DNA of 64,000 bases from Paraprevotella sp. (GTDB taxonomy: Bacteria; Bacteroidota; Bacteroidia; Bacteroidales; Bacteroidaceae): positions 140,032 through 204,031 of the forward strand of contig JAGBCQ010000008.1 in the NCBI GenBank assembly GCA_017937925.1, written 5' to 3'. Both the position numbers and the translations under genes were made by a program. Below the pieces are notes generated by a model. The model was not told the origin of the DNA. It did no database searches and saw only the letters and a list, made by a program, of their open reading frames with translations. Of the stretch, positions 1 through 64,000 are shown piece after piece; within the stretch, counting starts at the first letter, position 1, and each line of letters starts with the position of its first letter.

Positions 1-513
1 TGTTACGGAGGCCTCATCCAAAAGCATATCCGTTCCTACCAACTTTTCAGCCTGTATGTTGAAGACACCACGGTTGACATCGTAATCAAAATGAGCTCCC
101 AAGCGTTGTATTCCCAAGAAATGAGTATCCAATCGTCTGCGTCCGATTTTGTCACCACCCGGTTTCGCCATCTTCGCACAACCAAAACGAGCCAACATCG
201 GACCTATCAACATCACACTGCCTCTCAACTTGGAACATCTCGTCAAATAATCCTCACTCTGAATATACTCAAGATTCACTTCTTTCGCACAAAAAGTATA
301 ATCCCCTTTGCTGTTACGAGTAACTTGTACGCCAATATCTTCCAATAACTTGATTTGGTTGTTGATGTCCGATATGTCGGGAATATTTTTAATACGTACC
401 GGTTCTGAGGATAACAGAACAGCACATATCACTTGCAACGCCTCATTTTTGGCGCCTTGTGGTATTATATCTCCGGTCAGTCGATGACCACCCTCTATAA
501 CGAATGAAGCCAT
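1..513 (-). CDS. murA: UDP-N-acetylglucosamine 1-carboxyvinyltransferase, N-terminal part (runs off the window)
   Basis: First committed enzyme of peptidoglycan synthesis in the cytoplasm: transfers enolpyruvate from PEP to UDP-GlcNAc. The reverse strand from the ATG at 513-511 reads MASFVIEGGHRLTGDIIPQG, followed by AKNEALQV, the MurA/EPSP-synthase N-terminal signature including the substrate-binding K-N pair. The last codons before the window edge read LLDEASVT. About 171 of the usual ~430 residues are present; the rest lies outside, so completeness cannot be judged. It follows the DUF4290 gene by 38 bp on the same strand and is probably the last visible gene of the tsaB-DUF4290-murA operon. 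Confidence 0.93.
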   Translation of the reverse strand, partial: MASFVIEGGHRLTGDIIPQGAKNEALQVICAVLLSSEPVRIKNIPDISDINNQIKLLEDIGVQVTRNSKGDYTFCAKEVNLEYIQSEDYLTRCSKLRGSVMLIGPMLARFGCAKMAKPGGDKIGRRRLDTHFLGIQRLGAHFDYDVNRGVFNIQAEKLVGTDMLLDEASVT

Positions 514-551
514 ATTTCTTTATTGGGATTTATGAATCACTACTAACTTTA

Positions 552-1166
552 TCAGTTCTTCCTTTTATTTTTCTTGGGCGCATTCCGATTGGAAGAAGTA
601 CTGCGCGCCATACTCTTTGCATATAAACTTGAAAAGGCTTGAAAACGCTCTTTATCCAATTTTACAGTACCGTCGGTATATGCTTCCAAATCCGCCGCTA
701 TTTTCTCATCATCCATAGCGTCCTTGTTCCAATTGCCCAAACTTTGTTTCATCTGAACAGCTACCAACATGGTCAGTTCCTCACGCTCCGGTCCTTCGGG
801 CATCTCAGCAAGTGACTTGATGAGTTTCTCCAATAAGTTCCCATAATGCCGACTGCGTATAGTTTTCATCGGATAAGCCAACGGAGCCGGTTTGTATGTT
901 CCTTCTTGTTTGGGTACAATCTCATACGGATAATCTATATCCAATTTATAATCTGCCATGATAGCTAAATGATCCCACAACTTATGCTTAAAGTCAGGAA
1001 CATCCCGCAAATGAGGGAACATATTGCCCATAATGGCAACTATCGTATTGGCACAACGCTGACGTTCCTCTCTGTTCTCAATGGTTAGTGCAAACTCTAC
1101 CATGTTTTGAATGCTCCGACCATACTCAGGCATCGGCAATTTCTTTCGTTGGGTATTATAATTCAT
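552..1166 (-). CDS. DUF4290 domain-containing protein
   Basis: 204-residue cytoplasmic protein matching the Bacteroidetes-specific DUF4290 family from memory: it opens MNYNTQRKKLPMPEYGRSIQ and has conserved stretches NMVEFALTIENREERQRCA and the P-H-L-R-D motif near residue 53. There is no signal peptide or membrane segment. The last ~20 residues are rich in Ser, Asn and Lys (ending APKKNKRKN), probably a disordered basic tail. Its start lies 3 bp from the tsaB stop, so the two genes are very likely cotranscribed, and murA follows. The molecular function of the family is unknown to me. Confidence 0.85.
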   Translation of the reverse strand: MNYNTQRKKLPMPEYGRSIQNMVEFALTIENREERQRCANTIVAIMGNMFPHLRDVPDFKHKLWDHLAIMADYKLDIDYPYEIVPKQEGTYKPAPLAYPMKTIRSRHYGNLLEKLIKSLAEMPEGPEREELTMLVAVQMKQSLGNWNKDAMDDEKIAADLEAYTDGTVKLDKERFQAFSSLYAKSMARSTSSNRNAPKKNKRKN

Positions 1167-1169
1167 TTG

Positions 1170-1862
1170 TTACAACAGTTTTTTCGGCGTAGATGCCACA
1201 AACTCTTTCAAATAAAATGGTTCAAAATATGCTACGTCTTCAAATTGCTCACATGCCACCGCTTTCTCTGCCAATGGTCCCATGTATTTGGCAATGGGTA
1301 GTACATTGGGTAAGAAATGTGCATTAGGATGGACTATCTTTTCTTTACATTTTTCCGCTCCATCCCCGAAGAAATAGACGGGACGAGTCTCAAGAAAATC
1401 TTGATAAGTCGTTTCATCCACGATGTCCGCCTGAATGCCACGCACCGGATTTAATGCCCTATCATATAAAGCAGCATATACTTCCATTCTACGAGCGTCA
1501 ATCATCGGACATAACAAAGCATCATCCGGCAGTTCCTCCTGATAAAGTAACACCGGCACACATAGCAACTCTAAAGTCGGCACTGAGATGAGTTTCAAAT
1601 CACGGGCATAACATATCCCCTTCGCCATTGACACACCGATTCGCAAACCGGTATAGGAACCGGGACCGCAACTTACTGCTACCGCATCAAAAGGGATACC
1701 GTGATTGTCAACATACGAAATGGCTTCATCAACAAACACACCCAACTGCACCGCATGCGAGGGACCGTCCTTATCTACTTTTTCAAAAAGGACATTTCCG
1801 TCTTCTGTCACAGCGACAGAACATACTTTGGTACTCGTTTCTATATGTAGGATGCAAGACAT
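1170..1862 (-). CDS. tsaB: tRNA threonylcarbamoyladenosine biosynthesis protein TsaB
   Basis: Non-catalytic partner of TsaD in the complex that makes t6A37 on ANN-decoding tRNAs. The protein has the ASKHA-fold N-terminus (ILHIETSTKVCSVAV), the GPGSYTGLRIG loop near residue 70 and an AxGICYA segment, and its ~230 residues fit the family. An upstream ATG at 1880 is in frame (MKKKYD), but it lies only 8 bp from a TAATTTTGC promoter -7 element, so the start at 1862 (MSCILHIE) is preferred. It heads the tsaB-DUF4290-murA operon and diverges from yicC. Confidence 0.92.
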   Translation of the reverse strand: MSCILHIETSTKVCSVAVTEDGNVLFEKVDKDGPSHAVQLGVFVDEAISYVDNHGIPFDAVAVSCGPGSYTGLRIGVSMAKGICYARDLKLISVPTLELLCVPVLLYQEELPDDALLCPMIDARRMEVYAALYDRALNPVRGIQADIVDETTYQDFLETRPVYFFGDGAEKCKEKIVHPNAHFLPNVLPIAKYMGPLAEKAVACEQFEDVAYFEPFYLKEFVASTPKKLL

Positions 1863-1887
1863 ATCGTATTTTTTCTTCAATAACTCC

Positions 1888-1896
1888 GCAAAATTA
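1888..1896 (-). promoter_or_regulatory. Promoter -7 element for the tsaB operon
   Basis: Reverse strand reads TAATTTTGC, a match to the Bacteroidetes TAnnTTTG(C) -7 consensus, 26 bp before the preferred tsaB start. No clear TTTG -33 box is seen. Confidence 0.55.
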
Positions 1897-1918
1897 CAAT
1901 TTTATCCTATTATTTTTC

Positions 1919-1927
1919 TACTTTTGC
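1919..1927 (+). promoter_or_regulatory. Promoter -7 element for the yicC operon
   Basis: TACTTTTGC matches TAnnTTTGC and lies 19 bp before the yicC ATG. It sits back to back with the tsaB promoter in an 84-bp divergent intergenic region. Confidence 0.55.
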
Positions 1928-1946
1928 ATAAAATAATTCTTAAATC

Positions 1947-2822
1947 ATGATACAATCAATGACAGGTTACGGCAAATCAACAGCCGTATTCAAAAACAAA
2001 AAAATAAACGTTGAAATAAAGTCTCTTAACAGCAAGGCTTTAGACCTATCCACACGCATTGCACCCTTATACCGCGAAAAGGAGATGGAAATCCGTTCCA
2101 TGATTAGCAAAGTTCTTGAACGAGGCAAAGTGGATTTCTCTATTTGGGTTGAAAAAGATGAAACTCAAACAGCCACTCCTATCAATGGCGCAATTTTAGA
2201 GAACTACTATTCACAAATCAAGACCATCAGCGAAGAAAAGAACATTCCACTTCCTGCCGATTGGTTTGCCACCTTGCTCCGTTTGCCGGATGTCATGACG
2301 CGAACAGAAGTTGAAGAGTTAGAGGACGAGGAATGGAACATTGTTCAAAACATCATTAACGATGCCATAGCGAAGTTAGTGGATTTCCGCACTCAGGAAG
2401 GCATCGCACTACAAAAGAAATTCACTGAAAAGATTGAGAATATCGGTCGTTTACTCAAAAGTATTGAACCCTACGAGCAATGTCGTACAGAACGTATCCG
2501 TCAACGATTGACAGACGCTTTAGAAGCCATTCCCGGCATTGAATATGACAAGAATCGCTTGGAACAGGAGATGATTTATTACATTGAGAAGTTGGATATC
2601 AACGAGGAAAAACAGCGACTTACGAACCACCTCAATTATTTCATGGAGACTATGAAAAACGGTCACGGCCAGGGCAAAAAACTCGGTTTCATCGCTCAAG
2701 AAATGGGTCGTGAAATCAACACCACCGGCAGCAAAAGTAACCTCGCAGAAATGCAGAACATCGTAGTCATGATGAAGGATGAACTGGAGCAAATCAAGGA
2801 ACAAGTGCTTAACGTAATGTAA
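1947..2822 (+). CDS. yicC: YicC family protein (putative endoribonuclease)
   Basis: 291 residues with the YicC-like N-terminal domain (MIQSMTGYGKSTA, then IKSLNSKALDLSTRI) and the DUF1732 C-terminal domain (GKKLGFIAQEMGREINTTGSK, continuing into SNLAEMQNIVVMMKDELEQI). The E. coli relative is associated with stress and reported as an RNase that affects small RNAs; the role in Bacteroidales is inferred only from homology. The soluble protein is full length for the family. The downstream gmk start lies 10 bp away, a yicC-gmk pairing seen in many bacteria, and the operon continues through nadD. Confidence 0.92.
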   Translation: MIQSMTGYGKSTAVFKNKKINVEIKSLNSKALDLSTRIAPLYREKEMEIRSMISKVLERGKVDFSIWVEKDETQTATPINGAILENYYSQIKTISEEKNIPLPADWFATLLRLPDVMTRTEVEELEDEEWNIVQNIINDAIAKLVDFRTQEGIALQKKFTEKIENIGRLLKSIEPYEQCRTERIRQRLTDALEAIPGIEYDKNRLEQEMIYYIEKLDINEEKQRLTNHLNYFMETMKNGHGQGKKLGFIAQEMGREINTTGSKSNLAEMQNIVVMMKDELEQIKEQVLNVM

Positions 2823-2832
2823 ACAGTCTCAC

Positions 2833-3399
2833 ATGGAAGGTAAATTGATTATTTTCTCCGCTCCCAGCGGCAGTGGCAAAAGCACCATCATCAATTATTT
2901 GATGCAACAAAACCTGAATCTTGCTTTCAGCATCAGTGCTACCAGTCGTCCGCCACGCGGGAACGAGCAACACGGGGTTGAATATTTTTTCTTGTCGCCT
3001 GAAGAATTCCGTCAACGCATTGCCAACGATGAGTTTTTAGAGTACGAAGAGGTATATAAAGACCGCTTTTACGGCACACTGAAAGAGCAGGTGGAGAAAC
3101 AATTATCTGCCGGACAGAATGTCGTTTTTGACGTTGATGTACATGGTGGATGCCGCATTAAGGAGTTTTATGGCTCTCGTGCGCTCAGTATGTTCATCCA
3201 ACCACCATCTATCGAGGAACTGCGCAAACGTTTGGAAGGACGAGGCACCGACAGTCCCGAAGTAATAAAAGACCGACTTGACCGAGCAGAATATGAGTTA
3301 AGTTTCGCCCCCAAGTTCGATACTGTTGTTATCAACGACAACTTAGAAGAAGCACAAGCAGAAGCTTTGTCACAATTAAGAACTTTCTTACAACTTTAA
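2833..3399 (+). CDS. gmk: Guanylate kinase
   Basis: Phosphorylates GMP to GDP with ATP. The P-loop is at residues 9-18 (APSGSGKSTI), followed by the GMP-binding region (SATSRPPRGNEQHGVEYFF) and the YKDRFYGT segment. 188 residues is normal. Second gene of the yicC-gmk-nadD operon. No abnormal features are seen. Confidence 0.96.
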   Translation: MEGKLIIFSAPSGSGKSTIINYLMQQNLNLAFSISATSRPPRGNEQHGVEYFFLSPEEFRQRIANDEFLEYEEVYKDRFYGTLKEQVEKQLSAGQNVVFDVDVHGGCRIKEFYGSRALSMFIQPPSIEELRKRLEGRGTDSPEVIKDRLDRAEYELSFAPKFDTVVINDNLEEAQAEALSQLRTFLQL

Positions 3400-3411
3400 A
3401 TAGTCAGTTTT

Positions 3412-3630
3412 ATGGACGAGAATATCATTAAACGCAATCTCAACACAAGCATTGTACTATGCATCCTTTGTTTGGTGCTTTGCATTGTAGCGTTAGTATT
3501 CCATTGGGTATGGATGGCCGGCATCATGGCTGTTTTGGCATTGCTCCAAGCCTACATGATATGTATTTGGTTACATCGCAAGCGTCATCCACGCCGTCAT
3601 TTCCAACCTCATAGAAAGGACAAACAATGA
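3412..3630 (+). CDS. Small membrane protein, unknown function
   Basis: 72 residues. Two closely spaced hydrophobic helices (about residues 13-31 and 32-52) are followed by a strongly basic His/Arg-rich tail (HRKRHPRRHFQPHRKDKQ). The positive-inside rule would put the tail in the cytoplasm. Its stop overlaps the nadD start (ATGA-type overlap at 3627-3630), which implies translational coupling and argues that it is a real gene. I do not recognise the family. Confidence 0.7.
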   Translation: MDENIIKRNLNTSIVLCILCLVLCIVALVFHWVWMAGIMAVLALLQAYMICIWLHRKRHPRRHFQPHRKDKQ

Positions 3631-4208
3631 CTATCGGCATCTACGGCGGTTCCTTCAATCCAATTCATAAAGGACACACGGAATTGGCCAAATATCTATG
3701 TACAAATGGTTTTGTCGATGAACTGTGGTTCATGGTTTCGCCATGCAATCCACTAAAAACGAGTTCGACGGAACTGCTTGATGAAAACATCCGTTTGCAT
3801 TTGGCGCAGATAGCTACAGCCAAGCATCCACAACTTAAAGTCAGCGATTTTGAGTTCCGTTTGCCACGCCCTTCATATACCGTAGATACCCTATCAGCGC
3901 TTCGCACCGCCTTCCCCGAACATGAGTTTATCCTCATTATCGGAGCGGACAATTGGCAAGTTTTCGACCGTTGGAAAGACCCGCAAGAAATTCTTAGTCA
4001 TCACCGCATCATCATCTACCCCCGTCCGGGTTACGACGTTGACCTTGCGACCTTACCACAAGGAGTTACCATGGTCAACACACCACTCTTCCCTATCAGC
4101 TCCACAGAGATTCGTCAACGCATCGCGACTGGACTGGATTACACAAATTTTATTGATACGGCTGTAGCTGAAGAGATAAAACAGAACCAATATTATCTGA
4201 AACCATAA
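3627..4208 (+). CDS. nadD: Nicotinate-nucleotide adenylyltransferase
   Basis: Adenylates nicotinate mononucleotide in NAD biosynthesis. The nucleotidyltransferase fold signature GIYGGSFNPIHKGHTELA (residues 3-20, with the HxGH-type HKGH) and the C-terminal ISSTEIRQRI motif (near residue 156) are both present, as is the SYTVDTL substrate loop. 193 residues is typical. It is translationally coupled to the preceding small membrane protein, and the next gene starts 10 bp after its stop. Confidence 0.95.
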   Translation: MTIGIYGGSFNPIHKGHTELAKYLCTNGFVDELWFMVSPCNPLKTSSTELLDENIRLHLAQIATAKHPQLKVSDFEFRLPRPSYTVDTLSALRTAFPEHEFILIIGADNWQVFDRWKDPQEILSHHRIIIYPRPGYDVDLATLPQGVTMVNTPLFPISSTEIRQRIATGLDYTNFIDTAVAEEIKQNQYYLKP

Positions 4209-4218
4209 ACCTATACAA

Positions 4219-5391
4219 ATGACAGCACTGAATTTCAATTACAAAACGTTCATAAAACTTGCCGTATTCATCACTCTTGCCCTTCTTTTCTCATCGTGCG
4301 GGCATAAGATAGACTTCTCTAAGAAATACTATAAATACAAAAGCGACTCCACTGCTGTTTACGCATCGCCAGATGGTCCCGTCTTAGGGTACTTCAAACG
4401 ACAACGTCCACTTGATGCAATCGTTATAAAACCGAGTGATGCCGACAATAACGGTTGGGTTAAGATACCGTATCCTGAGGTTTCTAAAGAACGTACGTAT
4501 GTCAATCTGAACGACTTTGAGGTAATGACGGTCAATGAATGTTATCGTATAAACAAAAGTATATTGCTCAGCAAATCATGGTGGGCAAATACCGAGAGAT
4601 ACGTAAAATTTCCAACTGTCGGAATTTGGAGTTTGTGGATGTTACTTGGAGCAAGCATCTTGACGATGCTGTGTTACTTCTTTTCTCCTTATGGCTGGAT
4701 TAACTGGGGTGTCTTATTGGCTTTGAATATTTGTGAATACGTGTACTTCATGACCTACAACGGCGACAGGACATGGTTCTTTGACATGGACAAAAGTTTT
4801 ATACTTGCCACCATTTCATTTATTATCCTCGCCACTACGTTGTGCATTCAAATCAAGATGATGGACATCTTGTTGACCCTCTTTCGTGAAAAAGACGGGG
4901 TTTCTAAATCGGTATTTATAGTTCTTCCCATCGCATTCATCGCAGCCCTTTTAAGTTGGGTTGGTGGCGAAGTACTTGGTTATATGCCTTTCAGTGCATT
5001 TATCGAAAAAGCGTTCCTTGTCATCATGGGTATTATTGCACTTTCTTACGGTTGGTGCTGCAAGAATAAAATATATGCCATATGCTCTGTCATCACATTC
5101 GTTCTTTCTTATACTGCCATCTTACTGACGCTCACTTATTGTTTCTGGGCAATCATTTACGTATTTGTTATATATAATTTTATTAAAAGTGTTCCTGATA
5201 TGTTTTCTGGAAGCTCTGATAGTAGTTCTTATTCTGATCCTGTTTCTCATGCTCTTGGAACTGTCAATATTTATGTAGCTGGTTACGGTCCTCTTACTGG
5301 ACGGTATTCTGACTATGATAAAAACATTTTTATTGGTAATAACGGAGTTGAAGCTTACTATATTAATGGTACTTGGTTTTTACGCGGGTGA
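4219..5391 (+). CDS. Membrane lipoprotein-like protein with SH3-like N-terminal region and several membrane helices
   Basis: 390 residues. The N-terminus has a hydrophobic segment ending in LLFSSCGHK, a lipobox-like site (Cys about residue 27). Residues ~40-110 look like a bacterial SH3-type module (AVYASPDGPVLGYFK ... GWVKIPYPEVSKERTYVNL). Roughly seven hydrophobic helices follow between ~135 and ~325, and then a Ser/Gly/Tyr-rich hydrophilic C-terminus. A lipoprotein signal in front of a polytopic domain is unusual, so the first segment may simply be a membrane helix. From about 5160 the codons shift strongly to T in the third position, unlike the first two thirds. The family is not recognised; it may be cotranscribed with nadD. 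Confidence 0.65.
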   Translation: MTALNFNYKTFIKLAVFITLALLFSSCGHKIDFSKKYYKYKSDSTAVYASPDGPVLGYFKRQRPLDAIVIKPSDADNNGWVKIPYPEVSKERTYVNLNDFEVMTVNECYRINKSILLSKSWWANTERYVKFPTVGIWSLWMLLGASILTMLCYFFSPYGWINWGVLLALNICEYVYFMTYNGDRTWFFDMDKSFILATISFIILATTLCIQIKMMDILLTLFREKDGVSKSVFIVLPIAFIAALLSWVGGEVLGYMPFSAFIEKAFLVIMGIIALSYGWCCKNKIYAICSVITFVLSYTAILLTLTYCFWAIIYVFVIYNFIKSVPDMFSGSSDSSSYSDPVSHALGTVNIYVAGYGPLTGRYSDYDKNIFIGNNGVEAYYINGTWFLRG

Positions 5392-5503
5392 TTTGAATTT
5401 CAACATGAAACAGAAGAAAGAATAGAGAACAAAGATCCGTGGGAAAGACTTACGGATTATGACTAATATACTGCGGCCCCATAATCATTGTAAGGATTCT
5501 TCC

Positions 5504-6844
5504 TTACTCTGTAAACAAATTGATGGTTTCTTGAATCGTCTTCACACAGACGGGACAATATACATCGATGCGATGGAACCAATTCATCATACAGTTAGGC
5601 CACGGACGATATACTCCTTTCTCCAAATAACCGCCACCCTCATATACACCCAACTGCCATGGACTTTCAGGATTATAATCTGCCGAGTTTGGATTCTGCG
5701 GATTTAGTTCCCAATTCGTTTCCTTTACTGGTGTTGGTACAGGCGCGCCTGCCAGCAGTTGCCACCAAGACTTTGATGATAAGTCTTTCAAAGTCGTAAT
5801 GTTAGGTTCCCACGGTTCTACATTTGCAAAGTAAATATCACTCATTTCCGTGCCTCCCACATATTCGTCCGCCAATCCTGCAAACAGATGTCCGAACTCA
5901 TGACTATAGGTCTTCCGGGTGGCAGCACCGGGAATATTAGCAGCACTGATACCGTAAAAGTTATAGATACCGCCTCCGCCATACTTCTCCGAATTCGTCA
6001 AAACATATATCATATCATACGGAACATTTGAAGCTGCATCCAACAAGGTTTGGTAATCTTCAATCATCTGATAACGTTCGGAGTCGAACGTATAATAATG
6101 TGCTTTCAGTGCTGTGTCGCGCCACTGTCTTTTACCCGGTATCGAAACACCCGACTCACGACCGGGTTTCCAAACAGCACGGATATTGATTTTATTCTTA
6201 TTCTCGGTATAGGGTGCATAGCTGAAGATATGGTCGGCAAACTCTTTTGCTGCTTTTACAAACAAATCCTTTTCCGATTCTGTATAACCTTCAGAAAGGA
6301 CTACTATATCCACCCGTTCATCCGGTTCTCCTGTAAGATGAATATCTATTGTGGTCAATGTCGGTCTGGTTTTTCTTATAAAATAACTATCAACATCTAT
6401 ATCGTAACTAAACTTCTTCACCATCCTGCCCGTCCTGTTTTCACGGGTATATAGTTCCACTATCACGTCTTTTTTAGGATATGGAAAGACTACTCCTTCG
6501 GGCATCGCCTTGCTCGTCACTTTTGCTTCAGGTGTCGTCATCCATTCAAAGAACAACGAACTAAAGCCACGGGAGAATATCACCTTACCCGATGCCTTAT
6601 CAATAACTTTGAACTGATGATTGCCCATATTGCGGTCGTCCACCAGATAGTTCTTATTACCACCCCAAAAAGGTTCCTCTATCACCTCGTCCAAAAAGTA
6701 ATAATCATCCTCTGCATTACCGGCATGATAGTAATCCAACCGCATACTTTTTGTTGTAAAGTAATCATCAAACTTCACTTGTCCGCAAGTCGTTCCTACG
6801 ACGCTCAAAACGGAAAGAATCAAAAAAGAGATACGCATATTCAT
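5504..6844 (-). CDS. M64-family-like zinc metallopeptidase, secreted
   Basis: 446 residues with an N-terminal signal peptide (MRISFLILSVLSVVGTTCGQ; the Cys at residue 20 could also be a lipidation site). The catalytic zinc signature HEFGHLFAGLADEY is at residues 315-328, preceded by the M64 region DERVDIVVLSEGYTESEKD near residue 176. Known relatives include the clostridial IgA peptidase and Bacteroides M64 proteins; substrate specificity cannot be inferred. The C-terminus has closely spaced Cys (CMMNW ... YCPVC) and lacks the short type IX-like tail of its neighbours. It lies 78 bp downstream of the beta-helix gene on the same strand and could be the last gene of the fucosidase operon. Confidence 0.85.
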   Translation of the reverse strand: MNMRISFLILSVLSVVGTTCGQVKFDDYFTTKSMRLDYYHAGNAEDDYYFLDEVIEEPFWGGNKNYLVDDRNMGNHQFKVIDKASGKVIFSRGFSSLFFEWMTTPEAKVTSKAMPEGVVFPYPKKDVIVELYTRENRTGRMVKKFSYDIDVDSYFIRKTRPTLTTIDIHLTGEPDERVDIVVLSEGYTESEKDLFVKAAKEFADHIFSYAPYTENKNKINIRAVWKPGRESGVSIPGKRQWRDTALKAHYYTFDSERYQMIEDYQTLLDAASNVPYDMIYVLTNSEKYGGGGIYNFYGISAANIPGAATRKTYSHEFGHLFAGLADEYVGGTEMSDIYFANVEPWEPNITTLKDLSSKSWWQLLAGAPVPTPVKETNWELNPQNPNSADYNPESPWQLGVYEGGGYLEKGVYRPWPNCMMNWFHRIDVYCPVCVKTIQETINLFTE

Positions 6845-6878
6845 GGCTTTAGTTAGTATATTTCTGAAACCTCTAATA

Positions 6879-6893
6879 TATTGTAATACAATA
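6879..6893. promoter_or_regulatory. Palindrome upstream of the M64 gene (possible operator)
   Basis: TATTGTAATACAATA is a perfect 7+1+7 palindrome 35 bp upstream of the M64 start, in the 78-bp gap after the beta-helix gene. It could bind a dimeric regulator. No TAnnTTTG box accompanies it, so the function is uncertain. Confidence 0.3.
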
Positions 6894-6922
6894 ACACCAC
6901 ACCATGTATCAAATCACAAGCC

Positions 6923-9900
6923 TCATCTTACAAGAATTTTTGTACCATCAACGATGTTTATACCACGACGTTTGTGCTGTAATTTCCTTCCTTGAAGGTC
7001 GTAAATAGCATTGTCGGTCTCAGAATTCTGAGAGTCACTGCTAATATTGTCTATGCCATCCTCGTCACCACAAGGACCAACATAATAAAGTCTGATATTG
7101 TCATACTTAAAGTTGTTGCCCTGAAAATTTTGCAAACGGACACCGACTACTGCATCGCCATCCTCAGCCATAACGAAGTCGAGGGATGTGTCAGCATTGC
7201 CTTCGTGCTTCAAATCGATGCTTTGGTCGTTGGCAAAAAGGAATGCACCTTCTTCAGTACACATACTGTATAGAATCAGACGATACTTACCTTTAGGCAG
7301 ATTCTTCACGGTTTGGCTGATTGAACGGTTGTTTAAATTGCCACTACCCTGCCAATTATTCATATAAGCATAGTACTCACATCCTGAGAGATAACCCTGA
7401 TGTTCAACCTGACCTTCGCCCTCGACGGTCCATCCTATAGGACGGCGACCTTCATCGTAACGGCCGAAACTCGGGTTAGTAATGAGTTTTGTGATGTCAA
7501 CAGGGTTCTCCTCAGTTGCCAATGTCCAATCGCTAAACTGCCGAAGATACTTGACACGCGGGATGGTATAGATGTCAAAGTAAGAAACATTAGCATCACG
7601 CTTATCGGCAGCAAACTCTGCTCCATCCTCAAACGCGCCATGCACCCAAGGACCTACGTAAGCGCCTGTAGTCTTATTCTTCAAAGCCCAACCTTTATCA
7701 TTGTAAAGTTCAGGGTAGATCATTGCGATGGTCCGATTTCCGTCCATGCCGTACGAATCACCCTGCTTATGCACGTCAGAATAGGTCTGCCATAAAGCAT
7801 GGTTCCACCCCTCAGTGCGAAAATGGCGATTGAGATCAGAAAGCGGAGTAATGATTATCTTCAAGTCATCAATAACATCAAAGGCATCGAAGGCGAAAAC
7901 ACCTGAGATGTTGGTGTTAGGATCGACACCGTTGGCATAATACATGGCATAAGTGTTGCTCCAATTCTTGTCACCAACTGTATTGAGTGCCGCAACGGTC
8001 ATTCCCGACTCAGCATCAAGGATTGCGAAGTAGTCGTTTGCACAATCTACTCCACTGAAGGAATCTACTAATGTCCATCCGGCTTCGAGCAATTTCTCGC
8101 GCACAGGTTTCTCTCCCGCTTCTTCCTCTTCTGTCAGTTCTTCTGTAATGGTAAATGTCTGCTCAGCAGCAAAAGCTGAGCCGGCATAACCGGCATCGAC
8201 CGACTGCACGCTCCATGCGTAGTTTCCCCGAGGCAAACGATTGAGAGTCCAGCCGAGATTGAGCCATGCGTTGCCCATAGAAGTGACACGACGCACGCCT
8301 GTTGCGATATCCGAATTAGGGAACATAAGGTATTGCCCTGTATCAATATTACGCAAGTAATAATTATACGATAGGCTCTTGACCGGTGTTTCCGAATCGG
8401 AACCGCTGTTCCACTTCAATACCACACTGTTACCAACGACCTCGGCAGAGAGTTCTGTAGGAGGAAGCGGAGCGGTATTCATACGCTCTGTCTTATTCTT
8501 GCAGAGCACTGCCAACCGGCGGTCCACATTGTAGCCGTGGAATCCCATAGCACCGTTAGCATTACCACTGATGAGGATGTCGTTACGTCCCTCGCCGGTA
8601 AAGTCGGCCAATTCGAGCGAAGACTCGCAGACACCTGGCAAATCGACATCACTCTTAGTAAAGTTACCTGTCCCGTCGTTAAGGAACACATCAACCTGTG
8701 CTATGTTTCCTTGCGTCATATTCCATCCTGCAAGTATCAAATCAGAATATCCGTCGTTGTTCCAATCGCAGAAACGTATAGGATGCGACACATTGTCTTG
8801 CATATATTCGCTAAACTCCTGAGCAAGAGTAAAAGTGCCTGTGCCATCATTCAGGTAAAGCGATATTGTCTTACCGCCCTCGGCAGCTGTCGTCGACCAG
8901 ATTTCGCCGACAAGTTCTCCGCCTATAGCCACATCAAGCCATCCGTCTCCGTTTACATCGGCATAGGCCATGCCACCTCGAGTGCCCTTTTCCTTAAAGC
9001 CCACGCTCTTCTCCGTGAACACTCCAGTTCCATCGTTATAGTGGATACGGGTATATACGCCATCGCTCTTGTCGGATAGCAGACAGAGGTCCACGCTCTG
9101 GCTGTTATCGAAGTCTGCATACATGATATTAGGTTCATTGATTCCGCTAGGCAGCAAAAGTTTGGTTTTCTTATAATAACCATCGCGAGCAGTCTTCTGA
9201 GTATAGAACGTATTACGCGAACCATTGCCTATGAAGAAATAGTCAGGAAGCGCATCGTTGTTGATGTCGGCAATACCACATGCCGGAGCTACAGACGACC
9301 CGTCCGACAACTCCTCAGCCACAAGCTTACCACTTCCGTCGTTCATAAGTACACCATTGTAAGCATCCCAAAAGTCAAATCCTGACTGAACGAGGTCAAT
9401 GTGCCCGTCGCCATTAAGATCGCCAGCTGCGAGGTTACACAATGTAGCGTTAGTAATGGCTTGTGTGGCCGCAAAACCATAGTTGCCTGTATTGATGCGC
9501 ACACCGCCCACTCGTACCTGATTACCCTCACCACCACTGTACACAATATCGCGGAGGTTATCATTATTCAGGTCGACAGCCACAACGTCGCCAAGCTTAA
9601 ATCCGTCGTTCTGAGAGATGTAATCTATCTGGTCGCGATTGGCATTTACCTTGTCACCAATAGAGTCAACAGGTGCATAAGTCGGCTCTGTAACCTTATT
9701 GACTATTTCCTTATACGCTTCTTCCAAACCGGCATTTTCCCTAATAGCATCACTTACGTTCATACTATTCTCTCCCCATGTATTATGTCCTCCATTCTTA
9801 TTTTTGGAAATGTTGCCACTACACCAGTTGTCTGCCACAGTATAATAGTCTGTACCTTCATCGGTATAGATGTCTAACTGAGCAGTCTTCATGTCCCACA

Positions 9901-11566
9901 TTATAGGGCAGTGCTCAGGATCACCGGGGTTCTCAATGCAATTGCCGATGATTGAGGAATTAGGCTGCGGAGAAAGTGTGTAAATGCCTCCGCAATCACG
10001 AAGCTGAAGCGAGAATCCATTGATATGATTGTACTTAATGTGATTGTCGTGCATGATGTTAAGGGTACTTATCCAGCCCCATCCCATGCTTATTCCTGTA
10101 TAAGGAGTACCGACTATCTCATTATGAAGTATGTTGACATTTGACGCAAAACCTATTCCTATACCTATGCTACCCCAATCTTCGTTAGCAACATGAGTGA
10201 TATAGTTGTTAGTCACGTAGATGCTGTCGCAGACCACACGCATATCTTCAGGGTTGTATGCCTGATGAACCTCAAAGTTCTCATCGCCAAAAAATCCTCC
10301 AGAAACGCCAGAACCGGCAATATCAAAGAAAACACACCCATTGACTTTCATGTTACGAGTTCCACTGACAAAATCGAGAGCAGTTGAACCCATGTGACGG
10401 AATTGACAACCATCAAAAGATATATTTTTAGCGTTCTGAACACTGACACCGGCTGATGGACGTCCTACCCATGCCACATTATTTGCTGTTGCCGTATTTT
10501 CGGACCATGCGTCCAAAAGATATTGCCCTGCTTGTAGTTCTACATGCCCATTCTTAGCAGGACGCATCCATGTAGTATGTTCAAAAGTAATGTTCCTAAA
10601 TTGAATATTCGAAATAGGTTGCTCTAACTTTCCACTAATATTCACCAATGTTTCAAGACGTGGTACTATCGCTTCGATACCGTCAAATGTCTCCCCATAT
10701 CGTGGCCAATAATATAATGTACCTGCCTCAATATCATTATACCATTCTTGCGGACGATTCAACAGCTCTATCGCATTAGACAAATAGAAACGATGGTTAG
10801 AATGACTACCATAATCAGCCCGTAAGATAGGCCAAGGCCGCTTGAATTCTATTTCCGCTTCATCTTCCATAAAAGACAATACACTATTAAACTCGTTCTC
10901 GTGCCTTATCTCTTTTACACGCATGATGTTCATAGCCCAATCTTGAGGAATATACATTTCCAAATGTCGGGCATTACTTAAGTCCATGAATGGACGAGGT
11001 ATCGTGAGGGTCTTCTCGCTCTTGTTAACCGAAACAATTTGTGGCATTGACATATCATCGAAAGTACTTGCACGACGCATTTTAACACCATTTATCCACA
11101 TTTGTCGGAATTCTACTTGTTTCCCATCAACAATGGGGGTTGATGCCTTCCATACTTGACCTTTCGCCACTTCCGGCAATCCAGCCACACTTCCGGATTC
11201 TTGCCATCCATCAACACGCATACCACCGCTAATTATTGGGGTTTCACCTTCCGCAGCCTCTATAATGGTGGGCGACGTTAATGTTCCGCTGTCATCCGCA
11301 CCTAACATAATTGTTTCATCAATACGATACACACCACCACGTAAAACAACATGAACTTCTCCCAGTTCTTCAGAACTTTTCTCTTGGCGCAACTGGCGCA
11401 CGTATTGCAAAGCACGTCCCAAAGTAGCAAATGGCTCATTCTGAGTTCCAACAGACGTTTCTGAATCAATGCCAGTAGGCGAAACCCAAACCGTGGTCTT
11501 AACATTTTGACCCGAAGATAAAACAGAGAATACTAAAACGGCAAAAAATAAATTTAGTTTTTTCAT
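6923..11566 (-). CDS. Secreted right-handed beta-helix protein with FG-GAP/VCBS repeats
   Basis: About 1547 residues from the ATG at 11566 (MKKLNLFFAVLVFSVLSSGQ signal peptide). Residues ~30-640 look like a pectate-lyase-type parallel beta-helix (WVSPTGIDSETSVGTQNEPF start, repeated N-I-x-x-N and G-I-x-x-G turns). Residues ~650-1060 carry repeated FG-GAP/VCBS blocks of the type DxNxDGxxDL (DLNGDGHIDL, DVNGDGWLDV, DWNNDGYSDL), which form a calcium-binding propeller. A fibronectin-like and a jelly-roll-like region follow. The last ~30 residues (AIYDLQGRKL ... GINIVDGTKILV) resemble the short type IX tail. It starts 12 bp after the fucosidase stop. It is probably a glycan-active or glycan-binding surface protein; the exact activity is unknown. 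Confidence 0.8.
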   Translation of the reverse strand: MKKLNLFFAVLVFSVLSSGQNVKTTVWVSPTGIDSETSVGTQNEPFATLGRALQYVRQLRQEKSSEELGEVHVVLRGGVYRIDETIMLGADDSGTLTSPTIIEAAEGETPIISGGMRVDGWQESGSVAGLPEVAKGQVWKASTPIVDGKQVEFRQMWINGVKMRRASTFDDMSMPQIVSVNKSEKTLTIPRPFMDLSNARHLEMYIPQDWAMNIMRVKEIRHENEFNSVLSFMEDEAEIEFKRPWPILRADYGSHSNHRFYLSNAIELLNRPQEWYNDIEAGTLYYWPRYGETFDGIEAIVPRLETLVNISGKLEQPISNIQFRNITFEHTTWMRPAKNGHVELQAGQYLLDAWSENTATANNVAWVGRPSAGVSVQNAKNISFDGCQFRHMGSTALDFVSGTRNMKVNGCVFFDIAGSGVSGGFFGDENFEVHQAYNPEDMRVVCDSIYVTNNYITHVANEDWGSIGIGIGFASNVNILHNEIVGTPYTGISMGWGWISTLNIMHDNHIKYNHINGFSLQLRDCGGIYTLSPQPNSSIIGNCIENPGDPEHCPIMWDMKTAQLDIYTDEGTDYYTVADNWCSGNISKNKNGGHNTWGENSMNVSDAIRENAGLEEAYKEIVNKVTEPTYAPVDSIGDKVNANRDQIDYISQNDGFKLGDVVAVDLNNDNLRDIVYSGGEGNQVRVGGVRINTGNYGFAATQAITNATLCNLAAGDLNGDGHIDLVQSGFDFWDAYNGVLMNDGSGKLVAEELSDGSSVAPACGIADINNDALPDYFFIGNGSRNTFYTQKTARDGYYKKTKLLLPSGINEPNIMYADFDNSQSVDLCLLSDKSDGVYTRIHYNDGTGVFTEKSVGFKEKGTRGGMAYADVNGDGWLDVAIGGELVGEIWSTTAAEGGKTISLYLNDGTGTFTLAQEFSEYMQDNVSHPIRFCDWNNDGYSDLILAGWNMTQGNIAQVDVFLNDGTGNFTKSDVDLPGVCESSLELADFTGEGRNDILISGNANGAMGFHGYNVDRRLAVLCKNKTERMNTAPLPPTELSAEVVGNSVVLKWNSGSDSETPVKSLSYNYYLRNIDTGQYLMFPNSDIATGVRRVTSMGNAWLNLGWTLNRLPRGNYAWSVQSVDAGYAGSAFAAEQTFTITEELTEEEEAGEKPVREKLLEAGWTLVDSFSGVDCANDYFAILDAESGMTVAALNTVGDKNWSNTYAMYYANGVDPNTNISGVFAFDAFDVIDDLKIIITPLSDLNRHFRTEGWNHALWQTYSDVHKQGDSYGMDGNRTIAMIYPELYNDKGWALKNKTTGAYVGPWVHGAFEDGAEFAADKRDANVSYFDIYTIPRVKYLRQFSDWTLATEENPVDITKLITNPSFGRYDEGRRPIGWTVEGEGQVEHQGYLSGCEYYAYMNNWQGSGNLNNRSISQTVKNLPKGKYRLILYSMCTEEGAFLFANDQSIDLKHEGNADTSLDFVMAEDGDAVVGVRLQNFQGNNFKYDNIRLYYVGPCGDEDGIDNISSDSQNSETDNAIYDLQGRKLQHKRRGINIVDGTKILVR

Positions 11567-11577
11567 ATACATTAGTT

Positions 11578-14500
11578 TTATCTATTATACATTTTGAATG
11601 TGTTGCCATTCTGACGCATTATAAAAAAACCTTGACTTGGTTCTTTGTCAAGGCGGGTTCCGGCAATTGTATAGTACTCAGCGGGTGCATTAAAATCAGG
11701 AACAGCCTTAACGGTCTCTATTTTATCTCCACCACCTTCTGTTTCCTTGTACTTCAATAAAGAAATCTCGCTGGCACGGAATTCTTGAGTGGCGTCTCCC
11801 ACTGTCAGGTCTGCCATCCAACCCAAATACACTTCAGTTTCTTGATTAAGCGTGAACTTGATGCCGTATGTATTGCCATTGAGTGAAGCATCAGCTAGAT
11901 GTGCATAAGCATCACAAGCTTCCGCCGAATTGGTTTCCGGCAACGTCTCACTCATAAAAATGAAACTATGACCTATCTTATACAATGCTTGGTAAGACGC
12001 ACCAAAATAATAAGTACCTGCCGGCAACGTAACTTTCTTGTATATGCGTGCCTTGCTCAAGTCGCCGACAGCCGAAGCACGGTCGTTCCACACACCCAAC
12101 ATCAAAGTGTTGTAACCGGGATACTTGTCAATACCTAATTTTGTGCCGTCGCCATTGCTTTGTGGTACGTTGAAATTTTCAACCGTCCAATATTGAGGCA
12201 CCCCAAAACGCGGATAACTGATGTCCTTACGCTGGATTCTGTCATAATTCTTCAAGTACTCAGCCGACACGTGTTCATTGTCCTTATACAAACGAATCCT
12301 GTTGACACGGATACTTTTTTCCTTCGCAGCAGCCGCTATCGACACAGACCAGCCCAAACAAACTTCCGTTTCTTCTTCTAACGTAAAATAACAGCATTTT
12401 GAAAGTCCACCTGTCTTTGACGTTACCATGTCATGATATGCCAATGCCTCTGTCTTCACGTCAGCCATATCAGGTAGTACCTTACCTTTCGCTACGCAAA
12501 AAAGGATTTCATCCGCTGTCAAACCATACTGTTCATGCACACTTAACGAAAAATTATAACTGCCTGCAGGCAATGTCGTCACCTGATATATCTTTCCGTT
12601 CTCAATGGCAGGGTCGGTATTATACCATTTCTGAACTCCAATACACTTACTTGAATTATAGGAATCAAAACCTCCGGTCGTAAAATTATCCTGATTGATG
12701 ATATTGGAAGTCACGACCCACGGTTCACCTAACAAACCGAAACGGGACGTAGAAACGACTCCCTCGTCCGAACGAGAAAAGTTGTTAGCCTCTACCAAAT
12801 AGTCTTTTGTTACATCCTCTGCTTGTTCATCACCTTTTAACACCACACATTTATTTGCTCCGTAAAGCAGAAAGTCCGCATAAGCCTTTTTAAGTTGCAA
12901 GTAGGCCTCACTTATCTCGTCAGCCGATGCGCCTTCGTCCACCTTTGAATCCTGATATGCACCGTCCAACGCATTGACATATTCTGCTCCATACTGCCCT
13001 GTGTTGTTACCTACGTTTGACTTTGCCAAATCCAAATCTGTCACTACGACTTCTTGTAATTGATGCAAATCAGTCAGTGTGGCAGTCCCTCCGAAAGATA
13101 CTTTCAGAACGGGTGCAATGGGATTGGGACGTTCTGTCGGAAGTTTCACCATCAAACCGTCCTTATCACAAACATAACTAACCTCACCATATCCTAACAA
13201 TTCCACCTTACTGATTTTGGAATCATAATAAGGAGATACAGATGAAAGGTTTTTCAACATCATCACATTATTCGCACTCCATCCTAACGCAGTCACATAT
13301 ACAACATCACCTTTCTTGACGTAACGAATATCCTCTGCCACGTAATTCACACCTTCGTTGAACCCTTGATTGTTAAGCGGATTGGAGCTTTCAGCATTAG
13401 GTCCCTCGCCAAAGACAGTCCACGGACGTGTTCCGAAAATACTCTCTCCGTTAATATCCATCCATGCCTTGATATCTTTAAGTATCGCTACTTCCTTTTC
13501 GTCTATCGAACCATCGCCACGAACAGGTACGCTCATCAGTAAGTTTCCATTCTTGCTGACCACATCGACCAACATCTTAATCACTGTAGCCGCCGACTTA
13601 TATTCATTCCTGTCATAGACGCCTCTGTCATAATGCCATTGACCCAAGCAGGTACATGTTTGCCAATATTTCTGTTGCGGACGGTCGGGAACGCCTCGCT
13701 CCACGTCCCACAACATACATTCTTTCTGCTCTTCATTCAGAATTTTACCCATCACGACGGCACGCATATCGCCGTTGTTATCCTTCAAACTCTTATTATA
13801 AAGATGTGCTGTCATCTCCAACCCTTCATTACTGATTGGATAGAATGGCACTGCCGTATCGTCATAATAAATCATGTCGGGATGATACTTGTTAATCAAG
13901 TCTATGGTTCGGTTATACACTTTCGTTTTATACGCTTCTGTTGGTTGAGCCGCTCCGTTACCCCAATTCCACTGACTGTGTATCGTACCAACGTCGTGAC
14001 TGTTCACGCTGCGCGGATGATTTTGCTCATATAGTTCCTGTGGGTCGTAACCTTCCCACCATTTTCCAATACCATCCTCTTTCGTCAGTTTTCCGTCAAA
14101 GTCCTGCGCGCCTTCCATCCAAAGCCAAGTATGCGATGCATGCACACTGACACCCAACGGCAATCCGTACTTCTTGCAGGCCTCAGCCCAACCGCCAACA
14201 ATGTCTTTCTTTGGTCCCATATTGACAGAGTTCCATGCTTGGTACTTACTGTCCCACAAGTCAAAGTTGTCATGATGGTTCGCCAACGTCATGAAATACT
14301 TCGCACCCACACTCTTATAAAAGCGAATCAACGAATCCGGGTCCCACTTTTCTGCTTTCCAAATGTTAATGACGTCTTTGAATCCGAACTCGGAAGGATG
14401 ACCGTATTTTTGTACGTGCACATTATACTGCCAATGACCGGAGTAGTACATGTGGCGCGCATACCAGTCGCCTGACTCGGGCTGACATTGCGGTCCCCAA

Positions 14501-14691
14501 TGCGCCCATAGTCCGAACTTGGCATCTTGAAACCATTCGGGCACTTCATATTTTGACAGGGATTCCCATGTTGGTTCGTAAATTCCTTGTTCCATTGGTT
14601 CTTTCTGGGGATGTTCTTGAGCTGTCAAGACATTTCCAAAACCAATAAGTACAGATAAAAGTAGTGTTGCTTTTAACGTAAGTTTTCTCAT
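11578..14691 (-). CDS. GH29-like alpha-L-fucosidase, secreted
   Basis: 1037 residues from MRKLTLKATLLLSVLIGFGN; the in-frame ATG at 14721 overlaps the promoter -7 box and is rejected. GH29 hallmarks: WFQDAKFGLWAHWGPQC (residues ~53-69), KYFMTLANHHDNFDLWDS (~131-148) and the candidate nucleophile region MIYYDDTAVP with Asp 277/278. After the ~450-residue catalytic domain come carbohydrate-binding-like beta-sandwich modules, and a short C-terminal tail (YYTIAGTRL ... GFFIMRQNG) similar to its neighbours' tails. It would release terminal L-fucose from host or plant glycans. First gene of the operon with the beta-helix protein and divergent from an AraC-type regulator. Confidence 0.88.
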   Translation of the reverse strand: MRKLTLKATLLLSVLIGFGNVLTAQEHPQKEPMEQGIYEPTWESLSKYEVPEWFQDAKFGLWAHWGPQCQPESGDWYARHMYYSGHWQYNVHVQKYGHPSEFGFKDVINIWKAEKWDPDSLIRFYKSVGAKYFMTLANHHDNFDLWDSKYQAWNSVNMGPKKDIVGGWAEACKKYGLPLGVSVHASHTWLWMEGAQDFDGKLTKEDGIGKWWEGYDPQELYEQNHPRSVNSHDVGTIHSQWNWGNGAAQPTEAYKTKVYNRTIDLINKYHPDMIYYDDTAVPFYPISNEGLEMTAHLYNKSLKDNNGDMRAVVMGKILNEEQKECMLWDVERGVPDRPQQKYWQTCTCLGQWHYDRGVYDRNEYKSAATVIKMLVDVVSKNGNLLMSVPVRGDGSIDEKEVAILKDIKAWMDINGESIFGTRPWTVFGEGPNAESSNPLNNQGFNEGVNYVAEDIRYVKKGDVVYVTALGWSANNVMMLKNLSSVSPYYDSKISKVELLGYGEVSYVCDKDGLMVKLPTERPNPIAPVLKVSFGGTATLTDLHQLQEVVVTDLDLAKSNVGNNTGQYGAEYVNALDGAYQDSKVDEGASADEISEAYLQLKKAYADFLLYGANKCVVLKGDEQAEDVTKDYLVEANNFSRSDEGVVSTSRFGLLGEPWVVTSNIINQDNFTTGGFDSYNSSKCIGVQKWYNTDPAIENGKIYQVTTLPAGSYNFSLSVHEQYGLTADEILFCVAKGKVLPDMADVKTEALAYHDMVTSKTGGLSKCCYFTLEEETEVCLGWSVSIAAAAKEKSIRVNRIRLYKDNEHVSAEYLKNYDRIQRKDISYPRFGVPQYWTVENFNVPQSNGDGTKLGIDKYPGYNTLMLGVWNDRASAVGDLSKARIYKKVTLPAGTYYFGASYQALYKIGHSFIFMSETLPETNSAEACDAYAHLADASLNGNTYGIKFTLNQETEVYLGWMADLTVGDATQEFRASEISLLKYKETEGGGDKIETVKAVPDFNAPAEYYTIAGTRLDKEPSQGFFIMRQNGNTFKMYNR

Positions 14692-14717
14692 GATATTTTC
14701 AACTTTATGGTTATGGT

Positions 14718-14726
14718 GCAAAATTA
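14718..14726 (-). promoter_or_regulatory. Promoter -7 element for the fucosidase operon
   Basis: Reverse strand TAATTTTGC, 26 bp before the chosen start at 14691. It overlaps the alternative upstream ATG at 14721, which supports the shorter protein. Confidence 0.55.
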
Positions 14727-14814
14727 TGACTTTACATACAATTACATTGGTACTATTTCGACTTTTATTAGGATAAAATCGACATTTTGGTATTATATTA
14801 TACTTCTTTTTACC

Positions 14815-14823
14815 TATCTTTGC
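14815..14823 (+). promoter_or_regulatory. Promoter -7 element for the AraC-type regulator
   Basis: TATCTTTGC matches TAnnTTTGC and lies 20 bp before the ATG at 14844. It lies downstream of the longer in-frame start at 14787, so the regulator must start at 14844 if this promoter is used. A TTTG lies at 14786-14789, but its 25-bp spacing is too long. Confidence 0.55.
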
Positions 14824-14843
14824 AACAAAAGCTATCTTTAACC

Positions 14844-15704
14844 ATGAACACAGACATAAACATTCTGCAACCGCTCGTACTAAACATTGGTAAAGTACAT
14901 TGCCACACCGAGTGGAATTATAAGAATGTGTGCAGTCCCTTTACACGCATTTATTACATTACGAAAGGAGCGGCACAAATAGGACTTCCTGACGGGATAC
15001 ACGACTTGCGCCCACATCATCTGTACATCATCCCGGCATTCACTCCTCACGACTGTATCTGCAAAACAGACTTTGAGCACATCTACGTTCACATATACAA
15101 CGAATCGGACCATGATTTCCTTGAGGATTGGCTCATGCCAACCGAAATACCTGCTGCAGGTACACTTGAATTATTTGAACGATTATTAGAACTCTGCCCG
15201 AATCTCAAACTACAACAAACGGACCCTCAAATCTACGACAATATGTCAAACCTCTATGAGAACGTACGTAAAAACAAACAAAGGAATTTGGGCGCGCGTA
15301 TAGAGTCAAGGGGTATTCTATACCAAATCCTTGCGACATTCATGTCAAAGAGCCGCCCAAAATATACTATTCAGGACCAAAGAATAGAACGTATTGTCAA
15401 CTACGTCCGCACACATATCAATAAAAAGATTGACATAGAACATTTGGCAGAGTTTTCACATACGTCTAAGGACCATTTAATCAGGATTTTCAAGAAGGAA
15501 ATGAAAACTACACCGCTCTGCTACGTCAACAAAAAGAAGATTGAGCGAGCGCAAGTCCGATTGGCTACCGAAGCAACTTTAATTAAGGAAATTGCTTTTC
15601 AATTGGGTTTTGAAGATCAAGGCTACTTCAACAGGATTTTCAAGAAGTTCACCGGTACGACTCCAAACATGTATCGCAAGAATATCAACAGGGCTACTCC
15701 ATAA
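14844..15704 (+). CDS. AraC family transcriptional regulator
   Basis: 286 residues. The N-terminal half is a cupin-like sensing domain (ITKGAAQIGLPDG, then HHLYIIPAFTPHD). The C-terminal ~100 residues hold the two helix-turn-helix motifs of the AraC/XylS family (IDIEHLAEFSHTSKDHLIRIFKK and IKEIAFQLGFEDQGYFNRIFKK, followed by TGTTPNMYRK). The start was chosen by the promoter at 14815. Its divergent position and 152-bp shared intergenic region suggest that it controls the fucosidase operon, probably in response to a sugar; this is inference from context. Confidence 0.9.
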   Translation: MNTDINILQPLVLNIGKVHCHTEWNYKNVCSPFTRIYYITKGAAQIGLPDGIHDLRPHHLYIIPAFTPHDCICKTDFEHIYVHIYNESDHDFLEDWLMPTEIPAAGTLELFERLLELCPNLKLQQTDPQIYDNMSNLYENVRKNKQRNLGARIESRGILYQILATFMSKSRPKYTIQDQRIERIVNYVRTHINKKIDIEHLAEFSHTSKDHLIRIFKKEMKTTPLCYVNKKKIERAQVRLATEATLIKEIAFQLGFEDQGYFNRIFKKFTGTTPNMYRKNINRATP

Positions 15705-15729
15705 AATAATAGAATAAGGGATTTGTGAC

Positions 15730-15885
15730 AAAGAGGGTGTGTTAAAATATAATTTGACTATCATTTTGTCATTTCGACAGAGCGAAGCGACGAGAAATCT
15801 CATGTGTCAATGCTGAGATTCCTCCCTTCGGTTCGGAATGACACGACACTTTGATAGCGTGCTTCTATTTTAACACACCCTCTTT
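15730..15885. repeat. MITE/REP-like palindromic element, copy A
   Basis: A 156-bp element bounded by a perfect 20-bp inverted repeat (15730-15749 with 15866-15885; core GTGTGTTAAAATA). Inside is a second imperfect inverted repeat starting GTCATTTCGACAGAGCGAAG and ending CTTCGGTTCGGAATGAC. It sits between the convergent AraC gene and the DUF6055 gene and may act as a bidirectional terminator. Copy B at 36449 shares ATTTGACTATCATTTTGTC and CTTCGGTTCGGAATGACAC exactly. No coding capacity and no clear target-site duplication. Confidence 0.8.
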
Positions 15886-15907
15886 ACTACAGTCTTTGAG
15901 TTATTCT

Positions 15908-18900
15908 TTATTTTACTACGAATTTCTTTCCTTTACAGATATATATTCCTTGCGGTAACGTACTTGTTGGCGCATCTGCCACTCGTCTGCCGGATAGGTC
16001 ATACACCGCTGTTCCAAAACGTTCGTCGCCAACCGATGCACCATCGTCCGCCAAAACATCCTCTATCGCATTCTCACCATCTATTTGCAACGCAATCAAT
16101 CGAACATTGTCAAATGTCGTCCAGTTGGCTTCTGGAGTCGCTCCAGATGTTTTCTTGAAACCAATCGTCAATTGACCGTCTTCACCCACTCGTACTGTCA
16201 ACTCATTTTTAAAATAACCACCGGTGAAAGCCGTACTTGCGGCTGCCATATCGTCCGGTATCGCATAACCTACTGCCGGTGCCACCCATTTACCGGTACT
16301 GCCACCGGGATAGCCACTCATCTTAGCATCAGCAAATATAGACTTCAAGGGTTGTTCCACCTCATTGGCATACATTACAGCATCAATATTTTCCGTCCCA
16401 TTTATAAAGGCTTCGTACGCAGCTGTATATGAACCATAACGATGGAATCCTTGTGCCTCAACGCGATAAAGACCAGGTAAGAGTTTTGTCAACGACTGAT
16501 AAACATTGAAAGATGTATTGTATTTTTCAGCACAATTATTCTCAGCACTTCCTCCTACAACGGGCGCTCCTTTCCATGAGGACGTATTTCTTGTATCGTT
16601 CAAACTGAAGTCGGACGCATATAAATAACCGGTCACGTCCACCGGATTCTCAGGGGTTGCCTTTCGTGCCTTTTCTTGTAAAAGTTCCACATAATCAGTA
16701 CGCTTAAGAATGTCCCATTGTGCTGCTATATCGGTCGAATCCGTAAGACGGGTATATAACATTTCCGGTTTGGATTCGTCATATCCCCAATAAAACACTT
16801 TTGTTTGTCCGTCGGAACTGACACCTTGATAAGAAATGACGTATGCACCGTTTGCCAATGGCTGAATAGCATAATTGAACTCTTCTTGGTCCACGAACGG
16901 TACTGCGCCTACGGCTCCGGGATTGCCTATAAAGCTACAATCTGCAGCGCTTTCAATACGCGAATTGAATGTATATTGACCTTTTGTCTTGTGACGAAGT
17001 GTAAAGTTCAGACCTTCCTCTGACAGTACTGCTTGCGCATCACGTTCTTTTCCTGCTGAGAGGAATGTTCCTGAAGCACGATTACGGAAATAATAAGTTC
17101 CCGCACCGATGGATTTAGCGGCTAACGGAGGCGTATCAACTGCGATCTCAACAAATTCGGGCGTAAACTCATCGTTCATACCATAATATGTCAATGTCAA
17201 ATCACTGAAGCAGAACCAGCTGCCGGCCACCCTACTCGGGCTGACAATCTTGATGTCGAGCAAACCATCATCGCCTACGAACACATATAAATCGTTACGG
17301 TAAAGTCCTTCATTAAAGCAAGCTTTCGCTTCATTGAGCCAATTAGGATAAGTGTCGGACTTACGTTCGCTTGCCCAATCAACAATCTGAGCGACACAAC
17401 CATTCGCTTCAATATAGGCATTGCTCATTTGCTTGAAACCTGCATTGGCATTCGTGACGCATACATCCGCCAACCCATTGCGATAGAAAGCATGGAGCGA
17501 CACTTTATAAAGACCTTTTGATAATCCTTTGACAGACTGAGCGAGTTGAGTTATATTCTCATAGACTTCCAACGCACCATTTTCTGCTACCGGCGTACTT
17601 CCTGTCACCTTCCATCCGCTTACGTTCTGGGTCAGGGCTGCATTAACGACCTTAGTTGTCATATCCGTTGCCTTGAAATCATTTTCAGCATGCTGCGCCA
17701 GAGTCTGTTTTTCCATACCGATGTTGGCTAGGGTCGCCACTTCCTTCTCTTGCTCTGCCAATTGCTGTGCTATTTGTTTGTTACGTTGCGCACTTGTCAT
17801 TTGTTTCCATACGGTTGCTGTTTCCAAAGTTGCATTTGTCGCGATGGACTTGTCTGCGTTGACTTTCAAATAACCTCCTGTAGAAACATTCTGATACACC
17901 ACTCCGTTTTCGGTCTTTATGGCTTTTATATTGGTATTGTCCAATAATGGAAAACCAAAGGAGTCCGCCACATTTTGCGTACCACCTAGGCCACCACGAC
18001 TAAAGTACAAACCTGTAGTTTCATCATAAAGGTAATACTTCTCCGAACCGGGTATCGTGGTATTGGTAAACTCAACCTGATAGGGCCATTGGTCGTCGTT
18101 AATATAGTTGTCATCCCATCCATGAACAATATACATTGATGGCGCAGGACTGACAACCAACCATAATCGCTCGGTATTGGCAGGCACTTTAAAAGCTACA
18201 TCCACTGAAGTGGTGTCAGTACCGGTACAATATACTTGGTCCTCTGTTTGATATACTCGCGTACCGTCCTTGAGCAAAGCGACATATCCCAAACGGAATC
18301 CACGCGCATCGGCCTCAGCAAAGGTGTTATATGCTTTTACGTCGGCTGCTGCAAACCTATCTCCATTCCAATAAGTAGGTACTTCTCCCTCTGCCAAAGC
18401 GCATCCCGGAGGAAGAGCTGTGAATCGCGTCGTCACTGTCGTTTCTGCAGCCGGCACTTCAAGAGGTATCACGTTGTAACCCGTTGACTGCGGGCAAGAA
18501 GAATAACTCACTTGGAACTTATTAACATCCACCGGAAGATAATTATAGATAAAGTTTCCTATGTCATAATACGAACCGCGACGTTTCCAATCCTCATTCT
18601 TGAAGTCCCACGTTACAAAGTGCATGGCAGCGTCCATGTACTCACGATAGAGTTCATTGACGGTCATGTTCTGAATCTTCATATACACTTGATTCACGTC
18701 ATCGCCCCATGTCGTTCCACCTCGCCATATACGTCCCATCATATCTATGCCGTAATTGTCGCACCAGTAATAGTGCATCCAATAACTTTGGTAGCGCATC
18801 CACTCATGAGTAAACGCTAAATTATGCGTCTGACGATACATCCACATACTTGTAGAATACATTTCATCGGGATATGCCATAGCTGCTTGCCAATTGGCAG

Positions 18901-19474
18901 TAGCCTCCCAAAACATACAACCGTTGGGACCAAATGAATAACGGAAACCTGCTGCACCCTTCAAATCACAATACACCTGATATTGGAACGAGTGTCCTAT
19001 CTCATGGGCGATGGTCGAACCTACAGGATGACAGGTGGACGGACTGATCCACATTCCACCAATCAAATCGTCAAAACCACTGCCGTATGCCATCCATTCG
19101 GTCGTATAATAAAGGCAAATCACCATTTTATATTTATTCAGATTGCTGGTGGTTGCCAAATCAGCGAACTTCAACGTGTGAATGTTCAAAGTATAGAACG
19201 TTTCCAACTTAGCCAATAAGTCATCTATATCCACTCGGAATTCTGAAGGTACTGCCGTACTGTTCGGGTCGTTATTACCATAACCGTTTGCCCAGAACAC
19301 TACAATATTGGCACTTTCCCTACTACGATAACGACTCCATTGCACACTCACATTGTTGGTGGTAGTGCTCGCGTCATATCCTTCATTGTACATCTGTTGT
19401 GGGATATACACCTCTTTTTGAGCCATCAAAACGGCTGTGCAAAAAAAGAGAATAAGCGTTAGAAACTTTTTCAT
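15908..19474 (-). CDS. DUF6055-type secreted protein with HExxH zinc-protease motif
   Basis: 1188 residues from MKKFLTLILFFCTAVLMAQ (signal peptide); the in-frame ATG at 19507 overlaps the promoter and is rejected. Residues ~20-330 resemble DUF6055 as I remember it, with a gluzincin-like zinc motif AHEIGHSFQYQ (H157, E158, H161) and a downstream FWEATANWQ whose Glu (~190) is a plausible third ligand. Several beta-rich repeat regions follow: two similar blocks (~610-760 and ~980-1140) of the type LxKGLYKVxLHAFYRNG / LLPGLYRVEAQGFHRYG, likely carbohydrate-binding sandwiches. The C-terminus is AVYDLSGRRVADAP ... LPQGIYICKGKK, a short type IX-like sorting tail. Substrate unknown. Confidence 0.78.
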   Translation of the reverse strand: MKKFLTLILFFCTAVLMAQKEVYIPQQMYNEGYDASTTTNNVSVQWSRYRSRESANIVVFWANGYGNNDPNSTAVPSEFRVDIDDLLAKLETFYTLNIHTLKFADLATTSNLNKYKMVICLYYTTEWMAYGSGFDDLIGGMWISPSTCHPVGSTIAHEIGHSFQYQVYCDLKGAAGFRYSFGPNGCMFWEATANWQAAMAYPDEMYSTSMWMYRQTHNLAFTHEWMRYQSYWMHYYWCDNYGIDMMGRIWRGGTTWGDDVNQVYMKIQNMTVNELYREYMDAAMHFVTWDFKNEDWKRRGSYYDIGNFIYNYLPVDVNKFQVSYSSCPQSTGYNVIPLEVPAAETTVTTRFTALPPGCALAEGEVPTYWNGDRFAAADVKAYNTFAEADARGFRLGYVALLKDGTRVYQTEDQVYCTGTDTTSVDVAFKVPANTERLWLVVSPAPSMYIVHGWDDNYINDDQWPYQVEFTNTTIPGSEKYYLYDETTGLYFSRGGLGGTQNVADSFGFPLLDNTNIKAIKTENGVVYQNVSTGGYLKVNADKSIATNATLETATVWKQMTSAQRNKQIAQQLAEQEKEVATLANIGMEKQTLAQHAENDFKATDMTTKVVNAALTQNVSGWKVTGSTPVAENGALEVYENITQLAQSVKGLSKGLYKVSLHAFYRNGLADVCVTNANAGFKQMSNAYIEANGCVAQIVDWASERKSDTYPNWLNEAKACFNEGLYRNDLYVFVGDDGLLDIKIVSPSRVAGSWFCFSDLTLTYYGMNDEFTPEFVEIAVDTPPLAAKSIGAGTYYFRNRASGTFLSAGKERDAQAVLSEEGLNFTLRHKTKGQYTFNSRIESAADCSFIGNPGAVGAVPFVDQEEFNYAIQPLANGAYVISYQGVSSDGQTKVFYWGYDESKPEMLYTRLTDSTDIAAQWDILKRTDYVELLQEKARKATPENPVDVTGYLYASDFSLNDTRNTSSWKGAPVVGGSAENNCAEKYNTSFNVYQSLTKLLPGLYRVEAQGFHRYGSYTAAYEAFINGTENIDAVMYANEVEQPLKSIFADAKMSGYPGGSTGKWVAPAVGYAIPDDMAAASTAFTGGYFKNELTVRVGEDGQLTIGFKKTSGATPEANWTTFDNVRLIALQIDGENAIEDVLADDGASVGDERFGTAVYDLSGRRVADAPTSTLPQGIYICKGKKFVVK

Positions 19475-19504
19475 GATATTTAGATTTTCGTGATTGTATG
19501 ACGA

Positions 19505-19512
19505 CAAATTTA
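19505..19512 (-). promoter_or_regulatory. Promoter -7 element for the DUF6055 gene
   Basis: Reverse strand TAAATTTG, 30 bp before the ATG at 19474. It supports that start over the one at 19507. Confidence 0.45.
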
Positions 19513-19605
19513 CGATATTAGTTGAACATAATCAAGCGGAATTTTCAAAAAGAAAACGCCAAAATGTAAAAGATTTCTCAATCTGCTTTTTTAGAGGAAA
19601 TTTCG

Positions 19606-19711
19606 GACGTCCGTCGTCAAAACGCAAGACGTCCGTCGTTGCGACGACATCAGTAGAGAATTTCAACGACCTCAGTAGAAAATTTTCGTTTCGTCAGCAG
19701 GAAATTTTCCC
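19606..19711. repeat. Degenerate tandem repeats of about 22 bp
   Basis: Five units, each opening GAC or GTC, begin at 19606, 19628, 19646, 19668 and 19693. The first two share GACGTCCGTCGT and the next three share (A/C)TCAGTAGA(G/A)AATTT or its variant TCAGCAGGAAATTTT. No gene lies between 19475 and 19811; the rest of that gap holds only the DUF6055 promoter and the ispF terminator. Confidence 0.5.
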
Positions 19712-19739
19712 ATTGTCTAACCACCTCATTTACAACAAC

Positions 19740-19777
19740 AAAAAGAGACTGAAAAATTCTTATGAACTTTCAGTCTC
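19740..19777 (-). terminator. Rho-independent terminator of the FAH-porU-porV-ispF operon
   Basis: Perfect 10-bp inverted repeat GAGACTGAAA (19745-19754) / TTTCAGTCTC (19768-19777). Read on the reverse strand, the hairpin is followed by TTTTTG. It lies 35 bp after the ispF stop. Confidence 0.8.
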
Positions 19778-19811
19778 AACCTAAAAATATCAAATTGATT
19801 GTTAAGTTTTT

Positions 19812-20294
19812 TTATTCTTTCTCTATCAGTACGGTGGCATAAGCCGAAATGCCTTCCTCACGTCCCGTAAAGCCCAATTTTTCTGTAGTAGTGGCTTTAA
19901 CGGAGACATCCTCTGCCTCTATACCCATGACGGATGCCAAACATTCTTGAATTGAGGGTATATGTGCTTTTAGTTTGGGGCGTTCAGCACAAACCGTCGC
20001 ATCGATATTGCCCACCCGATAACCTTTTGTAGCTATCAGTTCTACAGTCTTACGCAACAGGATTTTGCTATCGATATTATGGAATTCGGCACCAGTATCG
20101 GGAAAGTGATAACCTATATCACGCATATTGGCCGCACCGAGAAGGGCATCACAAATGGCGTGTATCAACACATCGGCGTCGCTGTGTCCCAAGAGTCCCA
20201 TGCTATGCTCCAAACGGATACCGCCCAACCACAATTCTCGTCCTTCTACCAAACGATGAACATCGAAACCGAAACCTACTCTGATTTTTGCCAT
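19812..20294 (-). CDS. ispF: 2-C-methyl-D-erythritol 2,4-cyclodiphosphate synthase
   Basis: Fifth step of the MEP isoprenoid pathway; forms a trimeric zinc enzyme. The signature FGFDVHRLVEGRELWLGG (zinc ligands D and H at residues ~10 and 12), the GLLGHSDADVLIHAI helix with the third ligand His, and the C-terminal KATTTEKLGFTGREEGI are all present. 160 residues is full length. It ends the operon after porV, 11 bp downstream. Linkage of a housekeeping isoprenoid gene to T9SS genes is positional; no functional link is implied. Confidence 0.96.
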   Translation of the reverse strand: MAKIRVGFGFDVHRLVEGRELWLGGIRLEHSMGLLGHSDADVLIHAICDALLGAANMRDIGYHFPDTGAEFHNIDSKILLRKTVELIATKGYRVGNIDATVCAERPKLKAHIPSIQECLASVMGIEAEDVSVKATTTEKLGFTGREEGISAYATVLIEKE

Positions 20295-20305
20295 AGTTGC
20301 AACGA

Positions 20306-21490
20306 TTAACGACGGCGACGACCACCGAACAAATCCTTGATGCCGTCTAAATCAAATCCTAAAGAGAAACGCATGGTTTGATCCAGAGGGTTGCTTTGCG
20401 CTGTTGAGAACACATAACCTGCATCCAACGAGAAAACACTCATACGGAAACCCGCTCCCACTGTCAAGTACTTTCTGTTTCCTTTATTCTCGCTCTCATG
20501 GTGATAACCGGCACGCAAAGAGAAACGATCGTTGTAGATATATTCCAGACCGACACTCCATTGAATTTCTTGCATCTCTTCCTTAAATCCGTTGGGGGCA
20601 TCACCAAAACTCTTGAAAATACCAGCAATGGGCGATATGTCATAATAATCTTTCTGCACACGGTCGGTATAATCTTGGTCGGCTTCTCCTTCGTTTTGTT
20701 TCGGATAGGTTGGTACCAAAAGTTTGTTAGCCTCTGCTGCCAATGAGAATTTATTGTATTCGTTGATTGGCACCAAGAAATTCACACCCAAACGCAAGTT
20801 GGTGGGGATAAACTCAGCATTGTCATCGCCACCGTAGGAAATCTTACTACCGATATTACTGATGTTCAAACCGATACCCATGTTCCACTCACGACTGCGC
20901 CCCATAAAATAACGGTTCCAATACAATGCAATGTCTGCAGCAAAAGCCTTTCCGTGTGTTGTCTCTTCCGAATAATCGTATGTTATATCCGAATAGATGA
21001 AACGCAAAGCAACAGCTGCGGAGAAATTCTGGCTCAACATACGGGAGTAAGCCACGTCAACTGCCAACTCATACGGACTGATAGTCATATCTGTTGCGCC
21101 GTCTAATGAACTACCTGTAGAGACCTCGCCTAACGAGAAATAGCGCATGGAAGCACTCAATGCCTGATAATCGCCTATACGGTAGAAACCGGCTACGTAT
21201 GCCAAATTGATGTCGTTGACCAACTGACGCAACCAAGGTGTATAACTGGCTGCTACTCCGGCACGCGCGATATTGAAGGGGTATTTTGCCGGATTCCAAT
21301 ATTGTGAATTGACATCTGCCTCAGTCGCCGCACCCAAGTCTCCCATCGCACCACCACGTGCATCAGGAGCTATGGATAACGAGGTCACTCCTGTCGTTAC
21401 CGGATTAAACATATTTCTCTTATCCAGTGCTTGTAATGACATCATGATGCCACACAACATACAGAACGTTAAACACAAATATCTTTTCAT
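20306..21490 (-). CDS. porV: Type IX secretion system outer-membrane protein PorV
   Basis: 394 residues: signal peptide, then NPVTTGVTSLSIAPDARGGAMGDLGAATEADVNSQYWNPAK, written here only as a landmark (SIAPDARGGAMGD core), which is the FadL/PorV-type N-terminus; the rest is an alternating beta-barrel pattern ending in a Phe/Leu-rich last strand and RRRR. PorV is the outer-membrane shuttle that receives cargo from the SprA translocon and hands it to the PorU sortase. It lies directly downstream of porU (45 bp), as in other Bacteroidetes, supporting the assignment. Confidence 0.92.
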   Translation of the reverse strand: MKRYLCLTFCMLCGIMMSLQALDKRNMFNPVTTGVTSLSIAPDARGGAMGDLGAATEADVNSQYWNPAKYPFNIARAGVAASYTPWLRQLVNDINLAYVAGFYRIGDYQALSASMRYFSLGEVSTGSSLDGATDMTISPYELAVDVAYSRMLSQNFSAAVALRFIYSDITYDYSEETTHGKAFAADIALYWNRYFMGRSREWNMGIGLNISNIGSKISYGGDDNAEFIPTNLRLGVNFLVPINEYNKFSLAAEANKLLVPTYPKQNEGEADQDYTDRVQKDYYDISPIAGIFKSFGDAPNGFKEEMQEIQWSVGLEYIYNDRFSLRAGYHHESENKGNRKYLTVGAGFRMSVFSLDAGYVFSTAQSNPLDQTMRFSLGFDLDGIKDLFGGRRRR

Positions 21491-21535
21491 ATCCTACTAT
21501 TATCTAATTACATAATAAACAAACGGCGGCGTTGC

Positions 21536-24500
21536 CTATTTATTGCGCAGTATCACAATTTTATTGGTGCGCGAAACGGCTTTGCTATCGGGTGTCGATA
21601 CGCTGACACGATAGAGATATACGCCGGTAGAGAGAGGCATTCCGGATGAAGTGGTAAGATTCCATGTTACCGGATAGATACCATCGGCTGAGGTGCCCTT
21701 CTCTGTGTGACGCCACAAATTACGCCCTGCGAAATCGAATACCTCAAGCGTAAAACTACATTCCGTACCGGGGCGGTCGTAACGCACAATGAACGTCGTC
21801 TGCTCTCGTGCCGGATTCTCAGAACAAGTCAGACTGATGAAATCGGGACTTAGTTTGCTATCTACATTGAAGTCGAACGTCACGGTCGAAGCATTGTTCA
21901 TCACGTCCCATGCCCTGAATGTCAAGGTGTGTTGTCCGTCGGGCAAAGCCGGTATGACGAACGCCAACTGACCTTTACGATAATCACCCAATGCACTCAT
22001 GTAATGGCTATTGAGTATGTAAGTCGTTGCCGGATTGTTGTCGATAATCAATTCCAAATCGTGCCCCACAGCTGTACTTGTGGTGTTGATACCACTCTCG
22101 TCTTCCAACGTCGCAACGAAATAAGGGGTCTTGTTCACCGTACCTCCCCAAACAAAATCTTCTCGGTTCAGGTATGCCGTGATTTTCGGTCCCTCCTTAT
22201 CTGCAAGTAAATCCGAACCGCTACCGCCTACCACCACATTCTCGGTGTAACCGTTCGCTTCACGTACTCGGTCGTTGTCAATTGCATAGAGTACGATTCG
22301 CCCTTTCTCACCGGAATACTTGATGTCCATTGGTATGGGGAATGAGAAACTAAAACGTCCGTTTCGTATGGAATCGCTTCCGCTGTACAACCGTTTGTCG
22401 CGAGTAAAGAAGGTAAATGCTTCGTCCGACTTACCGTCGTTGTTGAGACAAGTAATCAAACTTTCACTGTCATAGACTGTTGCTGTCAACACACCGGTAT
22501 AATCGGTCAATTTATTGCCATTCTCGTCAGCAATATAACCTTCTATCTTTGCCAAATCGCCCGCCTTAAAGTCAACAGTGGTACTTGCATCGCTAATTGA
22601 CTGCCCATTCACGTTCTCAATCACCGCCTTGTACTTTGGCATTCCTAATGTCAGAGCCGGGTCGCCCAACAGTACATAATGCAGTTTGTTTTCCGAACGG
22701 TCTTTATCGGGATTGGACTGACTTGTATTCAAAAGAACGGACTTGGCGAGGCGTAAAGCGTCACCAATCGTATTACGTCTGCCATTAGCATCTTCATCCA
22801 ACAAATAACGTGAGAAATGTCGGTTCATCATACTGTTTTGTGTGGCATACACCGTTCTGGTTGTTCCTACGAATGCCACCGCTGCACCTGTCGGGTGCAA
22901 TACAGCTTTCTCACCGATGTTATCCTCGTTCATATCGAATGGTGCGACATCGCAAGCCGCGGTAAACCATAATGGTACTTTACTTGAACTGAAATGGTCG
23001 AAGTCCGACAACAATATCGCTTGCTCATGCGACAGACTTCGCGGATTGCCATGACCGGTATAATTCATTACCAGGCATCCCTCGTCCATTTGTTTCTTGA
23101 CATCCGCCACGACTCCCGGATAAGTGTTACTCGTTGTGGTTGACATCCGCTTATAAGCATCCCAATGGATGCGATTGACTTGCATCTCGGGATGTTTGGT
23201 TTCCACTAAGGTCGCTATTTCCTCAGCCATCTCCAGATGCTGATTGTTATCGCCATCATCGCCTAAAACGCATATCACGTTTTTCCATGAACCGGCATGT
23301 TTATTCTGCATATAATCAATCGTCTTATCCACCATGATTTTGGCTGCCGTTTCCGTTGTTACAGGGAAACGTCCAATGCCCAAATCTGTTTTATTCTCCT
23401 TGAGCGAACCGCCTTCGCCATCGTCCAACAGACCGAAATAGTCCTCCATGACGTAACTGGTGGTATGACTTAATGAGTTTTCTGCTTCATAGCAAAGTAA
23501 ATAATCGTCGGGATTCAATCCTCTTGTGGCGGATGACAGCATACGATTGTCCCATACGCCATCGCCGAACAACAAGAGATAGCGAGGTGTATCCGCATCG
23601 TTGGTAGCACGGTCGTACAACATTTTCATCATTCGACGATAAGCAGTAGCATCGGGCGTACCGGATGAAAATTCATTGTAAACTTGATCGGCACGCACTA
23701 TATGCACTCTCATGCTGTCCATACTGCGGTGTGCCTCCGCCAAACGGTGGGCTTGAGCGTAGAGTTTTCCACTAGTCGGAATAATAATGACCATGTCAGC
23801 TGGTGTTAGCGCATGAAGATCTTGGTTAGCTACCTCTCCGATATATGTAGGCGAAGGGTATTCCTCATTCACATCGACTGCCACATATTCGCATGACGGG
23901 TCAGCAACCGGAACTTGATAAGTATTGCCGGACAATGTGCCTTTCATTTCTGCCATCGGCTCTCCGCGACGTCCCAAACGCCACACTTTCACTCCCGTTC
24001 GCCCATTCGTATTGATAACGAAACGACCTGCTTGCGACTGCGCATCCCGCATATACAAGTAGGGTTTTGTCATCTTGAGCTGGCGTGTGTAGTTCAGTTC
24101 AATATATCCTAATCTGGCATCTACTCCTGCCGTAGATGTCACGTTGACTTCCGTTCCTGCACTGCCTGTTCGCAACGTTTGGACGGTAAACGTCGCGGTG
24201 CTTTCCATAGCAGCGTAATACGAACTGGGGACTGCGCTGATGCTTGTTCTCCGTTGCTGTTCTCCGTTGATGGTGGTTAGGAATGAAGAAGAAGAGGAGG
24301 AAGAAGCAGTAAAAGACACCGTCACTTTACCTCCCTCAGTCGCGACAGGGTCAATTGTTTCCAACACATAGGTCTTGGAATTTTGCTGAGCATAGTTGTG
24401 CGCTTCATAGAGTTTACGTCCACTGGTGTACCATGCAAATTCTTCTTTTAAATACAAAGAAGTAGCAGGTGTCGTGGTAATGTCTCTCAGTGGTGTAACG

Positions 24501-25306
24501 CCGGCATTGCCTTCTGCAATCGTCAGTGGTGAGTCGCCTTCGGTAAGGAAGTAACAAGCATGACGAGCATAGTTATTGACTCTGTGCGTTGTTCTTGAAT
24601 TGTTCCTTAATTTGCTCCATGAAATAAGTCCCTTACCATAGAACAACAGTCCTTTGCCATCACGATAGAGAGGAACTTCCTCCAAATCGTCAAAGTCCTC
24701 GTCTGCATCAATCTTCTCATCTTGAATATGACCGCCATAACCATACAACTTAACACGCGATGCATCATTGAATCCCATGCGTTGCAAGTCAGCATGAGTC
24801 AAACGATATACACCATTGCTCGTGATGCCTATCTTAACCCATCGGCCTTGTGCCAACACCGAATGATCAGCATAACGTCCGGCGGAATTCGTGGCGTAAG
24901 TTGCCACACGTTTGACCACTTGTCCCCGACGTGCTATCTTCATTTTAAAACTGAGCAGTTTATAATAAGTCCCGGCTCGTTTCACAATAGGTATAAAGGA
25001 AACGTCCAAGTAACCCTTCTTTCGAGATACGGTCACATTAGCATTCACTTGCGGTTCGTCGGGTAAAGAGTCTGCCCAATTAGCCACATCTTTGGCTTCT
25101 TTTGTCGTCAGTTGCTTGTACTCCGGATAATCCAAAGTCACCTCATAACGATAGTCATTGTAGTTCTCCTCCAAAGGTATCACCTCGTTATAATAGGTCG
25201 GAAAACTATCGGCTTTCAGTATCTTCCAATCGACATAAGTGAATTCCTGTGCCACGACGGTCATCGCAGCGCACAGAAACATCAATATGGCTATTCTAAA
25301 TCTCAT
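21536..25306 (-). CDS. porU: Type IX secretion system sortase PorU
   Basis: 1256 residues with a signal peptide (ILMFLCAAMTVVAQ). A gingipain-like C25 peptidase domain occupies roughly residues 500-880. The catalytic His lies in MNYTGHGNPRSLSHEQ (~residue 748) and the Cys in WFTAACDVAPFD (~785), both visible. The C-terminus carries a CTD-like domain ending GVYLYRVSVST ... KIVILRNK. PorU cleaves the C-terminal sorting domain of T9SS cargo and attaches A-LPS or another anchor. The stop of the FAA hydrolase gene lies 3 bp upstream, so it is cotranscribed. Confidence 0.93.
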   Translation of the reverse strand: MRFRIAILMFLCAAMTVVAQEFTYVDWKILKADSFPTYYNEVIPLEENYNDYRYEVTLDYPEYKQLTTKEAKDVANWADSLPDEPQVNANVTVSRKKGYLDVSFIPIVKRAGTYYKLLSFKMKIARRGQVVKRVATYATNSAGRYADHSVLAQGRWVKIGITSNGVYRLTHADLQRMGFNDASRVKLYGYGGHIQDEKIDADEDFDDLEEVPLYRDGKGLLFYGKGLISWSKLRNNSRTTHRVNNYARHACYFLTEGDSPLTIAEGNAGVTPLRDITTTPATSLYLKEEFAWYTSGRKLYEAHNYAQQNSKTYVLETIDPVATEGGKVTVSFTASSSSSSSFLTTINGEQQRRTSISAVPSSYYAAMESTATFTVQTLRTGSAGTEVNVTSTAGVDARLGYIELNYTRQLKMTKPYLYMRDAQSQAGRFVINTNGRTGVKVWRLGRRGEPMAEMKGTLSGNTYQVPVADPSCEYVAVDVNEEYPSPTYIGEVANQDLHALTPADMVIIIPTSGKLYAQAHRLAEAHRSMDSMRVHIVRADQVYNEFSSGTPDATAYRRMMKMLYDRATNDADTPRYLLLFGDGVWDNRMLSSATRGLNPDDYLLCYEAENSLSHTTSYVMEDYFGLLDDGEGGSLKENKTDLGIGRFPVTTETAAKIMVDKTIDYMQNKHAGSWKNVICVLGDDGDNNQHLEMAEEIATLVETKHPEMQVNRIHWDAYKRMSTTTSNTYPGVVADVKKQMDEGCLVMNYTGHGNPRSLSHEQAILLSDFDHFSSSKVPLWFTAACDVAPFDMNEDNIGEKAVLHPTGAAVAFVGTTRTVYATQNSMMNRHFSRYLLDEDANGRRNTIGDALRLAKSVLLNTSQSNPDKDRSENKLHYVLLGDPALTLGMPKYKAVIENVNGQSISDASTTVDFKAGDLAKIEGYIADENGNKLTDYTGVLTATVYDSESLITCLNNDGKSDEAFTFFTRDKRLYSGSDSIRNGRFSFSFPIPMDIKYSGEKGRIVLYAIDNDRVREANGYTENVVVGGSGSDLLADKEGPKITAYLNREDFVWGGTVNKTPYFVATLEDESGINTTSTAVGHDLELIIDNNPATTYILNSHYMSALGDYRKGQLAFVIPALPDGQHTLTFRAWDVMNNASTVTFDFNVDSKLSPDFISLTCSENPAREQTTFIVRYDRPGTECSFTLEVFDFAGRNLWRHTEKGTSADGIYPVTWNLTTSSGMPLSTGVYLYRVSVSTPDSKAVSRTNKIVILRNK

Positions 25307-25309
25307 TCT

Positions 25310-25927
25310 TTATCTTACATTAAAATCCAAAACCTTACGGTCCTGTATATATCCTTGCAGGTGTTGCCCTATCTCTGCAGTACCTACCCCTACCGGTGTT
25401 CCTGTGAACAACAAATCGCCAATCTTCAACGTGAAGAAACGACTGACGTACGCTATAATGTCATCCACCGAATGTATCATATCGCCCGAGTAACCTTGTT
25501 GTACGGTTTCTCCGTTGATGTCCAAACGGAATGGTATCTCTTGAATGGCAGGCAACTCCTCCTTCGCTATAAAATCGCCTATCACCGCCGAACCGTCGAA
25601 CCCTTTGCAAAGTTCCCAAGGCAGACCGTCCTTCCTGAACTTCCGCTGCATATCGCGTGCAGTAAAGTCTATTCCCACCGTCACAGCATCATAATAACGA
25701 TGCGCAAAGCGCGGAGCGATGTTCTTGCCTAACCGACAGATGCGCACCACCAATTCCGTTTCATAGTCACACTGCTGCGTGAAGTCGGGGATGAAAAATG
25801 GTTTACCGTCCTTCAACAACGCAGAATCCGGTTTGGTAAAGATTACAGGCTCTTCCGGTTTATATAACGTTCCATCCAACTCTTTATTGTGCTCGGCATA
25901 ATTCATGCCTACTGCAATTATCTTCAT
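25310..25927 (-). CDS. Fumarylacetoacetate hydrolase family protein
   Basis: 205 residues with FAH-fold motifs: the N-terminal MKIIAVGMNYAEHNKEL, the metal-binding CDYETELVVRI (E-x-E) and the C-terminal GDLLFTGTPVGVG. In this family such short proteins are oxaloacetate decarboxylases, acylpyruvases or related enzymes; the substrate cannot be decided from sequence. It heads the operon ahead of porU, with a promoter -7 box 28 bp upstream. Confidence 0.9.
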   Translation of the reverse strand: MKIIAVGMNYAEHNKELDGTLYKPEEPVIFTKPDSALLKDGKPFFIPDFTQQCDYETELVVRICRLGKNIAPRFAHRYYDAVTVGIDFTARDMQRKFRKDGLPWELCKGFDGSAVIGDFIAKEELPAIQEIPFRLDINGETVQQGYSGDMIHSVDDIIAYVSRFFTLKIGDLLFTGTPVGVGTAEIGQHLQGYIQDRKVLDFNVR

Positions 25928-25954
25928 AATTGTAATGTTTTATCGTTCCAAATA

Positions 25955-25962
25955 CAAAAATA
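25955..25962 (-). promoter_or_regulatory. Promoter -7 element for the FAH-porU-porV-ispF operon
   Basis: Reverse strand TATTTTTG, 27 bp before the FAH start. It fits TAnnTTTG but lies in AT-rich sequence, so chance is possible. Confidence 0.4.
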
Positions 25963-25989
25963 AGGATTTATTTCTGTCTTGATACCATT

Positions 25990-26079
25990 CAAACGATAAT
26001 TAAAGAATATTTAAATACCGTTTTATTGATACACATCGTTCTTAATCTTGATTTCTATCAATGACAACGCTATCGTTTG
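25990..26079. other. Intergenic stretch with a long-loop inverted repeat
   Basis: The 339-bp gap between the FAH gene and the FISUMP remnant has no ORF. It holds a perfect 9-bp inverted repeat CAAACGATA (25990-25998) / TATCGTTTG (26071-26079) with a 72-bp loop, and the terminator at 26171-26214. This is the left edge of the accessory island; no attachment site could be recognised. Confidence 0.3.
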
Positions 26080-26164
26080 ACAGGTACTAAATAAGTTGAC
26101 AAGTTAAACTTTGATTCTTATATAGGTTTACACTGCACGATAAGTTTAAGTTGAAAGTTAGGGG

Positions 26165-26214
26165 AATAAAAACAAAATGTTCCTTCACTGCAATTAAGGA
26201 AGGAACATTTTGTT
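26165..26214 (-). terminator. Terminator at the left end of the island operon
   Basis: Perfect 16-bp inverted repeat AACAAAATGTTCCTTC (26171-26186) / its complement (26199-26214), 12-nt loop. On the reverse strand it is followed by TTTATTCC, fitting termination after the FISUMP remnant. The 12 bp next to it, TATCATCATTGT, also occur beside the tsf terminator. Confidence 0.75.
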
Positions 26215-26266
26215 ATCATCATTGTGCTATCCTTGTACTTAGAAAGGAAGGATGCACTTTAAATTC

Positions 26267-26812
26267 TCACTTCACCACTGCGCGTACGGAACATCCATAC
26301 ATGCGACGATTGTAGTGTGCACCATAATATTCTTCACCGAAGTCAAGATACCACGCATCATTAGGATTCTTACCACCCAATGAATTTGCCCAATAGTAAC
26401 CATATTTAGAAGCATCTTCACCCGTATTACATCCGGCAGCAGGAAGGAAGATACTATTACCGTTAGGACCTGTAACTTTTCGCCCAAATACATCGTTTTG
26501 GGAAACCCAAGCCCATGAGCAGTTATCTTTAAGTTCTTTTATTTCCATTTCAGTAGGCATACGCCATTTACTTCCCATATTTACCGTTGCAGCATCATCT
26601 TCTGGGTCAAGGATGGTTTTTCCATCATGAAATTCATTGAAGCCATATGTTTGGTTAGTACAATATTTAGTTAGAGAAAAATTGTCTTCATTACACCATT
26701 TATAGTTATTCCAACCATATTCTTCCTTTGGAGCAATTTCGCCCCAAGCAATAATTTCCTTTGCTTTAGCTACATCCTCAGCAGTTTTACGCCCTTGATA
26801 GGAAAAGTACAA
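26267..26812 (-). pseudogene. FISUMP-type (Fib_succ_major) protein, 5'-truncated
   Basis: The readable part matches the C-terminal FISUMP/C-type-lectin-like domain: MGSKWRMPTEMEIKEL, VTGPNGNSIFLPAAGC, GYYWANSL and the final YGCSVRAV. Intact relatives have a signal peptide and extra N-terminal sequence; here the ORF opens at a TTG (26812) only 3 bp after the NYN stop, with no signal sequence. Residues 10-22 (TAEDVAKAKEIIA) are encoded by a 39-bp exact copy of tsf, directly joined to the FISUMP-like WGEIAPKEEYGWNNYKWC. It therefore looks like a rearranged, decapitated gene. Translation by coupling to the NYN gene is possible but would give a cytoplasmic product. Confidence 0.75.
26747..26785 (-). 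repeat. 39-bp exact copy of an internal tsf segment
   Basis: Identical base for base to 33082-33120 inside the EF-Ts gene, same orientation and same reading frame (TAEDVAKAKEIIA; tsf residues ~248-260). Identity ends abruptly on both sides. The two copies form direct repeats 6.3 kb apart that bracket most of the accessory island. Confidence 0.95.
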
Positions 26813-26815
26813 AAC

Positions 26816-27430
26816 TTATTTGCGACAAAGTTTCTCTACCATTTCAGGCTGTTGCTGAAATTTTTCACCCAAATCAATATGCAGGGTAGCTTCGTCGCGT
26901 AAAAGACGAGATGTTGCTGATTTTTCTCCGAAATCACCTGTCAGTAGAATCACATTTATATGTAATGCTTTCAGCTTTTTGATAAGCATTTCATGATCGG
27001 CATCACCTGTAATAAGCACAACGTAATTGAATTGGCGAATTGTGGCCAATTCATAGGCCTCCAATGCGTACCAAACATCTATTCCCTTTTCTATAATATT
27101 ACCATCTATTTCACGCAAATGCTTATAATGAAAAATGACATCATTCTCTATAAGTGAATCTTCAAATCTGCGTTCCGCAAAGAGGAGTTTTTTTACATTG
27201 GCTTCCGATGCCCGAAAGCGTCCTCTGAAATAGTGACTCTCAATCACTTGACTGTATGATTTTTCGGTGTTGCACAAATCGGCTACTGTAGAACGTATAT
27301 AATGGATCAGTTTATTGATATCCAAATGCATTCCACTCGTTTCATACAATTGTTCGTCCACTTTGGCGTAATAGCCACCGTCAATAAACAAGCCTATTGA
27401 TTTTACCAATTTATTTGTCATTTTTATCAT
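26816..27430 (-). CDS. NYN domain protein (LabA/DUF88-like, PIN-fold nuclease family)
   Basis: 204 residues (or 201 from the ATG at 27421). The NYN pattern of acidic residues is intact: IGLFIDGGYYAK (D at ~17), IEKGIDVWYALEAYELA (D at ~118) and VVLITGDADHEMLIKKL (D at ~142 and 144). NYN proteins are PIN-like, metal-dependent, often RNases, so RNA cleavage is a reasonable expectation but not shown. The start lies 1 bp from the stop of the triple AAA+ gene, which implies tight coupling and a shared function. The segment RGRFRASEANVKKLLFAERRF between the first two motifs is basic. Confidence 0.85.
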   Translation of the reverse strand: MIKMTNKLVKSIGLFIDGGYYAKVDEQLYETSGMHLDINKLIHYIRSTVADLCNTEKSYSQVIESHYFRGRFRASEANVKKLLFAERRFEDSLIENDVIFHYKHLREIDGNIIEKGIDVWYALEAYELATIRQFNYVVLITGDADHEMLIKKLKALHINVILLTGDFGEKSATSRLLRDEATLHIDLGEKFQQQPEMVEKLCRK

Positions 27431-27431
27431 T

Positions 27432-30400
27432 TTATGAATTAAAACCTATTTTCCTCGGTTGCTGCCAATTGTAGCCTGCAACATCTTCTAACAAAACTCT
27501 ATTGTGCGGAGATGATTTATCGCGACTGGCTCGTAAAATAACTTGTTCGTATATCGTACGGGCAAGATGCTTCATAGTACGCGCATTTGCAAATGAGAGA
27601 GATCTATTGGAACACAATAAATCTATATATTCGCGTATTTTAAATTCTGCTTCGCGCGTAAATTTAATTTTTCGTTTATTTAAAAGTTGACACAATATCT
27701 GATACAATTCGTCCGACGTATAATCATCGAAGAAAAATGTATGATCAAAGTCATAAATGCCATTTATTGCCAATGAATTAGCGATTGTCTGACGAGGAGA
27801 GTTGCACTCCGCAATTACTAAAGCTCCTTGCCCACCTATTTCGGCTACTAATGAGGTTAATTTTATACGCAATTGTTCACTGGTTAATCTATATTCATGC
27901 ATATTGCGAAATTCAGGAGCATCTCCATCAATAAAGAGCAAACCATGTTGTGAAAGTTTCATTGCCTGACTCAATACCTGATCACATTGGTATTCAGAGA
28001 CATTGAATATCTGTTCACCACGAACTTCAACTATATTACCCTTATCTAAAAGATTCATGGCTTTTAGTATTTCAGCAAGAATTTTGGCTACAACACTTTT
28101 CCCTGTACCAGTATTGCCTACAAAATTCCATTTGAGTAAGCCCTTGCCAACAAATGTTTCTTCTTTGGAATTGAGATAACGTGCAATATCTACAAAATTA
28201 TGTATCGCTCGTTTAACACTAACTTGCCCTACTAAATTATCTAGTTTTTTTAGTGCTTCATCTATTGCTTTTTCATCAAAACACCCACGTTCAATACGTG
28301 ATACTTCTTCTTTAGTTATAGGAATATCTTCGGCTATAATCGTTTTTAGCTGTCGCTTTGTGGGTACATTTTCTATCGTTGATAGGCGAGTTGCCATACG
28401 TGAGAGTACCTCGGTAGAAAAAAGACGTATAACAAAACGTGCATTACCAAATGAAGACCGTTTGCGCAATACTTCTCGTTTGATAATGGCTTTCATCAAC
28501 ACTTCCGCTTTCTTTGTAAAACTATAATTATTGTCAGCGGCATACCGCAATACTATTTTGTGTAATTCTTCAACCGAGTAATCTTCAAAATGGAATTTAT
28601 ATGGGAACCGAGAAGGTAATCCATCGTTCATTTTTAACAGAAGTTCCATTTCTTTTGGATAACCTGCAAGGATAACGATCATATCTATTTTATCGTTTGA
28701 AAGAGTTGTAAGTAATGATTCAATGACAATCTTTCCGTAATCATTTTCTCCTTCTTTAGAATAAAGTTGATATGCTTCATCAATAAATAGAATATTTCCT
28801 TTGGCACGATTAAGTATTGACTTCATTTTTTGCTCAGTTTCTCCTATATGCGAACCGACCAAATCCTTTTTTTCGACTCGCACAACATCTCCTCTAGAAA
28901 GGAGTCCCATAGAAGCAAAAATTTCTCCTAAAAAATCGGCCACTGTCGTTTTTCCTGTACCAGGATTGCCGGTAAAAATCATGTGTAAAGGAGGCATCTG
29001 CGTATGTAATCCTTGTTTCATACGCATGTTGGCTAACCTAACTACATTAAGATGTTGATATAAATTGTGCTTTAGATTTGACAAACCAACCATTTGATTT
29101 AAACCTACCATTCCCCTTGACTCTGTCCCTTCTTTACGTAAACTAGGAACATCTTCTATTTCAATAGTCTGCAGTTGTACCTTTGTAGGATTATTGATAT
29201 AACTTATTCGATGAGCCATTTTGGGGATTATGGTCTTTTCCATTAAATTATTAATGTAACGGGCATTACCGAAGTCTTTATCTCGTGAGCCATAGTCGCG
29301 AGCCACTATTGAATAAAGGTGCTTACGAACTTCTGCCGACATCTTGTATTTATTGCGCTTACAATAGAAATCTGCAATCTGCATCAGCTCGTCCAGGTTA
29401 TAATCATCAAAGAAAAACCTTTCATTTATACGCGATTCAAGACCGGGATTGGCCTTCATCATCACTCCTATCTCATCGGGATAACCAGCTAAAACCAACA
29501 TCCAATCTCTACGTTTTTCATCCGAAAGAGCAGTGAGAAGACTTTCCAATACACGTTTGCCGGGATCACGAGGGTCGTCAGGAACGTATAGATTGTATGC
29601 TTCATCAATAAACAAAACACCGCCTTGCGCACTTTGAATCGCCTGTTCAGTGGCACGCAATTCGCTATCATAATAACGCCCAACAAGATTCCTGCGTTCT
29701 AGCTTTACTACGTGTCCTTGGCTTAATAGACCCAAATCTTTATAAATTTCACCAATAATCTTTGCAACTGTTGTCTTTCCTGTACCGGGACTACCAATAA
29801 AACAAGCATGAAGTGGTGCGTTAGTGGTAGGTAATCCCATGTCCTTACGTAATTGCGAAAGCATAGATAGGCGACTTATAGAATGAATCTTTTCTTTTAC
29901 CGTTTTTAATCCGATTAGTTGGTCTAATCTATCCATTGCCTTTTCGCTTGTATTATCTCTTAATGCGTTATCTTTTAACATAGAGACAATCTGAGCGACA
30001 TCTGCTTCACCTTCTAAATTATGTGTTCCAATATTAAAAGAAGCTATCATAACAGGTCTATCAAATACCCTAAACTCCACCTTGTATCTTCCTACATCCC
30101 ATCTGACTCCTTTTACAGGATTAAAACTATAAAATGCAATCTGTACTTTTTCACTTTCTATTTCGTAGGTTGAGGCATTATTTCTAATTATAAGTTTTCC
30201 ATTTTGATCATATAAACAAAAACACAATTCATTTATAATATGACTCAATTTAACTCTTGAATTAAAATAACAATGAGCATTAATCTGCAAAAAGGCATCT
30301 TCCTTAAATTCCACATATCCTGTTACAGTATCGCTACTTAATGGACTACTATCTCGAAATGCAGGAAAGAATACCATGCGATTAATGCTCAACAAATCAA

Positions 30401-31199
30401 ATACGGAGTTGGCACACAATAGTTTTTTACTCGTATTATACAATACTTTTTTCGTATCCGAATTTAGTATAGATATTTGTATTTCGTCTTCTAATGAATG
30501 ACGCGTTGGAATAAGGTCTTCTGCATCAAAAGTCACTTCTACATCACCTTCATTACTATCAAGTTGTTCTTTTGTAACTTCCTTGCGTAAAATTGTATGG
30601 CAACGATAATTTTGTACAACCACTTCTATGTCATGCTTATAATACACTGATTCCCAATAGAAAATTCTCAAATGAATGAAGCGGTCATTCATAAACAAAG
30701 GGTACGGTATATATCTGGCTACGAAATCTTTTGGCTTGGGAGTAGGATTCTCATTAATAGCCATTTCTACATTCGCAATTTTACAATCATCTGAATTATT
30801 GTCATCTAAACCTGAGCCATCGTCATCTAAATCTGAATTATCACCTATTTCACTTTCATCATCCGAAGAGTCGTCTTCTTCGTCAAATGAATCTTTAATA
30901 AACTCATCAAGCAAGTCTTCATAATTCTTTTCTTCTGAACAATCCTTTTCGTTATTAGTTTTTTTATCTTGAATGGAGGGTGAGGTCTCATCATTTCTAA
31001 CACCATTAAACCTAAAAAAGTAAAGAGCCCACTCAACAAAACGTTGGCAATGTTCAGTCAATTCAAACTCCTCTAACTCCTCTAAAATTTCTTCGTCCGA
31101 AGAACCTTCTTTCACTTTTGATTCAACCCATTTGAAAAGTTCTAAATCATTCTCATCAGAAAAGGTAAATGTTATTTTTGAGTCATCACTTTTATTCAT
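27432..31199 (-). CDS. Triple CbxX/CfqX-type AAA+ ATPase protein
   Basis: 1255 residues, no signal peptide. Residues 1-65: a charged, mostly helical N-terminal segment. 90-140: very acidic linker (DEEDDSSDDESE). ~160-395: beta-rich domain I do not recognise. Then three AAA+ modules: Walker A GSPGTGKT (469-476) with B LFIDEAY (529-535); GNPGTGKT (744-751) with LFIDEAY (804-810); GNTGTGKS (1028-1035) with LFIDGDAPE, where Gly replaces the catalytic Glu (1092), so module 3 probably binds but does not hydrolyse ATP. CbxX-type AAA+ proteins include Rubisco activases, SpoVK and T7SS EccA. It is AT-rich relative to the flanks and coupled to the NYN gene. Function unknown. Confidence 0.85.
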   Translation of the reverse strand: MNKSDDSKITFTFSDENDLELFKWVESKVKEGSSDEEILEELEEFELTEHCQRFVEWALYFFRFNGVRNDETSPSIQDKKTNNEKDCSEEKNYEDLLDEFIKDSFDEEDDSSDDESEIGDNSDLDDDGSGLDDNNSDDCKIANVEMAINENPTPKPKDFVARYIPYPLFMNDRFIHLRIFYWESVYYKHDIEVVVQNYRCHTILRKEVTKEQLDSNEGDVEVTFDAEDLIPTRHSLEDEIQISILNSDTKKVLYNTSKKLLCANSVFDLLSINRMVFFPAFRDSSPLSSDTVTGYVEFKEDAFLQINAHCYFNSRVKLSHIINELCFCLYDQNGKLIIRNNASTYEIESEKVQIAFYSFNPVKGVRWDVGRYKVEFRVFDRPVMIASFNIGTHNLEGEADVAQIVSMLKDNALRDNTSEKAMDRLDQLIGLKTVKEKIHSISRLSMLSQLRKDMGLPTTNAPLHACFIGSPGTGKTTVAKIIGEIYKDLGLLSQGHVVKLERRNLVGRYYDSELRATEQAIQSAQGGVLFIDEAYNLYVPDDPRDPGKRVLESLLTALSDEKRRDWMLVLAGYPDEIGVMMKANPGLESRINERFFFDDYNLDELMQIADFYCKRNKYKMSAEVRKHLYSIVARDYGSRDKDFGNARYINNLMEKTIIPKMAHRISYINNPTKVQLQTIEIEDVPSLRKEGTESRGMVGLNQMVGLSNLKHNLYQHLNVVRLANMRMKQGLHTQMPPLHMIFTGNPGTGKTTVADFLGEIFASMGLLSRGDVVRVEKKDLVGSHIGETEQKMKSILNRAKGNILFIDEAYQLYSKEGENDYGKIVIESLLTTLSNDKIDMIVILAGYPKEMELLLKMNDGLPSRFPYKFHFEDYSVEELHKIVLRYAADNNYSFTKKAEVLMKAIIKREVLRKRSSFGNARFVIRLFSTEVLSRMATRLSTIENVPTKRQLKTIIAEDIPITKEEVSRIERGCFDEKAIDEALKKLDNLVGQVSVKRAIHNFVDIARYLNSKEETFVGKGLLKWNFVGNTGTGKSVVAKILAEILKAMNLLDKGNIVEVRGEQIFNVSEYQCDQVLSQAMKLSQHGLLFIDGDAPEFRNMHEYRLTSEQLRIKLTSLVAEIGGQGALVIAECNSPRQTIANSLAINGIYDFDHTFFFDDYTSDELYQILCQLLNKRKIKFTREAEFKIREYIDLLCSNRSLSFANARTMKHLARTIYEQVILRASRDKSSPHNRVLLEDVAGYNWQQPRKIGFNS

Positions 31200-31231
31200 A
31201 AAGATAATTGTTTTATAACAAATTTTCGAAA

Positions 31232-32173
31232 TTAGATTCCCTCAACATATTTTAATAGGCCATATCCGACATTGGTCTTAGCTCCGACACCATACGTTTC
31301 AAGGATTTGTTTAAATAAATTCTTCTTGGCGGCTTTTGACATAATAACTTCGCCTGTTTTATCTTTTGTATCTTTTAACCTAAAACGAAATGCAAGTTGA
31401 ACGCCCGATGCGATTTTGATAAAAGGAATTGGAACTGGCTCTGCGAAAGGATCATCATGTTTCTTACCTCCATGAGGAGCCAAAGCATCCTTATCAAGAA
31501 TCTTACCTGATTCATTGGGTTTGGAGATTACTGCATCAAAAAGCTTTGCTTTCTTCTTGTTATATATTACAAGCCGTTCATACGGCCACAATGCATCTGC
31601 GATGGAAGAAAATGGAATATCTTTATTTACCTGAACAAAGGTTGCGAAATCTGTATTCTCGCTATACATATAAAATTCTTTTGCCTTCTCCTCTTGTTCT
31701 TCGGTTACACCTTGCGCGGCACGGTCTCTTTTCCTAATCTCATACATCATGCACTTTTTATCTTCTTCAGTCATTTCCGGATAAGTTTTATCCAAATATT
31801 CTTTCATGCCAGGATAATACCCCTTATCATTCGCCACAATAAGTTTTTCTTCATCGGTAAGTTCATGTTGAATTATTTTTGCTATCTGCTCAAGTGCTGA
31901 CGGCATATTCTGCAGGTCATTATGATGATCTATTCTGATATAATTCTTAGGCACGGTTATGTCTGCTCTAAGTTCAATACCATAAATTTTATAATCATCC
32001 GAGCTATACTGCACAAGTTCCTCTGCGTATTTACTCAACAACGCATCATCCCACTTCAAATCCTTATCCACCATAACATAATCCGATGATTTCTTAAGGA
32101 TATCCTTAATGGTTTTCATTTCCAAATCACCTCCGCCAAGTAAAAACACTTTCTTCTTTCTTTGTGCATGCAT
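31232..32173 (-). CDS. Chimeric ORF: DHH-like N-terminal domain joined to a Cmr6-like RAMP C-terminus
   Basis: 313 residues, uninterrupted. Residues ~8-190 look like a DHH-type phosphoesterase: IRIDHHNDLQ (DHH at ~82-84), LIVANDKGYYPGM (~108) and IRKRDRAAQGVTEEQEEKA (~147-165); this part is a moderate-confidence reading. From ~205 the sequence becomes Cmr6-like: FDAVISKPNESGKILDKD, then DPFAEPVPIPFIKIASGVQ and the C-terminal G-rich loop YGVGAKTNVGYGLLKY (~293-308). Only the C-terminal ~110 residues of Cmr6 are present, so the ORF probably arose by an in-frame deletion between two CRISPR-associated genes. It precedes the triple AAA+ gene by 32 bp and may be cotranscribed. Confidence 0.65.
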   Translation of the reverse strand: MHAQRKKKVFLLGGGDLEMKTIKDILKKSSDYVMVDKDLKWDDALLSKYAEELVQYSSDDYKIYGIELRADITVPKNYIRIDHHNDLQNMPSALEQIAKIIQHELTDEEKLIVANDKGYYPGMKEYLDKTYPEMTEEDKKCMMYEIRKRDRAAQGVTEEQEEKAKEFYMYSENTDFATFVQVNKDIPFSSIADALWPYERLVIYNKKKAKLFDAVISKPNESGKILDKDALAPHGGKKHDDPFAEPVPIPFIKIASGVQLAFRFRLKDTKDKTGEVIMSKAAKKNLFKQILETYGVGAKTNVGYGLLKYVEGI

Positions 32174-32198
32174 AATTTTGTATTTTTATATCGTTTCA

Positions 32199-32206
32199 CA
32201 AAAATA
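32199..32206 (-). promoter_or_regulatory. Promoter -7 element ahead of the DHH/Cmr6 ORF and AAA+/NYN operon
   Basis: Reverse strand TATTTTTG, 25 bp before the ATG at 32173. On the forward strand a second box, TAATTTTG (32173-32180), precedes the RT remnant. The two overlap regions suggest a divergent promoter. Confidence 0.4.
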
Positions 32207-32216
32207 ACTTAAATTT

Positions 32217-32408
32217 ATGAACCGTAAAATATTTGAGAACCTAATTTCAGAAAAAACAATCATGGATGCTTGGAAGCACGTTAAACAAAAAAGTGCAACA
32301 GGTGGTATTGATGGTATTAGTATTGAAATGTTTGAATCTGATTTAGGAAATAATATCCTAGAAATCGTAAAAGAAATTAGTTCTGGTAAATGGGTACCTT
32401 CTTTCTGA
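32217..32408 (+). pseudogene. N-terminal fragment of a reverse transcriptase (RT-Cas1 type)
   Basis: 63 residues starting MNRKIFENLISEKTIMDAWK, with the RT0/RT1-like run KSATGGIDGISIEMFE and ISSGKWVP. The frame closes at TGA 32406-32408, far short of a functional RT (no palm motifs such as YxDD). In the next frame, directly downstream, lies Cas1 sequence, so this is the 5' end of an RT-Cas1 adaptation gene from which the whole catalytic RT part has been deleted with a frameshift. Confidence 0.75.
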
Positions 32409-32625
32409 CGATGGAGTAATATTCGATAAAAGAATAGGGCATGGAGCAACAGACCTTGTTAACTGTATGCTGAATTATGGATATACAATTTTATACTCAC
32501 GAGTGTCTCAAGCTTTACTAGCTGCGCAACTTAACCCTTATGATAGTGTTATACATGTACGTCAAAGTGGTAAACCAACCCTTTCTTATGGGGTCAGTAG
32601 AAATTTATATGCTTACCCACACTAA
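32398..32625 (+). pseudogene. cas1: C-terminal fragment of Cas1, frameshifted relative to the RT fragment
   Basis: The frame starting at 32398 reads DDGVIFDKRIGHGATDLVNC, then MLNYGYTILYSRVSQALLAA, then QLNPYDSVIHVRQSGKPTLS: the Cas1 C-terminal helical core with N-x-x-LNYGY and the His of xxIHVxQxxKP. Similarity stops at LSYG, exactly where a 12-bp inverted repeat begins, and a stop follows at 32623. No intact cas1, cas2 or array is present, so the adaptation gene is dead. Confidence 0.75.
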
Positions 32626-32640
32626 ATTTCTACTAACCCG
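32590..32640. repeat. Inverted repeat at the Cas1/RAMP breakpoint
   Basis: AGTAGAAATTTA (32596-32607) and its exact complement (32623-32634) with a 15-nt loop; the pairing extends outward to about 18 bp with two mismatches (GGGT / ACCC). It sits between the end of Cas1 similarity and the start of the RAMP fragment, so it may be the scar of a deletion or of a small mobile element. Confidence 0.55.
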
Positions 32641-32717
32641 AGTTCTGTGGTATAGGGAAAGGAACAAGTAGAGGTTTTGGAATCATATACACCTCACACG
32701 CACGCAATAAAAGATAA
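32637..32717 (+). pseudogene. C-terminal fragment of a RAMP-family protein (Cas6/Cmr-like)
   Basis: A 26-codon frame ending at TAA 32715-32717 reads PEFCGIGKGTSRGFGIIYTS. The GIGKGTSRGFG run matches the glycine-rich loop near the C-terminus of RAMP proteins (Cas6, Cmr1, Cmr4 and others). It is too short to name the subfamily and has no start of its own. Confidence 0.45.
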
Positions 32718-32812
32718 CCAAAAAATTGTAATGTAACTTGTTTGTTAGTAACAAGGTTATTACAAGGCAATCGTATTCAACTGTAAAAATCACTGATGGC
32801 TATCGCAGGGAC

Positions 32813-32844
32813 AAAAAAAAGAGGTAACGCTGATGCGTTACCTC
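32813..32844 (-). terminator. Rho-independent terminator of tsf
   Basis: GAGGTAACGC (32821-32830) and GCGTTACCTC (32835-32844), 4-nt loop; on the reverse strand the hairpin is followed by eight T. It lies 28 bp after the tsf stop and marks the right edge of the accessory island. Confidence 0.9.
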
Positions 32845-32871
32845 CTATCATCATTGTAATTGAATTTCTGA

Positions 32872-33861
32872 TTACTCAGCGCGCAAAGTGAAACGTTTGA
32901 ATGCTACTACCTTAAGGTCAGCATCGATTTCTTTCAATACTTCGCGTACAGTCTTCTTAGCTTCCATGATGTCCTCTTGGTTCAACAAGCAAACCTCTTT
33001 CAAGAACTTAGCCAAACGGCCTTTTGCGATGTTTTGAATCATTGCTTCAGGTAAGTTTGCTGCTTTCTCAGCAGATACTGTAGCAATAATTTCCTTTGCT
33101 TTAGCTACATCCTCAGCAGTGATCCAACCCTTAGCCATGTTGCTCTCCATGTGATCCTCAGAGTCAACGTGTGCAGGATTGATACCGGCTTTCTTCAAAG
33201 CAGCCTCAACTGCCTTTTGTACTTGCTCTGCCTTAGTCTTCTCAACAGCAACAGCGATTTCTGCATTCTTAACTTCCTCAGAAACACCATCTTCGTCAAT
33301 AGCGATAGGGCTCATAGCAGCCACTTGCATTGCGATGCGCTTACCAGCAGCCTCTTCCACTTTGTTCAAACCAACGATGGTACAAAGTTGATTTTTACCT
33401 TGGTGGTTGTAAACTGTTGTATATTCAGCTTCGATAGTCATGTAACCATCCAACTCCATCTTCTCGCCTGTGATACCAGAACGGTCAACAACAGCATCTT
33501 GTACTGTTCCATTACCCATAGGCAATGCCTTAACCTCTTCCAAAGTAGCACATCTCTTTGCTACAGCCAAGTCAAGAATTTCTTGAGTCAACTTAACAAA
33601 GTCAGCATTGTTAGCAACGAAGTCAGTCTCGCACTTCAATGCGATAGTTGCAGCGAAGTTGCCATCAGCCTTTGCCAAAACACAACCTTCAGAAGCCTCG
33701 CGGTCTGAACGCTTTGCAGCAACAGCTTGACCTTTCTTGCGGATGATTTCCATTGCCTTGTCGATGTCATTGCCAGACTCTTCCAAAGCCTTCTTGCAAT
33801 CCATCATACCAGCTCCTGACATTTGACGGAGCTTGGTGATATCAGCCATTGTAACAGCCAT
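32872..33861 (-). CDS. tsf: Elongation factor Ts
   Basis: Guanine-nucleotide exchange factor for EF-Tu. 329 residues, normal for Bacteroidales. The N-terminal UBA-like signature ITKLRQMSGAGMMDCKKALE (~8-27) and the TDFVANN motif (~83-89) are clear. It follows rpsB by 34 bp, the standard rpsB-tsf pair. Residues ~248-260 are encoded by a 39-bp stretch that recurs exactly at 26747-26785 in the FISUMP remnant; tsf itself appears intact. Confidence 0.97.
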   Translation of the reverse strand: MAVTMADITKLRQMSGAGMMDCKKALEESGNDIDKAMEIIRKKGQAVAAKRSDREASEGCVLAKADGNFAATIALKCETDFVANNADFVKLTQEILDLAVAKRCATLEEVKALPMGNGTVQDAVVDRSGITGEKMELDGYMTIEAEYTTVYNHQGKNQLCTIVGLNKVEEAAGKRIAMQVAAMSPIAIDEDGVSEEVKNAEIAVAVEKTKAEQVQKAVEAALKKAGINPAHVDSEDHMESNMAKGWITAEDVAKAKEIIATVSAEKAANLPEAMIQNIAKGRLAKFLKEVCLLNQEDIMEAKKTVREVLKEIDADLKVVAFKRFTLRAE

Positions 33862-33895
33862 AATCTTATTTTCGGATTTTTGAGTTAATAATTAA

Positions 33896-34711
33896 TTAAG
33901 CTTCTGCTTCAGTTTCAGCAACTTCTGCTTCTGCTTTCTTCTCTACGCGAGCCTTAGTAGCACGTTTGCGAGGTTTAGCCTCAGCAGGTTGCTCACCTGC
34001 AGCCTCAACATCGATTTTCTCAGCCTTACGTTCTTCCAAGCCTTCAGCAATAGCTGCACAACATGCGTCAAGGATTACCTCTACGCTCTTGTTAGCGTCA
34101 TCGTTTGCCGGGATTACGAAATCAACATTGTCAGGGTTTGAGTTGGTATCTACAATTGCAAATACAGGAATACCCAAACGATTAGCCTCACGAACAGCGA
34201 TTTGCTCTTTCAACACGTCCACTACGAACAATGCAGATGGAAGGCGAGTTAAATCAGCGATAGAACCCAAGTTCTTCTCCAACTTAGCGCGTTGACGAGA
34301 AATCTGAAGAATCTCACGCTTAGAAAGGTTAGAATATGTACCATCAGCTGTCAACTTATCGATGTTAGCCATTTTCTTCACAGCCTTACGGATTGTAGGG
34401 AAGTTGGTCAACATACCACCGGGCCAACGCTCGATAACATAAGGCATATTGATAGCGGTAGCCTTGTCAGCTACAACTTGCTTAGCTTGTTTTTTAGTAG
34501 CAACGAACAAAATCTTCTTTCCAGATTTTGCGATTTGTTTCAAAGCTTCGGCAGCATCGTCGATCTTTGCAACAGTTTTGTGAAGGTCAATGATATGAAT
34601 ACCATTGCGCTCCATAAAGATATAAGGAGCCATTGCCGGATTCCACTTTCTCTTAAGATGGCCGAAATGACAACCGGCTTCCAATAATGTATCAAAATTA
34701 GTTCTTGACAT
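33896..34711 (-). CDS. rpsB: 30S ribosomal protein S2
   Basis: 271 residues. The S2 signatures AGCHFGHLKRKWNPAMAPYIF (core GHLKRKWNP, ~17-25) and PSALFVVDVLKEQIAVREA are present. The C-terminal ~50 residues are a Lys/Ala/Glu-rich extension beyond the folded domain, common in Bacteroidetes. The 130-bp upstream gap contains a 7-bp inverted repeat (AACCATT / AATGGTT) that might be a leader structure. Confidence 0.96.
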   Translation of the reverse strand: MSRTNFDTLLEAGCHFGHLKRKWNPAMAPYIFMERNGIHIIDLHKTVAKIDDAAEALKQIAKSGKKILFVATKKQAKQVVADKATAINMPYVIERWPGGMLTNFPTIRKAVKKMANIDKLTADGTYSNLSKREILQISRQRAKLEKNLGSIADLTRLPSALFVVDVLKEQIAVREANRLGIPVFAIVDTNSNPDNVDFVIPANDDANKSVEVILDACCAAIAEGLEERKAEKIDVEAAGEQPAEAKPRKRATKARVEKKAEAEVAETEAEA

Positions 34712-34841
34712 TGTTTCTTTGTTTTTTATAATTCGTTTACTTTCTTTTTTGTTTACTCAACCAACCATTAGGTAGTCACTATGGAATCCCAATGGTTTAG
34801 ATACTAAACGTTCTTTACGCAGCTCGATAAACGGCCGAATA

Positions 34842-35228
34842 TTAACGTTTACTGAACTGGAATCTACGACGTGCTTTCGGTTGACCCGGTTTCTTACGCT
34901 CAACGCAACGAGGATCACGTGTCATGAAGCCTTCAGCGCGTAATGCCTTCTTGTCGTCAGCATTGATTTTAACCAATGCGCGAGCAATCGCCAAGCGCAA
35001 AGCTTGTGACTGACCGGTAAAACCACCGCCATATACATTTACCTTAATATCATACTTCTCTTCAACGCCTAAAGTTGAAAGCGGTTGCTTAACCACATAC
35101 TGAAGGATTGTTGAGGGAAAGTACTCTGCAAGGTCTCTCTTGTTAATAGTAATCTTTCCTGTACCCTCGCTTACATATACACGAGCAACAGCGCTCTTAC
35201 GTCTGCCTAATGCATTAACTACTTCCAT
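34842..35228 (-). CDS. rpsI: 30S ribosomal protein S9
   Basis: 128 residues; MEVVNALGRRKSAVARVYV at the start and the basic S9 tail ending QFSKR, which reaches the P-site tRNA. GGGFTGQSQALRLAIARAL is the conserved core. It follows rplM by 6 bp, the universal L13-S9 pair. Confidence 0.97.
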   Translation of the reverse strand: MEVVNALGRRKSAVARVYVSEGTGKITINKRDLAEYFPSTILQYVVKQPLSTLGVEEKYDIKVNVYGGGFTGQSQALRLAIARALVKINADDKKALRAEGFMTRDPRCVERKKPGQPKARRRFQFSKR

Positions 35229-35234
35229 CGCTTA

Positions 35235-35696
35235 TTATTTATACAGGTTTATATCAATCATTTTAGGTTGTTGTGCCTCATGCTTGTGCTCGCTACCGGC
35301 ATAGATATACAAGTTGCTAAGCAACTGATCTGCCAAACGATTCTTAGGCAACATTCCTTTTACTACTCTTCTCACCAATTTATCTGCTCCGTTAGGACGA
35401 GTCAACAAACGTGCAGGAGTCATCTCACGTTGACCACCGGGGTAACCTGTGTAACGAAGATATACACGATCGGTCCATTTCTTACCGGTCAATTTAACCT
35501 TGTCTGCATTGATAATAATCACATTATCACCGCAATCTACATGAGGAGTGAAGTTTGGTTTGTACTTACCTCTCAAAAGTTTTGCCACTTTTGAACCAAG
35601 ACGACCTAATACTTGGTCTGTTGCGTCAACAACGACCCATTCTTTCTTTACAGTCACCTTGTTCGCCGAAATGGTCTTGTAACTTAAAGTATCCAT
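35235..35696 (-). CDS. rplM: 50S ribosomal protein L13
   Basis: 153 residues; conserved VVDATDQVLGRLGSKVAKLL, HVDCGDNVIIINADKV and VVKGMLPKNRLADQLL segments. First gene of the rplM-rpsI (and probably rpsB-tsf) transcription unit, with a structured leader upstream. Confidence 0.97.
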   Translation of the reverse strand: MDTLSYKTISANKVTVKKEWVVVDATDQVLGRLGSKVAKLLRGKYKPNFTPHVDCGDNVIIINADKVKLTGKKWTDRVYLRYTGYPGGQREMTPARLLTRPNGADKLVRRVVKGMLPKNRLADQLLSNLYIYAGSEHKHEAQQPKMIDINLYK

Positions 35697-35742
35697 TCTT
35701 TAATTTTAAATAATAATTGTTACTACTAAAAAACTTTCTTTC

Positions 35743-35845
35743 TCTGCGATTCACTAACCGTCCTTTCAGGCCAATGGAAGAACTATTAACACGCAGAATT
35801 TAAGACCTTTATGGTCTCCTTGATAATAATCGGCTTGCAAAGTTA
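35743..35845 (-). promoter_or_regulatory. rplM promoter and structured 5' leader (possible L13 autoregulatory element)
   Basis: The reverse strand has a TAACTTTGC -7 box at 35845-35837. The ~135-nt leader that follows can form a hairpin from AAGACC/GGTCT (35803-35817) and a closing helix TCTGCG (35743-35748) with CGCAGA (35792-35797) around a GGCCTGAAAGGAC-type inner loop. L13 leaders that bind the ribosomal protein are known or proposed in several phyla; assignment here is inference. The region 35697-35909 has no ORF. Confidence 0.5.
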
Positions 35846-35909
35846 CTACTTTTCAAGTAAATAGGCAATAAATTTGATAAACTTTTTCATTTTTATCTAA
35901 AAGAGAGAA

Positions 35910-36428
35910 CTAAAAATCCAAGCGCATGATATAGTCGTTCATGTAGAAATTATGACCAATATGAAAATCACCTTGATGGTCTATCCTCATTCCTTTGCGA
36001 CGGTAAAAATTCACTGCTGAGTTATCTCTATTCACATTCAGTTCTAAAGTCCGGATTTCAGGGTAGTTGCTCTTGATGTATTCGACTACAAAATCAAACA
36101 TGGTATCGCCATAATGCTTACGTTGAAAATCGGGCATCACATAAATCTTTTCCAAATGATAACAATCTTCTCTATCTGGTCTTATCGATATATACCCTGC
36201 CGGAGCATTATCACAATATGCGATGAAGTATTCATGCTTTTGTTCTTGCATCTGTTTTTTCAGATTCTCAACGTCGTACATCCAATGCATCATGTACTCA
36301 ATCTGCTCCTTAGATAACATTTCTCTATAGGTATGAGGGAAAGCCACCCATGCCATACGATTGATTAACTCACAATCAACAAGCTCTGCCTTGACGATTG
36401 TCATCTGCCCTACTTGCCCTATACTCAT
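35910..36428 (-). CDS. GNAT family N-acetyltransferase
   Basis: About 172 residues from the ATG at 36428 (MSIGQVGQMTIV); an ATG at 36404 is equally possible, while the longest ORF (36464) starts inside repeat copy B and is rejected. GNAT motifs: acetyl-CoA site KIYVMPDFQRKHYGDTMFDF (V-x-x-x-x-Q/R-x-x-G-x variant) and ELNVNRDNSAVNFYRRKGM, followed by a Tyr-rich C-terminus (HNFYMNDYIM). The substrate is unknown. It stands alone; the upstream asnS gene is separated from it by the repeat element. Confidence 0.85.
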   Translation of the reverse strand: MSIGQVGQMTIVKAELVDCELINRMAWVAFPHTYREMLSKEQIEYMMHWMYDVENLKKQMQEQKHEYFIAYCDNAPAGYISIRPDREDCYHLEKIYVMPDFQRKHYGDTMFDFVVEYIKSNYPEIRTLELNVNRDNSAVNFYRRKGMRIDHQGDFHIGHNFYMNDYIMRLDF

Positions 36429-36448
36429 ATCATAATTCCTAAAACAAA

Positions 36449-36597
36449 AAAATGGCTGTATCAAAATAGAATTTGACTATCATTTTGTCTTACCGACGGA
36501 GTGAAGCAATAAGAAATCCCCTGTATTGAGGTTGAGACTCCTCCCTTCGGTTCGGAATGACACTATAATAGCGTTTCTATTTTGGCACAGCCCTTTT
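36449..36597. repeat. MITE/REP-like palindromic element, copy B
   Basis: About 149 bp, bounded by an 18-bp inverted repeat with two mismatches (36454-36471 with 36575-36592; GGCTGTATCAAAATAGAA) plus four flanking A/T pairs. It shares ATTTGACTATCATTTTGTC and CTCCCTTCGGTTCGGAATG with copy A. It lies between the asnS stop and the GNAT start, where it may end asnS transcription. Confidence 0.8.
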
Positions 36598-36605
36598 AGA
36601 CCTAT

Positions 36606-38009
36606 TTAAAACTCTGCATTTTTCGGTGTACGTGGGAACGGCACTACATCACGAATGTTTTGCATTCCTGTAACGAACAAAAGCAAACGCTCGAAACCAA
36701 GTCCGAAACCGCCATGTGGACAAGAGCCAAAACGACGTGTATCTAAGTACCACCACATATCCTTCATCGGGATATCCAATTCATTGATACGATTCAGAAG
36801 TTTGTCATAATTCTCTTCACGAACCGAACCACCTATAATCTCTCCGATTTGTGGAAACAATACATCTGTACCTTGAACCGTCTTACCATCTTCGTTCATC
36901 TTCATATAGAACGCTTTGATTTCCTTAGGATAATCTGTCATGATAACAGGTTTCTTGAAATATTCTTCCACCAAGTAACGCTCATGCTCACTTGCTAAGT
37001 CACAGCCCCAATATACAGGGAACTCAAACTTGCGACCACCAGCAACAGCCTCTTCCAACAATCGTATGCCTTCAGTGTAAGGCAAACGAACGAAATCGAC
37101 ATTCACAACACTATTCAAACGCTCCAACAACGATGGATCAATCATCTTGTTCAAGAATGCCAAATCGTCCTGACAATTTTCCAAAGCCCAACGCACACAG
37201 TACTTAATGAAATCCTCTTCCAAATCCATCAAGTCATTCAGATCGATAAAACTTACTTCCGGCTCTATCATCCAGAACTCAGCCAAGTGGCGAGGTGTAT
37301 TGGAATTCTCCGCACGGAACGTCGGGCCAAAAGTATAAATAGCGCCCAATGCTGTTGCACCTAATTCACCTTCCAATTGTCCTGATACAGTCAAAGAAGT
37401 TGCTTTTCCGAAGAAATCATCTGAATAATCAATTTTTCCATCTTCGTCTTTTTTCAAGTCATACAAATTCTTTGTAGTCACCTGAAACATTTGTCCTGCG
37501 CCTTCGCAATCGCTGGCTGTAATAATAGGTGTGTGAAAATAGAAGAACCCATGCTCATGGAAATATCTATGAATAGCCATTGCCATGTTATGACGGATAC
37601 GGAACACCGCTCCAAATGTATTGGTACGCAGGCGCATGTGCGCATGCGTGCGCATATATTCCATTGTCTGACCTTTCTTTTGCATCGGATAGTCAACAGC
37701 ACAAGTTCCTAAAACCTCTATTTCCTTGGCTTGTACCTCTACTGCCTGACCTGAACCAACACTTTTCACCAATTCTCCGGTCACACTCAGACACGCTCCG
37801 GTTGAAATGGTCTTAATCATCTCCTCGTCAAACTTATCTGCATCTGCGACAATCTGTACATTATTTATAGTAGAACCGTCATTCAATGCAATGAAATGCA
37901 CTGCCTTACTACCGCGACGAGTACGAACCCATCCTTTGACATTTACCATTGAACCGTAATCCTCACGTTTCAACACATCTACGATTTTCGTTCTACGAAT
38001 TGTTTCCAT
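36606..38009 (-). CDS. asnS: Asparagine-tRNA ligase
   Basis: 467 residues, class IIb synthetase: N-terminal OB-fold anticodon-binding domain ([24 protein letters not shown] region), then motif 2 [20 protein letters not shown] and motif 3 [15 protein letters not shown]. The AsnS versus AspS call rests on overall similarity and the MIEPEVSF context. Preceded by the pseudouridine synthase gene (22 bp gap), forming a purB-rlu-asnS unit. Confidence 0.94.
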
Positions 38010-38031
38010 TATATTCTTTTTTTATTATTCC

Positions 38032-39192
38032 TTATTCAAAAGCTCCCATACGTAGCATATTTACTTCTTTCTCCGTCAAGAATCGCCAATCACCACGACG
38101 TAAGTTCTTTTTCGTCAATCCGGCAAATTGCACTCGATCCAACTTCAATACACGATAGCCCAAAGATTCAAAGATTCGACGAACAATACGATTCTTTCCG
38201 GAATGAATCTCTATACCCACTTGTTTCTTATCGGTAGGGCTTGCATAATCAATAGCGTCAGCATGAATCTCACCATCTTCCAACATGATACCTTCTGCAA
38301 TCTTGCGAATATCTCCGGCAGTCACATTCTTATCAGTAAAGACGTGATATATCTTTTTCTTCATAAACTTAGGGTGCGTCAGTTTTGAAGCCAAATCCCC
38401 ATCATTTGTAAACAGCAATACGCCGGTTGTATTGCGATCCAAACGTCCCACAGGATAGATGCGCTCACGACAAGCGTTCTGTACTAACTCCATGACAGTC
38501 TTACGATTCTGTGGATCGTCACTTGTCGTAACATAGTCTTTGGGTTTATTCAGCAACACATACACCTTACGCTCGATGTTTACCGGCTCTTCATGGAAAC
38601 GTACTTCGTCTGTAGGTTTTACTTTTGTACCCATTTCTGTTACAACCTCTCCATTGACCTTAACCACTCCTGCCACGATAAACTCGTCGGCCTCGCGACG
38701 TGAACAAACGCCCGCATTTGCCAAAAACTTGTTTAAACGTATTGGAGCATCCGGATCAACATTCAGTTGCTTATATTCTATTTGTTTCTTATGACTATAT
38801 TTTGCATGAGGATTATAATCATTAGTACGACGTTGTGGACGTGCACCCATATTACGATTGCCATAACTGCCTTGACGACGCTGATAACCAGCTTCTCCAT
38901 TTGCTTGATAGCCCCCATTACGTCCATAACCACCATCACGATGATAGCCACCGGCATTATTTCTGTAACTTTCATGATTAGGACGTCCTTCACCTTCATA
39001 AGTTGAACGATAGGTACGTCTTTCCTGAGCGTTGTATGCTCCACGTTCTACTCTCTGACCTCTTGAACGCATGACACGTCCATTTTTACTAGTTGGTCTG
39101 TACTCATTAACAAATGGCCTATAACCATCACGGCTACGATTTGCATCATCCGAAGCAAACTCTTTTTGCCATCTTTCGTCTTCCATATTCAT
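38032..39192 (-). CDS. RsuA/RluB-type pseudouridine synthase with a long Arg/Gly/Tyr-rich N-terminus
   Basis: 386 residues. Residues ~1-145 are low-complexity, rich in Arg, Gly, Tyr and Asn (GGYHRDGGYGRNGGYQ), probably disordered and RNA-binding. An S4 domain follows (IRLNKFLANAGVCSRREADE, ~150-169), then the synthase domain with catalytic Asp in YPVGRLDRNTTGVLLFTNDG (~250) and a C-terminal RIFESLGYRVLKLDRV. It would modify 23S or 16S rRNA. The IUPAC name of the target position cannot be inferred. It lies 63 bp after purB. Confidence 0.9.
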   Translation of the reverse strand: MNMEDERWQKEFASDDANRSRDGYRPFVNEYRPTSKNGRVMRSRGQRVERGAYNAQERRTYRSTYEGEGRPNHESYRNNAGGYHRDGGYGRNGGYQANGEAGYQRRQGSYGNRNMGARPQRRTNDYNPHAKYSHKKQIEYKQLNVDPDAPIRLNKFLANAGVCSRREADEFIVAGVVKVNGEVVTEMGTKVKPTDEVRFHEEPVNIERKVYVLLNKPKDYVTTSDDPQNRKTVMELVQNACRERIYPVGRLDRNTTGVLLFTNDGDLASKLTHPKFMKKKIYHVFTDKNVTAGDIRKIAEGIMLEDGEIHADAIDYASPTDKKQVGIEIHSGKNRIVRRIFESLGYRVLKLDRVQFAGLTKKNLRRGDWRFLTEKEVNMLRMGAFE

Positions 39193-39255
39193 TCTATAAT
39201 TAATTTAATAAAAGATGTATCCAACCCTCACGGACTAGAACACCCTCATGTTTTA

Positions 39256-40602
39256 TCAAATGCCTGTGTAAGTATGCGGAGTAATCACACGAAGTTCCTT
39301 TTTAATTTCTTCGCTGACATTCAACTCCTCTATAAACTTCTTTATTGATTCTTCTGTTATATTGTGATTGGTACGTGTTAATGCTTTCAAAGCCTCATAC
39401 GGATGGGGATATGCCTCACGACGCAATATCGTTTGAATAGCCTCAGCCACTACAGCCCAACAACCATCCAAATCAGCATTAATAGCATCTTGATTAAGCA
39501 ATAATTTACGCAACCCCTTCAACGTACTTTGCACAGCGATAATCATGTGTCCCATAGGTACACCAACATTACGTAGCACTGTAGAATCTGTCAAATCACG
39601 TTGCAAACGTGAAATAGGCAATTTGGCACTTAAATGTTCCAATAACGCATTTGCTACCCCCAAGTTACCTTCAGAATTTTCAAAATCTATCGGATTTACT
39701 TTATGAGGCATGGCGCTTGAGCCAACTTCACCGGCCTTAATCTTTTGTTTGAAATATTCCATTGAAACATATTGCCAGAAATCACGATCCAAGTCTATCA
39801 TGATTGTATTGATACGTTTCATAGCATCAAATATCGCACTCAAATTATCATAATTGGAAATCTGCGTAGTATATTCCTCGCGCTCCAGCCCTAATTTCTC
39901 TGATACGAATGTATTACCGAATGACTTCCAATCGTAAGAAGGATAGGCTACATGATGAGCATTATAATTACCTGTTGCTCCACCAAACTTCGCAGTGATA
40001 GGACATGCTTTCAACTGAGTCAACTGACGCTCCAGACGATAAACAAACACCATTACTTCCTTTCCCAAACGAGTGGGCGATGCGGGTTGTCCATGTGTCT
40101 TGGCCAACATAGATACATCCTGCCATTCATTTGCATACTCTTTTAATTGAGCAATGAGTTCTTCAATTTGAGGATAGTAAGTTTGTTCCAATGCTTCTTT
40201 AATAGACAAAGGCACGGACGTATTGTTAATATCTTGAGAGGTCAAACCAAAATGGATAAATTCCTTGTACGCTTCCAGACCACCAATCTTGTCAAATTCT
40301 TCTTTAATAAAATACTCAACAGCCTTTACATCATGATTGGTTACTTTTTCTATATCTTTAACACGTTGGGCATCCGTCTCTGTAAAATTACGGTAGATAT
40401 CACGCAGACGTTCAAATAGTCCATTATCAAAAGTTGCCAACTGCGGCAATGGCAATTCGCATAGAGTAATGAAATACTCTATCTCAACACGCACACGATA
40501 GCGCACCAATGCAAACTCTGAAAAATAGGCAGCCAAGCCTTCTGTTTTCCCTCTATAACGACCGTCAACAGGAGAAATGGCGGTCAGCAAATCTAACTCC
40601 AT
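39256..40602 (-). CDS. purB: Adenylosuccinate lyase
   Basis: 448 residues; acts twice in purine/AMP synthesis by releasing fumarate. The E. coli-like N-terminus (LTAISPVDGRYRGKTEGL) and the superfamily signature GSSAMPHKVNPIDFENSEG (catalytic Ser loop, ~residue 290) are clear; TSQDINNT carries the T-S-x-D motif. A promoter box lies 25 bp upstream. Confidence 0.95.
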   Translation of the reverse strand: MELDLLTAISPVDGRYRGKTEGLAAYFSEFALVRYRVRVEIEYFITLCELPLPQLATFDNGLFERLRDIYRNFTETDAQRVKDIEKVTNHDVKAVEYFIKEEFDKIGGLEAYKEFIHFGLTSQDINNTSVPLSIKEALEQTYYPQIEELIAQLKEYANEWQDVSMLAKTHGQPASPTRLGKEVMVFVYRLERQLTQLKACPITAKFGGATGNYNAHHVAYPSYDWKSFGNTFVSEKLGLEREEYTTQISNYDNLSAIFDAMKRINTIMIDLDRDFWQYVSMEYFKQKIKAGEVGSSAMPHKVNPIDFENSEGNLGVANALLEHLSAKLPISRLQRDLTDSTVLRNVGVPMGHMIIAVQSTLKGLRKLLLNQDAINADLDGCWAVVAEAIQTILRREAYPHPYEALKALTRTNHNITEESIKKFIEELNVSEEIKKELRVITPHTYTGI

Positions 40603-40626
40603 AAAGTAATACGTATTATTTGAACT

Positions 40627-40635
40627 GCAAAATTA
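40627..40635 (-). promoter_or_regulatory. Promoter -7 element for purB
   Basis: Reverse strand TAATTTTGC, 24 bp before the purB ATG. Confidence 0.5.
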
Positions 40636-40700
40636 GTTCATTTTCTCGGTATAAACACGATAATTGTCAAAAACTTCTTTAAAAAGGGTATAAAAAGAGA

Positions 40701-40735
40701 AAAGAAAAAGGTCATCCTACTTTAGTAGAACGACC
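40701..40735 (-). terminator. Terminator after the tRNA-Val pair
   Basis: GGTC-x-TTCTAC-TAAA-GTAGGA-x-GACC hairpin (40710-40735) on the reverse strand, followed by TTTTTCTTTTC. It ends the two-tRNA transcript before purB. Confidence 0.75.
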
Positions 40736-40764
40736 CCTATTTTCTTATTTTGCTTCTTTTTAAG

Positions 40765-40839
40765 TGGGCGTTGACGGATTCGAACCGCCGACCCTCTGCT
40801 TGTAAGGCAGATGCTCTGAACCAGCTGAGCTAAACGCCC
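40765..40839 (-). tRNA. tRNA-Val (anticodon UAC), second copy in transcript order
   Basis: 75 nt. The reverse strand begins GGGCGTTTAGCTCAGCTGG, closes with a 7-bp acceptor stem ending AACGCCC and discriminator A. The anticodon stem CTGCC/AGCAG-type frames the loop CTTACAA, giving UAC. T-arm GGTTCGAATCC. No encoded CCA. Confidence 0.95.
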
Positions 40840-40873
40840 TTGTTTTATCCACGAAAGAGTTTTTTTGATATTG

Positions 40874-40948
40874 TGGGCGTTGACGGATTCGAACCGCCGA
40901 CCCTCTGCTTGTAAGGCAGATGCTCTGAACCAGCTGAGCTAAACGCCC
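40874..40948 (-). tRNA. tRNA-Val (anticodon UAC), first copy in transcript order
   Basis: 75 nt, identical in sequence to the copy at 40765-40839, separated from it by 34 bp. Same anticodon loop CTTACAA and no encoded CCA. Both are read from the promoter at 40972-41004. Confidence 0.95.
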
Positions 40949-40971
40949 GACTCTTTCGTTTCAAAAGCGAT

Positions 40972-41004
40972 GCAAAGGTAGAAACTTTTCTGCTTTACTC
41001 CAAA
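40972..41004 (-). promoter_or_regulatory. Promoter of the tRNA-Val operon
   Basis: Near-canonical Bacteroidetes promoter: TTTG (41001-41004, reverse strand) - 20 bp - TACCTTTGC (40980-40972), 23 bp before the first tRNA. Confidence 0.7.
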
Positions 41005-41030
41005 TTTTCACCTAAGATTTTTCCTGAAAG

Positions 41031-42128
41031 TTACTCACCGCTAAAGCGCTTAACCTGTTCAGTAAGCAAATCATTATCATCAAAGTAGTTTATCTTCATT
41101 GCTTTTCTAACATCCGATAAGGTTTCTGCTGCAGCAGCACGAGCCACTTCACAACCCTTACGCAACATTTCATATACAGCAGGAATATCTTTTTCAAATT
41201 CCTTGCGACGAGTACGAATCGGTTCTAACTCTTCTTGCATTACAGCCGCCAAAAACTTCTTTACTTTCATATCACCCAATCCCCCCCTTTGATAATGAGC
41301 TTTCAATTCTTCAAGGTTAGGATAATCCGGTAAATAACGCTCAAAATGTTCCGGGCGCGAGAAGGCATCCAAATATGTAAACACGGTATTACCTTCAATC
41401 TGTCCGGGGTCGGTCACCTTGATATGATTGGGGTCAGTGTACATACTTTTCACCTTTTTCTCTACGTCATCAGCTGAATCGGACAGGTATATACAATTGC
41501 CCAATGATTTACTCATTTTGGCCTTTCCATCCGTTCCCGGCAAACGTAAACAAGCCGCATTTTCAGGTAATAATATATTGGGTTCTACCAATGTATCTCC
41601 GTAAATATAATTAAAACGGCGCACTATCTCGCGAGCTTGTTCCAACATCGGTTCTTGATCCTCGCCAACCGGAACGGTTGTAGCACGAAAGGCTGTTATA
41701 TCTGCAGCCTGACTGATTGGATAGGTAAAGAATCCTACCGGAATACTTGTTTCAAAGTTACGCATCTGAATCTCTGTTTTTACAGTCGGATTGCGTTGCA
41801 AACGTGACACGGTAACAAGATCCATAAAGTAAAATGTCAATTCACACAATTCTGGTATTTGTGACTGTATAAAAATAGTAGATTTTGTAGGATCTATACC
41901 ACAGGCCAAATAATCAAGCGCCACCTCAATCACATTTTGACGCACTTTCTCGGGATTCTCAATATTATCTGTCAAAGCTTGTCCATCTGCCTCAAAGATA
42001 AATATCTTATCAAACTCACCGGAATTCTGTAATTCCACTCGTCTGCGCAAAGAACCTACATAATGCCCTATATGTAATTTCCCTGTCGGACGGTCACCAG
42101 TCAATATTATTTTTTCTTGCTTTTTCAT
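41031..42128 (-). CDS. trpS: Tryptophan-tRNA ligase
   Basis: 365 residues from the ATG at 42128 ([20 protein letters not shown]). Class I motifs: HIGH as KLHIGHYVG (~17-25) and KMSKS as [11 protein letters not shown] (~200). A longer ORF from 42191 includes the promoter and is rejected. A run of seven C (41281-41287) encodes part of RGGLGD and is a slippage-prone tract, but the frame is intact. Confidence 0.95.
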
Positions 42129-42150
42129 TTCGTTATTTATTTTTAGTGTT

Positions 42151-42159
42151 GCAAAGGTA
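42151..42159 (-). promoter_or_regulatory. Promoter -7 element for trpS
   Basis: Reverse strand TACCTTTGC, 22 bp before the ATG at 42128; a TTGG lies 19 bp further upstream. It decides the start codon. Confidence 0.6.
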
Positions 42160-42224
42160 AACAGAAATCTTGAAGTCACCAATAAAAGCACTCGTCATTC
42201 ATTCTACACCCCTACTCTATTATG

Positions 42225-44057
42225 TTATCCAAACAATAAATCCATATCTTTCTGTTCTAATACAGCAACTATCACTTTCCCATCAGGCGTATGGTTTGGA
42301 TTGGAACATGTAAAGAGATCATTTACCAACCGTTCCATTTCTTCATTTGTTAGAACTTGTCCATGCGCTATTGCTGCACTCTTTGCTAAAGAAAAAGCTA
42401 TATAATGGCGTACATCTTCCTCTATATTACACCCTTTTTCTATTGAAGCACACACAATACCCCGTACCACTTCTACTTGATTCATCCCATCTGTTCCTGA
42501 TGGTATTGCATTAATAGAGAAACTTCCACCACCTAAAACTGACAAATCATACCCTAATGAATGCATATCATCCATCAGATGTTCTAACACAATTGATTCA
42601 GAGGGTGGCAATTGTAATATCTCCGGAAATAAAAGTCGTTGAGCGACTCCGGTCCCATTCTCCATCTGCACACGATATTGGTCATACAAAATTCTCACAT
42701 GCGCCCTGCATTGATCAATAATCATCAATCCCGATTTGGAAGCAGTCATGATGTACTTACCTTTATACTGATAATGCAACGTAGAAGTATCTAACAGATG
42801 TTCTGTTTCCGCATAAAGTGTTTCACTTTCAAACGTATCTATCTCAACCTGATTCGGTTTCTTTGATGATTCAAAGTTTTCAAAGTTATACATAGACTCC
42901 CAATGGGATGTATCTTGTTTTGATGGACGTTTAGTTTCCGTTTTAAAAGGGTTGAAATGAGGATTAACTTCTACCTTTGGAGCTTCAACACGCATTGCTT
43001 CCGTAGAATTTCCAAACACAGGCATTTCAAAAGCACCTTCCGTATCGAAATCTATAGTCGGCACCGCATTAAAACGCCCTAAGGCTTCTTTTACAGCAGC
43101 GACAATAATCTGCCATATAGCCAATTCATTCTCAAACTTAATTTCTGTCTTTGTTGGGTGGATGTTCACATCAATATTAGAAGGTTCCACGTCAAAATAG
43201 AGAAAATAAGAAATCTGTTCGCCTGCAGGTATCAACTGCTCAAAAGCCTCCATCACCGCCTTATGGAAATAAGGATGACGCATATATCGGCCATTTACAA
43301 AGAAATATTGGTGTGCTCCTTTTTTTCTTGAAGTTTCAGGCTTACCAACAAAACCGGATAAATGTACTAATGAAGTTTCAACCTCTACAGAAAGCAATTG
43401 CTCGTTCATTTTCTTGCCAAATAGTCCGGCAATGCGCTCGCGACGTGATGTTTTTGGCAGACTTAATACTAAAGAGCCATTGTGCGTTAATGAGAAAGAT
43501 ATGTCTTCATGTACCAATGCTATACGCTCAAACTCTTGCAAGATATTATTCAATTCTGTTTGATTGGACTTCAAGAATTTACGACGAGCAGGAACATTAA
43601 AAAAAAGATTATTCACCAAAAAGTTGGAACCTACAGGACAAGAAATCGGTTCTTGTTTAAGTACTTCCGAACCGGCAATTGACACACAGGTACCCAAGTC
43701 GTTATCTTTACCTCTTGTTCGCAACTCAACTTGAGCTACGGCAGCAATTGAAGCCAGCGCTTCTCCTCTGAACCCCATGGTACGCAACGCAAATAAGTCC
43801 GTAGCCTCACGGATTTTTGAAGTAGCATGACGTTCAAAAGCCAAACGTGCATCTGTTTCAGACATACCTTTACCGTCATCAACAACTTGAATAGAGGTCT
43901 TACCGGCATCCTCTACTACAACATCAATATGAGAAGAACCGGCATCCACAGAATTCTCAACCAACTCTTTAATAACAGATGCAGGACGTTGTATTACCTC
44001 CCCTGCTGCAATCTGATTCGCTACCGAATCCGGTAACAAATGTATAATATCACTCAT
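42225..44057 (-). CDS. mutL: DNA mismatch repair protein MutL
   Basis: 610 residues. The GHKL ATPase N-terminus is intact: [16 protein letters not shown] (~30-45), VVDDGKGM and [13 protein letters not shown]. The C-terminal dimerisation region has [15 protein letters not shown] in place of the endonuclease motif DQHA-x2-E-x4-E, and [11 protein letters not shown] in place of CPHGRP. The endonuclease of MutL is therefore probably absent or very different. It is preceded by the 100-residue membrane protein gene (12 bp gap) and ends the envelope cluster. Confidence 0.95.
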
Positions 44058-44069
44058 GTTACTTCTTCC

Positions 44070-44372
44070 TTAGAATCTAAAACTTCCTGTTTGTAAATAA
44101 TGCCAAACAAAAATCAAAACTGCAATGATAATTAACGCCACACCGAATGTCATAGGTTTACGACCGCTCTCTTTTCTACGCTTGAGGTGTGTTGTTCCTT
44201 TTACAAAAGTTCCTCGAATATCCTCAGGATTAAACTCTTTCTTAGGCAACATTCCCAACTCGCGTTTTGCACGTTCTTCTATCTTTTTCAGTTTTTCCTT
44301 ACGTTCATCAATATAAATATATGAATGCTGGTAGCCTCGTGGCATACGTGTCTTGAATAGAGCCATAATCAC
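44070..44372 (-). CDS. Small membrane protein, unknown function
   Basis: 100 residues (98 from the second ATG, MALFKTRMPRGYQH). A charged cytoplasmic-type N-terminal part (KEKLKKIEERAKRELG, likely helical) is followed by one C-terminal transmembrane helix (TFGVALIIIAVLIFVWHYL). Its ATG overlaps the ostA stop (ATGA at 44369-44372), which implies coupling. Similar small proteins occur in this position in Bacteroidales as I recall, but I cannot name a function. Confidence 0.75.
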   Translation of the reverse strand: MIMALFKTRMPRGYQHSYIYIDERKEKLKKIEERAKRELGMLPKKEFNPEDIRGTFVKGTTHLKRRKESGRKPMTFGVALIIIAVLIFVWHYLQTGSFRF

Positions 44373-46018
44373 TTCCGTTTTATTTTATCCAATGATTGTA
44401 TAGGAGCTTTATATTTTCGAGATGCCTTTAATTCCGTTCCGCTCCGCTTAGGTCGCCAATTGAATATATCATCTTTATTCAGTGGCCTTACATAATCAAG
44501 CCAAGCAAAATTAGACAAATATAACTTGTCTTTCGGAATCATTATAATAGGATATATTGTTCCGGTAGCAGCCGGCATCCATATCTTATCCATCCTACGC
44601 TCTTTCATATATAATTTTAGTTCGGATGTTTCGGTATAATTCAATCCTATCATCAAACTATCATCGTCGAACATATAATAATCCACAAAAACATTTCCCT
44701 TAACATGTGTCTCTTTCATTTCTCCATCTCGGAAATAAGAAATCATTTCCTTTCCTGCTATCTGATTGTAATGCACGGAATCTATTCGCTCGACGGATAG
44801 TGTTTGGTCTATTACATTTACACGGTCTATTGTAGAATCATTCATAAACACTTTTATCACCTCTCCTAAAAGTTGTTGACCGCCATTCCAAACAATGGGA
44901 TCCTTATACATTGTCATACAAGAATCTTTTGTGTTATACACCAAAGAGTCACAGACGCCTTGCACATCAATGCGATACGCACGTACCTTGTGATATGCAC
45001 GCATCTCGCGATACATCGTATCTGTATTTATATAATAAGTATATACTTTAAATGAGTCTGCATGCAAATACATGGAATCTTTCTGGGAATAATCTATCGC
45101 CACAGCACTATCTGCGGCCTCGGAATATCCTGTTTTTTCGTTATACAGACAATAATGACCTGTAAACATATTTTTATTCAGTTCGTCAGTATAAATGATG
45201 TTTCGAAAAGCTTTTCCTACTCCTGCTTTACTATCATAAAATACACTATCACCAATCATCTTACGCCCGTTATTTGTCAATATTGAGCGATCCAGCAAAA
45301 TAGCTTGTTCCGTTTGCGTATTGTAAAAGCCTGACTCTGAATAAATATGATTGTCTCCACTATCTATATTAGAAGGACCGACTATTTCTGCAACACTCGT
45401 TTGCGTATTATAATTGAGGGTATCTGAAATCAGGGTGAAACCGGGATTGTTCAATTTAACATTGTAATTAAAAACCGCTTGTCGGGTTGTCGGACTATAC
45501 TGTCCCCAATCCGAAGTCAACTCATTTTCCTTATCTACCAATTTCCCTCCCTCAAAGAAATACCCTAAATCAAACATCCTATCATAATCCAAGCTATCAG
45601 TATAAAGTCTAGACTCCCGATGCGTTAAAATTACATTATGACGAACGCGAGCCAACTGATCCATACCATTATAAAACAGCATATCACCTACAAGGTCTAA
45701 CGTATCGCCTTGTATCATCTTTACATTTCCGAACGCATCAAAAGAGTTTGTCGCTTGATAAAAACAAGCACTATCGCAGTACATAAATACGCCTTCATGC
45801 TGAAATTGCACATTTCCCGTAAGTATTTGAGCACCGGGATGACGATATTGATCAAAACTTAATTTATCCGTATGTAATAATATCACCTTACTGACGGATT
45901 CCTCATTTGTATCTTCTGCTTCTTGCGAAAAAGCACAAAGCGTAAATAGGCATAGAATACAAAAAGAAAGTAATCTATGCCAAACACTCATTTTTTTATT
46001 TATTTCTATTCTTTTCAT
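44369..46018 (-). CDS. OstA/LptA-like periplasmic protein
   Basis: 549 residues with a signal peptide (WHRLLSFCILCLFTLCAFSQ); an ATG at 45988 would trim the N-terminus. Its repeats of the OstA-like domain are visible as recurring Y-x-S/D-L-x-Y / V-x-G-x-V units (GAQILTGNVQFQHEGVFMYC, MIQGDTLDLVGDMLFYNG). Known OstA/LptA-type domains handle lipopolysaccharide transport across the periplasm. It overlaps both neighbours by 4 bp (parvulin upstream, small membrane protein downstream). The size is larger than LptA and smaller than LptD, so its exact role is uncertain. Confidence 0.82.
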   Translation of the reverse strand: MKRIEINKKMSVWHRLLSFCILCLFTLCAFSQEAEDTNEESVSKVILLHTDKLSFDQYRHPGAQILTGNVQFQHEGVFMYCDSACFYQATNSFDAFGNVKMIQGDTLDLVGDMLFYNGMDQLARVRHNVILTHRESRLYTDSLDYDRMFDLGYFFEGGKLVDKENELTSDWGQYSPTTRQAVFNYNVKLNNPGFTLISDTLNYNTQTSVAEIVGPSNIDSGDNHIYSESGFYNTQTEQAILLDRSILTNNGRKMIGDSVFYDSKAGVGKAFRNIIYTDELNKNMFTGHYCLYNEKTGYSEAADSAVAIDYSQKDSMYLHADSFKVYTYYINTDTMYREMRAYHKVRAYRIDVQGVCDSLVYNTKDSCMTMYKDPIVWNGGQQLLGEVIKVFMNDSTIDRVNVIDQTLSVERIDSVHYNQIAGKEMISYFRDGEMKETHVKGNVFVDYYMFDDDSLMIGLNYTETSELKLYMKERRMDKIWMPAATGTIYPIIMIPKDKLYLSNFAWLDYVRPLNKDDIFNWRPKRSGTELKASRKYKAPIQSLDKIKRK

Positions 46019-47394
46019 TTAATCCAACCGGGATACTCAAATTCACAATTTCGCCACTCCTCATTGATACGTATGTAAGTGGTTTGCTGCTTCTCTTTAA
46101 TCCATTCTTTTATCTTTTCCTCTTTGCGCTTTGCCAAAACCACATCTTTCAATATTTGAAAATCTTCTGCCATTGTAGCTCTGTGTGCTTTAATATGAGC
46201 TTTAAGTTTTACAATTGCACAAACTTCCTTACCCTTATTATTTATCATCATGAATGGTTCGGATATTTCACCTGTATTCATTGTCGAAACAACCTTTGCT
46301 ATCTCTTGTGGCAGATCTTGTAATTGAAATCTGGAAGTTCTGGTTTGTTCACCCGTAGATGGGTCGTACTTCGTATTCGTCATCAGACCTTTATTCTTTC
46401 GGGTATCTTTATCATCCGACAAATAGGTCGCAGCTTCATCAAAAGTAAATTTCTCTTTTCTCAAATCCTCAGCCACTGTATCTAATCTTGCAATAGCGAC
46501 ATCAATATCTGCCTGATCCAAACGTGGCTTTCTTAAAATATGTCTTATTTTTACCTTATCGCCACGTTTATCAATCAATTGTATGATATGATAACCATAC
46601 TCAGACTCTACTACTTTTGAAATCTTCTTAGGATCCGTCAAACTGAATGCTACATTGGCAAATGCGGGGTCAAGTTCGCCCTTACCAGTATAATCCAATT
46701 CTCCTCCATAACGCGCCGTACCGGGATCCTCAGAGTACAAAATAGCTAAGGTTGAAAAAGATGACTCACCACTATTGACTCTTTCTGTATATTCACGCAA
46801 TTCATCTTTTACCCTATCTATTTCCTCCTGTGGGATTCGAGGCTGCATCGTAATAATTTGAACTTCAACCTGCGCCGGAATCCATGGCAGACTATCCTGA
46901 GGAACATCTTTAAAATATCTACGTACCTCTGCCGGCGTTACTTTAATATCACTCGTTAAGTTTTCGCGAACTTTTTGAACGGTATATTGCTCCTTTGTTG
47001 ACTCAAACAACATTTCACGCAACTGGGTCATCGTCTTGTGATAATACTCCTCTAACTTCTCTTTTGAGCCGGCGCGCATAATCAATTGATTCAAACGTTC
47101 CTCTACATTTGCTGAAACATTGGAGGCCGGTATATCAACACTATCAAGTTGCGCCTGATGCAAAAATAGCTTTTGAATAGCCAACTGCTCAGGTATCACA
47201 CAATACGGATTCCCGGAAATATTTGCACCAAACTCCAAACGTGCTGTTTCTACATCTGAACGTAGGATTGCTTCATCACCCACAACCCATATCACTTCAT
47301 CTATAACATGGTTAGCACTTTGCGAAAACAAAGGGAGTTGTGCTCCGAATAAGAACGCCAACAATGCACACCATAACATTTTGACCAACTTCAT
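46015..47394 (-). CDS. SurA-like periplasmic peptidylprolyl isomerase
   Basis: 459 residues: signal peptide (LLAFLFGAQLPLFSQS), SurA N-terminal-type chaperone region (HVIDEVIWVVGDEAILRSD), then a parvulin domain (FSTLAILYSEDPGTARYGGELDY; YGYHIIQLIDKRGDKVKIRHIL) and a second partial one. SurA-type proteins escort outer-membrane proteins. It overlaps the OstA-like gene by 4 bp, linking OMP and LPS assembly in one operon. Confidence 0.88.
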   Translation of the reverse strand: MKLVKMLWCALLAFLFGAQLPLFSQSANHVIDEVIWVVGDEAILRSDVETARLEFGANISGNPYCVIPEQLAIQKLFLHQAQLDSVDIPASNVSANVEERLNQLIMRAGSKEKLEEYYHKTMTQLREMLFESTKEQYTVQKVRENLTSDIKVTPAEVRRYFKDVPQDSLPWIPAQVEVQIITMQPRIPQEEIDRVKDELREYTERVNSGESSFSTLAILYSEDPGTARYGGELDYTGKGELDPAFANVAFSLTDPKKISKVVESEYGYHIIQLIDKRGDKVKIRHILRKPRLDQADIDVAIARLDTVAEDLRKEKFTFDEAATYLSDDKDTRKNKGLMTNTKYDPSTGEQTRTSRFQLQDLPQEIAKVVSTMNTGEISEPFMMINNKGKEVCAIVKLKAHIKAHRATMAEDFQILKDVVLAKRKEEKIKEWIKEKQQTTYIRINEEWRNCEFEYPGWIK

Positions 47395-47427
47395 AAATCG
47401 TTTTTTTAGTCAACAGAATAGTATCAC

Positions 47428-48846
47428 TTAATGTTTATTGACCGTTTTCAATACGTCTTCGTAAACTTCCACTTTATATTTTTCACGCAATTTGCGTACA
47501 AACTCATTTTCACATGCTGTTTGATAGTCAGAAATCACCTCTCCTCGTACATCTGTCCACGTTGCCGGTTTTTTTAATTTCTTCCCATACACTGCGGTAA
47601 CAGGATACATCTTCATTGATTTTGGTTGCTTCTTACTTTTAAACACCATATAATCAACATATCTATTATCTCCTTCTTTGAACAAATTTTTCTCCACACG
47701 AATCTGTTTCAAAGAGTCACGGTTGAATGTTGCACGTAAAGTGTCTATCCATTTTGTTTCATCAACAGACTTCAATAATTTACGGACTTGCTTTTGAACC
47801 TCCTCATCTTTCGCATGACATACCAAACCTTTATAACGTGGGGCTTCCCACTTATATTTTGATTTGTTTGCCTTGAAATATTGTTCTAAAGCTTTTTCAT
47901 CAGTTGCTGCATTTTCCCAAACTTCACGTGAACTAATTTCATACAACAAAAGTCCATCATGATATTCTTGTATCAAATACTTCAATTCACTATTAGTCGC
48001 ACACAACTCCTTACATTTATTCTCAATGATTTGGTCGGACGTTAAATGTGATGCCTTACCTAAAGAGTCAATTGTTACTGTTGCTATACGATCCTTCATT
48101 CCACGTTGCTCCAAGAACTTCTGAATCTGCGGTTTCAACTCTTCATAACTTTCAAGTTGCTTGCGATCTTGCATCAGAATAATATGATATCCCATTGGCG
48201 ACTTAACAACAGAAGACATCTGACCTTTCTGTAATGAGAAAGCAGCCTCTTCAAACTCCTTTATTGTCTGCCCCTTAGAAATCCATCCTAAAGCACCGCC
48301 ACGACCTGCAGAACCTTTATCCTCAGAACATTGTTGTGCTAATTGTGAAAAGTCAGCACCTTGTTGCAATGCTTGATAAATAGAATCTATGCGAATTTTT
48401 GCTTTATTCCATTCTTCTTGTCCAGCTTTCTGAGATGCCAATGTCATGATATGTGCAGGAAACACCAATCCTTCAGGACCTATTCCTTGCTTCATCATAT
48501 CATAATAGTTGCGCACTTCTTTTTCTTCTGCTTGCGGTGAAACAAAATAAGGCAAAATTTGCTGGTTTCTATATGAAGCGAATTCTTTTTGAAAAGAAGT
48601 CAGCGTATCATAACGCGCATCCAATGCTGCTTCAACTTTCAACTTATAATTGATAAACAAATCAACATATTCATCTATCGTCTTCTGTTCTACAACATTC
48701 TCGCCATTATTCTTGTTGAAATTGTATTCAAATTCTGAACGAGATACGTCCTTACCATTTATTTTCATCACTATCGGGTCGTTATCTTGAGCTTTCAAGA
48801 AAACGGATATCACAAATAAGGAACAAAAAAGAATTGAATATTTCAT
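47428..48846 (-). CDS. Parvulin-type periplasmic peptidylprolyl isomerase
   Basis: 472 residues with a signal peptide (ILFCSLFVISVFLKAQD). The parvulin signature is at ~170-230: FSQLAQQCSEDKGSAGRGGALGW and MGYHIILMQDRK. The remaining ~200 C-terminal residues are helical/beta mixed and not recognised. It is probably a folding factor acting with the following SurA-like protein (33 bp gap). Confidence 0.88.
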   Translation of the reverse strand: MKYSILFCSLFVISVFLKAQDNDPIVMKINGKDVSRSEFEYNFNKNNGENVVEQKTIDEYVDLFINYKLKVEAALDARYDTLTSFQKEFASYRNQQILPYFVSPQAEEKEVRNYYDMMKQGIGPEGLVFPAHIMTLASQKAGQEEWNKAKIRIDSIYQALQQGADFSQLAQQCSEDKGSAGRGGALGWISKGQTIKEFEEAAFSLQKGQMSSVVKSPMGYHIILMQDRKQLESYEELKPQIQKFLEQRGMKDRIATVTIDSLGKASHLTSDQIIENKCKELCATNSELKYLIQEYHDGLLLYEISSREVWENAATDEKALEQYFKANKSKYKWEAPRYKGLVCHAKDEEVQKQVRKLLKSVDETKWIDTLRATFNRDSLKQIRVEKNLFKEGDNRYVDYMVFKSKKQPKSMKMYPVTAVYGKKLKKPATWTDVRGEVISDYQTACENEFVRKLREKYKVEVYEDVLKTVNKH

Positions 48847-48854
48847 GACTTTAC

Positions 48855-50369
<1,515 letters not shown>

Positions 50370-50457
50370 TTATTGGATTTACGAGTATTTTCAACCTTTT
50401 TGTGATAAAAAAAACAGTTTTTCACAAGCGAGCTCAACTTTTTGTGATGTGAACTAT

Positions 50458-50501
50458 AAAAAGACGAGAACAAAGAGCGTTTGATACGCCTTGTTCTCGT
50501 C
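50458..50501 (-). terminator. Terminator of recQ
   Basis: GACGAGAACAA (50463-50473) with TTGTTCTCGTC (50491-50501); on the reverse strand the hairpin ends in TTTTTATAG. It lies 23 bp after the recQ stop. Confidence 0.8.
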
Positions 50502-50523
50502 ATAATATTTTTTACAAGAAAAA

Positions 50524-52704
50524 TCAATTGGCCATCTCTGAAATAAATTTGATACGTACCAATCTTATTTCTTCTTCCGTGTAATCTTCACCTAATTCAT
50601 CCAATGCTGCATCCATTGAATCCGTATCGGACTCTCTAAAATACTCATAAATATCTTGAATACTCTCCTCATCCAGTTCTTCTTCAAGGAAATAGTCAAT
50701 ATTTAACTTTGTTCCGGAATACACTATTTTTTCTATTTCCTCTAAAAGTTCGTCAAAATCCAACCCCTTAGTTGATGCAATATCATCCAATGCTATCTTA
50801 CGATCTATATTTTGAATAATACTTAATTTTTGTGCAGACTTCTTAGGCGTTGTACGAACTCTCAAGAATTCCGGTCGTTCTACATCATTTTCCTCACAAT
50901 AACGTTTTATCAAGTCGCAAAATTCTTGTCCATAACGTTTGGCCTTTCCATCTCCAACTCCTGGAATATTTTTCAACTCTTCCAAATTTACAGGGTAGAT
51001 AGTAGCCATTGCTTCTAATGAAGGTTCTTGGAAAATAACATAAGGTGGTACATTTAACTCATTAGACTTTTTCTTTCTTAAATCCTTCAAAGCATTATAT
51101 AATGCTAAATCTGAAACACTTGTTCCATCTCCACCAACAACTTCGTCATCATCCTCTTCACCAAACTCATTGTTCTCCACCACCATAAATGGCTCATCTG
51201 ATTTTAAAAAGCGTGTCGCTTTAGGCGTCAATTTTAAGATACCATAATTTTCTATCTCCTTTTCCAAATAACCCGCTATCAACGCCTGACGAACAACAGC
51301 ATTCCAAAACCTCTCCTCATATTCGACTCCGCATCCGAAACAGTCTAAATTATCATGTTTATGTGCCGTTATATCATTACTTTCAATGCCCATTAAAACT
51401 TTAATAATATAATCAGTCTTGAAATTTTCTTTTACGGCATCAATTACTTGAATTAACAACTTCAATTCGTCACGGGCATCAATCTTATTTTTGGGGCGAA
51501 GGCAATTATCACAATTTCCACAACTATCTTGTGGATACTCTTCTCCAAAATAATGCAGTAAAAATTTCCGTCGGCAAACAGAAGTCTCCGCATAAGCAGC
51601 CGTTTCAGAAAGTAATTGTCTTCCTATATCTTGTTCTGCTACAGGTTTCCCCTCCATAAACTTTTCCAACTTCTGCAAATCCTTATGCGTATAATAAGTC
51701 ACGCACATGCCTTCACCGCCATCACGACCTGCACGTCCGGTTTCTTGATAATAACCCTCTAAACTTTTGGGTATATCATAATGTATTACATACCGAACGT
51801 CGGGTTTATCTATTCCCATACCGAATGCTATCGTTGCTACGATGACATCAATACGTTCCATGATAAAATCATCTTGCGTTTGTGAACGTGTAACCGAATC
51901 CATTCCGGCATGATATGCCCTTGCGTTGATGTCATTCGCACGAAGCACTTCCGCCAAGTCCTCCACGCTCTTACGACTCAAGCAATAAATAATCCCACTT
52001 TTTCCGTGATGCTGTTTGATAAATTTAATAATATCTTTATCTACATTTTTGGTCTTGCTCCTAACCTCATAATACAAATTAGGACGATTAAATGAGCTTT
52101 TAAACTCTTTTGCATCTATTATACCTAGATTCTTTTTTATATCACCTCGAACCTTATCCGTTGCAGTTGCTGTCAAAGCAATAACCGGTGCCTTACCTAT
52201 TTCATTGATTAAAGGTCGTATCTTCCGATATTCCGGACGGAAATCATGCCCCCACTCAGAAATACAATGCGCCTCATCTACAGCATAAAATGAAATTTTT
52301 ACGTTCCGTAAGAAATCTACATATTCTTCCTTTGTCAAGGATTCCGGAGCCAAATACAACAATTTGGTTTTCCCGTTTATAATGTCATTCTTGACACTAT
52401 CTATTGCTCCTTTTGTCAAGGATGAATTGATAAAATGTGCCACTGAATCATCTTCTGAAACATACCTTATGGCATCAACTTGATTTTTCATCAAAGCTAT
52501 TAAAGGAGAAATTACAATAGCTGTCCCCTCCATTAATAGAGAGGGAAGTTGATAACACAAAGATTTTCCTCCTCCTGTAGGCATCAATACAAATGTATCA
52601 TTTCCTGCTAAAAGATTCTTAATGATGGCCTCTTGATCACCTTTGAAGGCGTCAAAACCAAAATACTGCTTAAGAGGGGCTATTAAATTTTGCGTTATAT
52701 CCAT
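50524..52704 (-). CDS. recQ: ATP-dependent DNA helicase RecQ
   Basis: 726 residues. Walker A VLMPTGGGKSLCYQLP (~39-54), DEAH box in YAVDEAHCISEWGHDFRPEY (~136-155), RecQ zinc-binding Cys cluster (CRRKFLLHYFGEEYPQDSCGNCDNC, ~373-397), an RQC-like region, an HRDC domain (~530-610) and a C-terminal acidic extension. 3'-5' helicase in recombination and repair. Its first codons border a 19-bp inverted repeat arm (52706-52724). Confidence 0.95.
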   Translation of the reverse strand: MDITQNLIAPLKQYFGFDAFKGDQEAIIKNLLAGNDTFVLMPTGGGKSLCYQLPSLLMEGTAIVISPLIALMKNQVDAIRYVSEDDSVAHFINSSLTKGAIDSVKNDIINGKTKLLYLAPESLTKEEYVDFLRNVKISFYAVDEAHCISEWGHDFRPEYRKIRPLINEIGKAPVIALTATATDKVRGDIKKNLGIIDAKEFKSSFNRPNLYYEVRSKTKNVDKDIIKFIKQHHGKSGIIYCLSRKSVEDLAEVLRANDINARAYHAGMDSVTRSQTQDDFIMERIDVIVATIAFGMGIDKPDVRYVIHYDIPKSLEGYYQETGRAGRDGGEGMCVTYYTHKDLQKLEKFMEGKPVAEQDIGRQLLSETAAYAETSVCRRKFLLHYFGEEYPQDSCGNCDNCLRPKNKIDARDELKLLIQVIDAVKENFKTDYIIKVLMGIESNDITAHKHDNLDCFGCGVEYEERFWNAVVRQALIAGYLEKEIENYGILKLTPKATRFLKSDEPFMVVENNEFGEEDDDEVVGGDGTSVSDLALYNALKDLRKKKSNELNVPPYVIFQEPSLEAMATIYPVNLEELKNIPGVGDGKAKRYGQEFCDLIKRYCEENDVERPEFLRVRTTPKKSAQKLSIIQNIDRKIALDDIASTKGLDFDELLEEIEKIVYSGTKLNIDYFLEEELDEESIQDIYEYFRESDTDSMDAALDELGEDYTEEEIRLVRIKFISEMAN

Positions 52705-52705
52705 A

Positions 52706-52809
52706 AAAAATAGTTTCTCAATAAAGCTTTTAATACGGGTTAAGTCCTCACTCTTAACAAAGTTATAAACAAAAACCGAATAAATGCAAATTATTGAGAA
52801 ACTATTTTT
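52706..52809 (-). promoter_or_regulatory. recQ promoter enclosed by a 19-bp inverted repeat (also clpX terminator?)
   Basis: Arms 52706-52724 and 52791-52809 are perfect inverted repeats (AAAAATAGTTTCTCAATAA). The 66-bp loop holds the recQ promoter: TTTG (52787-52790) - 21 bp - TAACTTTG (52765-52758) on the reverse strand. Transcripts entering from clpX can fold both arms and end in TTTTTT just at the recQ start; transcripts from the recQ promoter carry only one arm. Confidence 0.55.
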
Positions 52810-52839
52810 ACTTAGTATCGTTATTTAAAATAAAAAACA

Positions 52840-54057
52840 CTAGGATCCTATAAGATTAGCTTTCTCTAATTGTTTTTTTGCATAACTCAAACTTACCTTA
52901 TATGTCTTTTGTTTTTTTGACGGAACTTCATACATCGCATCAATCATAATAGACTCCATGATAGAGCGCAATCCTCGTGCGCCCAATTTATATTCAACAG
53001 CCTTATCTACGATATACTCCAAAACTTCATTGTCAAACGAAAGTTTAATACCATCCATCTCAAATAACTTTATCTGTTGCTTAACAATTGAGTTTTTTGG
53101 TTCTGTAAGTATTCTTCTTAACGCTTCCCTATCCAATGGATTCAAGTATGTCAATACCGGAAGACGACCTATTATCTCAGGTATCAATCCGAAACTCTTC
53201 AAATCTTGAGGCAAGATATACTTCATCAAATTAGACTTGTCTATTTGCTGAATATTTTGCACGGAATTAAAACCTACAACATGAGTATTCAAACGTTGCG
53301 CTATTTTCTTTTCAATCCCATCAAAAGCGCCACCACAGATAAATAGAATATTCTTCGTATCTACATGAATATAATCTTGATCAGGATGCTTACGCCCCCC
53401 CTTTGGAGGAACATTTACCATAGAGCCCTCCAATAGTTTCAAAAGTCCCTGTTGCACGCCTTCACCACTAACGTCACGTGTTATTGACGGATTGTCACTT
53501 TTACGAGCAATCTTATCAATCTCATCTATAAATACGATTCCTCGCTGTGCGGCAGCAACATCATAATCTGCCACCTGAAGAAGACGTGACAAAATACTTT
53601 CAACATCCTCTCCGACATAGCCTGCTTCTGTAAAAACAGTCGCATCCACTATTGTAAAAGGAACACGCAGCAGTTTTGCTATAGTACGAGCCATCAATGT
53701 TTTTCCGGTTCCCGTACTTCCGACCATTATTATATTGGATTTCTCTATCTCAACACCATCATCCATTTTTTGCTGTGCCAATCTTTTATAATGATTATAC
53801 ACAGCCACCGACAAATAACGCTTTGCATCATCCTGTCCGATAACGTATTGATCCAAATACTCTTTTATATCCTTAGGCTTGGGTAACTCTTCCAATTTAA
53901 AACCCAACCCCTCATCTTTCTTCGTCTCTTGGAATGCATCTTGTACGATTTGATAGGCTTGTTGGGCACAATCACTACATATATACCCACTGACACCGGT
54001 AATCAGCAAAGAGACTTCACGCTCAGAGCGTCCACAGAACGAACAATTCTTTTTCAT
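52840..54057 (-). CDS. clpX: ATP-dependent protease ATP-binding subunit ClpX
   Basis: 405 residues: N-terminal Cys4 zinc-binding domain (CSFCG ... CSDC, residues 5-30), Walker A GSTGTGKT (~113-120), Walker [12 protein letters not shown] (~178), and the [14 protein letters not shown] sensor/pore region. Unfolds substrates for ClpP. Its start lies 2 bp after the clpP stop, so clpP-clpX form one unit. Confidence 0.97.
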
Positions 54058-54059
54058 TC

Positions 54060-54725
54060 TTATTTCTTTCGTATTAAAACATCATCTATCATTCCATACT
54101 CTTTCGCTTCTTGAGCCGTCATCCAATAATCCCGATCTGAATCGGCCCACACTTTATCAAAATCCGTATGCGAATGTTCAGCAATGATAGTATATAGTTC
54201 TTTTTTAAGCTTTTGAATCTCTCGCGCTGTTATTTCAATATCGGAAGCCTGACCTTGTGCACCTCCCATAGGTTGATGGATCATCACTCTACTATGAGTT
54301 AGAGCAGAACGTTTACCCTCAGCACCTGCCACCAACAATACTGCTGCCATTGATGCTGCCATTCCTGTACACATTGTTGCTACCGGACTACTAATAAACT
54401 GCATGGTGTCATAAATCCCCAAACCTGCATATACCGAGCCTCCGGGAGAATTGATATAAATAGAAATATCCTTACCCGGATCAACAGAATCCAAATACAA
54501 TAATTGAGCTTGCAAAGTATTGGCAGCATAATCATCTATTTGTGTTCCCAAAAAAATGATTCTATCCATCATAAGACGAGAAAAAACATCCATCTGGGTT
54601 ACATTTAACTGCCGTTCTTCCAATATATATGGATTCAAGTATTGATTCTGAGCACTCACAACATCGTCCAGTACCTGACTATTTATACCGAGATGTTTAA
54701 CCGCATATTTCTTAAAATCATTCAT
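54060..54725 (-). CDS. clpP: ATP-dependent Clp protease proteolytic subunit ClpP
   Basis: 221 residues. Catalytic Ser in [13 protein letters not shown] (~118-130), His in [14 protein letters not shown] (~141-154) and a downstream Asp; [13 protein letters not shown] is the conserved handle-side motif. Barrel peptidase of the ClpXP machine. The order tig-clpP-clpX is the common bacterial arrangement. Confidence 0.97.
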
Positions 54726-54741
54726 AATTGTAAGGTTTAAT

Positions 54742-54807
54742 AAAAAAACTTCTGAACTCCCCTTCCGCTATATTATGCAAATGTAACGAAATGTCAGCTC
54801 AGAAGTT
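54742..54807 (-). promoter_or_regulatory. clpP promoter inside the tig terminator hairpin
   Basis: Arms 54747-54758 and 54796-54807 pair over 11 of 12 bp (AACTTCTGAACT); the reverse strand continues into seven T (54748-54742), as in a terminator for tig. The loop contains the clpP -7 box TACATTTGC (54785-54777). The arrangement parallels that upstream of recQ. Confidence 0.55.
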
Positions 54808-54847
54808 ATGGTGTTAAAAACTTATTCTCTTATAAGTAGTTCGTACT

Positions 54848-56203
54848 TTAAGCGAACATTTTATTGAATTCATCCAAAGACACTGTCTTCTTATTCAACT
54901 TAACAGTCTTCTTCAATTCATCACACAACTTGCCTTCTATACTACGATTTACCAAATTCTCAACTTGGTCTTGCTTCTTAAGCATTTCGTTTGCATAGTT
55001 TTCCAAAAGGTCTTCCGGCGCATTCAACATTCCATATTGTGCAAATTGCATCTTAGTAATATTCTTAGCTGTTGCCAACAAATCTTCTTTCTCCACCTTT
55101 ATGCCGTAAGTCTTCACCAAATTTTCTTTTATCAAGTGCCAAGACAATTCTTCTAAGCTCTTCTCATAGTTTTCCTCAACGAAATTCTCATCTTTCTTAG
55201 GATTGCTTACACGCATAAATCGCTTCAAGAAGGCATCAGGATATTCCAATTTACCAACTTTATTCATCAAATATGTTCTAGCATCAAGCATAAACTTATA
55301 ATCGCTGTCACCTACAAACTGTCCGGCAATCAATTCTTTAATTTTCGCACGGAACTCTTCCTCGCTAGTAACTGTGCCCTTAGCAAAAACTTGATCAAAT
55401 AACTCTTGATTCAATTCTGCAGATTTAAAACGAGTGATTTCTTGCACTTGAAAACTGAAGTCTGATGTCATATTCGCAGCATCCTCTTTCTTTATCTTCA
55501 ACAATGAAGCGATTTCTACATCATGACCATCGTATGCTTTGCTTGGATTGAACACTAATACATCGTTCACCTTACAGCCTGCAAATATTGCTTTTTGTTC
55601 CTCGTTCTTCATATATTCAGGCAACATAACAGCATTCTCTACTTGAATACCGCCTTCTTTTGTGCTGCCATTTTCATCTAACTCTGCCAATAGACCTTTC
55701 ACCATATCTTTGGTCTCAAAGCTATCAACTTTCTCATAACTTCCACCACGTTGAGCATACATATTAACTTGTTTCTCAACCATATCATCGCTGACTTCAA
55801 TTTCATAATAATCTACCTTATCTTTTGAAGTCAAATTTAATTCAAATTCAGGAGCGAAAGCTACATCAAATTTAAATGTAAATTCTTCCATTGTCTCAAA
55901 ATCAAGCACAGGCTGATAATCCAAACTAGGAAGTGGCTCACCTAAAACATTCAAATTGTTATCCTTGATATATTCATACAACTTTTCACCTAACATTTTG
56001 TTAACTTCCTCAGCTGTAATATCCTTACCAAAACGCTTCTTCAATATCGGCATTGGAACTTGTCCGGGACGGAAACCGGGAACATTAGCTTTCTTACGGA
56101 AATTCTTTAACGCTGTTTCTACTTTTGCCGCATAATCTGATTTCTCTAACTTGATAGTTAATACGGCGCTTACCTTGTCAAGATTTTCTAATGAAATGTT
56201 CAT
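54848..56203 (-). CDS. tig: Trigger factor
   Basis: 451 residues, ribosome-associated chaperone. The N-terminal ribosome-binding domain carries NVPGFRPGQVPMPILKKRFG (the GFRxGxxP signature, ~40-60); a PPIase-like middle and helical C-terminal arms follow. The Bacteroidetes form lacks a strong FKBP signature, as here. First gene of the tig-clpP-clpX group. Confidence 0.93.
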   Translation of the reverse strand: MNISLENLDKVSAVLTIKLEKSDYAAKVETALKNFRKKANVPGFRPGQVPMPILKKRFGKDITAEEVNKMLGEKLYEYIKDNNLNVLGEPLPSLDYQPVLDFETMEEFTFKFDVAFAPEFELNLTSKDKVDYYEIEVSDDMVEKQVNMYAQRGGSYEKVDSFETKDMVKGLLAELDENGSTKEGGIQVENAVMLPEYMKNEEQKAIFAGCKVNDVLVFNPSKAYDGHDVEIASLLKIKKEDAANMTSDFSFQVQEITRFKSAELNQELFDQVFAKGTVTSEEEFRAKIKELIAGQFVGDSDYKFMLDARTYLMNKVGKLEYPDAFLKRFMRVSNPKKDENFVEENYEKSLEELSWHLIKENLVKTYGIKVEKEDLLATAKNITKMQFAQYGMLNAPEDLLENYANEMLKKQDQVENLVNRSIEGKLCDELKKTVKLNKKTVSLDEFNKMFA

Positions 56204-56255
56204 CTTTTTAATTATATTTTTGTTATTATATCTTTCTAATTTACATAAATAGTGT

Positions 56256-56264
56256 GCAAAGATA
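56256..56264 (-). promoter_or_regulatory. Promoter -7 element for tig
   Basis: Reverse strand TATCTTTGC, 52 bp before the tig start. Confidence 0.5.
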
Positions 56265-56344
56265 ACTTTTATCTTTCAAAAAATGAAGGATAAAAAGCAA
56301 AAAAACAACACAACTTCAAAATGAAGAACGCGAATGGCTATATT

Positions 56345-57151
56345 TTATTGCCGTGCGCTTTTTTCTTGGTCTATTTTTTGGAAATCTTTCATGCGCAGTA
56401 CAAAACTATTTGTCAAATACTTAGCACGTACAACTTCATTCTCGGACAGATATTCCGGAGTACCTTGAAACAAAATCTGACCTTCAAACAACATATATGC
56501 ACGATCGGTTATACATAACGTATCTTCAACATTATGGTCCGTAATCAGCACTCCGATATTACGTTGTTTTAATTTCCAAACTATATATTGTATATCTTCT
56601 ACAGCAATAGGGTCAACTCCGGCGAAGGGCTCGTCCAACATAATAAATTTAGGATCTATAGCTAAACATCGTGCAATTTCTGTTCTGCGTCGCTCACCTC
56701 CGGACAATCTATCTCCAAAATTTTTACGTACTTTTTGTAACGAAAACTCCGAAATCAAACTCTCCAACTTTTCTTTTTGATATTCTTTTGGTTTTCCCGT
56801 CATCTCCAAAACAGACGCAATATTATCTTCCACCGTCATCTTTCGGAAAACAGAGGCTTCTTGTGCCAAATAACCTATACCATTACGTGCTCTTTTATAG
56901 ACCGGATCTTTCGTTATCTCTATATCACCAATGAATATTTTTCCGGCATTAGGAACGACTAGACCTGTAGTCATGTAAAACGAGGTTGTTTTTCCGGCTC
57001 CATTTGGTCCTAGAAGACCTACTATCTCACCTTGCTTAACATCAAACGACACATTATTAACAACGGTCCGTTTACCATAGGTCTTCACTAATCCTTCCGT
57101 TCGAAGAACTAAACCTTCGTTTTGACTATCTTGAGTGATTATATCTGACAT
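56345..57151 (-). CDS. lptB: LPS export ABC transporter ATP-binding protein LptB
   Basis: 268 residues from the ATG at 57151 (MSDIITQDSQ); the longer ORF start at 57178 is upstream of the -7 box. Walker A GLLGPNGAGKTTSFYM (~44-59), signature LSGGERRRTEIARCLA (~150-165), Walker B FIMLDEPFAGVDP. Near-identical pattern to LptB of other Bacteroidales. It powers extraction of LPS from the inner membrane; the OstA-like protein at 44369 may belong to the same pathway. Confidence 0.93.
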   Translation of the reverse strand: MSDIITQDSQNEGLVLRTEGLVKTYGKRTVVNNVSFDVKQGEIVGLLGPNGAGKTTSFYMTTGLVVPNAGKIFIGDIEITKDPVYKRARNGIGYLAQEASVFRKMTVEDNIASVLEMTGKPKEYQKEKLESLISEFSLQKVRKNFGDRLSGGERRRTEIARCLAIDPKFIMLDEPFAGVDPIAVEDIQYIVWKLKQRNIGVLITDHNVEDTLCITDRAYMLFEGQILFQGTPEYLSENEVVRAKYLTNSFVLRMKDFQKIDQEKSARQ

Positions 57152-57167
57152 AAGCTTATTTTGAGGA

Positions 57168-57175
57168 CAAAAGTA
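57168..57175 (-). promoter_or_regulatory. Promoter -7 element for lptB
   Basis: Reverse strand TACTTTTG, 17 bp before the ATG at 57151. Decides that start over 57178. Confidence 0.5.
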
Positions 57176-57248
57176 CAAATTTTGCGTTAAAAAACTGCCT
57201 CGTTTTACAAAACTATTTAAAATTGGAACACCTTTTAAGGATTTTCAC

Positions 57249-57257
57249 TAATTTTGC
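57249..57257 (+). promoter_or_regulatory. Promoter -7 element for the mlaE-mlaF pair
   Basis: TAATTTTGC, 29 bp before the ATG at 57287; TTGG lies 22 bp upstream. It overlaps the TTG at 57254 that begins the longest ORF, so that start is rejected. Confidence 0.55.
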
Positions 57258-57286
57258 ATAGTACAAAATGGTATAAGTTAGTTATC

Positions 57287-58033
57287 ATGCTATTCATAAA
57301 AAGTCTATCCACATTCGGGAAATACCTATTGTTGATGCAACGTACATTCTCGCGACCGGAAAGGATGAGAATGTTTTTCAAACAATATATCAAGGAAATG
57401 TACCAATTAGGTGTCAACTCTATTGGAATTGTTTTATTGATTTCTTTCTTTATTGGCGCTGTAATTTGCATACAACTCAAATTAAACATTGAAAGTGCTT
57501 GGATGCCAAAATTTGTTACCGGATTTACTACGCGTGAAATTATGCTCTTGGAATTTTCGTCATCCATAATGTGTTTGATACTTGCAGGAAAAGTCGGTTC
57601 AAACATTGCTTCAGAAATTGGCACAATGCGAATCACGCAACAAATTGATGCGTTAGAGATTATGGGTGTCAACTCTGCTAACTATCTCATTCTGCCAAAG
57701 ATTACAGGAATGATTACAATGATGCCTTTTTTGGTCTGTTTCAGTATTTTCTCAGGTATTTTAGGAGCGTACGCCACTTCTGTTATAGGACACATTATCA
57801 CCATTGACGATTTGACATTGGGTTTACAGCATGACTTCAACGACTGGTATGTTTGGATGGGAGTCATCAAATCAATATTCTTTTCATTTATCATAACGAG
57901 CGTTTCTGCCTTTTACGGTTATACCGTAGAAGGAGGTTCAGTAGAAGTAGGAAAAGCCAGTACCGAATCTGTCGTAAGTAGCAGTGTACTTATATTATTT
58001 TCTGATGTATTATTAACTCACTTACTATCATAA
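57287..58033 (+). CDS. MlaE family ABC transporter permease
   Basis: 248 residues, integral membrane. MlaE/YrbE motifs: MYQLGVNSIGIVLLISFFIGAV (first helix region), ILAGKVGSNIASEIGTMRITQQIDALEIMGVN (the conserved GxxGxxxxAELGTMRxxEQIDAL box) and a C-terminal helix. MlaE-type systems move phospholipids between membranes for outer-membrane asymmetry. Its stop overlaps the start of the ATPase gene by one base. Confidence 0.9.
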   Translation: MLFIKSLSTFGKYLLLMQRTFSRPERMRMFFKQYIKEMYQLGVNSIGIVLLISFFIGAVICIQLKLNIESAWMPKFVTGFTTREIMLLEFSSSIMCLILAGKVGSNIASEIGTMRITQQIDALEIMGVNSANYLILPKITGMITMMPFLVCFSIFSGILGAYATSVIGHIITIDDLTLGLQHDFNDWYVWMGVIKSIFFSFIITSVSAFYGYTVEGGSVEVGKASTESVVSSSVLILFSDVLLTHLLS

Positions 58034-58788
58034 TGATTGAAATTAAATCTCTATATAAATCTTTTGAAGATAAAGAAGTCCTCAAAGACATCAATAGTAT
58101 CTTCGAAAATGGGAAAACCAACCTAATCATTGGACAAAGCGGTTCCGGCAAAACTGTTTTAATGAAATGTATTGTCGGTTTATTTAGGCCTACGAGCGGA
58201 CAAATCCTTTACGACGGTAGAGATTTAGTATGCATGAATAAAAGTGAATGGAAACTACTTCGCAGAGAAATGGGTATGATTTTTCAAAGTGCTGCATTAT
58301 TTGATTCAATGACAGTCCTAGAAAATGTGATGTTTCCATTAGACATGTTTTCGAACGACTCATATAGTGCAAGAGTTAAACGAGCACAATTTTGTTTGGA
58401 TAGAGTTAATTTATTAGATGCCCAAAACAAATTTCCTGATGAGATAAGTGGTGGTATGCAAAAGAGAGTTGCTATCGCTAGAGCTATTGCTTTGAATCCA
58501 AAATACCTTTTCTGTGATGAGCCGAATTCCGGACTAGACCCTAAAACATCATTGGTCATAGATGAACTCATTCATGATATCACAGTGGATTTTAACATGA
58601 CAACCATTGTCAATACTCACGATATGAATTCTGTAATGGGTATTGGAGATAATATCCTTTATATCCAAGAAGGCATCAAGGAATGGCAAGGCAACAAAGA
58701 CCAAATAATGAATTCAACCAACGAACATTTGAATAGCTTTATCTTTGCCTCCGATTTATTCCGTAAAGTCAAGGAAGCCAACAAATAA
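58033..58788 (+). CDS. MlaF-like ABC transporter ATP-binding protein
   Basis: 251 residues. Walker A IIGQSGSGKTVLMKCI (~35-50), Q-loop GMIFQSAALFDSMTVLENV, signature ISGGMQKRVAIARAIA (~140-155), Walker B LFCDEPNSGLDP. This pattern matches MlaF. It is translationally coupled to the MlaE-like permease; no MCE-domain (MlaD) gene follows, since the next gene is convergent. Confidence 0.92.
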   Translation: MIEIKSLYKSFEDKEVLKDINSIFENGKTNLIIGQSGSGKTVLMKCIVGLFRPTSGQILYDGRDLVCMNKSEWKLLRREMGMIFQSAALFDSMTVLENVMFPLDMFSNDSYSARVKRAQFCLDRVNLLDAQNKFPDEISGGMQKRVAIARAIALNPKYLFCDEPNSGLDPKTSLVIDELIHDITVDFNMTTIVNTHDMNSVMGIGDNILYIQEGIKEWQGNKDQIMNSTNEHLNSFIFASDLFRKVKEANK

Positions 58789-58817
58789 ACTATATAGTCA
58801 AATAGATTTATTACTTA

Positions 58818-59204
58818 TTATTGCATTTTCCAAACAGAACCACACTTTACCATAGGTAAAACAATATTCTCTATTGTACTATCTGAAAAAACAACTTCCA
58901 AAAACACTCTCGCAAAATCTCCATCCTCTTGGCTTTCTACCGCCCGTGCAGCAACAAAACCGCCATGAGCTTTTTTCTCTCTTTCTATATATTGAGATAC
59001 CAAATCACACATTTGCTCTTTATAACCCTGCGGCATACTATCACAATACGCTATACCTTCTACAAACTTATCGCATTGTTCCTCCATCAAGAATACATAA
59101 TATTTCTCTGCAGCAGAATCAGCATCCAACTTCCATCTACTACAAGATGCTCCTATTATCACCAAAAACAATACAAGTATAACGTGAATAATATATTTCA
59201 TCAC
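58818..59204 (-). CDS. Small lipoprotein (DUF4878-like)
   Basis: 128 residues. Lipobox in [15 protein letters not shown] (Cys ~21). The mature part, with [22 protein letters not shown] and a final strand [15 protein letters not shown], resembles the DUF4878/NTF2-like lipoprotein family, a moderate-confidence reading. Its start overlaps the der stop by 4 bp (59201-59204), so it is translationally coupled to der; the function is unknown. Confidence 0.75.
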
Positions 59205-60514
59205 TTTTGTCGAATAAATATATTAATAGGCGTTCCACTGAAATCCCAGCGTTCTCTGATTTTGTTCTCCAAAAAACGACGATATGGTTCCTTTACATAC
59301 TGGGGGAGGTTGGCATAAAACACAAAAGACGGGATTTGTGTTTCCGGCAACTGCATACAATATTTTATCTTAATGTACTTACCTTTAATTGATGGTGGTG
59401 GGTAAGCCTCTATCAAAGGCAACATTTCTTCATTTAACTTTGCTGTAGAAACACGTTTCTTTCGGTTATGATATACATCCTTTGCAGTCTCTAACACTTT
59501 AAAGATACGTTGTTTGGTCAAGGCTGATGCAAAAATAATAGGAAAATCATCAAATGGAGCCATACGATGACGAATGGCATATTCATACTCATTCATTACC
59601 GTACTCGTTTTTTCTTCCACTAAATCCCATTTATTAACAACCACAACTAAACTCTTGTTGTTTTTTTGAATCAACTGAAATATATTCAAATCCTGAGACT
59701 CTATACCTCTTTCTGCATCTATCATTAAAATACAAACATCAGAATTCTCAATAGCACGTATAGAACGCATTACGGAATAATACTCCAAGTCTTCATTTAC
59801 CTTATTCTTTTTACGTATTCCAGCTGTATCTACAAGGTAAAAATCAAATCCGAATTTGTTATAACGAGTATATATTGAATCGCGAGTTGTTCCTGCGATA
59901 TCTGTCACTATATTACGTTCTTCACCAATAAAGGAGTTTATCAAACTGGATTTACCGGCATTAGGGCGTCCAACTACTGCAAAACGGGGGATATTCTCGT
60001 CCGTTTCATCATCTTTTTCTTTTGGGAACTTTTCTACAATAAGATCTAACAACTCACCGGTACCACTACCTGTCGCAGCTGAGATACAATAAGGATCACC
60101 TAATCCCAACGCATAAAATTCGGCAGAACTATATATCCATTCATTTGTATCTGCCTTGTTAGCAACAAGGATAACTGGTTTCTTTGTCCTACGTAATATA
60201 TTAGCTACGGCTTCATCCAAATCCGTTACACCATTTCTTACATCGACCAAAAACAATATCACGTCTGCCTCTTCTGTAGCTAAAGTAACTTGTTTACGGA
60301 TTTCTTCCTCAAAAATATCATCAGAGTTCACAACCCAACCACCGGTATCAATTACAGAAAAATCACGACCAATCCATTCTGATTTACCATACTGACGGTC
60401 ACGTGTAGTTCCGGCTTCGTCACTAACTATCGCATGACGCGTTTTAGTCAAGCGATTAAACAAGGTTGATTTACCTACATTCGGGCGACCTACGATAGCT
60501 ACTATATTTCCCAT
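59201..60514 (-). CDS. der: Ribosome biogenesis GTPase Der
   Basis: 437 residues with two tandem G domains: G1 [16 protein letters not shown] (~8-23) and [16 protein letters not shown] (~180-195), each with DTGG/DTAG (G3) and NKAD/NKWD (G4), and a C-terminal KH-like domain ([13 protein letters not shown]). 50S subunit assembly. It follows era by 33 bp on the same strand. Confidence 0.97.
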
Positions 60515-60547
60515 ATATTTATCTATTATGGCTTCACAGCCTTATTA

Positions 60548-61432
60548 TTAATCTAAATTATAACCAAAGTTTTTCAAAGCTTTATCTGAACTTCTCCAGT
60601 CTTTATCCACTTTTACGAAAGTTTCCAAGAAGATACTTTTCCCAAAGAACTTTTCTAATGTCTTTCTAGCCTCTGTCGCTACTTTTTTCAAAGCCACGCC
60701 TTGATGACCTATAATAATACCCTTCTGTGATTCGCGCTCTACATAAATTACTACACTGATTTGGATATTCTTCGCATCCTCCTTAAATCGTTCAACTACG
60801 ACCTCAACCGAGTATGGTATCTCCTTATCGTAATATAACAAAATCTTCTCCCTGATAATTTCTGTCACGAAAAAACGAGCGGGTTTATCCGTCCATTGAT
60901 CTTTCCCAAAATATGGCGGCGAATCCGGTAAAAGGTCCTTAATTCTCCGTAATACCATGTCCACATTAAATTTACACAAGGCGGATATCGGAATAATTTC
61001 AGCTTGAGGCAATGCTTGATGCCATTCCTCTACCTTTGCAGTCAAATCCTGTTGATTACTTATGTCAATTTTATTTATTAACAACAAGACCGGCACGTCC
61101 ATTTTTGCAACCTTTTGTAGAAAATCAGCATTCTTATCGGGCGTTTCAACCATATCCGTAACATATAGTAAAACATCTGCATCCTGCAATGCTGACTCCG
61201 AAAAACTCAACATTGATTCTTGCAGTTTATAGTTTGGTTTCAATACTCCCGGAGTATCTGAAAAGCATATTTGCATATCCTCTGTATTCAATATGCCCAT
61301 GATACGATGACGTGTTGTTTGTGCCTTAAACGTAGCTATTGAGATTCGTTCACCTACTAACAAATTCATCAAAGTGGACTTACCGACATTCGGATTTCCT
61401 ACTATATTTACAAAACCTGCTTTATGCGCCAT
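60548..61432 (-). CDS. era: GTPase Era
   Basis: 294 residues: G1 [18 protein letters not shown] (~10-27), G3 DTPGVLKP (~60), G4 NKID (~124), and a C-terminal KH domain with GIIIGHQGVALKKVATEARKTLEKFFGK-type GxxG loop. Binds the 3' end of 16S rRNA in 30S maturation. In many Bacteroidetes fabH lies between rpmF and era; here only 164 bp lie there. Confidence 0.97.
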   Translation of the reverse strand: MAHKAGFVNIVGNPNVGKSTLMNLLVGERISIATFKAQTTRHRIMGILNTEDMQICFSDTPGVLKPNYKLQESMLSFSESALQDADVLLYVTDMVETPDKNADFLQKVAKMDVPVLLLINKIDISNQQDLTAKVEEWHQALPQAEIIPISALCKFNVDMVLRRIKDLLPDSPPYFGKDQWTDKPARFFVTEIIREKILLYYDKEIPYSVEVVVERFKEDAKNIQISVVIYVERESQKGIIIGHQGVALKKVATEARKTLEKFFGKSIFLETFVKVDKDWRSSDKALKNFGYNLD

Positions 61433-61452
61433 TCGTCATTATTCCTAAACAA

Positions 61453-61482
61453 AAGAACGCATCTACTTACGGATGCATTCTT
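61453..61482. other. Stem-loop in the era leader
   Basis: AAGAACGCATC (61453-61463) and GATGCATTCTT (61472-61482) pair with one mismatch and an 8-nt loop, 20 bp upstream of era. On the reverse strand it is followed by TTTG, so it might be a weak terminator or a leader structure. Confidence 0.4.
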
Positions 61483-61545
61483 CCTATAATTTATTCTATT
61501 AACTCCCCTTGCTCCTCTACTTACTCATAAGAAGTATGGACATCA

Positions 61546-61579
61546 GAAAAAAAGAGCCGGAGAGTAAAACTCTCTGGCT
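61546..61579 (-). terminator. Terminator of the DUF177-rpmF operon
   Basis: Hairpin from AGCC-x-GAGAGT ... ACTCTC-x-GGCT (61555-61579) on the reverse strand, followed by a seven-T run. It lies 18 bp after the rpmF stop and separates rpmF from era. Confidence 0.85.
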
Positions 61580-61596
61580 ATATTCTACTGCTACGA

Positions 61597-61782
61597 TTAA
61601 ACTGCAACTTCTTTCTCAATAGCCACCTTACCTCTGTAATAACCACAGGTAGGGCAAACTGTGTGATAGATGTGGAATGCACCACAATTTGGGCAAACTG
61701 CCAACGTAGGTGCTACTGCCTTATCGTGAGTTCTTCTCTTAAGAGTTCTCGTCTTTGACTGTCTTCTTTTAGGATGTGCCAT
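61597..61782 (-). CDS. rpmF: 50S ribosomal protein L32
   Basis: 61 residues. MAHPKRRQSKTRTLKRRTHD start and the zinc ribbon CPNCGAFHIYHTVCPTCGYY with four Cys (~30-46), the C+ form of L32. It follows the DUF177 gene by 12 bp, the usual yceD-rpmF pair. Confidence 0.97.
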   Translation of the reverse strand: MAHPKRRQSKTRTLKRRTHDKAVAPTLAVCPNCGAFHIYHTVCPTCGYYRGKVAIEKEVAV

Positions 61783-61794
61783 TTTCTTTAATCT

Positions 61795-62346
61795 TTAATT
61801 GTTATCTAATATTTTCTTTAATTCATTCCATCGTGGATCCGTAACGCCTTCCACCTTTTCTGTCGTTTCCGCTTCACCATCTACATCTTGTGACACATTT
61901 ACCAAATGTTGTTTCAGCGCATTTATCATTTCTTCGTTGCATTGTCCATCTTTGTGAACATGAACCAAAGGTATTTGCAATGCTATAAACTCATAAATAT
62001 ACCATGCCACATTCAACTCCGCATCATCTTCTTCAACCACTACCATATCACCGTCATCCACAAAACTATCGCCCAATTTAACTTTCAGCTCATTTTCAGT
62101 TCTGATAGTCACATTGACATTATCAAGACAACGATCACACGGAACTTGAACGACTCCTTCTATTTTAAAATCAAACATGAAAGTCCCTGCGGTTTCATTT
62201 ACCCTCAAATCAACTATCACGTTTCCCGATTTCACCAACGTCGCTTCGATGGCTTCAAAAAACGAATCACTCAACTCAAACCTATACGTTAACCCTTCAC
62301 AAGGTAACTGCCTTAGGTCTATTTTATATCTATCGAGTATATTCAT
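61795..62346 (-). CDS. DUF177 (YceD-like) protein
   Basis: 183 residues. The YceD/DUF177 core VVQVPCDRCLDNVNVTIRTE (Cys pair at ~100-103) and DDGDMVVVEEDDAELNVAWYIYEFIALQIPLV are clear. In other bacteria the family is linked to 23S rRNA metabolism and always precedes rpmF. A TAAATTTGC promoter box ends 8 bp before the ATG, so the mRNA could be nearly leaderless. Confidence 0.92.
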   Translation of the reverse strand: MNILDRYKIDLRQLPCEGLTYRFELSDSFFEAIEATLVKSGNVIVDLRVNETAGTFMFDFKIEGVVQVPCDRCLDNVNVTIRTENELKVKLGDSFVDDGDMVVVEEDDAELNVAWYIYEFIALQIPLVHVHKDGQCNEEMINALKQHLVNVSQDVDGEAETTEKVEGVTDPRWNELKKILDNN

Positions 62347-62353
62347 TCGGGGT

Positions 62354-62362
62354 GCAAATTTA
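62354..62362 (-). promoter_or_regulatory. Promoter -7 element for DUF177-rpmF
   Basis: Reverse strand TAAATTTGC. Only 7 bp separate it from the DUF177 ATG, so transcription would start at or just before the start codon. Confidence 0.55.
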
Positions 62363-62436
62363 CAAAAAAATAACTTAGTAGCACAAGGAAACTCTAAAAA
62401 TCTTAGATTTCATTTCCTTTTATTACAAAAATAGTC

Positions 62437-63606
62437 TCAAAGTTCCACTCTGAAAGTCGTACCGACTCCTATTTCGGAACGTTTTACAAAAATACGCCCC
62501 TTATGATATTCTTCTATAATACGTTTGGCTAATGACAAACCTAACCCCCAACCCCTCTTTTTAGTTGTAAAACCGGGGCTAAATACTGTTTGAAATCTAT
62601 TTTTTGTTATTCCCTTACCTGTATCTTCAACTTCTACTACAACCTTATCTTGTTCTTCAAAAGCCGTTATAGTAATACGTCCCTGCCCTTCCATTGCATC
62701 AATCGCATTTTTACAAAGATTCTCTATGACCCATTCAAACAAGGAAGAACACATATTTACCTTTATTGGAGTTTCCGGCAAGTTTGTAATAATATTTACT
62801 TTATTAGAAGCTCTTACAGCTATATATTCAACTACTCGTTCCAAAAGGGCATTCAGATTTTCTTCGTGTGGCTCCGGTAAAGAGCCTATTTTAGAGAAAC
62901 GTTCTGCAACCCTCTCAAGTCGGCGCACATCTTTCCCCATTTCTGGTATCAGTTCGTCATTCGGATATGTCTCTTTTAAAACCTCAACCCATGCCATAAG
63001 CGAAGATATGGGCGTACCTAACTGATGTGCTGTTTCTTTTGACAAACCTACCCAAACTCTGTTTTGTTCTGCCCGCTTGGACGTTAATAATGCGAACAAA
63101 GCTACAAAGACAAATATCAAAACAACGCCTAATTGTATATAAGGATAGGATGTTAATCGTTTCAACATAATGGAATCATCATAGCATATCTCCATATAAT
63201 CATCTTCTTCCGAGTTCTGTGCATCTTCGTTCAAGTAAATTCGTATAACCTTACCGTCATGATACATTTCTTCAGCCAAACGTTGAACTTCTCTTACACT
63301 ATCCGCAGCATTTTTGGCATTTAGTGTTAGATTACGATAACTTTGAATATCTCCACCTTTATATTGTACTATTACAGGAATATTATCGTTCCCATTCAGA
63401 ACTTTTAAAACTAGTGAGACATCTGTTTCTTCATTGGCTTCATTTAAAGTACGCATAGCATCCGCCCAAACTTCCATGTTTCGGCGCTCTCCTTCCGCTA
63501 GGTCACGCACTAATAGATGTGAAACGAAAAGGGAACCGACCGCAATTATTATTGCCATCGTTATCAATAAAAACTTTACTTGCCGTATCCTGTCATACCA
63601 CTGCAT
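62437..63606 (-). CDS. Membrane sensor histidine kinase
   Basis: 389 residues. Two membrane helices (~12-33 and ~155-175) flank a ~120-residue periplasmic sensor region. The H box is GLSKETAHQLGTPISSLMAW (His ~193), the N box WVIENLCKNAIDAMEG, then VEVEDTGKGI (G1) and KRGWGLGLSLAKRII (G2). It belongs to the HisKA-HATPase class. No response regulator is adjacent in the window. Orphan kinase by context; the signal is unknown. Confidence 0.92.
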   Translation of the reverse strand: MQWYDRIRQVKFLLITMAIIIAVGSLFVSHLLVRDLAEGERRNMEVWADAMRTLNEANEETDVSLVLKVLNGNDNIPVIVQYKGGDIQSYRNLTLNAKNAADSVREVQRLAEEMYHDGKVIRIYLNEDAQNSEEDDYMEICYDDSIMLKRLTSYPYIQLGVVLIFVFVALFALLTSKRAEQNRVWVGLSKETAHQLGTPISSLMAWVEVLKETYPNDELIPEMGKDVRRLERVAERFSKIGSLPEPHEENLNALLERVVEYIAVRASNKVNIITNLPETPIKVNMCSSLFEWVIENLCKNAIDAMEGQGRITITAFEEQDKVVVEVEDTGKGITKNRFQTVFSPGFTTKKRGWGLGLSLAKRIIEEYHKGRIFVKRSEIGVGTTFRVEL

Positions 63607-63634
63607 AATATTTACCTTTTCTGTATAAAACGCA

Positions 63635-63642
63635 CAAATATA
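63635..63642 (-). promoter_or_regulatory. Promoter -7 element for the histidine kinase
   Basis: Reverse strand TATATTTG, 28 bp before the ATG at 63606. Confidence 0.45.
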
Positions 63643-63688
63643 CTATTTTATTGCTATATTCCCTAGAATATCTAAAACTCCAAGTACT

Positions 63689-64000
63689 CTGTCATTTCAA
63701 ACGTATGTGAGAAATCTCTCCTCCACAACCCTGTCATTCTGACGACCAAAGGGAGGAAGAATCTCGTTTATGCTATCAAAAGATCCCTCGTCGCTATCGC
63801 TCTGTCGGGATGACATTATAAAGAGGAATATAACTCCCCTCCCTTGTGGAGGGGACGGAGGTGGTCTTCAATCCTGTCATTCTGACGACCGTAGGGAGGA
63901 AGAATCTCTTTCATTTGCAAGTAACAACAAGATCCCTCGTCGCTTCGCTCTGTCTGGATGACATTATAAAGAGGAATATAACTCCCCTCCCTTGCGGAGG
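63689..64000. repeat. Intergenic palindromic repeat cluster with a two-copy ~145-bp tandem repeat
   Basis: The last 394 bp hold no credible gene. GTCATTCTGACGACC occurs at ~63733 and ~63876, AGATCCCTCGTCGC in both units, and AAGAGGAATATAACTCCCCTCCC at 63821 and 63969, so a unit of ~143-148 bp is repeated in tandem and runs off the window. Each unit contains an imperfect GTCATTCTGAC ... GTCGGGATGAC palindrome related to copies A and B. Confidence 0.75.

Follow-up and report, generated by a model that had tools for sequence, protein, structure and literature searches.

A triple AAA+ ATPase gene and an adjoining NYN-domain RNase gene, found in 64,000 nucleotides of DNA from a gut bacterium, Paraprevotella sp. 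(the whole stretch analysed, hereafter the window), may act together as an RNA-processing module tied to the type III CRISPR systems of Bacteroidales. We give this reading, in which an ATP-driven remodeller is paired with a non-specific RNase by a mechanism that we infer, a probability of about 0.4. The new part of the pair is the AAA+ protein, the NYN RNase being already known from type III-B CRISPR. Both genes are real, and their coordinates, their strand and the 1-bp gap between them are as originally predicted, with the AAA+ gene directly upstream of the NYN gene:

27432 to 31199, minus strand: triple AAA+ ATPase gene of CbbX/SpoVK type, 1,255 aa (open reading frame and profile matches).
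30417 to 30680, minus strand: first beta-sandwich (Ig-like), residues ~174–261 (AlphaFold, Foldseek).
30027 to 30392, minus strand: second beta-sandwich (Ig-like), residues ~270–391 (AlphaFold, Foldseek, VIA-align).
29100 to 29924, minus strand: AAA module 1, residues 426–700, with canonical Walker A/B and arginine finger.
28245 to 29099, minus strand: AAA module 2, residues 701–985, canonical.
27435 to 28244, minus strand: AAA module 3, residues 986–1255, predicted pseudo-ATPase with Walker A kept, FIDGDA and no GLxSR.
26816 to 27430, minus strand: NYN-domain RNase gene, 204 aa (open reading frame, Pfam and model).

Codon 4 of the NYN gene is a second in-frame ATG, and a start there would give a gap of 10 nt.

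Pfam AAA covers the AAA+ protein in three stretches (E = 2.7e-36), with Walker A positions at residues 469, 744 and 1028, which bears out the three modules in one chain first read from the sequence. Modules 1 and 2 carry FIDEAY and a GLxSR arginine finger, and a profile search identified the AAA core with AAA_lid_6. All three modules match CbbX, SpoVK and EccA (TIGR02880, TIGR02881 and TIGR03922; PDB 3SYK/3SYL, 3ZUH and 9LUR), with which the protein also shares AAA_lid_6 and, in modules 1–2, the Walker and arginine-finger motifs. Specifically, the SpoVK score of 524.4 bits, which sums three modules, exceeds the curated 422.95, the CbbX (Rubisco activase) score falls below its curated value even when summed over three modules (453.6 against 459.25 bits), and so does that of EccA of type VII secretion (373.4 against 466.65 bits). 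Unlike these proteins, the window protein has three modules per chain, a putative pseudo-ATPase as the third, two Ig-like N-domains and an acidic linker.

The third module had been described as having a degraded Walker B motif; the alteration stands, the notion of decay does not. The Walker B glutamate is absent from module 3 in all 14 close chains read (window, L081–L084, L108, L109, L118, L120, L122, L123, L264, L265 and L313), being replaced by glycine in 13 and by asparagine in one (L109), and seven more distant chains (L087 and L318–L323) have methionine or leucine at this position. Mean pairwise identity is 49% for module 3 versus 53% and 55% for modules 1 and 2. Judged by sequence, module 3 is a predicted pseudo-ATPase, conserved and not decayed because the glutamate is missing throughout the close relatives; decay is ruled out by this shared alteration and by a conservation close to that of modules 1–2. 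L085 and L086 (genomes G106 and G290), first taken for AAA relatives, lack these motifs and were dropped.

The predicted acidic linker and beta-rich region are present, the former at about residues 90–145 (judged by eye) and the latter modelled by AlphaFold as two tandem sandwiches. Residues 150–425 have no Pfam match and a single match (E = 0.95) in a PDB sequence search, and Foldseek and VIA-align return generic Ig/complement-type sandwiches; a recognisable sensor, which structure prediction had been proposed to reveal here, is ruled out by these results. The N-domains diverge fast: between the window and its relative L108, pN is 0.36–0.44 in the N-domains versus 0.10–0.14 in the AAA modules, with 0.084 in NYN and 0.096 in module 3 at a pS of ~0.93. 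Constraint is given as pN and pS, not as dN/dS, because synonymous sites are saturated.

The pair lies in a block inserted after tsf, at a spot that varies across the genus, and a broken CRISPR locus does lie beside it, as the original prediction held:

26267 to 26812, minus strand: Lcl-domain open reading frame, 5'-truncated, at the junction.
26747 to 26785, minus strand: exact 39-nt copy of an internal tsf piece at the block's left end (the second copy being at 33082–33120).
26786 to 32806, no strand: inserted block between tsf and an Lcl-domain gene, ends approximate.
31232 to 32173, minus strand: in-frame fusion of NrN-like DHH and Cmr6, a relic of a type III-B operon.
32229 to 32399, plus strand: RT-Cas1 relic, N-terminal RT piece (residues 6–62 of the L116 protein).
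32398 to 32595, plus strand: RT-Cas1 relic, Cas1 piece in another frame (residues 603–668 of the L116 protein).

The fusion, made up of an NrN-like DHH domain (31526–32158) and the C-terminal part of Cmr6 (31247–31603), is the product of a deletion. The CRISPR core of the window would have been lost through deletion, the pair keeping its open frames. The same kind of NrN-type DHH and Cmr6 piece belongs to the SAM-AMP type III-B system with CorA and NrN, as described by Chi et al. 2023 (PMC10600005); unlike that system, the window holds relics only, and neither CorA nor Cas10b was matched in its genome (78.6% complete). A script search of the window for exact CRISPR arrays came up empty, and there are no tandem repeats in 25–34 kb; a promoter and terminator scan gave hits at chance level only, and Rfam returned for 20–40 kb the L13 leader alone, away from the pair.

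The RNase matches Pfam NYN (E = 2e-11), and its AlphaFold model (pLDDT 86.7) has 2QIP as top Foldseek match (E = 1.7e-7). The active-site aspartates, on which the prediction hung, are conserved: D17, D118 and D143 (D13/D118/D143 in the numbering of the L117 NYN) are invariant in alignments of 15 and 18 sequences, as is D145. The window NYN shares its best fold match and its three aspartates with the CRISPR-associated NYN ribonucleases described from Bacteroides type III-B (Chi & White 2024, PMC11346440), and it is 54–59% identical to NYNs inside type III loci; its fold and active site place it in that family. The pair was thus wrongly thought to match no named system as far as its RNase is concerned, and the role proposed for this family is the trimming of crRNA in place of a toxin-type one. 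There, the B. fragilis NYN is a Mn-dependent non-specific ssRNA endonuclease, active without any ATPase, that appears to have no direct role in antiviral defence, and Cas6 left on cut crRNA shields the crRNA from it. The NTP-driven switch over the RNase that the original prediction put forward is conjectural, and the activity of the B. fragilis enzyme in the absence of an ATPase does not favour it. A word search of that paper found neither 'AAA' nor 'ATPase', and no open-access paper was found that names an AAA partner for NYN. The window NYN resembles that of B. fragilis, as there described, in its fold, its equivalents of the three aspartates and the NrN and Cmr6 parts beside its gene; it differs in the AAA+ gene directly upstream, in the loss of the CRISPR core and in that its relatives also accompany loci of III-A type and of III-D or occur where there is no CRISPR.

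Type III cas genes adjoin NYN in 7 of 80 related NYN loci (L122 among them); the CRISPR setting of the window NYN itself consists of relics only, and its nearest relative, in L108, has no CRISPR part. Fixed non-CRISPR settings also exist for NYN: in a large clade rich in Muribaculaceae (37 tree rows), an M20-peptidase gene lies nearby in up to 24 of the 80 loci, accompanied by genes of muramidase and GlmS-like type. These neighbours, and the common occurrence of wider NYN relatives that have an extra C-terminal domain, could mean that the pair processes RNA as a housekeeping function and plays no part in immunity. We consider this very unlikely, for the M20-peptidase-type loci lack the AAA, the pair sits in an insertion, and its distribution is patchy, with NYN in none of 17 other same-genus genomes and the AAA represented by partial generic matches in 3 of 17. 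Pairs mainly in housekeeping or secretion loci had been named as refuting the prediction; this is borne out in part, NYN occurring in fixed housekeeping-like settings in that clade, in loci that lack the AAA. Phage, plasmid and viral collections searched with NYN held no relatives, and an origin of the RNase from such sources is ruled out.

AAA and NYN co-occur, often as neighbours, beyond chance, although the Fisher tests take no account of phylogeny. In the co-occurrence survey that the prediction had called for, a short NYN was present in 9 of 13 genomes chosen by AAA alone (2/4, 6/7 and 1/2 in samples with a few genomes in common) versus 11 of 749 genomes without AAA. The four lacking it are G122, G088, G395 and G696; eight more distant triple-AAA genomes, counted by a matching third module (G211, G629, G710, G776, G655, G672, G326 and G635), yielded no NYN at the thresholds applied, and adding them brings the count to 9 of 21. 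In 7 of the 80 NYN loci an AAA lies no more than 8 kb from NYN, against 0.63 expected by chance even granting one AAA per 2.5-Mb genome. The arrangement varies: NYN comes first in L120, the genes are on opposite strands in L122 and L123, and both are present but unlinked in G021, G209 and G345. These figures, and the retention of the window's gene order in L108 at 66% (AAA) and 84% (NYN) identity, make it highly improbable that the two are chance neighbours carried along with the CRISPR relic in a single horizontally transferred block, a disfavoured explanation that would account for the order sample, where no close NYN ortholog (0/8) has an AAA neighbour and none of the four closest AAAs has a NYN neighbour.

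Of the 16 close AAA loci, 6 have type III CRISPR parts alongside:

Window: NrN-Cmr6 and RT-Cas1 relics.
L118: cas6.
L120: an array.
L122/L334: Csm3, Csm5, Csx1, Csx20 and arrays.
L313 (Phocaeicola barnesiae DSM 18169): III-D genes, with NYN in the same locus.
L324: Csx1, Csx20, RT-Cas1 and arrays, the AAA being in pieces.

The triple-AAA family is found within or next to loci of III-A type, III-B relics and III-D loci, and also on its own. Because its co-occurrence with NYN and its repeated CRISPR adjacency are far above chance, the AAA may be an undescribed type III helper. More specifically, and tentatively, it could be an ancillary of types III-A, III-B and III-D, an ATP-driven, pseudo-ATPase-bearing remodeller that clears proteins off crRNA intermediates or spent effector complexes and passes the RNA to NYN, with the ATPase–RNase pair also serving immunity by itself and persisting once the CRISPR core is gone. 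Alternatively, the two would be separate type III helpers with no mutual action, NYN trimming crRNA and the AAA remodelling effector complexes or the spacer-acquisition machinery. This would fit L313, where NYN is the first gene, ahead of cas10, and the AAA lies on the other side of the locus; L324, whose genome (G696) has no NYN match; and L113 and L116, which have NYN and CRISPR with no AAA nearby. It is nevertheless unlikely in view of the close linkage in loci without CRISPR parts and the genome-level co-occurrence even of unlinked genes. Against the preferred reading of the pair as a module, no AAA was found in the examined flanks of the NYN-bearing III-B loci L113, L114, L116, L117 and L137, nor a close AAA in the genomes of the first three (G624, G685 and G777). 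Neither gene occurs in 12 regions around CorA or Cas10b matches (two being weak CorA matches), and a Cas10 search confined to Cas10b gave no match in seven AAA-NYN genomes or in the window's own.

The setting is often defence-like, as predicted, and in part independent of CRISPR. NYN and AAA are closely linked in L108, L109, L111 and L123, where no CRISPR part was found; in L109 and L118, NYN is followed by a large protein with no Pfam match and a RyR-domain gene, and L118 also has a TIR gene. Together with the fast-diverging N-domains and the insertion at a genus-variable spot, these loci lend some weight to a stand-alone antiviral RNase system, in which the variable N-domains would sense infection and release NYN on cell or phage RNA, the CRISPR adjacency reflecting shared defence islands. 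We regard this as doubtful, given the position of NYN beside type III operons (and ahead of cas10 in L313), its apparent lack of a direct antiviral role, and a search of PADLOC-DB 2.0.0 (2023) in which neither gene matched a family over its full length (partial matches for the AAA to DolB, TRIP13, IetA and others, and none for NYN). A SpoVK-family AAA+ likewise occurs in predicted RNA-targeting defence loci, the type III-A CoCoNuTs; by contrast, the main text of PMC11090510 describes those ATPases as p97/CDC48-like and beside VWA and glycine-zipper genes, and does not contain the word NYN.

Under the preferred reading of a CRISPR-linked RNA-processing module, the AAA+ protein would form a CbbX-like ring in which modules 1 and 2 hydrolyse ATP and module 3 binds it without hydrolysis, as a regulator or dock. 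The fast-diverging N-domains may pick the target, and the ring would pull apart protein–RNA complexes, such as Cas6 on cut crRNA or stalled RNPs, whereupon the non-specific NYN would trim the exposed RNA.

How crRNA 3' ends are trimmed in type III systems of Bacteroidales, and how Cas6-shielded intermediates are reached, is discussed in PMC11346440, and the recurrent ATPase is a concrete candidate. Phocaeicola barnesiae DSM 18169 unites III-D genes, NYN and AAA in one locus of a named strain, and the window offers a case of an RNase pair with open frames after deletion of the neighbouring CRISPR core.

The triple AAA+ ATPase gene and the NYN-domain RNase gene, described in the original prediction as a coupled operon beside a broken CRISPR locus and a candidate undescribed defence system, were both found in the window sequence where that prediction had placed them, among the following features.

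20306-25306, two ORFs that by eye resemble type IX secretion PorV and PorU
26747-26785 (at a truncated Lcl ORF) and 33082-33120 (inside tsf), 39-nt exact direct repeat
26816-27430, minus strand, NYN (204 aa)
27432-31199, minus strand, AAA (1255 aa)
31232-32173, upstream of AAA, in-frame NrN-Cmr6 fusion (NrN-like part matching PADLOC DHH_CorA, E 2e-44)
32229-32595, strand opposite to the fusion, RT-Cas1 in two pieces in different frames
35748-35818, L13-Bacteroidia ribosomal leader (Rfam RF03127)
40764 and 40873, 76-nt exact direct repeat, 109 nt from start to start

The AAA stop lies 1 bp from the NYN start, or 10 bp if the second NYN ATG is used. Pfam and NCBIfam place the first chain in the CbbX/SpoVK type, and Pfam identifies the second gene as NYN. 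In modules 1 and 2 of the ATPase, a Walker A motif is accompanied by FIDEAY and by an arginine finger (GLxSR). Walker A is retained in module 3 (GNTGTGKS), where Walker B reads FIDGDA and GLxSR is missing. Modelling shows the beta region as a tandem pair of sandwiches (pLDDT 76), with generic Ig-like fold matches only.

The RNase half of the pair is already known. The portions of the Bacteroides fragilis study by Chi and White drawn on here describe an NYN whose type III-B locus also encodes Cas6, NrN and CorA, an Mn-dependent, non-specific ssRNA endonuclease with aspartates D13, D118 and D143, for which crRNA trimming is the proposed role (PMC11346440). The NYN of a Bacteroides III-B locus (L117) matches the B. 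fragilis numbering exactly, and the window enzyme has D17, D118 and D143; all three aspartates are invariant in two alignments (15 and 18 sequences). The AlphaFold model of the window NYN (pLDDT 86.7) has 2QIP as its best structural match, a structure also cited for the B. fragilis protein in those portions of PMC11346440. More distant NYN relatives carry an extra C-terminal domain, of cold-shock type as judged by eye.

The close AAA family was defined by a module 3 match of at least 41% or by clear pieces. The order sample has it in 4 of 294 genomes besides the window's own; it also occurs in 7 of 268 genomes of the family of locus L122 (G331 counted as the L111 remnant only; an eighth, generic match in G354 was left out) and in 2 of 200 genomes of the window genome's family, the G696 copy being in pieces. 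NYN, searched in the same three samples, is present in 9 of the 13 AAA genomes vs 11 of the 749 genomes without AAA (P = 0.004, 1e-10 and 0.05 per sample and 5e-13 pooled, with kinship between genomes ignored; 1e-7 in L122's family once the near-identical NYNs of L122-L124 are collapsed to one). The two genes lie within 20 kb of each other in 6 of the 13, and are unlinked in G021 (about 100 kb apart) and in G209 and G345 (separate contigs). No NYN match was obtained in a further eight, less closely related genomes whose AAA has a matching third module (G211, G629, G710, G776, G655, G672, G326 and G635), and their addition brings the count to 9 of 21; the NYN link is therefore a trait of the close AAA family. 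The AAA-NYN pairing is real and recurrent.

Starting from NYN, close homologues were found in eight order-sample genomes (295 genomes) besides the window's own, none with AAA in the 10-20 kb around NYN. From a scan of 84,980 species we took the best 80 of 169 NYN relatives, five being contigs already in the order sample. Among these 80, AAA lies within 8 kb of NYN in seven loci (L108, L109, L111, L118, L120, L122 and L123), type III cas genes adjoin it in seven (L113, L114, L116, L117, L122, L132 and L137; L118, with cas6 alone, is not counted), and an M20-peptidase family occurs nearby in up to 24. Shorter CbbX-type AAA genes near NYN in L115 and L130 were excluded from the AAA count; these and L314 (G712, on a contig shared with L130) encode a distinct 642-652 aa protein no more than about 3 kb from NYN on the opposite strand. 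At L111:7398-7982 an in-frame internal deletion has reduced the AAA gene to 194 aa, with both ends kept, and an intact NYN follows directly. On the NYN tree (89 rows), AAA linkage requires at least five changes; the window NYN groups with L108 (SH-aLRT 92), then with L109 and L111 (93; nodes not starred), and a Muribaculaceae-rich clade of 37 rows is without AAA or CRISPR locus.

In the comparison of the window with L108, pS has reached saturation (0.93), and pN is 0.084 for NYN, 0.096, 0.116 and 0.140 for modules 3, 2 and 1, and 0.356 and 0.441 for the beta region and N-terminus. Nine full-length family members show a similar degree of conservation in module 3 and in the other modules; the Walker B glutamate of module 3 is absent in 14 of 14 close chains examined and replaced by Met or Leu in seven more distant chains. 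Such conservation shows constraint across the AAA family and says nothing on continued use of the window copy. More distant triple or double AAA proteins (L087 and L318-L323; 587-962 aa in the sequence examined) have FLDMD or FLDLD in the last module where the glutamate is expected, and their searched genomes gave no NYN match.

Type III parts lie near AAA in 6, the window included, of 16 close loci (the window, L081-L084, L108, L109, L111, L118, L120, L122, L123, L264, L265, L313 and L324), and none were found at the other ten with the query set used, the search having been extended to further flanks for G329, G330, G331, G335 and G345.

Type III parts near AAA outside the window
L118: cas6
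L120: three-repeat array, its 23-nt core shared with the L122/L334 locus and with two III-B loci (L209, L213)
L122/L334: Csm3, Csm5, Csx1-HEPN and Csx20 homologues, Cas6, arrays and a weak CorA-like match; no Cas10 recognized
L313 (Phocaeicola barnesiae): Cas10d, Cas5, Cas7, Csx19, Csx20, CARF-TM, Cas6 and array
L324: Csx1-HEPN, Csx20, CARF-TM, RT-Cas1 and arrays; AAA in pieces

L313 was assigned via L132, with which it shares four equal proteins; its NYN lies 4 bp ahead of cas10 and its AAA on the far side of the locus. Neither gene adjoins any of 12 regions around CorA or Cas10b matches, and two genomes among these (G209 and G344) have NYN elsewhere.

In the window, the fusion joins an NrN-like DHH domain, with its IDHH motif retained, to the C-terminal half of Cmr6. 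Because nrn and cmr6 lie about 7 kb apart in two related loci (L317 and L212), separated by corA, cmr1, cas10, cmr3, cmr4 and cmr5, a single deletion would account for it. No CRISPR array was detected within the window, and neither CorA nor Cas10b was matched in its 78.6%-complete genome.

The nearest relative compared, G301 (EF-Ts 92% identical), has an intact Lcl-domain gene after tsf, and its nucleotide match to the window stops at 32806. The window's Lcl homology, its 5' part gone, starts immediately past the 39-nt exact copy of tsf-internal sequence, a repeat that may have been left by recombination or may mark a join made during assembly. Among 17 other same-genus genomes, none has an NYN match and three have AAA matches, each spanning just 250-280 residues. 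Together with the order in G301 and the truncated Lcl, this identifies the block as a local insertion. When the 1.5 kb after tsf was examined at 11 loci from the same genus, six had a homologue of window 25310-25927 there. L272 (G304, same genus) has a different CbbX-type AAA gene no more than about 2 kb downstream of tsf, so the spot may be a hotspot.

We keep alive the alternative that AAA and NYN form a stand-alone defence system. On its side, in L109 and L118 NYN is followed by a large protein without Pfam match, its start membrane-spanning by eye, and then by RyR-domain genes, with a TIR gene also present in L118. Such a 675-716 aa protein and its neighbouring genes lie next to NYN at L118:6978-14925, L109:8627-12668 and L124:9985-12963, in L124 with a gene TIR-like by eye that PADLOC did not match. 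The large protein with its RyR-domain or TIR genes is possibly a separate defence module.

In the portions of PMC11346440 drawn on, the B. fragilis NYN works alone in vitro and is partly blocked by bound Cas6; since, moreover, several NYN-CRISPR loci are without AAA, the ATPase is not required for NYN catalysis as such. No description of the ATPase half as a partner of NYN was found in the literature searched.

CbbX-type rings remodel protein complexes. The paired ATPase might strip bound proteins such as Cas6 and so expose RNA, with the altered module 3 serving as a nucleotide-bound regulator or dock and the variable N-domains selecting targets.
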